DNA from: Ignavibacteria bacterium
Lineage (GTDB): Bacteria; Bacteroidota; Ignavibacteria; UBA10030
Length of the DNA stretch: 32,893 nucleotides
Assembly: GCA_016873755.1 (NCBI GenBank)
Contig: VGWB01000017.1
Span: 1 to 32,893 of the forward strand
Reading direction: 5' to 3'
Position numbers and translations under genes: made by a program. Each line of letters begins with the position of its first letter. Within the stretch, counting starts at the first letter, position 1. Below, one piece after another: positions 1 to 32,893 of the stretch. The notes beneath the pieces were generated by a model. The model was not told where the DNA came from. It was given only the letters and a program-made list of their open reading frames with translations, and searched no databases.

Positions 1-13
1 CGTTATTCACGCA

Positions 14-44
14 ACAACCTAACACCCTTCTCTCGCAGTTTCAA
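14..44 (-). promoter_or_regulatory. Candidate promoter reading left, out of the window
   Basis: On the minus strand TTG (44-42) is followed after 20 bases by TAGGTT (21-16). This is the same TTG-N20-TAnnTT layout seen before other genes in the window. The predicted start of transcription is near base 8, so the gene it serves would lie left of the window. The element is short and could arise by chance. Confidence 0.4.
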
Positions 45-263
45 GCCAGATGCACGATGGAGGGCTCTCCGACGATCTAGCGGCCGGTTTCGAAAGCGGT
101 GAAGCGTCGCACATCGACGGAAGGACCGTCGATGAAAGAGCATAACGTTGACACTCGTTCGCCAGATGATCTCGTCGGACTCCTCGTCAGCAAGAGCCTG
201 AGCTGTGCGGGAACGGATCATATCAACTGCGACGAGAAGAAAGCTTAAGTCGGTAAGGGACGA
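45..263. other. Intergenic stretch, no credible gene
   Basis: Between the bshB1 stop and the left-edge promoter I see no convincing gene. A 72-codon minus-strand frame (221-3) is open but is rich in Arg, has no recognisable motif and overlaps the candidate promoter at 14-44, so I do not call it. No strong terminator hairpin for bshB1 was seen here. Confidence 0.5.
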
Positions 264-992
264 TCACCCCCTATTGAGGATGAGTTGGAAAATGTCGCCG
301 ATACCGATCGTTTGGTGTGTGAAAAATGATTCTCCGTACTTCACTCCGATGCGCATCCCATAGTACCGGCATTGGGTTTCGACCCTCTCGAGGAATTCCG
401 GGCTGCTGAGCTTCGTTTCGCGCTCGGCGCTGTTCGGATTGTAGAACTGCGATGCGTAGGAGCGGATTGCCTTCATTTTGATGTCGAATGTATCGCTGAT
501 GTCGACAATGAAGGAAGGGGAAAATTCATGCCACTGCATGAATTCGAAGAAGTGGTGCGGCCGGTGAGGCTGCTGGTCGACACCCTTGTGTTTTGTCCTG
601 ATCTTCTCCAGGCCGGCATAGAACCATGCCTCCCGGCACAACTGATGGGTGTGGACGTGATCCGGATGGCGCTCAACTGCATGGGGAATCAACAGGATCT
701 TCGGCCGGAGTTCTCGGATGAGCCTGATCATCTTCTTTGCATTCTCCGGGGTGATCTCGATGTTGCCATCCGGGATCATGAGGCTTCGCCGTATCGTGAC
801 ACCGAGAATCTTCGCCGCTTTCCCCGCCTCCTCTGCTCGGAGCTCCTTGGTCCCTCTTGTCCCCAGTTCTCCTTGTGTAACGTCCGCAAGAGCGACTTTG
901 TATCCCTGCTTCGCGAGCTTCGCTATGGTACCTCCACATGAAAGCTCCAGGTCATCCGGGTGCGAGCCGAAGGCCAGGACATCAATGGGCAT
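264..992 (-). CDS. bshB1: BshB1, bacillithiol N-acetylglucosaminyl-malate deacetylase
   Basis: This 242-residue LmbE/PIG-L family deacetylase removes the acetyl group from N-acetyl-glucosaminyl-malate, the second step of bacillithiol synthesis in the cytoplasm. The N-terminal zinc site HPDD (residues 11-14) and a second HPDH (109-112) are intact, and length and motif spacing fit BshB1. The start has a GAGGAG ribosome binding site a few bases upstream and a well-formed promoter (1052-1022), giving a short leader. It is transcribed away from the xseA operon. The partner enzyme BshA is encoded about 18 kb away in the same window; BshC, needed for the last step, is not here. Activity as a mycothiol-type or general sugar deacetylase is the main alternative, but the presence of bshA supports bacillithiol. 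Confidence 0.92.
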   Translation of the reverse strand: MPIDVLAFGSHPDDLELSCGGTIAKLAKQGYKVALADVTQGELGTRGTKELRAEEAGKAAKILGVTIRRSLMIPDGNIEITPENAKKMIRLIRELRPKILLIPHAVERHPDHVHTHQLCREAWFYAGLEKIRTKHKGVDQQPHRPHHFFEFMQWHEFSPSFIVDISDTFDIKMKAIRSYASQFYNPNSAERETKLSSPEFLERVETQCRYYGMRIGVKYGESFFTHQTIGIGDIFQLILNRG

Positions 993-1021
993 GTCTTCTC
1001 CTCAGATTCAGAAATGATGTG

Positions 1022-1052
1022 CAAATATACCAAAGACAGAACGGAAAGACAA
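1022..1052 (-). promoter_or_regulatory. Promoter of bshB1 (TTG-N20-TATATTTG)
   Basis: On the minus strand TTG (1052-1050) lies exactly 20 bases before TATATTTG (1029-1022), a perfect match to the Bacteroidota -7 element TAnnTTTG. Transcription should start near 1014, about 20 bases before the bshB1 start codon, leaving room for its GAGGAG ribosome binding site. Confidence 0.7.
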
Positions 1053-1093
1053 GGAGGAGGGGAATTGACGAAAGCGGCATCTCCACTCGGTTC

Positions 1094-1124
1094 CTGTCCC
1101 GGCGAGCGCCGCGCGCCGTGACAG
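1094..1124. repeat. GC-rich inverted repeat between bshB1 and xseA
   Basis: CTGTC (1094-1098) pairs with GACAG (1120-1124), and GGCG (1101-1104) pairs with CGCC (1114-1117) inside it. It sits between the two divergent promoters, so it is not placed as a terminator for either gene. It may be a protein-binding dyad or just local GC-rich symmetry. Confidence 0.35.
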
Positions 1125-1150
1125 TGAGGGATAGTGAAACTGCTTTCTGC

Positions 1151-1181
1151 GTGCGACAAACATCAATCTTTCCTATATTGG
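1151..1181 (+). promoter_or_regulatory. Weak candidate promoter for the xseA-ribE operon
   Basis: TATATTGG (1174-1181) matches TAnnTTTG at all but one position. At the expected distance of 20 bases upstream there is GTG instead of TTG (1151-1153). Transcription would start near 1188, about 20 bases before the chosen xseA start. It is the only promoter-like element found between bshB1 and xseA on this strand. Confidence 0.4.
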
Positions 1182-1208
1182 CTCACCAAGACCAAGCGGA
1201 CATTGCTC

Positions 1209-2399
1209 ATGCCAGAAGAACAAAAGGTCCTTTCCGTCTCAGAGATCACTCGCCAGATCAAGTTCTCGCTCGAGCGGCGATTCCCACGGGTATGGATCCA
1301 AGGGGAGATTTCCAACTTCAAGCGCCACACCTCCGGCCATCTATATTTTACGCTCAAGGATGAAGGAGCACAGATTTCCGCCGTGATGTGGCGAAGCCGC
1401 GCGGAAAGCCTTCTCTTTGCCGTGGAGGACGGGATGAAGGTGATCGCGCGGGGAGCGATCACCGTGTACCCACCGCGCGGCAACTATCAGATTGACGCGG
1501 ACCAGCTCACGCCGGTCGGCATTGGCGAGCTCCAGCTAGCATTCGAGCGCTTGAAGCAGAAGCTCGCGGCAGAAGGCCTCTTCAACCCGGAGCACAAGAA
1601 GCCGATTCCCGAGTACCCCGAGCGTATCGGAATCATCACATCGGAAACCGGAGCGGCTCTTCAGGACATTCGCAGCGTTCTCGCGAGGCGGTTCCCATCG
1701 CTGGAAGTCATTCTGCTTCCGGTCCGTGTGCAGGGAGCCGGAGCGGCGGAGGAAATTGCACAGGCTATTGAAGAGATGGACGCATACGGAAGAGTGGATG
1801 TGCTGATTGTAGGCCGCGGAGGAGGTTCATTGGAAGATCTCTGGGCATTCAATGAAGAGGTCGTCGCCAGAGCGATCTTCGCGTCACGAATTCCTATTAT
1901 CAGCGCTGTCGGACATGAAATCGATTTCAGCATAGCGGATTTCGTCGCCGACATGCGGGCTCCGACGCCGTCTGCTGCTGCAGAGCTCGTGGTTCGTGAT
2001 CGGCTCGAGCTCCTTGAAGTTATTAAGAACTATTGCTATACTATGTATGGATCTCTACGAGAGGAAATCGCCTCACGGCGTGAGCGGGTGCAGAGCCTCG
2101 TGGCAAGTTATTCGTTTAACAGACCCAAGGACCTCGTACGGGAGTCGGCGCAGCGGGTGGATGAGCTTGAACGCAATCTGACGACGAGATTTTCCCACCA
2201 TCTGCAACTTATTCACGAGCGACAACGAACCCTGCAACATCGGCTGGAAGCACTCAGCCCACGAGCCGTTTTGCGCCGTGGATATGCGCTTGTTCGGAAG
2301 CACGGTGTGTTGGTGGTCAGTGCACGAAGGCTCAGGGCAGGGGATGAGGCGTCGATTCAGTTCCACGACGGTGAGGTGTTAACGAAGGTGCAGAAATGA
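1209..2399 (+). CDS. xseA: Exonuclease VII large subunit XseA
   Basis: This 396-residue protein is the catalytic large subunit of exonuclease VII, which degrades single-stranded DNA into short oligonucleotides together with XseB. It shows an N-terminal OB-fold (about residues 5-105, with the conserved WIQGEISNF start), the catalytic core with GRGGGSLEDLWAFNEE from residue 202 and the nearby SAVGHEIDF segment, and a charged helical C-terminal part expected to form the long coiled coil that binds XseB. The start at 1209 is chosen because the family begins near its VLSVSEIT motif. An upstream ATG at 1134 would add 25 unconserved residues and overlap the candidate promoter. The stop overlaps the xseB start by 4 bases (ATGA), so the two subunits are likely translationally coupled. 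Confidence 0.95.
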   Translation: MPEEQKVLSVSEITRQIKFSLERRFPRVWIQGEISNFKRHTSGHLYFTLKDEGAQISAVMWRSRAESLLFAVEDGMKVIARGAITVYPPRGNYQIDADQLTPVGIGELQLAFERLKQKLAAEGLFNPEHKKPIPEYPERIGIITSETGAALQDIRSVLARRFPSLEVILLPVRVQGAGAAEEIAQAIEEMDAYGRVDVLIVGRGGGSLEDLWAFNEEVVARAIFASRIPIISAVGHEIDFSIADFVADMRAPTPSAAAELVVRDRLELLEVIKNYCYTMYGSLREEIASRRERVQSLVASYSFNRPKDLVRESAQRVDELERNLTTRFSHHLQLIHERQRTLQHRLEALSPRAVLRRGYALVRKHGVLVVSARRLRAGDEASIQFHDGEVLTKVQK

Positions 2400-2635
2400 G
2401 TTCGAAAAAAGGACAGAAACGCTCATTCGAGGATGCGCTGCGGCGCCTGGAGGTGATTGTCGAATCACTCGAACAAGGAAATGCGTCCCTCGATGATGCT
2501 GTGGCGCTGTATGAGGAGGGCATACAGCTTTCGAAAGAATGTGCCGAGAAGCTTAAGGCCACGGAGCTTCGGATAAAGAGGCTTTCGAAGAATGTGGCTG
2601 GCCAGTTTGAAGTGCGTGAATCAGAGGAAGAATGA
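2396..2635 (+). CDS. xseB: Exonuclease VII small subunit XseB
   Basis: This 79-residue acidic helical protein is the small subunit of exonuclease VII; several copies wrap the coiled coil of XseA. The typical FEDALRRLEVIVESLE opening (residues 10-25), the LDDAVALYEEG segment and the C-terminal helix with LKATELRIKRL are present, and the length is normal for the family. It overlaps xseA at its start and dxs at its stop, both by an ATGA junction, so the three genes share one message. Confidence 0.93.
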   Translation: MSSKKGQKRSFEDALRRLEVIVESLEQGNASLDDAVALYEEGIQLSKECAEKLKATELRIKRLSKNVAGQFEVRESEEE

Positions 2636-4572
2636 GCGAACCTCATTTTCGTTTTCTTGACTCGATAAACTACCCTGAAGATCTGCGCAGGTGTGAGGTG
2701 CAGGATCTCCGAAAGATTTGCGCCGAAGTGCGGGAGTTTCTCGTTGACTGTGTTTCAAAGACCGGTGGACATTTTGGTGCAGGCCTCGGGGCGGTCGAGC
2801 TTGCGGTCGCTCTCCATTACGTATTCGATACCCCGAAGGACAAGCTCATCTGGGATACGGGACACCAGGCATATCCACATAAGATCTTAACGGGGCGCAA
2901 AGATCGGATGCATACGATGCGCCAGCTGTACGGGCTGAGCGGTTTCTTGAAGCGAACTGAAAGCGAGTACGACGCGTTCGGCGCCGGTCACGCGAGCACT
3001 GCGATTTCGGCGTCGCTGGGGATTGCGACAGCCCGAGATTTCGCGGGACATGACTACAAAGTGGTTGCGATTGTCGGCGACGGCTCGTTGACGGGCGGGA
3101 TGGCCTACGAAGCCATGAACAATGCTGGCTTGCTGAAGAAAGACCTCATCGTGGTGCTGAACGACAACGGGATGGTCTCGCTCTCTTCTGTCAGGCCTTC
3201 ACTCTGGTCCTTCCACAACTACTTCAGTGAAGTTCTCACCCATCCCACGTACAACAAATTCAAGGCGAACGTCTGGGAGCTGACGGGCAAGCTGGACACC
3301 TTCGGCGATCGGCTCCGTTCTGTCGCGCAGAAATTCGAGAAGGGTGTCAAGGCGGTCGTCACGCCGGGGATGCTTTTCGAAGCCCTTGGGTTCCGCTATT
3401 TTGGACCGTTCAACGGCCACAACGTCATCAAGCTCGTTGAGATATTCAGACACGTACGGGATCTGAAGGGTCCAATACTCATTCACGTCCGGACGACAAA
3501 AGGCAAGGGGTATCCTCCCGCAGAAAAGGAGGCCACGCGGCTGCATGGCGTGACGCCCTTCGACAAGATCACCGGACTCACGCAGAAGAAGCCCGACGAA
3601 AAGCCGGCCTTGACAACGGTTTTTGGAAAGGCGCTCGTCGAGATCTGCCGACAGAATCCCCGTGTCGTTGGGATCACGGCGGCGATGCCGGATGGGACGG
3701 GTTTGAACATCCTGCAGGAAGAAATGCCCGAGCGATTCTTCGACGTAGGGATCGCCGAGCAACACGCTGTTACTTTTGCCGCGGGCCTGGCGACTGAAGG
3801 ATACATTCCCGTCGTCGCCGTCTATTCAACGTTCCTGCAGAGGGCATTCGATCAGGTCGTCCACGATTGTGCGATTCAGAACCTGCCTGTCGTGTTCGTC
3901 CTCGACCGGGGTGGACTCGTAGGAGCGGACGGTGCAACGCACCACGGTGCGCTGGACCTGGCTTACCTGCGCTGTATCCAGGGTATGGTGGTCATGGCTC
4001 CCAAAGACGAACAGGAATTACGCGATATGGTGTACACGGCCGTGCAGTACAGAAAGGGACCGATTGCTCTGCGCTATCCACGTGGAAGCGGCCTAGGCGT
4101 TCCGGTGCGTGAAGGATTCCGGGAGCTTGAGATCGGCAAGGCCGAAACGGTACGGAACGGCAAAGACATAGCGATCCTTGCGATCGGCAACATGGTGTCG
4201 AATGCGGTGGAGGCCGCAACGATCCTCGCGGAGCAAGGAATTGAGGCTGAGGTCGTGAACATGCGTTTCGTCAAGCCGATCGATGATGAAACCATCAGAT
4301 CTGTCGCGTTACGAATGGCGTGCCTCCTGACTGTGGAAGACAACGTTGTCCAGGGTGGATTTGGCTCTGCGGTTCTCGAGTCGTTGAACCGGCAGGGCTT
4401 CAACAACGTCGCTGCGAAGATCCATGGTCTTCCGGATCAGTTTGTGGACCACGGTACACCGAATGAGCTTCATCGCATGCTCAAGCTTGACCCCCGCGGG
4501 ATCGCAGAAGTTGCAGGAGAGCTTCTGGCCTCACGTAAGAACAAACCAGCCCTTGAGCTGATTTCCTCATAA
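2632..4572 (+). CDS. dxs: 1-deoxy-D-xylulose-5-phosphate synthase Dxs
   Basis: This 646-residue thiamine-diphosphate enzyme condenses pyruvate with glyceraldehyde 3-phosphate to form DXP, the entry step of the MEP isoprenoid pathway and a precursor for thiamine and pyridoxal. The thiamine-diphosphate motif runs from GDGS (149-152) to NDN (177-179). The conserved Glu in AEQHAVTFAAG is residue 376, and the DRGGLVGADGATHHG segment begins at 425. Length is normal (about 620-650). Its start overlaps the xseB stop (ATGA). Proximity of xseB and dxs is also known from proteobacteria, where ispA lies between them; here the ispA homologue is missing from the cluster. Confidence 0.96.
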   Translation: MSEPHFRFLDSINYPEDLRRCEVQDLRKICAEVREFLVDCVSKTGGHFGAGLGAVELAVALHYVFDTPKDKLIWDTGHQAYPHKILTGRKDRMHTMRQLYGLSGFLKRTESEYDAFGAGHASTAISASLGIATARDFAGHDYKVVAIVGDGSLTGGMAYEAMNNAGLLKKDLIVVLNDNGMVSLSSVRPSLWSFHNYFSEVLTHPTYNKFKANVWELTGKLDTFGDRLRSVAQKFEKGVKAVVTPGMLFEALGFRYFGPFNGHNVIKLVEIFRHVRDLKGPILIHVRTTKGKGYPPAEKEATRLHGVTPFDKITGLTQKKPDEKPALTTVFGKALVEICRQNPRVVGITAAMPDGTGLNILQEEMPERFFDVGIAEQHAVTFAAGLATEGYIPVVAVYSTFLQRAFDQVVHDCAIQNLPVVFVLDRGGLVGADGATHHGALDLAYLRCIQGMVVMAPKDEQELRDMVYTAVQYRKGPIALRYPRGSGLGVPVREGFRELEIGKAETVRNGKDIAILAIGNMVSNAVEAATILAEQGIEAEVVNMRFVKPIDDETIRSVALRMACLLTVEDNVVQGGFGSAVLESLNRQGFNNVAAKIHGLPDQFVDHGTPNELHRMLKLDPRGIAEVAGELLASRKNKPALELISS

Positions 4573-4588
4573 ACCACCCGGTCTCCAG

Positions 4589-5596
4589 ATGCAAAAAGCA
4601 CGTATCGCCGTCGTTGGCCTTGGTACAAGCGGACAAACCGTCCATCTTCCCATCCTCACCAAGTTCCCTGATACCGAGATCGTCGCGGTCTGCGACGTCG
4701 AGGGATCAAAGGCGGAGTTCGTCGCCAAGAAGTACGACATCCCCCGGTATTACACCGATCTCGACGAAATGCTCAAAGCTGAAGAAGACATTGTCGGTGT
4801 TGATATCTGCACATCGACGTTCACACACCGGGATGTGGCAATTGCCGCGTTGGAAGCGAAGAAGCACGTGCTCGTTGAGAAACCTCTCGCCCGTACGCAA
4901 AAGGAAGCAATCGAAATCCAAACTGCCGGGAAAAAGAACCAGCGTAAGATTATGGTCGGCATGAACAACAGGTTTCGACCGGATGCGATGATTCTGAAAA
5001 GCATGATCCAGGGAGGAGAGCTCGGAAAGATCTACTACGCGAAATCGGGCTGGTTGCGCAAGCTCAAAACGGCGAGCCCCTGGTTGACGAGAAAGGAGAA
5101 GTCGGGCGGCGGTGTGGTGCTTGACCTTGGCATCGTGATGTTTGACCTGGCGTTTTGGCTGATGGGGTACCCGGAGGCGAAGGAAGTCGTAGCGGCAAAT
5201 TACTCCCACAACACGCGGGGTGTCGAGGATTCTTCTGTCGTGTTTATCCGCATGAAGAGCGGTTCGTCGATTACGATCGAGTCGAGCTGGTCATTTGAAT
5301 CCGATCAAGATTTCTACTACTGCGACTGCTTCGGCACCGAAGGAAGTGGCTCCTTGAACCCGTTCAGAATCTTGAAGCGTATGCATGGAAATCTCGTAAA
5401 CGTCACGCCGGTATCTCACGAGACACCGCAAACCCTGTACTGGAAATCATATGAGACGGAATTGAAGCACTGGATCGGATCGCTGCGTGGTCTTCATCCG
5501 GTCATTTCCACAGCCGAGGAAGCGGTACATCGGATGAAGATCGTCGACGCGATCTATCAATCTGCCCAGAAAGGGAAGAGTATCGTGGTGAAATGA
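4589..5596 (+). CDS. Gfo/Idh/MocA-family oxidoreductase
   Basis: This 335-residue protein has an N-terminal NAD(P)-binding Rossmann fold with GLGTSG (residues 10-15), an acidic residue closing the second strand (VCD, 34-36) and the family hallmark EKPL (97-100), followed by the C-terminal alpha/beta domain used for substrate binding. Members oxidise or reduce sugars, inositols or related polyols; the substrate cannot be read from sequence. It follows dxs by 16 bases and overlaps the next reading frame, so it belongs to the operon, but no sugar-pathway genes accompany it. A role as a biliverdin-reductase-like or sugar dehydrogenase enzyme is possible; I assign only the family. Confidence 0.85.
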   Translation: MQKARIAVVGLGTSGQTVHLPILTKFPDTEIVAVCDVEGSKAEFVAKKYDIPRYYTDLDEMLKAEEDIVGVDICTSTFTHRDVAIAALEAKKHVLVEKPLARTQKEAIEIQTAGKKNQRKIMVGMNNRFRPDAMILKSMIQGGELGKIYYAKSGWLRKLKTASPWLTRKEKSGGGVVLDLGIVMFDLAFWLMGYPEAKEVVAANYSHNTRGVEDSSVVFIRMKSGSSITIESSWSFESDQDFYYCDCFGTEGSGSLNPFRILKRMHGNLVNVTPVSHETPQTLYWKSYETELKHWIGSLRGLHPVISTAEEAVHRMKIVDAIYQSAQKGKSIVVK

Positions 5597-5688
5597 TATC
5601 CAGAGGACAGCCTGCGGCCGCCTTGGAACCAGATTTCTTTCGAACCTTACATTTTCTATCCCACCCGCTTTTCACATCCCGCAACGGA

Positions 5689-6495
5689 ATGCGTCATCAT
5701 CGGCCCATCGTCGCCCTGCTCACAGACTTCGGCTCCGGCGAACACTATGTGGGCACAGTGAAGGCCGTGATGCTCTCGATCAACCCATCGCTGCAGATCG
5801 TCGATATCACGCATGACGTCGAGCCACAGAATGTGCGGCAGGCCTCGTACCTTCTCTGGGCATCGTATCGGTATTTTCCAGCTTGCACTATCTTCGCATG
5901 CGTGGTGGATCCCGGGGTCGGCAGCTCGCGGCGAATCCTCGGGGTTCAGACGAAACGCTACTCCTTCATCGCGCCGGACAACGGCCTGCTTGACCTCGTC
6001 TTGTCGACGGAGCCGGAGTCCCGTGCATACAAGATTGATGATGCGCGGGTTGGGAAGCGTTCGTTTTTCCTGGAGCGAATTTCATCCACGTTCCACGCCA
6101 GAGACATTTTTGCACCGGTTGCGGCCCATCTTTCCCGTGGTGTGAAACTCTCTTCAATAGGCAATCCCGCACACCTTGGACGGATCTCCCAAGTGTTCCT
6201 GAGTGCTGCGACGGCCGGGACGCGTGGCTCGATTCTCCATATCGATCGCTTCGGGAATATCATTACAAACATCGCTGGCGACGACGAGCAGTTCTTGTCG
6301 GAGAACGTGAAGGGTATCCTCATGGGAGGGAAGCGAGTATCACGATGGATCAGGAACTACGCTGAAGGCCCACCGAACACTCCGTGCATGATCATCGGTA
6401 GCAGTGGCCTTGTCGAAATCGTGGTGAAGAATGGAAATGCTGCACGCGCGATGGGCGTGAATGCCTCGACCCCGTTCCGCATTCTTGGCAAATGA
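5689..6495 (+). CDS. SAM hydroxide adenosyltransferase (DUF62 family)
   Basis: This 268-residue protein belongs to the DUF62/SAM hydroxide adenosyltransferase family, which splits S-adenosylmethionine into adenosine and methionine; relatives are the fluorinase and chlorinase. Family motifs are visible: LLTDFGSGEHYVG near the N-terminus, VVDPGVGSSRR, the APDNGLLDLV segment, and DRFGNIITNI in the C-terminal barrel. I start it at 5689, where the family homology begins. An in-frame ATG at 5593 overlaps the preceding stop as ATGA and would add 32 unconserved residues, so it cannot be excluded as a coupled start. Its stop overlaps the ribD start by 4 bases. Nothing nearby suggests halogenation, so the hydrolytic activity is the default expectation. 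Confidence 0.85.
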   Translation: MRHHRPIVALLTDFGSGEHYVGTVKAVMLSINPSLQIVDITHDVEPQNVRQASYLLWASYRYFPACTIFACVVDPGVGSSRRILGVQTKRYSFIAPDNGLLDLVLSTEPESRAYKIDDARVGKRSFFLERISSTFHARDIFAPVAAHLSRGVKLSSIGNPAHLGRISQVFLSAATAGTRGSILHIDRFGNIITNIAGDDEQFLSENVKGILMGGKRVSRWIRNYAEGPPNTPCMIIGSSGLVEIVVKNGNAARAMGVNASTPFRILGK

Positions 6496-7598
6496 AACGG
6501 CAAAACCTGGTTGACAGAGAGTACATGCAGCGCTGCTTCGAACTGGCGGCGCGCGGGAGGGCTCGGGTGAGCCCCAACCCCATGGTGGGGTGCGTGATCG
6601 TTCGGAACGGGAGAATAGTTGGAGAAGGATTTCACGAACGGTTTGGCGGTGCACATGCTGAAGCGAACGCGTTGCGGCAGGCGGGGGGAAGAGCGCGGGG
6701 CTCAACAGTGTACGTTAACCTGGAGCCATGCTCGCACTACGGAAAGACCCCACCGTGTGTGCATGCTTTGCTCAAGGCGGGAGTGAAACGTGTTGTCGCG
6801 TCGACGCGGGATCCAAATCCCGTGATATCCGGCAGGGGACTCGCTATGCTGCGGCGAGCGGGACTGAAAGTCAACGTCGGAGTTCTGGGATCAGAGGCAG
6901 AGAAACTCAATGAACATTTCTACGCTTTCATGCGAACCGGGATGCCGTTCGTGGGCATAAAGATCGCACAAACGCTTGACGGTTGCATCGCCGACGAGCG
7001 CGGGCGGTCAAAATGGATTACCTCAGAGGGCGCGAGGAGAGAAGCCCACCGGATGCGCGCAGAATATGACGCCGTCCTTGTCGGAACCGATACGATCATC
7101 AAGGATAACCCCAAACTGAGTGTCCGGAAGGTCACGGGGCGCAACCCGGTTCGCGTCGTTCTCGATCCGCAGCTTCGTTGCCCTGCCTGGTCGAACGTCT
7201 TCAATACGAAGTTGGCGCGCACAGTCATCATTGGTTCACAACAGGCGGTTCGAGTGATGCGGAAGAAGGTCACGGAGCTCGTGGAGCGGGACGTGCAAGT
7301 TCTGGGGGTAGAGGCAAAACCGGATTTCGACCTTCGGTCCGTTCTTCAAGCTCTCGGGGCGTTGGGGATTTCCTCGGTCCTCGTGGAGGGAGGGAGGACG
7401 ACGACGAGCGGTTTTCTCAAGGCGAGACTCGCTCGGAAGCTTCACTGCTTTGTTGCTCCCAAAATTTTCGGGGGTGGCCTGCATGCATTTGCGCTGAAAC
7501 CAGGGCTGACGCTCGCCAAATCAATTCTCGTGGAACCGGTTGCGATAAGAATCTGCGGCGACGATGTTCTGCTCGAAGGACCGATCCAGTATCGGTGA
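6492..7598 (+). CDS. ribD: RibD, bifunctional riboflavin deaminase/reductase
   Basis: This 368-residue protein carries out two consecutive steps of riboflavin synthesis: deamination of the diaminohydroxy-phosphoribosylaminopyrimidine and reduction of the ribose side chain with NADPH. The N-terminal cytidine-deaminase fold has its zinc site at HAE (residues 55-57), C80 and C89 (PCSHYGKTPPC). The C-terminal reductase half starts near KIAQTLDGCIAD and includes WITSEGARREAHRMRAEYD and the VLVEGG motif. Both domains are complete. The start overlaps the preceding stop (ATGA) and ribE follows after 52 bases. Confidence 0.95.
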   Translation: MKRQNLVDREYMQRCFELAARGRARVSPNPMVGCVIVRNGRIVGEGFHERFGGAHAEANALRQAGGRARGSTVYVNLEPCSHYGKTPPCVHALLKAGVKRVVASTRDPNPVISGRGLAMLRRAGLKVNVGVLGSEAEKLNEHFYAFMRTGMPFVGIKIAQTLDGCIADERGRSKWITSEGARREAHRMRAEYDAVLVGTDTIIKDNPKLSVRKVTGRNPVRVVLDPQLRCPAWSNVFNTKLARTVIIGSQQAVRVMRKKVTELVERDVQVLGVEAKPDFDLRSVLQALGALGISSVLVEGGRTTTSGFLKARLARKLHCFVAPKIFGGGLHAFALKPGLTLAKSILVEPVAIRICGDDVLLEGPIQYR

Positions 7599-7650
7599 CA
7601 TTCGTGATTGGCATCTCTGCTGTTTGTCGTGATCAAAATCTGGAGAGATC

Positions 7651-8247
7651 ATGTTTACGGGTCTTGTCGAAGAAGAAGGAACCGTAGAGAAGATTGAACG
7701 CAGGCGCGGAAGCGTCTTCTTCACGTTACGGGGAAAGAAGAAAGTCCGGAACCTGAAGATCAATGACAGTATCGCGGTCAATGGCACATGCCTCACCGTG
7801 ATACGAGCGGGGAGGATGTGGTTTCGGGTTCAGGCCGTTGAGGAGACCCTCTGCAAAACAAACCTCGGTGAGCTCCGCGAAGGGGACCGGGTGAATCTCG
7901 AGCGACCGCTTTCGCCGGGCGACCGGCTCGGCGGACATTTCGTTTTGGGACACGTAGATGGGATCGGCGTTGTTACCAGGATTCAGACCAGAAAGAGCAG
8001 CTGGATGTTCTGGTTCAGAGTCACCAGGAGGCTCGCTCGCTACTTGATTCCCGTCGGTTCCGTTGCGATCAACGGAGTGAGTCTCACGGTTGCATCTTTG
8101 CGTGGCAACGAGTTCGGGATCTCGATCATCCCGCATACGATGGAGGTGACGACGTTCGGGAGTCTAAATGTGGGCGACAGGGTGAATATCGAGTTCGACA
8201 TGCTTGGCAAGTACGTAGAGAGACTCCTGAAGGCCCGGAGACGTTAG
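7651..8247 (+). CDS. ribE: Riboflavin synthase RibE (alpha chain)
   Basis: This 198-residue enzyme converts two molecules of dimethylribityllumazine into riboflavin. It begins with the diagnostic MFTGLVEEEG and contains two lumazine-binding beta-barrel repeats: the first ends near ERPL, and the second starts at LGGHFVLGHVDG and includes VAINGVSLTV. The C-terminal helix for trimer formation is present but short, and the protein is slightly shorter than the usual 210. It is the last gene of the operon; a hairpin with a U tract follows about 80 bases downstream. The partner genes ribBA and ribH are not in the window, so the pathway is split. Confidence 0.94.
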   Translation: MFTGLVEEEGTVEKIERRRGSVFFTLRGKKKVRNLKINDSIAVNGTCLTVIRAGRMWFRVQAVEETLCKTNLGELREGDRVNLERPLSPGDRLGGHFVLGHVDGIGVVTRIQTRKSSWMFWFRVTRRLARYLIPVGSVAINGVSLTVASLRGNEFGISIIPHTMEVTTFGSLNVGDRVNIEFDMLGKYVERLLKARRR

Positions 8248-8290
8248 CAATCGGGGAGAAATGATCTCCTTTCGCCCGGCGCGATTCACC

Positions 8291-8321
8291 TTGCATTTCT
8301 GAATGGAGTTGTTTATATTTG
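8291..8321 (+). promoter_or_regulatory. Promoter of secG (TTG-N20-TATATTTG)
   Basis: TTG (8291-8293) is followed after exactly 20 bases by TATATTTG (8314-8321), a perfect TAnnTTTG match. Predicted initiation near 8327-8329 falls on the first bases of the hairpin at 8327-8348, so promoter and terminator overlap physically. Confidence 0.72.
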
Positions 8322-8326
8322 ATGTG

Positions 8327-8351
8327 AACCCCAATTGAAATTGGGGTTTTT
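8327..8351 (+). terminator. Hairpin plus U tract between ribE and secG
   Basis: AACCCCAA (8327-8334) pairs with TTGGGGTT (8341-8348), with two further A-T pairs in the apex, followed by a run of T to 8351. It is a plausible intrinsic terminator for the xseA-ribE operon. Because the secG promoter would initiate at its left arm, it could also be a 5' hairpin of the secG message. Confidence 0.75.
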
Positions 8352-8372
8352 ACATATGTTCAAGGAAGCGAT

Positions 8373-8702
8373 ATGTACACTTTCTTCGTCACGATCGAAA
8401 TTCTGATTAGCATCGTGCTGGTCATCGTGGTGCTCATGCAAGCGAGCAAGGGGGGCGGATTGGCGGGCACGTTGGGCACCAGTAACCTCGGCACGGTGTT
8501 CGGAGTTCGCCGCACGTCCGACTTCCTTACCAAGACAACGACGGTCCTGGCAACGGCGTTCCTGATCCTTGCGTTGTTCATCAATCTTGTGGTCTTGCCA
8601 AAAGGCGAAGGCACGCAGCAGAGCATCATTCAGTCGTCTCCGCAGCCGACGTCACTTCCCCCGGGCACTCAACCTGCGCAGACGCCCCCGACAGGTCGAT
8701 AA
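8373..8702 (+). CDS. secG: Preprotein translocase subunit SecG
   Basis: This 109-residue inner-membrane protein is the small SecG subunit of the SecYEG channel. Two transmembrane segments are visible (about residues 5-23 and 54-74), separated by the typical cytoplasmic loop with LMQASKGGGLAGTLG and the conserved FG followed by RRTSDFLTKTT. The C-terminal tail (about 76-109) is rich in Pro, Gln and Ser, a common variable extension. It has an AAGGAAG ribosome binding site and its own promoter, and is followed after 17 bases by tRNA-Lys, for which I find no separate promoter, so the two may be co-transcribed. Confidence 0.93.
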   Translation: MYTFFVTIEILISIVLVIVVLMQASKGGGLAGTLGTSNLGTVFGVRRTSDFLTKTTTVLATAFLILALFINLVVLPKGEGTQQSIIQSSPQPTSLPPGTQPAQTPPTGR

Positions 8703-8719
8703 GCGATGGGCAGTTGTTT

Positions 8720-8792
8720 GCACCCATGGCTCAATTGGTAGAGCAACTGACTCTTAATCAGTGGGTTCCAGGTTCGAGTCCTGGTGGGTGCA
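8720..8792 (+). tRNA. tRNA-Lys (anticodon CTT)
   Basis: A complete cloverleaf can be drawn: acceptor GCACCCA with TGGGTGC, D stem GCTC/GAGC, anticodon stem ACTGA/TCAGT with loop CTCTTAA (anticodon CTT), and T stem CCAGG/CCTGG with loop TTCGAGT. The discriminator is A and CCA is not encoded. It lies 17 bases after secG and is followed at once by a strong terminator. A 12-base copy of its 3' end recurs at 8912-8923. Confidence 0.96.
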
Positions 8793-8793
8793 C

Positions 8794-8835
8794 AAAAACA
8801 CAAGGGGTCCGCAACGCGGGCCCCGATGTGTTTTT
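8794..8835 (+). terminator. Intrinsic terminator after tRNA-Lys
   Basis: A long stem begins with AAAAACACA (8794-8802) pairing with TGTGTTTTT (8827-8835), and continues inside with GGGG (8804-8807) and CCCC (8821-8824) plus further GC pairs. The right arm ends in five T. It directly follows the tRNA and should end the secG-tRNA-Lys message. Confidence 0.85.
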
Positions 8836-9157
8836 GAGTATCAATGGAGGGTGAAGTTGTCCTGTCGGAGTCCAGCGAAGCGGGACGTAGACCCCGCCGC
8901 TGTTAGGCGGGGGTGGGTGCACACCTATGAGTTCCCGACAAAGAGTGTCGGGATCCGCAGAACAACAGACGAGTTAGCCAACAGGGCTGACTCGCATCAT
9001 TTTGGGACCTGCTGACAGGATAAGTCAGCTGCCCGTGTTCAGTTCCTTCCCCATTTCCCGATATCTTCGGTATCAGAACCTCTCATCTCAGATCGTCCAA
9101 TTGGTGGCATCAAAGCCGGTGACAATCGTAGGGAAAGGAGCTCATCGGAAGAGCCGA
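8836..9157. other. Hairpin-rich non-coding stretch downstream of tRNA-Lys
   Basis: No credible gene is seen here. Several hairpins follow one another: a GTCC/GGAC stem around 8872-8886, CCCCGCC/GGCGGGG (8892-8898 with 8906-8912), a CCCGACA/TGTCGGG pair near 8934-8952, GAGTTAGCC with GGGCTGACTC near 8972-8995, GCTGAC/GTCAGC near 9011-9029, and GATA/TATC near 9060-9073. The stretch carries a copy of the tRNA-Lys tail (8912-8923). It does not match the signatures I know for tmRNA, RNase P RNA, SRP RNA or common riboswitches. It could be an unrecognised structured RNA or a decayed tRNA-linked repeat. Confidence 0.4.
8892..8923 (+). repeat. GC hairpin abutting a 12-base copy of the tRNA-Lys 3' end
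   Basis: The hairpin CCCCGCC (8892-8898), loop of 7, GGCGGGG (8906-8912) runs directly into GGTGGGTGCACA (8912-8923), an exact copy of the last 10 bases of tRNA-Lys plus two flanking bases (8783-8794). The outer stem is the same as that of the hairpin in the tail of tRNA-Leu (12251-12284). Confidence 0.6.
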
Positions 9158-9188
9158 TTGACATTGAAGGAGGACTGTTTTACTTTGC
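9158..9188 (+). promoter_or_regulatory. Promoter before the 9243 gene
   Basis: TTGACA starts at 9158, and 20 bases after TTG lies TACTTTGC (9181-9188), matching the TAnnTT core. Transcription would start near 9195 and give a leader of about 48 bases to the ATG at 9243. Its presence supports the plus-strand reading of the next gene over the antisense frame. Confidence 0.6.
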
Positions 9189-9242
9189 TGCATAAGACAT
9201 CCATCCCTGGTTCAACGCGATCAAAGAGAGTAGATCTCCACC

Positions 9243-9842
9243 ATGCCTGACTTGACGAGACGAGAATTGCTGCGGCTCCTGGCGTCGGCCGTACCTTCGT
9301 TGACACTGTTGGCACAGGTGAAAGAAGACATTTTCCAGCAGGAGCGAATATGTCTTCACATCTACGATCCGAAACAGAGTATTCCGGATCCGCTGAAGGA
9401 ACGGCAACCGAGCCCGGGCCGACGCTCCCCGTCGAGAAAGTACTTTCACGCTGGCATCTCTGAGCTCATTCTGTGTACGTCTTCTGAGAGGCTCCTGAAT
9501 ATCTTCCAATACTTCTGGCCAGTATCGGGGCCGGAGTTTCGCCAACTGCAGGAATCTATCTCGGTACAATTCGAGAAACCCACTGTTTCGGACTCGGGAG
9601 CCATTGACCAACTCAAGAAATATCTCGGCGAACAACGATCTTCCCTGCAGCGTGAGGCCGCAAATGTAGCCGTCGTTTTCACCTACAATGACTACACTCG
9701 CTTTTTCACGCCGATCCTTGTCGATCTCTGCAAGACCGGTGAGGTCCACGAACTCTTGATTATTAAAGACCCGACGAAAGCCCCCTATCTGTGTGACCAT
9801 CCGTCGATCCAGAAAGGGTTCAGGAAGCCCCCACCAGGATAG
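9243..9842 (+). CDS. Unknown protein with Tat-like N-terminus
   Basis: I do not recognise this 199-residue protein. Its N-terminus, DLTRRELLRLLASAVPSLTL, has a twin-Arg pair followed by a hydrophobic stretch (about residues 11-24), which resembles a Tat signal or a signal anchor, so export is likely. The middle has a basic Pro/Ser/Arg-rich loop (about 50-66), and the C-terminal half alternates predicted strands and helices, including VAVVFTYNDYTRFFTPIL. A promoter at 9158-9188 precedes it and the PLP decarboxylase follows after 57 bases, probably in the same transcript. A long antisense frame (9180-9800) overlaps it; I prefer the plus strand because of the promoter, signal-like start and neighbour orientation. 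Confidence 0.6.
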   Translation: MPDLTRRELLRLLASAVPSLTLLAQVKEDIFQQERICLHIYDPKQSIPDPLKERQPSPGRRSPSRKYFHAGISELILCTSSERLLNIFQYFWPVSGPEFRQLQESISVQFEKPTVSDSGAIDQLKKYLGEQRSSLQREAANVAVVFTYNDYTRFFTPILVDLCKTGEVHELLIIKDPTKAPYLCDHPSIQKGFRKPPPG

Positions 9843-9899
9843 AGAGTTGTCGGTCGCCCGTCTTTCTGCGTTGTCACTTCAACATACAGAACAAACCTT

Positions 9900-11279
9900 A
9901 TGTCACCCGTACTGGAAAAGGATTCCCTGGATACCCTTCGCGTGATGCTGGAGATACTCGAGAGTGGGTTTGAGAAGCTGCCACCAGCAGCGATGGAATT
10001 CGCTGATACGAAGGCTATGGAAAGAGTGCTTATGCAGGTGGCTGAGCGTCTTCACGACAATTACCCGTATTTTCATCCTCTTTATGCGGGGCAAATGCTC
10101 AAACCACCACATCCAGTTGCACGCCTTGCCTACACGCTTGCGATGTGGATCAATCCCAACAACCACGCGCTTGATGGCGGTCGGGCCAGTTCAGTGATGG
10201 AAAGAGAAGCGGTGGCTGAGATCGCGAGCATGTTCGGCTGGGAGAAGCATCTTGGTCATCTTGCCGGAGGCGGCACAATGGCAAATCTTGAGGCCCTCTG
10301 GGTAGCCGGCAAGATGCATCCGAATACAACGATAGTCGCCTCAGAACAAGCACACTACACGCACAGACGGATCAGCGATGTGCTGGGGCTCCGATTTGAG
10401 GATATTCCATGCGACGGAAGCGGACGTCTCGACGTGGCAGCGCTCCAAAAGCGACTTGATCAAGGCGGCGTTGGCACTGTTGTGGCGACCATCGGCACGA
10501 CGGCGGTTGGTTCCGTTGACCCACTGCCTGAGCTGCTCTCGCTACGTGAGAGATACGGTTTTCGGCTGCACGCTGATGCTGCATACGGTGGGTACTTCGG
10601 TCTGGTGGACAACTTGAGGGCGGACACGCGTGCCATCTACGATCGACTTGGCGAGGTCGATTCCATCGTGGTTGACCCACACAAGCACGGTCTCCAACCG
10701 TACGGCTGCGGCTGCATACTCTTCCGCGACCCGAGCGTGGGTCAGTTCTACAAGCACGACTCCCCTTACACGTATTTCACTTCCGAAGAACTTCACCTAG
10801 GGGAAATCAGCCTTGAGTGCTCGCGGCCAGGAGCCGCCGCTGTGGGTCTCTGGGCGACGCAGAGGCTGTTTCCGCTTGAAAAAGGGGGCGCATTCGCACA
10901 AATGCTAGGGCGCTCACGGACTGCAGCTCTTGAATTCTACGACAAGATCCGTTCGGATGCGCGGTTCATCGCGGCGTTTCCTCCGGAGTTGGACATCGTG
11001 GTGTGGGCCCCGCGTGCCACAAGCGTGAGCGCTGCGTCACGAATGACTCGTCTCATCTTCGACGAGTGCGCACGCAATCAGCTGCATCTGGCCGTGGCGA
11101 AGTTGCCTATTGATTTCTTCGACGTGGACGTCGCGGAGATGAAGCGTGACCAAGATTCTGTGTCGTGTTTTCGTTCTGTGTTGATGAAGCCTGAACACCT
11201 TCAGTGGGTTGATCGTATCTGGGAGATCTTCGATCGATCTGCCAGCACTATTCTTGCAGGGCTATCCCGTTCACGATGA
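9900..11279 (+). CDS. PLP-dependent group II amino acid decarboxylase
   Basis: This 459-residue enzyme belongs to the group II pyridoxal-phosphate decarboxylases (glutamate, aromatic amino acid, diaminobutyrate and archaeal tyrosine/aspartate decarboxylase relatives). The internal-aldimine lysine is K262 in VDPHKHG, and HADAAYGG (from residue 224) supplies the Asp that contacts the pyridine nitrogen. GGGTMANLEAL, upstream, is the phosphate-binding loop. The full fold including the small C-terminal domain is present. Substrate cannot be decided from these motifs. It follows the Tat-like protein by 57 bases and seems to be the second gene of that unit. Product might be an amine or beta-alanine; both are inference. 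Confidence 0.87.
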   Translation: MSPVLEKDSLDTLRVMLEILESGFEKLPPAAMEFADTKAMERVLMQVAERLHDNYPYFHPLYAGQMLKPPHPVARLAYTLAMWINPNNHALDGGRASSVMEREAVAEIASMFGWEKHLGHLAGGGTMANLEALWVAGKMHPNTTIVASEQAHYTHRRISDVLGLRFEDIPCDGSGRLDVAALQKRLDQGGVGTVVATIGTTAVGSVDPLPELLSLRERYGFRLHADAAYGGYFGLVDNLRADTRAIYDRLGEVDSIVVDPHKHGLQPYGCGCILFRDPSVGQFYKHDSPYTYFTSEELHLGEISLECSRPGAAAVGLWATQRLFPLEKGGAFAQMLGRSRTAALEFYDKIRSDARFIAAFPPELDIVVWAPRATSVSAASRMTRLIFDECARNQLHLAVAKLPIDFFDVDVAEMKRDQDSVSCFRSVLMKPEHLQWVDRIWEIFDRSASTILAGLSRSR

Positions 11280-11360
11280 CTGACTAAACGATGCCCTGCG
11301 TGATTACTCGACATCCGCGCTTCGGAGCTATTCAGAGGAATCGTAGCCAAGCAGGAAACA

Positions 11361-11531
11361 GTGCGAGAGAACAGCTCGAAAGTCTTGAACCTCCTGAGTG
11401 AAAACACATTTCTTAAGCTCAGCGCGGTCTGCATTTTGGCAAACCTCGCAAAGGCCAAGAGCCCCAGAGCCAATAAGATGGCAAGGGAGTTCCTGGAGAA
11501 ATGGTATAACCCAAACCAACTGATTTCTTGA
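11361..11531 (+). CDS. Possible 56-codon gene or gene fragment (GTG start)
   Basis: From GTG at 11361 a frame of 56 codons reads a balanced helical sequence with VLNLLSENTFLKLSAVCILA and ending EFLEKWYNPNQLIS. The frame is open back to 11304 without an ATG, giving 76 codons, which suits a decayed or truncated gene as well as a small gene. I recognise no family. No clear ribosome binding site was seen. Confidence 0.3.
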   Translation: MRENSSKVLNLLSENTFLKLSAVCILANLAKAKSPRANKMAREFLEKWYNPNQLIS

Positions 11532-11546
11532 AAGGTGATTCAACAA

Positions 11547-11633
11547 ATGGGCATCAAGCCAACAACCAAGAAGGGTGTCTGCAACTATTACTCGAAAGAC
11601 ACGCTCTTGAAGATCAAAGCTGGTCTCAAATAG
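11547..11633 (+). CDS. Possible 28-codon small ORF
   Basis: ATG at 11547 opens 28 codons rich in Lys with GVCNYYSKDTLLKIKAGLK at the C-terminus. It follows the previous short frame by 15 bases; the sequence GAAAGGTGATT lies about 10 bases upstream as a possible ribosome binding site. It could be a small peptide or the in-frame tail of a disrupted gene. No family recognised. Confidence 0.22.
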   Translation: MGIKPTTKKGVCNYYSKDTLLKIKAGLK

Positions 11634-11720
11634 GGCCACCGGCGGGATCGACCGCGCACCTGGCAAAGACTCGCCACAGTGTAGCTACGCTCATACTCCG
11701 CGAGGTCAGGCAGAAGCTCC

Positions 11721-12098
11721 ATGATGAACTTGAGAGACCCGAAGCTCATCGCACTGCTGTTCAATGAGTGCATCAACAAACAGGACATCAAAGGCCTATC
11801 CGATCTGATGACTGAGGACCACGCGTTTATTGATCGGGAAGGAAAAGTACACGAGCCGAAATCTGCCATGGTAGATGGATGGCAGCGCTTTTTCGAGACT
11901 TTCCCCAAGTACAAAAACACATTCACGAGACTGGAATCACGAGGCAATGAAGTAACTATCCTCGGTCACGCATTCTGGTCTGAAAGTGAGCCGTACGATC
12001 CAGTGATCTGGACTGCACGCGTTGAACGCGATCATATTGCGGAATGGCGTGTGCATGTTGATTCGGAAGAGAATCGCAAGACCCTTGGTATCCTGTAG
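11721..12098 (+). CDS. NTF2-like (SnoaL-type) protein
   Basis: This 125-residue protein has the pattern of the NTF2-like/SnoaL cone fold: an N-terminal helix with LIALLFNECINKQDIKGLSDL, the strand EDHAFIDREGKV, a helix containing GWQRFFETFP, and C-terminal strands with VTILGHAFW and HIAEWRVHVD. Such proteins are small-molecule-binding folds, ranging from isomerases to polyketide cyclases and uncharacterised stress proteins; no catalytic residue set can be assigned. The start could be either of two adjacent ATG codons (11721 or 11724). It stands alone, with tRNA-Leu downstream. Confidence 0.72.
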   Translation: MMNLRDPKLIALLFNECINKQDIKGLSDLMTEDHAFIDREGKVHEPKSAMVDGWQRFFETFPKYKNTFTRLESRGNEVTILGHAFWSESEPYDPVIWTARVERDHIAEWRVHVDSEENRKTLGIL

Positions 12099-12101
12099 GC
12101 G

Positions 12102-12132
12102 TTGTTTTTCGGCCATTTTTTTGCTATTCTTT
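12102..12132 (+). promoter_or_regulatory. Promoter of tRNA-Leu
   Basis: TTG (12102-12104) is followed after exactly 20 bases by TATTCT (12125-12130). Initiation near 12138 would lie about 9 bases before the mature tRNA. The element begins a few bases after the stop of the NTF2-like gene. Confidence 0.6.
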
Positions 12133-12146
12133 CGCACAGTAACAGA

Positions 12147-12233
12147 GCCGAAGTGGCGGAATTGGTAGACGCGCTGGACTCAAAATCCAGTACGGCTCAA
12201 CACCGTGTGAGAGTTCGAGTCTCTCCTTCGGCA
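12147..12233 (+). tRNA. tRNA-Leu (anticodon CAA)
   Basis: Acceptor GCCGAAG pairs with CTTCGGC, the anticodon stem CTGGA/TCCAG holds loop CTCAAAA (anticodon CAA), a long variable arm typical of class II tRNAs follows, and the T stem GAGAG/CTCTC encloses TTCGAGT. The discriminator is A; CCA is not encoded. Its 3' half is copied immediately downstream (12235-12303). Confidence 0.96.
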
Positions 12234-12234
12234 C

Positions 12235-12303
12235 GTGTGAGAGTCCCCCCCCCCGCCCGACTGCCGTCGGGCAGGCGGGCGGGGAGTCTCTCCCTCGGTA
12301 CCA
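12235..12303 (+). repeat. Partial copy of the tRNA-Leu 3' half split by a GC hairpin
   Basis: GTGTGAGAGT (12235-12244) repeats 12205-12214 exactly, 30 bases downstream. The segment 12285-12302 repeats 12218-12234 apart from a few changes (CTCTCCCTCGGTACC against CTCTCCTTCGGCAC). Between them, where the tRNA has TCG of the T loop, sits a 40-base GC block with a hairpin (12251-12284): nine outer pairs CCCCGCCCG/CGGGCGGGG, an A-G mismatch, five pairs CTGCC/GGCAG and loop GTCG. A run of ten C (12245-12254) leads into it. Confidence 0.8.
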
Positions 12304-12382
12304 TTTGAAACCCGCCTCTGCGGTCTCATACCTTAGAAACGGAGGGTGTTGATGCTTCAAGGATACTAGTTTGGTAAATTGA

Positions 12383-15300
12383 ATGCTGCACGTATCCGTC
12401 AGAACACCCTTGCGTTTCCGTTCGCTCATAGCTCTCACGGTTGTCCTTTCACTTCAGCTGCCCGCGCAGCAGGCTCAGCTTCCCAGCCACAGCCCGTCGC
12501 GCAAATCGGCCCTGTTCCAACTGACGGCCTACGACACTCTGTACAAGCTTCCCCACGGGTTCATCCTGCCGAGCAGCGAGCTGGTTCTTCTTGATTCCAC
12601 AGAGGCGTTGCTGCGCGACAAGGACTATCAGGTTCAATACCGGGATGGAACACTGGTTCTCACTCCGTCGCTGCGTAGCAGGCTCGCGACAGACACACTT
12701 CACCACCTCATGTCGGTCTCGTACTATCCTTTGCCTCTCGGGCTCAGGCGTGAATATACCCTGCGCGAAGTCATTGCTCGAAAAGATTCCCAAGGTGTTG
12801 AGCGCCGGTTCGTGACTCCTTCCCCGCGACCGTTTTCCATTGATGACGTTATCGGTCCGGGTTTGCAGAAAAGTGGGACAATATTCCGCGGGTTCACTGT
12901 CGGCTCGAATCGGGACATGAGTCTCAACTCTGGTTTTCGGATGCAATTGTCCGGCATAATTGCCTCGGACATGAACCTTGTTGCAGCGCTTACCGACGAG
13001 AACTCGCCCATTCAGCCGGAGGGGACAACCACAACCCTGCAAGAGCTCGACAAGATCTTCGTGGAGCTGAGTGGATCGACGTACGCCGTGACGCTGGGCG
13101 ATTTCAACCTTCAACGCACGCAGAAACAGGGGGGCGAATTCGGGGGACTGCTTCGAAAGCTCCAGGGGGCGACGGGCTCCTTGAGATCCAAGAATCTGCT
13201 GGATGCGCAAACGGTGGGATCATTCTCGCTGACAGGTGCCACCGCGCGCGGGAAGTTCGCCACAAACCAGTTCCAGGGGATTGAAGGGAGCCAAGGCCCG
13301 TACCGGCTCTCCGGGCGGGAGGGGTCGGGTCGGCCGGTGATCATTGCCGGCACTGAGCGGGTGTATGTCAACGGTGAGGTAATGACGCGCGGTGAGACAC
13401 AGGACTATACGATCGACTACGCAAGCGGTGAGATTTTTTTCTCGCCACGCAGACTCATCACGAACGCTTCCCGCATCACCGTTGACTTTGAATATTCTGA
13501 TAGAAACTTCACACGCAATCTGGTCGGCGCGAGTGCAGACGGCTCGGCGCTGGGAGGTCGGATTCGGTTCAGCGCGATGCTTTTCCAGGAAGCCGATGAC
13601 CCCGACGCGCCCATCGAATTCACGTTCGACGATGCAACCCGCTCGTTGCTGAAGGAGAGCGGAACGGATCGACTGAGAGCTTCGCTCCCGGGTGAGCGCT
13701 ACGTCGGGCGAGATTCCTTGACTGGTGCGCCGAAAGGCCAATACGTTCGTCGTGACACGACGATCGGCGGTAGGCAGTTAACGGTCTTCGTCTTTGCCCC
13801 CGGAGATCCACAAGCCGCGTATGCGGTGACGTTTTCGTACGTCGACCGGGTTCCATCCGATTCGGCCGGTTACGTGCGGTCAGCAGTCGGGCGGTTTCAA
13901 TTCGCCGGAATCGGAAACGGCAACTACATGCCCGTGCAATTCATTCCGATCCCCGAGCTCCACAGGTTGTTCAGCGGGGCAGCGAGCGCAGACGTTATCT
14001 CGGACCTTGATCTTTCATTTGAGTATGCCCTGAGCACATTCGATCGCAACCGGCTCTCCACCCGCGACGATGACGATCAGCGAGGATCTGCCGTCAAGTT
14101 CTCTGCACAATACAACCCGAAACGGATTGCTATTGGCAATACGAACCTTGGCGAGCTGGATGCCAAGGTGTCGGGGCGCTATGTCCAGCGCCAATTCCTC
14201 CCTCTCGATCGAATTGACGAGATCGAGTTCAAGCGGAAGTGGGATCTTTCTGTTGCATCCAGGGCTGATGAGCTCATCCAGGAGGCCTCATTGACGTATC
14301 GTCCCCTCGCGGCGCTAAGCCTCGGCGGCAGCTATGGATTGATGGAGAGAACCGGGGGCTTCCGTTCTCGGCGGAAGATGCTTCAATCATCGCTCACGGA
14401 CTCCTCGCTTCCACGGGGGATTTACGAGATCGAGCATATTCAGAGCGCCAATGATGAGACCAGCGATGAATCGGAATGGCTTCGTCAGCGCGGGACTCTC
14501 GAATTCGACGTCTGGAGGCTGAGGCCCGGAATTCGGGTGGAAATGGAACAGCGGGAGCAACATCCGATGAACGGAGACTCTCTCTTCAGGGGTAGCTTCC
14601 GGCTCGTCGAGGTCTCTCCGCGGCTTGCGTTTGAGCCGGGCGGACCTCTTTCTGCGACGGCAGAGGCGCAGATCCGGACAGAAGACAGTGCTTCAGTTGG
14701 GAACCTGCGGCGGGCGTCGCGCTCGTTCACTCAGATCTACTCATGGTGGCTCCGGGACTGGCATTCTCTTTCCAGTACGTTATCCCTCAGCATCCGCAAA
14801 ACGCGATTCACGGATGAGTTCAGGACCCGGGGGAACGTGGACGTGAACTCGACTTTACTCCGTTTTCAGTCCCGGTATGCTCCTGGACGGAGGGCACTCG
14901 ACCTCGATGTCTTGTATGAGTTCTCCAACGAACGCTCTGCTCAACTCGAGCGTGTGTTCATCCGGGCGCCGAAGGGCACGGGCAACTACAAGTACCTGGG
15001 AGACCTCAACGGCAATACTATCGCCGATGAAGCGGAGTTCGAGCAGACTCGATTTGACGGCGACTATGTCGTTTTCTACCTCCCGGGAGACGAGCTTGTG
15101 CCGGTGGTCGATCTGAAGGCGGGATTCCGGGCTCGGTTTCGGCCGTCAACGCTCGTGCCCAAGCCGTCGTCCGTCCTCGAGCACCTCCTTGCAAGTTTGT
15201 CCACCGAAACCGTTGGACGAATCGACGAGAGAAGCACGGAATCCGAGTCGCGCCAGATCTACCTCCTCAATTTCGCTCGCTTCCAGAATCCGGCAACTAC

Positions 15301-15964
15301 CATCTCGGGAAGCAGCCTCTTCACGCAAGACATTCACCTCTTCGAGAGTGACCCTGGACTGTCGTTCCGTTTTCGCTATAGCCAAAGGCGAAGCCTTATC
15401 CGTTTCGTTTCCGCCGCGGAGCGGGGCTACCAACGGGAGCGGTCGGTCAGGATACGTTCGCAGCTTCTTCGCGAGATTGGCAATCAGACGGAATTTACCA
15501 ACAAGCTCGATCAGGTTGCCGCCACGACGACTTCGCCGCGTGAGCGTGACCTGCTTTCGAACCAACTTCGAACAGAATTTTCCTATCGACCTAAGCCTGT
15601 CTGGGAAATTGCGCTTGGTATCGGGGTCTCACGAACTACGCATCGCTTCGAAGGCCGTCAAGTGACAGCCGACGTCAACGAGCAGAGCCTACGGCTGACG
15701 TACGCTTTTCAGGGCGTCGGTCAGTTGCGCACGGAAGTGAGCCGCGAGGAGGCTAGCGTTCCGCTGGCAGCAGGTGAGGTGCTGCAGCCATTTCCCTATG
15801 AGTTTACCAACGGCCGTGTCGTTGGGAAGACGTTCCTCTGGCAGCTCGCTCTTGACTATCGGTTTAATCAATACGTGCAGGTCACCGTTGGATACAACGG
15901 CCGCACGGAAGGAGGGAGGAGACCAGTCCACACAGCCCGAGCTGAGGCCAGGGCGTTCTTCTAA
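12383..15964 (+). CDS. Large outer-membrane-type beta-rich surface protein
   Basis: This 1193-residue protein has a signal peptide (basic start, hydrophobic core at about residues 14-24, Ala-rich cleavage region near 25-28) and is built of many short amphipathic strands. It ends in Phe-Phe, as outer-membrane beta-barrels often do. A segment at 327-373 (VYVNGEV...RG...DYTIDYASGEIFFSPRR...ITVDFEY) resembles a repeat I associate with SprA-like and related surface proteins of this phylum. At 874-885, DLNGNTIADEAE fits a calcium-binding EF-hand or dockerin-like loop. No plug domain or catalytic site was seen. A role in secretion, gliding or surface structure is possible but not shown. An inverted repeat (15993-16031) follows it. 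Confidence 0.7.
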   Translation: MLHVSVRTPLRFRSLIALTVVLSLQLPAQQAQLPSHSPSRKSALFQLTAYDTLYKLPHGFILPSSELVLLDSTEALLRDKDYQVQYRDGTLVLTPSLRSRLATDTLHHLMSVSYYPLPLGLRREYTLREVIARKDSQGVERRFVTPSPRPFSIDDVIGPGLQKSGTIFRGFTVGSNRDMSLNSGFRMQLSGIIASDMNLVAALTDENSPIQPEGTTTTLQELDKIFVELSGSTYAVTLGDFNLQRTQKQGGEFGGLLRKLQGATGSLRSKNLLDAQTVGSFSLTGATARGKFATNQFQGIEGSQGPYRLSGREGSGRPVIIAGTERVYVNGEVMTRGETQDYTIDYASGEIFFSPRRLITNASRITVDFEYSDRNFTRNLVGASADGSALGGRIRFSAMLFQEADDPDAPIEFTFDDATRSLLKESGTDRLRASLPGERYVGRDSLTGAPKGQYVRRDTTIGGRQLTVFVFAPGDPQAAYAVTFSYVDRVPSDSAGYVRSAVGRFQFAGIGNGNYMPVQFIPIPELHRLFSGAASADVISDLDLSFEYALSTFDRNRLSTRDDDDQRGSAVKFSAQYNPKRIAIGNTNLGELDAKVSGRYVQRQFLPLDRIDEIEFKRKWDLSVASRADELIQEASLTYRPLAALSLGGSYGLMERTGGFRSRRKMLQSSLTDSSLPRGIYEIEHIQSANDETSDESEWLRQRGTLEFDVWRLRPGIRVEMEQREQHPMNGDSLFRGSFRLVEVSPRLAFEPGGPLSATAEAQIRTEDSASVGNLRRASRSFTQIYSWWLRDWHSLSSTLSLSIRKTRFTDEFRTRGNVDVNSTLLRFQSRYAPGRRALDLDVLYEFSNERSAQLERVFIRAPKGTGNYKYLGDLNGNTIADEAEFEQTRFDGDYVVFYLPGDELVPVVDLKAGFRARFRPSTLVPKPSSVLEHLLASLSTETVGRIDERSTESESRQIYLLNFARFQNPATTISGSSLFTQDIHLFESDPGLSFRFRYSQRRSLIRFVSAAERGYQRERSVRIRSQLLREIGNQTEFTNKLDQVAATTTSPRERDLLSNQLRTEFSYRPKPVWEIALGIGVSRTTHRFEGRQVTADVNEQSLRLTYAFQGVGQLRTEVSREEASVPLAAGEVLQPFPYEFTNGRVVGKTFLWQLALDYRFNQYVQVTVGYNGRTEGGRRPVHTARAEARAFF

Positions 15965-15992
15965 CGGTCACCATGGAAGCGCATAGATCAAC

Positions 15993-16031
15993 CGGACAAT
16001 GATGCACGTGCACCATCCTCAGGATTGTCCG
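15993..16031 (+). terminator. Inverted repeat after the large surface protein gene
   Basis: CGGACAAT (15993-16000) pairs with ATTGTCCG (16024-16031), and GATC lies outside both arms. The loop contains the palindrome TGCACGTGCA. There is no T run after it, so it may be a weak or factor-dependent terminator, or a binding site. The rest of the gap to the helicase gene (to 16230) shows only a weak promoter candidate. Confidence 0.4.
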
Positions 16032-16149
16032 ATCGATCTGCTTCCCGTGTGCGCTCGCTTGCGACTTGATGGATACCGGAGGCACGTCAAGGACGCCATC
16101 CGCAGGCGTGCAACGGACGTTCCATTTCTGTCCCGCTAGATGTTTCCGA

Positions 16150-16180
16150 TTGCCTGCTCCCGGAAAATTTCTTACCATAG
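16150..16180 (+). promoter_or_regulatory. Weak candidate promoter of pcrA
   Basis: TTG (16150-16152) is followed after 20 bases by TACCATAG (16173-16180), which keeps TA, one T and the final G of the element. Initiation near 16187 would give a leader of about 44 bases. Confidence 0.35.
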
Positions 16181-16230
16181 GATAGAGAGCAGCACGATTC
16201 GCCACTCCCTTTTGTTTCCTCTAGAACTCC

Positions 16231-18462
16231 ATGTCATTTCTGCAGGACCTCAATCCGGTTCAACTGGAGGCCGTCAAGGTCACGAACGGCCCGTTGATGA
16301 TCATTGCCGGCGCTGGAAGCGGCAAGACGCGTGTGCTGACCTATCGTGTCGCCTACCTGATGAGTTGCGGCGTGCCTGCATATCAGATTCTGGCGTTGAC
16401 GTTCACCAACAAGGCGGCAAGCGAAATGAAGGAACGGATCGTCAAGCTCGTTGGCGAGAAGGCAAAGGAGGTCTGGATGGGAACGTTCCATTCCATTTTC
16501 GCGCGCATCCTTCGAAAAGAGGCAAAGCTAATCGGCTACAACCGGAATTTCACCATCTACGATTCAGATGATTCCCTCGGAACCGTCAAGAAGTGTATGG
16601 AGAAACGCAGCATCGCAACCCAGCAGATTGTGCCGCAGGCGGTGGCAGCACGGATCAGCAGTGCGAAGAACCAGCTCATAACGCCGAAGGCATACGCCCA
16701 CCTGGCACGTGATTTCGTTGATGAAAAAGTCGCCGGTGTGTACGAGGAATACGAGGTGGCACTGAAACGCAGCAACGCGCTAGATTTTGACGATCTTCTC
16801 GTCAAACCCATCGAGCTTTTCCACCATCATCCGGATACGCTCAAGAAGTACCACCACCGCTTTCGTTTCGTTCTGGTGGATGAGTTCCAGGACACGAATC
16901 GCGCGCAATACGCGGTCGTGAGACTCCTCGGTCAGCAGCATCGCAATATCTGTGTTGTCGGGGATGATGCCCAGAGTATTTACGCGTTTCGCGGGGCCGA
17001 TATTCGGAATATTCTCGATTTTGCCAAGGATTACCCGGACTGCAAAACGTATCGGTTGGAGCAGAATTACCGGTCGACAAAGAGCATACTCGGCGTCGCT
17101 GATAGGCTCATTAAGAACAATATCGACCAGCTACACAAGCGTCTCTGGACTGCGAATGCCCAGGGAGATCCTGTCACGCTGCTCGATTGTCATGACGAAC
17201 GCGATGAGGGATACCAGATTCTGCAGGCCATCCAGGCGGAGATCATCGAGAATAGCCTCGCGCTGAAGGACTTCGTGGTTCTCTATCGAACGAATGCCCA
17301 GTCCCGCGCGATTGAGGATGTGCTGCGAAGAAACGGAATTCCCTACGAGATCGTCGGTGGCATCCGGTTCTACGAGCGGAAGGAAATCAAGGATGTTCTT
17401 GCTTACCTGAGATTGCTCGTGAATCCTGATGACAATGAGAGTTACCTGCGTGCTGTAAATTATCCGGCGAGGGGCATAGGAGCCACCAGCATCGGGCGAC
17501 TGGCAGGCTTTGCCGACGAGCGGGAGTTGAGCTTGTACAGGGCGACAAAGTCCGTTGATCAGATGGAGGGGCTCCAGGATCGCGTGAAGAAAAGCATCCG
17601 ACAATTCCGCACATTTGTTGAGAAATACACATTGTTGAAGGCCCAGATGTCTCTCAGCGAGCTCATTCGATCGATGGTCGATGAGCTCGGCATCCTCAAA
17701 GCATACAAAGAGGAAGGGACGCCGGAATCGATGGGGCGCCGGGAGAACGTTCAGGAACTCCTCTCGGCTATCACAGAGTTCGGTGAGGAGCATCCTGACG
17801 GGACTCTCGAGGCGTTCCTCGAGGAGGTTACGCTCGTATCTGATATCGACGCGTGGGACGAAACGCGAAACGTTGTTACGCTGATGACGCTCCATTCATC
17901 GAAAGGCCTTGAGTTCCCCATCGTTTTCATTGCTGGCGTGGAGGAGGGGCTTCTCCCGTTCTATTCGACCACCATCGAAACAAGCGAGCTCGAAGAAGAG
18001 CGCAGGCTGTTCTACGTCGGCATCACTCGAGCTCAAACAAGGCTCTACCTGACGAAAACGCAGATGCGCTACCGTTTCGGTGAGGCGAGTTTTGCGAGCC
18101 CTTCCCGATTCCTCTCCGAACTCGGTGATGACTCCATGCGCATATCGGAAAGCAAGGTTAGTCGGAGAGTCTTCACAACGGAGCAAATGGAGAGAGGGTG
18201 GAACGGGAGGCGGCGTTTAGGTGCACATCGAAGGACTGTTCGCGAAGAAGATGTTTACCGCCACGAAACCCCAAACTACGAAGAAGAATCCCAGGAAGCG
18301 TTTGAATTGAAGCAGGGCGCTACGGTGCGTCACGAAGTGTTCGGGAAAGGGAAGGTCATCAAGGTCAGCGGCAAAGGGGAGGCCATGAAGGCGGTCGTTC
18401 ACTTCGAAGAACACGGCGTGAAAAATCTCATCGTCAAATTCGCCCGCCTGCGATCCGCATGA
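16231..18462 (+). CDS. pcrA: PcrA/UvrD-type DNA helicase
   Basis: This 743-residue superfamily 1A helicase unwinds DNA 3'-5' with ATP, in nucleotide excision repair, mismatch repair and removal of recombinase filaments. Visible motifs: the Q motif glutamine at residue 11, Walker A AGAGSGKT (26-33), motif Ia LTFTNKAASEMKERI, Walker B VDEFQDTN with D217 and E218, motif III GDDAQSIYAFRGA, motif IV QNYRS, motif V VTLMTLHSSKGLEFP, and motif VI VGITRAQTRLYL. The C-terminal 45 residues (HEVFGKGKVIKVSG...VHFEEHGVKNLIVKFARL) form the Tudor-like RNA-polymerase-binding tail seen in PcrA. Length is typical. It converges on a small minus-strand gene with only 4 bases between the stops. Confidence 0.95.
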   Translation: MSFLQDLNPVQLEAVKVTNGPLMIIAGAGSGKTRVLTYRVAYLMSCGVPAYQILALTFTNKAASEMKERIVKLVGEKAKEVWMGTFHSIFARILRKEAKLIGYNRNFTIYDSDDSLGTVKKCMEKRSIATQQIVPQAVAARISSAKNQLITPKAYAHLARDFVDEKVAGVYEEYEVALKRSNALDFDDLLVKPIELFHHHPDTLKKYHHRFRFVLVDEFQDTNRAQYAVVRLLGQQHRNICVVGDDAQSIYAFRGADIRNILDFAKDYPDCKTYRLEQNYRSTKSILGVADRLIKNNIDQLHKRLWTANAQGDPVTLLDCHDERDEGYQILQAIQAEIIENSLALKDFVVLYRTNAQSRAIEDVLRRNGIPYEIVGGIRFYERKEIKDVLAYLRLLVNPDDNESYLRAVNYPARGIGATSIGRLAGFADERELSLYRATKSVDQMEGLQDRVKKSIRQFRTFVEKYTLLKAQMSLSELIRSMVDELGILKAYKEEGTPESMGRRENVQELLSAITEFGEEHPDGTLEAFLEEVTLVSDIDAWDETRNVVTLMTLHSSKGLEFPIVFIAGVEEGLLPFYSTTIETSELEEERRLFYVGITRAQTRLYLTKTQMRYRFGEASFASPSRFLSELGDDSMRISESKVSRRVFTTEQMERGWNGRRRLGAHRRTVREEDVYRHETPNYEEESQEAFELKQGATVRHEVFGKGKVIKVSGKGEAMKAVVHFEEHGVKNLIVKFARLRSA

Positions 18463-18466
18463 ACTG

Positions 18467-18901
18467 TTATCCCGCCTGCAGCTTCGAGCTCACCAGCACG
18501 ATGCTCTCCCAGTAGTCTGGATGGATATAGTGGGTGATGAGGGAATTGAACTCCGGGACCCTGGGTGAGGGGACGATGACGTAGAGCATGGCCTGTCGGC
18601 CTGTCTTCTTGTCGAATTGGTCAAGAAACACGTTGTACTGTGTGAGCGCGTGTTCCGTCTCGAAATCATTGTCCCCCGTCTTCGCCTCGCCGATGATGTA
18701 CCGCTCCTGCTGAGCATCAAATGCGTAGAGGTCAGGTTCTTTATCCTCTTGATCGCCGTACCCGTCGTTATGCAGCCGCTGCGCACGGGGAACACCGCCC
18801 ACTCCATCAGCGCCGAGAATTCGATACCCCAGATCCCTGAATATCGAGAGGAGCTCTTCAACGAGCTGCTGATGTTTCTCAGGGTCGTTGCGAAGGTGCA
18901 T
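18467..18901 (-). CDS. Small PD-(D/E)XK-like nuclease-fold protein
   Basis: This 144-residue protein carries a pattern like the PD-(D/E)XK nuclease core: PD at residues 56-57, 14 residues later EAK (72-74) at the end of a hydrophobic strand (ERYIIGEAK), preceded by an N-terminal helix with several Glu and followed by an Asp/Glu-rich helix (DNDFETEHALTQYNVFLDQF) and the strand AMLYVIVPS. That suits a Mg-dependent nuclease or a VRR-NUC/Holliday-resolvase-like fold. It has no other domain. The gene follows bshA by 38 bases on the same strand and converges on pcrA with a 4-base gap. No ribosome binding site was obvious at the start. Function is inferred from one motif only. Confidence 0.6.
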   Translation of the reverse strand: MHLRNDPEKHQQLVEELLSIFRDLGYRILGADGVGGVPRAQRLHNDGYGDQEDKEPDLYAFDAQQERYIIGEAKTGDNDFETEHALTQYNVFLDQFDKKTGRQAMLYVIVPSPRVPEFNSLITHYIHPDYWESIVLVSSKLQAG

Positions 18902-18939
18902 TGTTTGCTGTCACGAACCAGCGAGAGCCACGAAGAGTC

Positions 18940-20076
18940 TCACGATGCAGGAACGGCGGAACGGGCGAGGATCTTCTCGTAGTACCGTTCATACTGCGTT
19001 ACGATTTTTGACGCCTCGAATTCAAGCGCTCGTTCGCGCGCTGCCTTGGCAAAGAGACGATGTTTTGATGGATTCGAGAGGAGTTCAATGGCGTACCTGG
19101 CCATCCGGTCGATGTCTCCGATTTCAGCGATGTAACCGGTTTGCCCATGAACCTGAAGCTCCGGCAATCCGCCAACACTTGAAGACACCACCGGAACCTC
19201 GCATGCCATGGCCTCCAGAGCGGAGAGACCGAAACTCTCAGACTGGCTGGGCATCAGGAACAGATCAGCGGCCGCCAGGATGTGGATGATGTCGGTCTGC
19301 TTGCCGAGGAACCTGACATGCTCGTGGATACCGAGCTCGCGGGAGAGCATCTCACACTGGGAGCGTTCGGGGCCGTCGCCGACGAGGAGAAGCGTGCCAG
19401 GGATTTTCTTCCGAACCTCGTTGAAGATGTGGATGGCGTCCTCTACACGCTTCACCTTTCGGAAATTCGACGTGTGAACGACGATCTTTTCCCCATGCGG
19501 GGCGAAGTGTCTCGTCACATCGTCACAGGGTGTCCGCTGATATTTCGTTGTATCAACGAAATTCGGAATCACCTCGATCTCTTTCACGATACCGTAGTTG
19601 GTGAGCGTCTTTTCCTTGAGAAAGCGGGAAACCGCAGTGACGCCGTCACTCTGCTCAATGCTGAATTTCATCACCGGAAGGAAGCTCGGCTCCAACCCGA
19701 CGAGCGTAATGTCCGTTCCGTGGAGTGTTGTGATGACTTTTGTGTTCGGCGTGGCCAGCATTTGCCTGGCGAGGTAGGCGCTGGTTGCATGGGGGATAGC
19801 GTAATGGCAGTGAAAGAGATCAAGCTTTTCATACTGTGCCACTTCGACCATCTTGCTGGCGAGGGCAAGAGTGTAGAGCGGAAAGTCGAACAGTGGGTAG
19901 TTAGAGACCTCCACTTCGTGGAACATGATGTTGCCCATGAAGCCGCTTAATCGCATCGGAATCGCGTAGCTGATGAAGTGTACGGAATGACCCCGCTCAG
20001 CAAGCGCTTTCCCGAGCTCTGTAGCAACAACGCCGCTGCCACCATATGTCGGATAGCAGGTTATTCCAATCTTCAT
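18940..20076 (-). CDS. bshA: BshA, bacillithiol N-acetylglucosaminyl-malate synthase
   Basis: This 378-residue GT-B fold (GT4) glycosyltransferase joins N-acetylglucosamine from the UDP sugar to L-malate, the first step of bacillithiol synthesis. The diagnostic opening MKIGITCYPTYGGSGVVATELG, with GGSG at 12-15, the ISYAIPMRL segment, HCHYAIPHATSAYLA, TTLHGTDITLVG and the C-terminal nucleotide-sugar site SESFGLSALEAMACEVPVV are all present. Length is normal. It has its own promoter (20129-20101) but also lies downstream of the ABC exporter genes on the same strand (89-base gap). BshB1, the next enzyme, is encoded at the left end of the window. Confidence 0.95.
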   Translation of the reverse strand: MKIGITCYPTYGGSGVVATELGKALAERGHSVHFISYAIPMRLSGFMGNIMFHEVEVSNYPLFDFPLYTLALASKMVEVAQYEKLDLFHCHYAIPHATSAYLARQMLATPNTKVITTLHGTDITLVGLEPSFLPVMKFSIEQSDGVTAVSRFLKEKTLTNYGIVKEIEVIPNFVDTTKYQRTPCDDVTRHFAPHGEKIVVHTSNFRKVKRVEDAIHIFNEVRKKIPGTLLLVGDGPERSQCEMLSRELGIHEHVRFLGKQTDIIHILAAADLFLMPSQSESFGLSALEAMACEVPVVSSSVGGLPELQVHGQTGYIAEIGDIDRMARYAIELLSNPSKHRLFAKAARERALEFEASKIVTQYERYYEKILARSAVPAS

Positions 20077-20100
20077 GCGAACGCCCCTTTTCTCGGTGAG

Positions 20101-20129
20101 ATAATACTGAGAATTGGAGGAACAAACAA
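20101..20129 (-). promoter_or_regulatory. Promoter of bshA (TTGTTT-N17-TATTAT)
   Basis: On the minus strand TTGTTT (20129-20124) is followed after 17 bases by TATTAT (20106-20101), near the sigma-70 optimum; counted from TTG the spacing is again 20. Initiation near 20094 would give a leader of about 18 bases to the bshA start codon. Confidence 0.55.
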
Positions 20130-20164
20130 GGGCCTAGAGGGTGCAGCCACTGGGATAGGGTGTC

Positions 20165-21016
20165 TCAGTAATCTTGCCTCGAAAAGTACCACGACGCAAG
20201 GGCGTAGATTGCGCTGGCGGAGAGAAGTGAAAAGACGAACGGCATGATCGAAAAATCGGAAACAGCCTGAGGGCCCAGCATCCTGTCGTACGGATTCATA
20301 CCGATCAATCGCGTCGCATTCTGCAGCATGCCGCTGACCTGCGGTGTCACATAGTAGATCACGTCGAGCGTGCGGCGGTAGATGTCGTTGCTCCACAGAT
20401 TGTAGAGACCCGCTTGGCGTGACTCCAGGGCGCCGGCTAAGAACCAGAAAAGGAATCCCAGCATGATTGCGAGGGCCTGGCTGCGCGTCACGAGGCTCAC
20501 AAGGGCAACGACGGAGTAGTAGAACGCGAATGCAACGACGACCATCAGGGCAGATAAGAGGAATCCCCAATGCCAGACACCGATCTTGACACCGAAGATA
20601 AGCCAGATGGCAACAGCAAAATAGAGGATGTTCAACCCGATGGCGACTGTTGATCCGATGGCTCTTGAGAGGAAGAGCGTTGTTCGGGAAAGCGGTTTGC
20701 TCAGGAAAAGCTCTGCTGTCCCTTTCTCCAGCATCGACGGGATAATACCTGCGATGGCGAAAATTCCCAGGAACATGATCGCAGACGCAGAGCTCCGCTG
20801 CAACTGGATCAGAATGAAGTCCACTGGACTGACCCCCATCAGGCTCTTCGCTGGAATTGGATTCCCGAGAACGACGATGCTTGAACCGTCAGGCGATGCG
20901 TTGACCGCAAGTGCAACAAACAGGATGATGAGATTTCCGACGGCAAAGTAGAAGATCAGGGTACCTCGGAGGATGGCCTCTCGAACGCTGAAGATGATCA
21001 TGGACAGAATCTTCAT
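20165..21016 (-). CDS. ABC-2 type exporter permease
   Basis: This 283-residue integral membrane protein has about six hydrophobic segments in the arrangement of ABC-2/NosY-type permeases. The EKGTAELFLSKPLSRTTLFLSRAIG segment is the typical cytoplasmic coupling region of this family. A larger external loop lies between the first two membrane segments. Its start overlaps the stop of the ATPase gene upstream (ATGA), so the pair forms one transporter. Substrate is unknown; copper-related NosY relatives, lipid and antibiotic exporters all share this layout. Confidence 0.85.
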   Translation of the reverse strand: MKILSMIIFSVREAILRGTLIFYFAVGNLIILFVALAVNASPDGSSIVVLGNPIPAKSLMGVSPVDFILIQLQRSSASAIMFLGIFAIAGIIPSMLEKGTAELFLSKPLSRTTLFLSRAIGSTVAIGLNILYFAVAIWLIFGVKIGVWHWGFLLSALMVVVAFAFYYSVVALVSLVTRSQALAIMLGFLFWFLAGALESRQAGLYNLWSNDIYRRTLDVIYYVTPQVSGMLQNATRLIGMNPYDRMLGPQAVSDFSIMPFVFSLLSASAIYALASWYFSRQDY

Positions 21017-21948
21017 GTGGCTTCCCCGGACTTAAGAACCTGGATGAAGTAGTCCTCGAGGCTTGCTCGTTTCGCTGTCAGCGTCTCGATGAAAATGCCG
21101 TCTCGCCGCAAGAGGTCGATAACCTGGTTGAGAGCTCGCGTATCCGGGACGGCAACATGGAGGAGTTTCCCCTCGGCACGCACGTTCTTTGCCACCAGTC
21201 CGATAGAGTCAACCAGGCGCTGAGGAAGGGGAGTTACAACCTGAATTTCGTATTCCAGCTGGGGAGCCGTAATGTCGCTGATCGTTCCTACCCGCAGTAC
21301 CTGCCCCTTGTCGAGGATTGCGACACGGTCGCAGATCAGCTCGACCTCGGAGAGGAGATGAGAGTTGAGAAATATCGTCGCTCCCTGAGCTCTCAGATCT
21401 TTGAGCACGTCACGAATCTCTTTGCGTCCCACGGGGTCAACACCATCGGTAGGCTCGTCCAGAAAAAGGAGCTCCGGATTATTGAGCAACGCCTGGGCCA
21501 TCCCGAGCCTCTGCAACATCCCCTTGGAATACCGCTTTATCTTCACGTTCATCCAATCTTTCAGCCCAACTCGTTCCAGGAGTGACCGTGCTTTCTGCAT
21601 GAGAGAAGGACCCTTCAAGCCGTGAAGTCCGCCGAAGAGAAGGAGTGTCTGCAGGCCCGTGAGAAAAGGGGGATACCTGTGGTTTTCGGGCAAGTAGCCG
21701 CTTTTCTTGCGGATGTGGATGGCACCGAGCTTGTGTCCAAACACCTGGGCGTCCCCCGAGGTAGGATAGGCGATGGAGAGAAGGATCTTGACGAAAGTTG
21801 TCTTGCCAGCTCCATTCGGGCCCAGGAGCCCGAAGATTTCACCCCGGGTCACCGAGAGGTCAACGGCCTTCAGGGCTTCGACCCGCGACGACCTGATCAG
21901 CCCCGAGCGGAACGTTTTTGAGAGAGCACGTGTTTCTACTATTGTCAT
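21013..21948 (-). CDS. ABC transporter ATP-binding protein
   Basis: This 311-residue ATPase drives the adjoining ABC-2 permease. Walker A is GPNGAGKTT (43-51), the signature is YSKGMLQRLGMAQAL, Walker B is ELLFLDEPTDGVDP, and the switch His lies in NSHLLSEVELICDR. About 80 residues at the C-terminus form an extension common in exporters of the CcmA/NatA type. I place the start at 21948 (MTIVETRALSKTF) because homology to the family begins there; an ATG 93 bases upstream would run through the promoter. The promoter at 21990-21961 would then give a leader of only a few bases, so the message may be nearly leaderless. Confidence 0.9.
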   Translation of the reverse strand: MTIVETRALSKTFRSGLIRSSRVEALKAVDLSVTRGEIFGLLGPNGAGKTTFVKILLSIAYPTSGDAQVFGHKLGAIHIRKKSGYLPENHRYPPFLTGLQTLLLFGGLHGLKGPSLMQKARSLLERVGLKDWMNVKIKRYSKGMLQRLGMAQALLNNPELLFLDEPTDGVDPVGRKEIRDVLKDLRAQGATIFLNSHLLSEVELICDRVAILDKGQVLRVGTISDITAPQLEYEIQVVTPLPQRLVDSIGLVAKNVRAEGKLLHVAVPDTRALNQVIDLLRRDGIFIETLTAKRASLEDYFIQVLKSGEAT

Positions 21949-21960
21949 CAGTCGGCAGGC

Positions 21961-21990
21961 AAGGTATCCAAAAAAGGAGTACTTTGTCAA
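21961..21990 (-). promoter_or_regulatory. Promoter of the ABC exporter genes
   Basis: On the minus strand TTGACA (21990-21985) is followed after 18 bases by TACCTT (21966-21961). Initiation is expected near 21954, six bases before the chosen start codon. It stands back to back with the SUF promoter, about 45 bases away. Confidence 0.6.
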
Positions 21991-22034
21991 GTAATGGCAG
22001 ATAGATGAGGGGCTTAGGGATATGTTGTTTTCGC

Positions 22035-22064
22035 TTGACATGAACCCGGATTCTTGAGTACATT
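22035..22064 (+). promoter_or_regulatory. Promoter of the rrf2-suf operon
   Basis: TTGACA (22035-22040) is followed after 18 bases by TACATT (22059-22064). Initiation near 22071 would start the message a few bases before the leader hairpin at 22076-22110, leaving a 70-base leader to the rrf2 start codon. Confidence 0.65.
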
Positions 22065-22075
22065 CAAAATATGAG

Positions 22076-22110
22076 AAATCAAGGACATCGGAGCGTTCTT
22101 GATTTTTTTT
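22076..22110 (+). terminator. Terminator-like hairpin in the SUF operon leader
   Basis: An 11-bp stem (22076-22086 with 22095-22105, including one G-U pair) with an 8-base loop runs into eight consecutive T (22103-22110). The form is that of an intrinsic terminator on the plus strand. No plus-strand gene precedes it for more than 3 kb (the upstream genes run the other way), so it is placed to act on the operon's own message as an attenuator or as a 5' protective hairpin. Confidence 0.7.
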
Positions 22111-22122
22111 GGACGTATGTAG

Positions 22123-22137
22123 GACTTACTAGGTCGG
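22123..22137 (+). promoter_or_regulatory. Candidate Rrf2/IscR-type operator
   Basis: GACT (22123-22126), six bases, then GTCGG (22133-22137) fits the core of the IscR-type dyad (GACT-N6-GTCRR), though the outer positions match poorly. It lies just before the rrf2 start codon, where an autoregulator of the operon might bind. This is a weak motif call. Confidence 0.35.
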
Positions 22138-22143
22138 ATTTCC

Positions 22144-22548
22144 ATGCTACAGCTTTCAAAGAAGGTTGAGTATGGACTGATTGCCCTGCGGCACATGGCA
22201 ATGAAGCCGTTGGGTACGGTCTTCACAGCCAAAGAGTTGGCGAAGGAATATGACCTTCCCTATGAGCTCCTGGCGAAGATTCTTCAGAAGCTGGCGCGCG
22301 CGGGAATGGTCAGGTCGCTGCAGGGGGTGAGGGGCGGCTATTCGCTGGCGAAGCGGGCTGATGAACTCACGGTTGCCGATGTGATCAACGTCATCGAGGA
22401 GACGCGGCCGATGGTTGCCGAATGTTATACCGAAGGTCCGGAGAGCTGTTATCTGTTCGGATCGTGCACCATCCGGCGGCCTCTCGGCAAGCTCCAGCGA
22501 AACCTGAACGTCCTGTTTGATGAGATGACCGTTCAGGAAATTGTCTGA
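22144..22548 (+). CDS. Rrf2-family iron-sulfur regulator of the SUF operon
   Basis: This 134-residue winged-helix protein is an Rrf2-family (IscR/SufR-like) transcription regulator. The helix-turn-helix lies at about residues 26-50, followed by the wing with GVRGGYSLAK (61-70). Three cysteines, C94, C102 and C108, sit where IscR carries its iron-sulfur ligands (CYTEGPESCYLFGSC), with a slightly longer first spacing than in E. coli IscR. It is the first gene of the SUF operon, so it most likely senses cluster status and controls its own operon. The leader hairpin and dyad upstream are candidate control sites. Confidence 0.88.
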   Translation: MLQLSKKVEYGLIALRHMAMKPLGTVFTAKELAKEYDLPYELLAKILQKLARAGMVRSLQGVRGGYSLAKRADELTVADVINVIEETRPMVAECYTEGPESCYLFGSCTIRRPLGKLQRNLNVLFDEMTVQEIV

Positions 22549-22578
22549 CCACGGGCAAGGAGAGCGTGCGAGGATGTT

Positions 22579-22998
22579 ATGAGCGAAAAGCTGAAAATCC
22601 TTACGGACAACACGCGCGAAGTTTTACGATTCCTGAAGTCGAAGTACCACTTCATTCATTTGTCGAATGTGTTCTTCCGCGATCTTCAGTACGGTGTGAC
22701 AGCCTATTTCGAATCGAAGGGGACCAAGCTCGGCTACGCTGACGCAGAGGAGCTCGCCGCTCAGTACGTTGCCGCCCTCGAGCGTGTGAACATTTTGAAG
22801 CGGATCACCCAGGGTTCGTGGATGTTGGTCTACCCGGAGTTCAGGAAGACACCTGTGAAACCCGCTGCGCCGGCGAAACCAGCGGCTGCCGCTTCCCCTC
22901 GACCCTCGACCGGGGCAGCGCCAAGACAGAACGCGGCCGGCGTCTCAGCGAGTTTAATTGATGGAGAACTTACTTCGGGTGGTTCAGAGTCCGCTTAA
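22579..22998 (+). CDS. Unknown SUF-operon protein with Pro/Ala tail
   Basis: I do not recognise this 139-residue protein. The first 90 residues look like a compact alpha/beta or winged-helix-like domain (VLRFLKSKYHFIHLSNVF, then YADAEELAAQYVAALERV and ITQGSWMLVYPEF); the remainder (about 91-139) is a low-complexity tail of Pro, Ala, Ser and Gly that is probably disordered. There are no Cys residues, so it is not a cluster carrier by itself. It lies 30 bases after rrf2 and 44 bases before sufB, inside the operon, which suggests a part in cluster assembly or its control. The start follows GAGCGTGCGAGGATGTT, with a weak ribosome binding site. Confidence 0.7.
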   Translation: MSEKLKILTDNTREVLRFLKSKYHFIHLSNVFFRDLQYGVTAYFESKGTKLGYADAEELAAQYVAALERVNILKRITQGSWMLVYPEFRKTPVKPAAPAKPAAAASPRPSTGAAPRQNAAGVSASLIDGELTSGGSESA

Positions 22999-23042
22999 CC
23001 TACGCGATGGTTGGAACCACAGCCACAATGATATGAGGCAAG

Positions 23043-24491
23043 ATGAGCACAGAGCCCAACACGATTGAGGAACTTGCGGATCGCGAGTACAAATGGGGAT
23101 TCATCACTGATATCGAGGCGGAGACCGCGCCAAAGGGTCTCAACGAGGACATCATCCGGTTCATCTCAGTCAAGAAGAACGAACCTGAGTGGCTTCTTGA
23201 ATGGAGGCTGAAGGCGTACCGTCACTGGCTCACGATGGAGGAGCCCAGATGGCCCAATGTACGATACGATGCCATCGACTATCAGGATATGATTTACTAC
23301 TCCGCGCCGAAGCAAAAGAAGCGGCCCAAGAGCCTGGATGAGGTCGATCCAGAGCTTCTCAGGACCTACGAGAAGCTCGGCATCTCCTTGCAGGAGCAGG
23401 AGCGGTTGACCGGCGTTGCAGTCGACGCGGTGTTTGACAGCGTCTCAGTTGCGACCACGTTCAAGGAGAAACTGCAGGAGCTCGGCATCATATTCTGCTC
23501 GTTCTCTGAAGCGGTACAGAACCATCCTGAGCTCGTACGCAAATATCTCGGCTCGGTCGTCCCATCCAACGATAACTTCTTCGCAGCTTTGAATTCGGCA
23601 GTCTTCAGTGATGGCTCCTTCTGCTATATTCCAAAGGGCGTTCGTTGCCCGATGGAGCTTTCGACTTACTTCCGCATCAACGCGGCGGATACGGGTCAGT
23701 TCGAGCGCACGCTGATCGTTGCCGAAGAAGATTCGTACGTCAGCTACCTCGAAGGCTGCACGGCCCCGATGCGCGACAATAACCAGCTTCACGCCGCCGT
23801 CGTTGAGTTGATCGCCGCCGGCGACAACGCGCAGATCAAATACTCCACCGTGCAGAACTGGTATCCGGGTGACAAGGAAGGCAGAGGCGGCATTTACAAT
23901 TTCGTCACCAAGAGGGGAAAGTGTGCCGGGAAAGGCTCAAAGATCTCCTGGACCCAGGTCGAGACGGGGTCGGCTATCACATGGAAATACCCAAGCGTTC
24001 TGCTGCAGGGCGATAACTCCGTGGGGGAGTTTTACTCGGTTGCCGTGGTCAACAATTATCAGCAGGCCGATACCGGTACGAAAATGATCCACCTTGGCAA
24101 GAACACGAAGAGCACGATCGTGTCGAAAGGGATCTCCGCCGGGCATGGCAACAACTCCTATCGAGGTTTGGTCGATATCAAGAGAGGCGCGACCAAATCA
24201 CGTAATTTCTCCCAGTGTGATTCGCTCCTCCTCGGGGATAAATGCGGGGCCCATACATTCCCGTATATCGAAGTCAAGAACACGTCGTCGAAGGTCGAGC
24301 ATGAAGCGTCGACATCGAAGATCGGGGAGGACCAGATCTTTTACTGTAAGCAGCGTGGACTCTCAACGGAAGATGCTGTGAATCTTATCGTCAATGGTTT
24401 CTGCAAAGAAGTGTTCCGTGAGCTCCCGATGGAATTCGCGGTTGAAGCGCAAAAGCTCCTGGGCGTGAGCCTTGAAGGAAGCGTCGGTTAG
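23043..24491 (+). CDS. sufB: SufB, Fe-S scaffold subunit
   Basis: This 482-residue protein is the SufB subunit of the SufBCD complex, on which [4Fe-4S] clusters are assembled in the cytoplasm. Family segments seen include [56 protein letters not shown], the parallel beta-helix core, and the C-terminal [22 protein letters not shown] and [22 protein letters not shown]. The conserved Cys in [10 protein letters not shown] corresponds to the scaffold cysteine. The gene follows the unknown protein by 44 bases and precedes sufC by 46. Confidence 0.96.
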
Positions 24492-24537
24492 AAGTCCGCG
24501 ATTGTGAAACTCAGTGCAAGAAAGGAACTGCCAGAAA

Positions 24538-25305
24538 ATGCTCGAGATCAAAAATCTCCATGCCAGCGTCAACGGCAATGAAATCCTCAATGGTATTAAT
24601 CTGAACGTCAAGGCGGGCGAGGTGCACGCCATCATGGGTCCGAACGGCTCCGGCAAAAGCACGCTCGCACAGCTCCTTGCGGGTCGTGACACCTATTCGG
24701 TCTCGCAAGGCGGCGTTACGTACGAGGGAAAAGACCTCCTCGACATGGACCCGGAAGAGCGAGCGCGTGAGGGATTGTTCCTCGCGTTTCAGTATCCCGT
24801 GGAAATCCCCGGTGTGAGCAACACCTACTTCCTGAAGGCAGCGCTCAACGCGATCCGAAAACACAAAGGGCTTGAGGAGCTGGATGCCGTCGAGTTCCTT
24901 CAGCTCGTCAAGCAGCGAATGAAGCTCGTCGACATGGATGAGACTCTCTTGAACCGCCCGGTCAATGAAGGGTTCTCCGGCGGTGAGAAGAAGCGGAACG
25001 AGATTTTCCACATGGCTGTGTTGGAACCGAAGTTGGCCATTCTCGATGAAACCGATTCCGGTCTTGATATCGATGCATTGCGCATCGTTGCAGATGGTGT
25101 GAACAAGTTGCGGCGAAGGGACAATGCGATCATCGTGGTGACGCATTATCAGCGTTTGTTGAACTACATCGTCCCGGACTTTGTCCACGTCCTGGTGGAC
25201 GGACGAATCGTGAAGTCCGGAGGCAAAGAGCTGGCGCTGCAACTCGAAGAGAAGGGATACGACTGGGTGAAAGATGAGGCAGGAAAAGCAGCGGTTCAGG
25301 CTTAA
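24538..25305 (+). CDS. sufC: SufC, ATPase of the SufBCD complex
   Basis: This 255-residue ABC-type ATPase powers conformational changes of SufBCD; it is soluble and not a transporter. Walker A is GPNGSGKST (34-42), the signature is [11 protein letters not shown], Walker B is [12 protein letters not shown], and the switch His lies in VVTHYQRLL. The [12 protein letters not shown] and [13 protein letters not shown] forms are characteristic of SufC. I start at 24538, preceded by AAAGGA, rather than at an ATG 24 bases upstream, because MLEIKNLHA is the family start. A long antisense frame over the gene is a shadow. Confidence 0.96.
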
Positions 25306-25320
25306 GGGACAAGATCGCAC

Positions 25321-26652
25321 ATGAAGTACACTACCGAAAAGAACTCTTGGTACCTATCGGCGTTTGAGAAGTTCGAGCAAAGCCTCAATGGCGAGTCCGC
25401 TTCCCGGCTGCACACACTTCGTCGCAGTGCGCTTGAGCGGTTCAATTCGCTCGGCTTTCCGACGACCCGGCACGAGGAGTGGCGCTTCACGAACATCTCA
25501 CCGATTCTGAAGACGAACTTCAGGCCTGTGCTCAATCCCACGGCAGAAGGTCTGAGCCGGAAGGATGTGGGGCAGTTCGCTTTTGGCACTCGCCATCTTC
25601 TGGTATTTGTGAATGGCTTCTTCTCGGGGGATCTTTCGACCCTCGATGAACTCCCGGGTGACGCATATTGCGGGAGCCTGGCGACAGCGGTGAAGAGCGA
25701 TCATCCTGTTCTCCGACAACATCTCGCGCAATATGCGACGTACGACGACAACGCTTTTTCAGCTTTGAATACGGCTTTTCTTCGTGACGGGGCATTCATC
25801 TACGTTCCGGATGGGATCGTTATGGATGACTCCGTCCACCTGCTGTTCATCGCGGCTGGCAAGGATCACGCCCTCATCTCGCCGCGCAATCTCATTGTCG
25901 TTGGGAAAAACAGCCAGGTTTCTATTGTTGAGAGCTACGTGAGCCTGGCGACGAGCTCGTACCTAACCAACGTTCTGACCGAGATCGTCGTAGGTGACCA
26001 TTCGGTGATCGAGCACGACAAGCTTCAAAACGAGCGCCGGGATGCCTTTCACATTGCTTCGATTCACGCTCTGCAGGGAACACAGACCAATCTCATATCA
26101 AATTCTATCTCGATCGGGGGCTCGCTCGTTCGGAACAATGTAACTTCCGTTCTAGATGCAGAGGGAAGTGAGTGCACACTAAACGGATTGGCGCTTGCGA
26201 CAGGCACACAGTTGATCGACAACCACACCACTATCGACCACGCAAAGCCGCGTTGTGTGAGCCACGAGCTGTACAAATCGATTCTCGACGGCAAATCGCG
26301 GGGTGTGTTCAATGGAAAGATCTTCGTACGGAAGGACGCGCAGAAAACCGACGCGAAGCAAACAAACAAGACTCTACTCCTCTCTGAGGACGCGACAATC
26401 GATACGAAGCCTCAGTTGGAGATCTTTGCTGACGACGTGAAATGCACCCATGGGGCAACGGTCGGGCAACTGGACGCGGAACAGATATTCTATTTGCGAT
26501 CTCGAGGCATCGATGACACGACGGCCCGGGACATCCTCACCTTTGCCTTTGCGAGCGATGTCGTCAGCCGTGTTCACGTCGATCCACTCCGGGAACAACT
26601 TGAAGCACTTGTCCATTCGCGCCTCGATCAAGGACGCACATTGCAGGACTAA
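25321..26652 (+). CDS. sufD: SufD, partner of SufB
   Basis: This 443-residue protein is the SufD subunit, paralogue of SufB, that completes the SufBCD scaffold. The N-terminal helical part contains FPTTRHEEWRFTNISPI; the central beta-helix shows ALNTAFLRDGAFIYVPDGIV; and the C-terminal conserved block has ASTSK-like elements replaced by the SufD form SDDVKCTHGATVGQLDAEQIFYLRSRGID-type sequence around residues 367-396 (key residues C, H, G). It follows sufC by 15 bases and precedes sufS by 2. Confidence 0.94.
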   Translation: MKYTTEKNSWYLSAFEKFEQSLNGESASRLHTLRRSALERFNSLGFPTTRHEEWRFTNISPILKTNFRPVLNPTAEGLSRKDVGQFAFGTRHLLVFVNGFFSGDLSTLDELPGDAYCGSLATAVKSDHPVLRQHLAQYATYDDNAFSALNTAFLRDGAFIYVPDGIVMDDSVHLLFIAAGKDHALISPRNLIVVGKNSQVSIVESYVSLATSSYLTNVLTEIVVGDHSVIEHDKLQNERRDAFHIASIHALQGTQTNLISNSISIGGSLVRNNVTSVLDAEGSECTLNGLALATGTQLIDNHTTIDHAKPRCVSHELYKSILDGKSRGVFNGKIFVRKDAQKTDAKQTNKTLLLSEDATIDTKPQLEIFADDVKCTHGATVGQLDAEQIFYLRSRGIDDTTARDILTFAFASDVVSRVHVDPLREQLEALVHSRLDQGRTLQD

Positions 26653-26654
26653 AC

Positions 26655-27917
26655 ATGGGCACCGTTACTCACGCACACGGTTCAGTCGCGGTCGGCACAG
26701 GATTTGACCCCGAATCGGTCCGGCGAGACTTTCCGATCCTGAAGCGGCGGGTACGCGGCAACCCACTCGTGTATCTTGACAACGCTGCCACCACCCAGAA
26801 ACCTCAGCCTGTCATTGATGCGCTCGTTCAGTACTATGCGTCACAGAACGCCAACGTCCACCGCGGTATCCACCACCTGAGTGAAATTGCGACGCAGGCG
26901 TACGAAGACGTTCGCGCGAAAGTTCAGCGCTTCATCAACGCGGCATCTGTACGGGAGATCGTCTTCGTCCGAGGGGCGACGGAAGCGATCAACCTGGTTG
27001 CGAGCAGCTTCGGACACGCATATTTGAATGCTGGTGATGAGGTGGTTATCACCGGTATGGAGCATCACTCCAACATTGTACCGTGGCAGCTGGCGTGCCA
27101 GCGACGCGGCGCTCACCTCATCGTTGTACCCATCACCGATTCGGGAGAGGTCGTTGTGGAAGAGTACGAACGGCGTCTTAGCCCGCGCACGAAAATCGCA
27201 GCACTGACGCATGTCTCAAACGCTCTCGGAACTGTCAATCCCGTGAAAGAGATGGTTCGGCTTGCACATCAAAAGGGGATTCCCGTTCTCGTCGATGGTG
27301 CACAGGCCATGCCGCATCTCCGAGTAGATGTCCGGGAGCTTGGCTGCGATTTCTACGTTTTCTCCGGGCATAAGATGTTCGGGCCGACGGGCATCGGAGT
27401 GCTGTACGGGAAGGAGGAGATCCTGTCTGCGATGCCTCCCTACCAAGGGGGCGGAGACATGATCAAATCGGTCTCCTTCGAGCGAACCATCTACCATGAT
27501 CTCCCATATCGCTTCGAAGCGGGGACGCCAAACATCGCCGATGGAATCGCCTACGGCGCTGCGCTGGACTATTTGACCCGGCTGGATTGGCAGGTCGTCG
27601 CGAACTACGAGCGTGCTCTTCTACTGTATGCAACCAACGCAGTCTCAACCGTCCCGGGACTGAGGATTATCGGAACTGCCACTGAGAAAGCGGGTGTCGT
27701 TTCGTTCGTTCTCGACGGCATTCATCCCCATGACATTGGAACCATCTTGGACCAAGAGGGAATAGCGATTCGCACCGGTCATCACTGTGCTCAACCGGTC
27801 ATGGACCGTTTTGGGATCCCTGCGACCGCTCGCGCATCCTTCGCGTTCTACAACACGCAGGAAGAAGCTGACCGGCTGGTGATCGGAATCCAAAAAGTCG
27901 TCGAGGTTTTCAAATGA
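26655..27917 (+). CDS. sufS: SufS, cysteine desulfurase
   Basis: This 420-residue group II cysteine desulfurase releases sulfur from cysteine as a persulfide, leaving alanine, to feed the Suf scaffold. The PLP lysine is K240 in FSGHKMFGPTG, the persulfide-forming cysteine is C378 in RTGHHCAQP, and the LDNAATTQKPQPV and THVSNALGT motifs are intact. About 18 residues precede the usual family start, but the ATG at 26655, two bases after sufD, is the only good start nearby. It overlaps sufU by 4 bases, which fits direct sulfur transfer to SufU. Confidence 0.96.
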   Translation: MGTVTHAHGSVAVGTGFDPESVRRDFPILKRRVRGNPLVYLDNAATTQKPQPVIDALVQYYASQNANVHRGIHHLSEIATQAYEDVRAKVQRFINAASVREIVFVRGATEAINLVASSFGHAYLNAGDEVVITGMEHHSNIVPWQLACQRRGAHLIVVPITDSGEVVVEEYERRLSPRTKIAALTHVSNALGTVNPVKEMVRLAHQKGIPVLVDGAQAMPHLRVDVRELGCDFYVFSGHKMFGPTGIGVLYGKEEILSAMPPYQGGGDMIKSVSFERTIYHDLPYRFEAGTPNIADGIAYGAALDYLTRLDWQVVANYERALLLYATNAVSTVPGLRIIGTATEKAGVVSFVLDGIHPHDIGTILDQEGIAIRTGHHCAQPVMDRFGIPATARASFAFYNTQEEADRLVIGIQKVVEVFK

Positions 27918-28369
27918 CGTCTGAGCTTCGCAGCTTGTATCAAGAGATCATTCTCGACCATAACAAGAGCCCGCGCAATTTCAGGAAGCTTTCTGACGCG
28001 AACAGGACGGTTGTGGGCTACAATCCATTGTGCGGCGATCACTACACTCTGTACGTCCGCACCGAGGACGACATCATCAAAGACATTGGTTTTCAGGGTT
28101 CCGGGTGTGCGATCTCAAAGGCCTCAGCGTCCGTCATGACGACGATTGTGAAGGGGAAAACCCACGCCGAAGCCGAGAAGCTCTTTGAGATGTTTCACAA
28201 ACTGGTGACCGGCGAGCTTTCAGGAGCAATCGATGCCGAGGAACTCGGAAAACTGGCTGCTTTTTCGGGTGTCAGCGAATTTCCCGCTCGCGTGAAGTGT
28301 GCGAGTCTTGTGTGGCACACTCTCAGCAATGCGCTTCAGGAGAAGAGTGAAACAGTGACGACGGAATAG
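27914..28369 (+). CDS. sufU: SufU, sulfur acceptor for SufS
   Basis: This 151-residue IscU-fold protein is of the SufU type: it takes sulfur from SufS, usually by a zinc-ligand swap, rather than acting as a bona fide scaffold. Conserved ligands are C40 and D42 (NPLCGD), C65 (GSGCAIS) and C129 (RVKCASL). The extra stretch between C65 and C129 (about 18-21 residues) is a SufU hallmark relative to IscU. The start overlaps the sufS stop (ATGA). Confidence 0.93.
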   Translation: MTSELRSLYQEIILDHNKSPRNFRKLSDANRTVVGYNPLCGDHYTLYVRTEDDIIKDIGFQGSGCAISKASASVMTTIVKGKTHAEAEKLFEMFHKLVTGELSGAIDAEELGKLAAFSGVSEFPARVKCASLVWHTLSNALQEKSETVTTE

Positions 28370-28402
28370 GCAGTTCGAAAGGTCAATCCAGAAGGAGGAA
28401 TC

Positions 28403-28771
28403 ATGGCAGAAGTCATCGCAGAAGTCCAGGCCAACCCGAACCAACTTGTAGCGATCACGGCTCGCGCCGCCCGGGAGATAATGAAAACTAAGGAGGAAAA
28501 CGGGATTCCGACATCACACGCGCTCCGACTGGGAGTGAAAGGAGGAGGGTGCTCAGGCATGACCTACGTCCTTGCATTTGACGAGCAGCCTCGGGAAGAC
28601 GACACGGTGTATGAGATGGAGGGTCTGACAATCTTCCTTGATCCTAAGAGTCATCACTACCTGTCCGGAACAACGCTCGACTTCTCCGATGGGCTTCATG
28701 GACGCGGATTTGTCTTCAGCAATCCTAACGCCTCAAGAACGTGCGGTTGCGGGCATTCGTTTGGAGTCTAA
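28403..28771 (+). CDS. SufA/ErpA-type A-type Fe-S carrier
   Basis: This 122-residue protein belongs to the HesB/IscA/SufA family that carries iron-sulfur clusters from the scaffold to target proteins. The three ligands are C50 (GGGCSGM) and the C-terminal pair C114 and C116 in CGCGHSFGV; FSDGLHGRGFVFSNPNA is the typical segment before them. A very strong ribosome binding site (AAGGAGG) precedes the ATG, stronger than for other genes in the operon. Whether it is best named SufA, IscA or ErpA cannot be decided from sequence alone. Confidence 0.92.
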   Translation: MAEVIAEVQANPNQLVAITARAAREIMKTKEENGIPTSHALRLGVKGGGCSGMTYVLAFDEQPREDDTVYEMEGLTIFLDPKSHHYLSGTTLDFSDGLHGRGFVFSNPNASRTCGCGHSFGV

Positions 28772-28788
28772 CACAAAGGTGCTCCTCA

Positions 28789-29202
28789 ATGGACGCGAAG
28801 AAGGACCAATCAGAGAATGCTGTGCAACCTCAATCGGCTTTCACACCGACCGAGATTGAATCAGGAAGCCGGGTCGTCCAGATCAGCTCTCTGCTCGAAG
28901 GAAGGATCTGGAACGCGCTGCGGGAGTGCTACGATCCTGAGATCCCCGTGAACATTGTCGACCTCGGTTTGGTCTACGATGTGAAAGTCGATGACGAGAT
29001 ACCGGGTGAGGCGAATGTCTTCGTAGCGATGACGCTCACAGCGCCTGGTTGTGCCTTAGCTCCCATGATCGCCGCGGATGTACGGCGACGCGTGATGAAT
29101 GTGCCAGGCGTACGAAACGTGCGAGTCGATCTTGTCTTCGATCCCATGTGGAATCCAAGCATGATGTCGGACGCGGCAAAGCTTATGCTTAACATTGGAT
29201 GA
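28789..29202 (+). CDS. SufT-type DUF59 (MIP18-family) protein
   Basis: This 137-residue protein has a MIP18/DUF59 domain (about residues 38-137), as in SufT, PaaD and CIA2, which help to mature or target iron-sulfur proteins. The hallmark DPEIPVNIVDLGLVYDV (49-65) and the TAPGC motif with C88 are present; the first 37 residues are a variable Ser/Gln-rich extension. I start at 28789, 17 bases after the carrier gene; an upstream in-frame ATG would overlap that gene's end. It closes the SUF cluster proper. Confidence 0.88.
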   Translation: MDAKKDQSENAVQPQSAFTPTEIESGSRVVQISSLLEGRIWNALRECYDPEIPVNIVDLGLVYDVKVDDEIPGEANVFVAMTLTAPGCALAPMIAADVRRRVMNVPGVRNVRVDLVFDPMWNPSMMSDAAKLMLNIG

Positions 29203-29258
29203 CCGCTCATTCATCGGAGGAAGGCTACTGTATTACCAGCAGGTAACGCTTCAACAGC

Positions 29259-29273
29259 GAGAGATTCTCTCTC
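29259..29273 (+). repeat. Short hairpin in the SOD leader
   Basis: GAGAGA (29259-29264) pairs with TCTCTC (29268-29273) around a 3-base loop, 35 bases before the SOD start codon. There is no T run. No clear promoter was found in the 106-base gap, so SOD may be transcribed with the SUF genes. Confidence 0.3.
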
Positions 29274-29308
29274 AATCAAACCGTAAATCCAATAAAAGGA
29301 ACGCAATT

Positions 29309-29941
29309 ATGGCATACGAGTGGAAGTTCAATCCCCGTCCCTATTCAGACGATGAAGCAAAGAAGCTACTTGCCAACGTCGTGAGCGCCGAGACGACAGA
29401 CTGGCATTACAATATGCATCACAAAGGTTATGTGACGGCCCTGAACAACATTGAGAAAGCGCTGGAGGGAGCCGACCGTGCAGCTGCAAACGGCAACTAC
29501 AGCGTTGTCGGAGAGCTCAAGCGGCGGTTCACATGGAATCACGCGGGAGCATTGCTGCATGACATCTACTGGGAGGTTATGGGGGGTGATGGAGATCCAA
29601 ACAAAGGTCCGGAGATTAAAGCAGCGATCGAGAAGGAATTCGGGTCGTTCGATGCCTGGAAGGTGGATTTCAAGGCTGGTGCCGTCTCTGCCAAACTGAG
29701 CGGCTGGGGGCTTCTCGTCTTCGATCGACTGTATTCGGGTCGTTTGCTCAACGTGACTGTCGATGAGCACCAGTATGGTGCAATCTGGGGCGGGATTCCG
29801 CTGATTTCGTGCGACGTGTTTGAGCACGCCTACTATCACAAAGACGGTCCCGCACGCGCGAAGTACATCGACAATTTCCTCGCGAACCTGCACTGGGCCC
29901 GAATCAACGACCGGTACAAGAAGTACGTGCCGGGAAAGTAG
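29309..29941 (+). CDS. Iron/manganese superoxide dismutase
   Basis: This 210-residue enzyme dismutates superoxide to hydrogen peroxide and oxygen. The predicted metal ligands are H33 (WHYNMHHKGYV), H84 (ALLHDIYW), and D169 and H173 (CDVFEHAYY). The second-ligand segment FTWNHAGALLHDIYW is closer to the archaeal form than to the NHSLFW form of most bacterial enzymes. Iron or manganese use cannot be decided by eye. There is no signal peptide, so it is cytoplasmic. I start at 29309, preceded by AAAAGGA, since the family begins there. The gene lies 106 bases after the SUF operon and fits with oxidative defence of iron-sulfur proteins. Confidence 0.92.
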   Translation: MAYEWKFNPRPYSDDEAKKLLANVVSAETTDWHYNMHHKGYVTALNNIEKALEGADRAAANGNYSVVGELKRRFTWNHAGALLHDIYWEVMGGDGDPNKGPEIKAAIEKEFGSFDAWKVDFKAGAVSAKLSGWGLLVFDRLYSGRLLNVTVDEHQYGAIWGGIPLISCDVFEHAYYHKDGPARAKYIDNFLANLHWARINDRYKKYVPGK

Positions 29942-29967
29942 CTCAACAACCGGGTGGCTCCACGAGA

Positions 29968-29990
29968 GGGGTCGGTCTATCACCGGCCCC
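29968..29990 (+). terminator. Hairpin after SOD
   Basis: GGGGTCGGT (29968-29976) pairs with ACCGGCCCC (29982-29990), nine pairs including one G-U, around a 5-base loop. The bases after it contain only scattered T, so it is a terminator of imperfect form. It probably ends the SUF-SOD message. Confidence 0.6.
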
Positions 29991-30098
29991 TTGCCGTTTC
30001 CGATTTGCTCCTCTTCCAACTATTCCGTACCATCAAACGCCTCACGCAACGATTCTAACACAACTCCCAATCGAGCGATTCCAGATATTTGCCCGGTC

Positions 30099-31529
30099 AT
30101 GCCGCACGTCCGCGTTGCTGTTCTCCTGATTTTCGCATCCGTCTCGCTGTACGGTCAGCCGAGAGCCGAAAGGGCACTCTCGGCAAGCGTTTCAAAGGAG
30201 CGCTTGCTCAGGACGGTTCGAGACCTGGTGTGGTTCGGACCCAGGACGGGCGGGACAAAGTCGGGCAACCGCGCTGTCCAATATCTCGTGGATAGGTTCA
30301 AGGAGGCAGGTTACACGCCTGAGGTCGTGGAGGATCCCGAGGTTCTTACCTTTTCGATCCTCAAATGGTCGTTGAGAGTTGAAGAGCCGCGATCGCTTCG
30401 AAGGCTCATCAAGAACGCGTGGCTGGGAGGTTTCTCTCCCTCCGTTGGCAAGACGAGGGCGCCCTTGCGGTTGATGGCTGATCAGGAGGACACGAGAAGG
30501 AACCTTGTGGACAGTGGGGCAGTTTTGCTCGATGAGCCTCCGGACAGGAGAACGTATGAGAAGCTTGTCCAGGTAGGGGCATCCTGCATTCTGGTGATCT
30601 CGCCGAAGCTGGAAGGTGCATACTCGAAATGGGCGATGATCTCAGATTTGAGGAGATCGGCCGAGAATCCGATTCCAATGTTCAATCTCTCTTACGACAA
30701 TGGCGTCCGGTTGAAAGAGGCGTTGAGGGACAGCCAGGAGGTGGTGATCAGCTTCTCGGCGCAGACGCTCATCGCCCGCGGTGTGCCGAAAACAGTCATC
30801 GCGACGCTTGCAGGGGATAGCAGTGCGTACTTTCTGGTTTGCGCGCATGGAGATGCCGACTCAGGCGGGCCGGGCGCAGACGACAACGCGTCGGGGGTTT
30901 CAGGTGTTTTAGAGATCGCTCGCACCCTTGGCGCGCTTGTCGGGTCGAAAGTTATACCCAGGCCGAAGTTCACGATCCAGTTTGCTGTATGGGGTACGGA
31001 GGTTCATTCCACTGAACATTACGTGAAGTCTCGGGCGAACGATCTGGAGCAAATCCTGGGAGTACTGAACATTGATGAGATAGGAACTGGTGCAACTCGT
31101 GATTGCCTTTATTTTGAATCCAACGACATTGAGCATAATGAGAAATTGTTGAGAACTCTTGAAGCTGTTGGCGAGGAATACGCAGGCAGAAAGGGCTTCT
31201 GGGCAGAGTCAACGACGAACCCTTCTCAGGGCGGCACAGACTCCTACGTCTTCTTACCCAACTACCTGCGGTATTTGAAAATCCCGGAGGTGGAGATACC
31301 GTCGGTCACCATCTACACGGCGGCCTGGAATGAGCTGAAGCGTCTGCAGCAGACGGAGGGTTGGACATCAAAGGCCTGGAAGGGTCATCCCGATTCTGTT
31401 TATATCGATTATTCTGCTTATTATCACTCTTCGCTCGATATCCCGGCGATGACGACGGAGCGCGAGCCGTATAACATGGTTGGGGCGGCTAAAGCTGTCG
31501 GGATATCTCTGCTGAGACTTGCTTGGTAG
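30099..31529 (+). CDS. Secreted M28-family metallopeptidase-like protein
   Basis: This 476-residue protein has a signal peptide (residues 1 to about 20, ending near YGQ) and the M28 zinc aminopeptidase fold with a PA-type insert before the catalytic part. Predicted metal ligands are H250 in CAHGD, the Asp of GADDNASG (261-263), E301, the Asp of LNIDEIGTG, and a C-terminal His in YYHSSLD. In most M28 enzymes the ligand Glu is preceded by a catalytic Glu (EE); here that place is T300 (WGTEV), so activity is doubtful or altered. I start at 30099 because the signal peptide begins there; the longer open frame back to 29820 is antisense to nothing but overlaps SOD and lacks family similarity. Confidence 0.85.
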   Translation: MPHVRVAVLLIFASVSLYGQPRAERALSASVSKERLLRTVRDLVWFGPRTGGTKSGNRAVQYLVDRFKEAGYTPEVVEDPEVLTFSILKWSLRVEEPRSLRRLIKNAWLGGFSPSVGKTRAPLRLMADQEDTRRNLVDSGAVLLDEPPDRRTYEKLVQVGASCILVISPKLEGAYSKWAMISDLRRSAENPIPMFNLSYDNGVRLKEALRDSQEVVISFSAQTLIARGVPKTVIATLAGDSSAYFLVCAHGDADSGGPGADDNASGVSGVLEIARTLGALVGSKVIPRPKFTIQFAVWGTEVHSTEHYVKSRANDLEQILGVLNIDEIGTGATRDCLYFESNDIEHNEKLLRTLEAVGEEYAGRKGFWAESTTNPSQGGTDSYVFLPNYLRYLKIPEVEIPSVTIYTAAWNELKRLQQTEGWTSKAWKGHPDSVYIDYSAYYHSSLDIPAMTTEREPYNMVGAAKAVGISLLRLAW

Positions 31530-31549
31530 GTCGGAACACACTGCATTTC

Positions 31550-31580
31550 TTGACAACCCGCGACATCTTCTGTATTTTAG
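31550..31580 (+). promoter_or_regulatory. Promoter upstream of folP
   Basis: TTGACA starts at 31550; TTG is followed after exactly 20 bases by TATTTTAG (31573-31580), matching TAnnTT and the final G. Initiation near 31587 gives a leader of about 285 bases to the folP start, far longer than for other genes here. Confidence 0.65.
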
Positions 31581-31586
31581 AGCATG

Positions 31587-31871
31587 GAGAGGAAGGAACA
31601 ATAGTCGGTCGAACCGTCGGGAGATGCGTGCGAGACGATGCCCTTCCACTACCGGCCATAGTGCGTGAACGGTGGGACGCTGTTTGAGAGTCGAATGTGC
31701 AAGCTCGTGTGCCCCACTTGCAGTTCCTATCACTCCTGCAGTGAGCCGTAAGAGTCACCGACGTAACTTCTTTTCTCATCCCTATCGTTCTTCGATGCGA
31801 GAGATCTTTAGCCGTTGTTTGTTTCCTTCAAGAGTACTGTTGCGCGACAGCACGGTTTCCTGACGAACTCC
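31587..31871 (+). other. Long leader before folP, no assigned gene
   Basis: This stretch follows a good promoter and holds no credible gene: a 63-codon frame (31672-31863) has unusual composition and no motif. Possible pairings include CGGT/ACCG near 31607-31618, a GTGGG/CCCAC pair bracketing about 40 bases, and TGCAAG/CTTGCA. No T-rich terminator lies before folP. It could be a regulatory leader or a small RNA; I recognise no riboswitch class. Confidence 0.4.
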
Positions 31872-32714
31872 ATGGGCCGATCCCACCTTCCATTCCAATT
31901 TGGTCGCAGGAAATATGACCTTGGTTCGCGAACTCATCTCATGGGTGTTCTCAACGTCACACCGGATTCCTTCTCCGACGGGGGGAGGTTCTTCGGATTC
32001 GACGCGGCGATTACGCGGGCCCACGAACTGGCAGAGCAAGGCGCTGATTTTATCGACATCGGCGGGGAGTCCACGAGACCAGGTTCGGAGCCCGTTTCGG
32101 CTGATGAGGAAATCCGAAGGGTCGTTCCGGTCATCGAGACACTGGCGAAGGAGATCGCCGTTCCGCTTTCCATCGACACATATAAAGCCACAGTGGCCGA
32201 TGCGGCACTGGGTGCCGGTGCGGTGATCGTTAACGACATTAGCGGACTGACGTTCGATTCAGGAATGAGCGACGTCGTTGTCCGCCACGGTGCGTCAGTG
32301 GTGATCATGCATATGAAGGGCACGCCGAAGAACATGCAGGAGAATCCGCAATATGACGATGTCGTCCACGAAATCCTCGGCTTCTTTCAGGCTCAGTGCA
32401 AGAAAGCGAAGGACTCCGGCATCGCGCAAGTTATTGTGGATCCCGGCATTGGTTTTGGCAAGAAGCTGGAGCACAACCTCGAGTTAATCAAACGCCTCCG
32501 AGAGTTTAACCGCCTGGGATGTCCCATCATGGTCGGTCCATCCCGAAAATCCTTCCTCGGTGCGTTGCTCAATCTTCCGGTGAACGAGCGGATCGAAGGA
32601 ACGGCAGCCGCTGTTACCGGATGCATCTTGAATGGCGCGCATCTCGTACGCGTACATGATGTCAAGGAAATGAAACGCGTTGCCGCCGTTGCGGATGCCA
32701 TGAAAACCGAATGA
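31872..32714 (+). CDS. folP: Dihydropteroate synthase FolP
   Basis: This 280-residue TIM-barrel enzyme condenses p-aminobenzoate with dihydropterin pyrophosphate in folate synthesis and is the target of sulfonamides. Motifs: MGVLNVTPDSFSDGG (24-38), DIGGESTRPGSEPVS (from 62), SIDTYKATVADAAL, VNDISGL, the VDPGIGFGK loop, GPSRKSFLG and the C-terminal RVHDV. I start at 31872, preceded by no clear ribosome binding site; an upstream in-frame ATG (31815) would add 19 unconserved residues. A glycosyltransferase start follows 4 bases after the stop. Confidence 0.95.
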   Translation: MGRSHLPFQFGRRKYDLGSRTHLMGVLNVTPDSFSDGGRFFGFDAAITRAHELAEQGADFIDIGGESTRPGSEPVSADEEIRRVVPVIETLAKEIAVPLSIDTYKATVADAALGAGAVIVNDISGLTFDSGMSDVVVRHGASVVIMHMKGTPKNMQENPQYDDVVHEILGFFQAQCKKAKDSGIAQVIVDPGIGFGKKLEHNLELIKRLREFNRLGCPIMVGPSRKSFLGALLNLPVNERIEGTAAAVTGCILNGAHLVRVHDVKEMKRVAAVADAMKTE

Positions 32715-32718
32715 GAGC

Positions 32719-32893
32719 ATGCGGAAGTGCTTAATCATCATACCCGCATTCAACGCGGCAGATACACTTCCTGAGCTCCTATGTCGTCTCAGTCGCTTTG
32801 TCGATCCTACTGCAATCCTTGTTGTCGACGATGGATCGGCGGATGGGACCGCTGATGTGGCACATCGTGCCGGAGTGGGGGTCTTGCGCCACG
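32719..32893 (+). CDS. Family 2 glycosyltransferase, N-terminal part (cut by window edge)
   Basis: The frame from ATG 32719 runs open to the window edge (58 codons). It begins MRKCLIIIPAFNAADTLPEL, the usual GT-A opening, followed by ILVVDDGSADGTADVA with the nucleotide-sugar-binding acidic residues. This is a family 2 glycosyltransferase of the dolichyl-phosphate-mannose-synthase-like or polysaccharide type; the acceptor cannot be read from this part. The 4-base gap after folP suggests co-transcription. Confidence 0.85.
   Translation, partial: MRKCLIIIPAFNAADTLPELLCRLSRFVDPTAILVVDDGSADGTADVAHRAGVGVLRH

Follow-up and report, generated by a model that had tools for sequence, protein, structure and literature searches.

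A hairpin-split partial copy of tRNA-Leu(CAA) in an Ignavibacteria genome as a probable remnant of GIY-YIG elements dedicated to single tRNA genes

Several described systems share features with the locus analyzed here. Phage T6 encodes beside its tRNAs a GIY-YIG homing nuclease, SegB, that cuts inside tRNA genes at the motif RAWTSGAAC (PMC13096335); its activity causes the tRNA locus to undergo segmental amplification (PMC2988022, PMC13096335). Fungal mobile ORFs, such as those at atp6 of Allomyces macrogynus and in the atp6, atp9, cox2, and nad3 gene hybrids of Glomus, consist of an intron-less endonuclease ORF in an essential gene, together with a replacement end for that gene, and leave the native end displaced downstream (PMC3630166). 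Mitochondrial double-hairpin elements are short single or double hairpins dispersed in both genes and spacers (PMC2800124). Partial 3' copies of tRNAs are also a normal result of integration by mobile elements, which leaves an attR fragment downstream of an intact gene (PMC9897764).

The stretch of DNA analyzed here (the window) is 32,893 nt long and corresponds to contig 17 of an Ignavibacteria genome, G000, a metagenome-assembled genome (MAG) of 3.97 Mb in 376 contigs. In it, an intact tRNA-Leu(CAA) gene is followed directly by a partial copy of its own 3' end that is split by a hairpin (Table 1). With a probability of roughly 0.65, we interpret this feature as a nuclease-less scar, or a minimal unit, of selfish elements that are each dedicated to one tRNA gene. 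Judging from the sequences of relatives, the full element appears to be a co-oriented GIY-YIG endonuclease ORF of ~80 to 130 aa, flanked on one side by an intact tRNA and on the other by a displaced, partial copy of it. This arrangement was not found in the literature searched, although absence there is no proof of novelty.

Table 1. Positions of the tRNA-Leu(CAA) gene, its split copy, and the adjacent conserved gene in the window
Feature	Position	Strand	Evidence and remarks
Intact tRNA-Leu(CAA) gene	12147..12234	+	ARAGORN; Rfam RF00005, 61.9 bits; nt 88 is the first base past the discriminator
Final 30 nt of the tRNA gene (nt 59-88), recurring immediately downstream	12205..12234	+	Repeat search
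Displaced copy, first block	12235..12244	+	Repeat search; no mismatch to tRNA nt 59-68; covers the 3' strand of the variable stem, the 5' strand of the T stem, and the first base of the T loop
Hairpin insert, 39 nt, at the T-loop position (break 68/71)	12245..12283	.	Arms 12251-12265 / 12270-12284
Displaced copy, second block	12284..12301	+	Matches tRNA nt 71-88 at 16/18 positions; covers the end of the T loop and the 3' strands of the T stem and the acceptor stem
Conserved gene, 1193 aa	12383..15964	+	No Pfam match; marks the orthologous locus

The split tRNA-Leu(CAA) tail at this locus is real. As an earlier sequence-only reading of this DNA had stated, the 10-base segment GTGTGAGAGT (tRNA nt 59 to 68) has an exact second occurrence 30 bases past position 12205. 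The next segment, GAGTCTCTCCTTCGGCAC (tRNA nt 71 to 88, positions 12217 to 12234), recurs with 2 mismatches as GAGTCTCTCCCTCGGTAC; the same reading had rightly called this repeat nearly exact and had misplaced it at 12285 to 12302, although the start of the second block at 12284 is itself ambiguous by one G. A CCA-like ACCA follows the second block, extending to 12304, and tRNA nt 69 and 70 (the TC of TTC) are absent from the copy at the break. The hairpin block reported at the T loop is also present, with 39 rather than 40 nt and with 15-nt arms at 93% complementarity; it is GC-rich and includes a run of ten C. The split copy appeared in 0 of 5,000 first-order shuffles of the flank, and any two-block copy of the tRNA appeared in 0 of 2,000 flank shuffles, in agreement with the earlier judgment that a chance origin was very unlikely. 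Folded as single-stranded DNA, the whole unit had a z of −4.6 versus shuffles. The ten-C run in the insert and the fragmentation of this 376-contig MAG could point to an assembly or sequencing artifact at a poly-C hairpin, an explanation to which we give almost no credence: 2 bases distinguish the copy from the tRNA, and the same architecture recurs at dozens of loci across 32 family genomes, and also in closed genomes such as G172 and G227. For the general pattern an artifact is excluded by tandem units, including three in closed G172.

The window contains a possible second instance at tRNA-Lys(CTT) (8720 to 8793 and 8893 to 8924), in which the last 11 nt of the tRNA, GGTGGGTGCAC, recur ~120 bp downstream, directly after the hairpin CCCCGCCGCTGTTAGGCGGGG. 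This match is short and not conclusive. The leader of the 1193-aa gene (12336 to 12402 in the window, and also at L018, L020, L032, and L031) carries a repeated arrangement, GATGTTGATGC..AAGGATAC..GTATCC..ACATCC, which occurs in several genera and may be a conserved regulatory hairpin.

Partial copies of a tRNA next to that same tRNA extend well beyond tRNA-Leu(CAA). With a self-copy defined as a partial copy within 600 bp of the tRNA scoring at least 30 bits, 10 of 38 tRNAs examined in G000 (26%) had one, compared to 0.08% of mismatched tRNA/flank pairs. The values for G015 were 11 of 23 tRNAs and 0.66% of mismatched pairs. Upstream copies are 5' parts and downstream copies are 3' parts, and palindromes interrupt them at loops. 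For example, in G000 three identical 84-bp units stand behind tRNA-Thr(cgt) and three identical 105-bp units behind tRNA-Asn; tRNA-Pro has two 151-bp units downstream, and there are single copies at Ala, Phe, Cys, Asp, and Pro. Most G000 examples break exactly at TTC^GA of the T loop (break positions in this genome were Ala 56/57, Thr 55/56, Asn 55/56, Phe 56/57, Pro 58/59, and Met 57/58), others break at D-loop and anticodon positions, and some positions are common to different genera (Leu(CAA) 69/70, Asp 51-60, and Pro 31/32). The inserts in the copies are hairpins, 60 of 88 of which fold better than all 30 of their shuffles. An exact pattern for the split tRNA-Leu T arm had 0 matches when searched in the family, because breaks and sequences vary. 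The sequence-only reading had proposed looking in related genomes for tRNAs with a palindrome-bearing partial self-copy, and many such instances were found. In the 16S-23S spacer of G000 (L065, contig C83), split tRNA-Ala tails lie behind tRNA-Ile and tRNA-Ala; they are of two kinds, with different T stems.

The sequence conservation of these copies bears on the possibility that they are functional RNAs under selection, acting as tRNA-like decoys, as an RNA antitoxin for the nuclease, or as processing or termination structures. Second blocks often match the tRNA perfectly (100%) over 17 to 19 nt, the inserts fold stably, and near-identical units stand in tandem (84 bp three times at Thr, 105 bp three times at Asn, and 151 bp twice at Pro). 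Recent amplification also predicts identical tandem copies, however, and the copies decay, carrying diverse inserts at several loops. Most relatives have no tRNA-Leu copy at the locus orthologous to that of the window. Known GIY-YIG enzymes have DNA as their substrate. We regard selection for an RNA function as very unlikely.

The partial copies are linked to small nuclease genes, a connection that the sequence-only reading had suggested checking. Loci were chosen by PF01541 score alone, which gave 90 small GIY-YIG loci in the family, and matches above the curated cutoff were present in short ORFs of both the relatives and G000. A tRNA lay within 500 bp at 37 of the 90 family loci, compared to any tRNA in 3 of 140 random 2.6-kb pieces of G000, and 45 of the 90 had neither a tRNA nor a tRNA fragment nearby. 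The tRNA and the nuclease had the same orientation in every pair (52 of 52), with the nuclease typically located between the intact tRNA and a partial copy. When the nuclease was downstream, a copy was found beyond it in 26 of 34 cases, 24 of which reached the tRNA 3' end; when it was upstream, a copy was found beyond it in 16 of 18 cases, 14 of which started at the tRNA 5' end. Tandem units of nuclease plus copy were present at L137, L165, and L173, and closed genome G172 has three near-identical GIY units at tRNA-Pro, each with a 5' copy of tRNA-Pro. In G000, the tRNA-Ser(gga) locus (L242) has a nuclease and a 5' copy that a double hairpin interrupts at TTC^GA. In the wider phylum, for which the best GIY-YIG match per genome was taken, 8 of 29 newly fetched loci had a tRNA, again with partial copies.

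Each GIY-YIG clade also appears to be faithful to a single tRNA isotype, even in different genera. In a tree built from 105 GIY-YIG domains, the isotype of the neighboring tRNA changes 12 times, close to the minimum of 9 for 10 isotypes, while shuffled isotype labels gave a mean of 34 changes and a minimum of 28. Because the alignment has few columns and the tree many weak forks, we rely on this shuffle test and not on single branches. Nucleases at tRNA-Leu(CAA) form one group with a support of 92 that spans three families (G006, G008, G015, two members of family f6, and one of f2), and one further Leu(CAA) nuclease, from G023, falls outside this main group. The side of the tRNA on which the nuclease lies gave no signal of inheritance on the same tree, with 14 changes versus 15 in shuffles.

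At the tRNA-Leu(CAA) locus itself, different states can be compared at one orthologous site. The distance from the tRNA to the 1193-aa gene is 30 to 97 nt in element-free relatives (142 in G002), 150 in the window, and 429 (G006) or 685 (G015) where a GIY-YIG unit is present. In genus g9, the empty sites of G024 and G043 consist of the tRNA and then a terminator, and the occupied sites of G008 and G041 consist of an intact tRNA, a nuclease ORF, a displaced tRNA 3' half, and the same terminator. The displaced segment of G008 (L023; tRNA nt 44 to 87 plus terminator) could be aligned, at 93%, to the 3' half of the tRNA and the terminator in G024, an empty site. In G041 the T loop of the displaced copy is intact, whereas G042, with the same element, has clean hairpin insertions, with no target duplication, at two places of its displaced copy: in the variable arm and, as a 30-nt double hairpin, at TTC^GA. 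It follows from this pair that displacement of the copy came before the hairpin. Displaced and intact tRNA parts are near-identical over 18 to 44 nt, which is too short for phylogenetic placement. In one genus, the tRNA-Leu(CAA) genes of occupied G040 (L038) and empty G030 (L033) differ by a single T-loop base after TTC, with TTCAAG in the nuclease carrier and TTCGAG in G030; this is a single case.

Occupied and empty sites differ by ~450 bp, with the GIY-YIG ORF as the only gene within. This difference is difficult to reconcile with reading the tail as the attR relic of a phage or ICE that integrated by means of a tyrosine recombinase. Such integration does produce partial 3' tRNA copies, typically running from the T arm to the 3' end, but integrase was found in 0 of 18 window proteins scanned, upstream 5' copies are as regular as downstream 3' copies, and some units stand in tandem, with one nuclease clade for each tRNA. 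The attR interpretation, which we consider highly improbable, was rejected, as no integrase or island lies between the intact and the partial tRNA.

These comparisons suggest a life cycle for tRNA-dedicated elements. The nuclease would first cut its own tRNA gene in an element-free chromosome, and recombination with an element-bearing copy would then bring in the nuclease and a replacement tRNA part, a step for which the arrangement is seen and the process conjectured. A functional tRNA would be kept, and the native 3' (or 5') end would be pushed outward with its native flank. Free of selection as a tRNA, the displaced copy would gain GC-rich hairpins at loops, in the T loop by clean insertion exactly between TTC and GA, as seen in G041 versus G042, and such a hairpin may remove the nuclease site. 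Loss of the nuclease gene would finally leave the split tail behind, as in the window. No GIY-YIG ORF is left inside the window, so a former nuclease at this locus is inferred from relatives; by that comparison, the locus probably once held, or derives from, a nuclease unit. The GIY-YIG elements themselves are presumed to be active as nucleases and capable of homing, and they seem to behave as homing elements that displace the end of a gene. Two points count against this interpretation: the intact tRNA keeps the T-loop sequence, which leaves self-protection unexplained, and the displaced copy in the window could have come from a simple 30-nt tandem duplication.

The sequence-only reading had offered either the footprint of an element that recognizes tRNA T arms and leaves a hairpin or the insertion of a hairpin into a tRNA fragment, and both are partly supported as successive steps. 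The association of partial copies with small GIY-YIG genes fits a footprint. Recognition of T arms alone was not supported, because breaks differ by isotype (T loop, D loop, and anticodon region) and one common T-loop target is therefore not the rule. Insertion into a tRNA fragment agrees with the intact T loop of the G041 copy and the insert in that of G042, as a later step. That the element itself leaves the hairpin was likewise not supported, as the same hairpin types were found away from tRNAs.

The palindrome type found in the window insert is dispersed in G002, G003, G009, G012, G014, G015, G017, and G028. A count of exact hairpins over 433 kb of its own genome showed only a small excess over shuffles, so the window hairpin is not a frequent repeat there. 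Double-hairpin units are dispersed as well, with 31 in G000, 34 in G015, and 0 for a reversed-pattern control, and 15 of 51 (arms of at least 5) lie in loops of other inverted repeats or terminators, where the null gave a mean of 6 and a maximum of 12. The left flank of dispersed palindromes is often TTC or GTT and is not constant. Because the same kind occurs outside tRNA copies, the hairpins need not be tied to the nuclease. In G015 (L245 and L246, contigs C9 and C12), the loop of a 15-bp, near-perfect inverted repeat (AGATGACCGTCACCT / AGGTGACGGTCATCT) is the exact site of the 30-nt double hairpin, which gives nested palindromes.

An alternative built on these hairpins is that tRNA ends underwent ordinary tandem duplication and that the copies were entered by a REP/MITE-like palindrome that prefers hairpin loops and depends for its movement on a Y1 (RAYT-like) transposase, with the GIY-YIG genes as passengers. 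The dispersal of double-hairpin units and the occurrence of several of them in loops of unrelated inverted repeats and terminators agree with this mechanism, as does the G042 insertion, which is clean and lacks a target duplication, as in Y1 transposition. Several Y1_Tnp proteins are encoded in G000, and they are also present in G015; the hairpins may travel through a Y1-type enzyme or may instead form at breaks. However, the match between GIY-YIG clade and isotype, the strict co-orientation, and the fixed 5'/3' geometry are left unexplained, several unrelated palindrome sequences occupy the same break positions, and G042, which carries the fresh insertion, has only weak Y1_Tnp matches. We judge this alternative unlikely.

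Elements dedicated to single tRNA genes can be set against the systems described above. Like phage T4/T6 SegB, they have a small free-standing GIY-YIG nuclease beside tRNA genes in the same orientation, and like SegB-type elements they have occupied (G008, G041, and G042) and empty (G024 and G043) alleles at one orthologous site. Unlike SegB, they lie in bacterial chromosomes, their nucleases are predictions known from sequence, and each nuclease is flanked by partial tRNA copies split by hairpins; SegB shows no isotype preference by neighborhood, whereas here there is one nuclease clade per tRNA isotype. In our reading, the reverse complement of RAWTSGAAC, GTTCSAWTY, would correspond to the T-loop sequence, where the interruption of the copies is most precise. 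A tblastn search of phages with one nuclease gave weak matches only, none of them named SegB. As with the Allomyces and Glomus mobile ORFs, the gene is made whole and the native end is displaced with its native flank (G008 versus G024). Those fungal hosts are mitochondrial protein genes and their nucleases mostly LAGLIDADG, in contrast to the bacterial tRNA genes here, and the present elements are set apart by displacement of 5' ends in addition to 3' ends, by tandem units, and by the hairpins within displaced ends. The hairpins resemble double-hairpin elements and REP/RAYT palindromes in being short, dispersed, and single or double, and differ from them in recurring at fixed loop positions of displaced tRNA copies. 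Finally, the 3' copies resemble attR fragments as partial tRNA 3' copies downstream of an intact gene, but the only gene of the unit is a GIY-YIG ORF of ~300 bp, and 5' copies occur upstream as well.

At slightly better than even odds, we would extend this interpretation to a large class of bacterial GIY-YIG homing nucleases, in lineages each dedicated to one tRNA isotype, that invade by supplying a replacement part, displace the native end, and leave hairpin-armored scars. Such a class would account for the palindrome-bearing partial tRNA copies that litter these genomes without any integrase, and it suggests that, in bacterial chromosomes, very small homing nucleases specific for a tRNA reside at essential tRNA genes. 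GIY-YIG clades that each follow one isotype would offer a ready panel for studying the origin of target specificity in such a small enzyme. At one locus the empty, occupied, hairpin-split, and nuclease-less stages all occur, and the life cycle is therefore directly testable. For annotators, these loci are a warning that tRNA pseudogenes may be of non-integrase origin.

The small GIY-YIG domain proteins are free-standing and without an intron, with the exception of L123 (G011, contig C141), where a group I intron (1002 to 1274; Rfam, 81 bits) lies ~200 bp upstream of the GIY-YIG domain. In NCBIfam naming, the nucleases gave only a sub-threshold match to group I intron endonuclease, and the sole Rfam match at GIY loci without a tRNA was one group I intron; rRNA and other RNAs were absent. 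Small GIY-YIG loci without a tRNA include L135, L150, and L159, and L135 consists of tandem identical genes. At L123, tRNA-like matches lie nearby, and this locus is possibly an intron-encoded relative of the free-standing elements.
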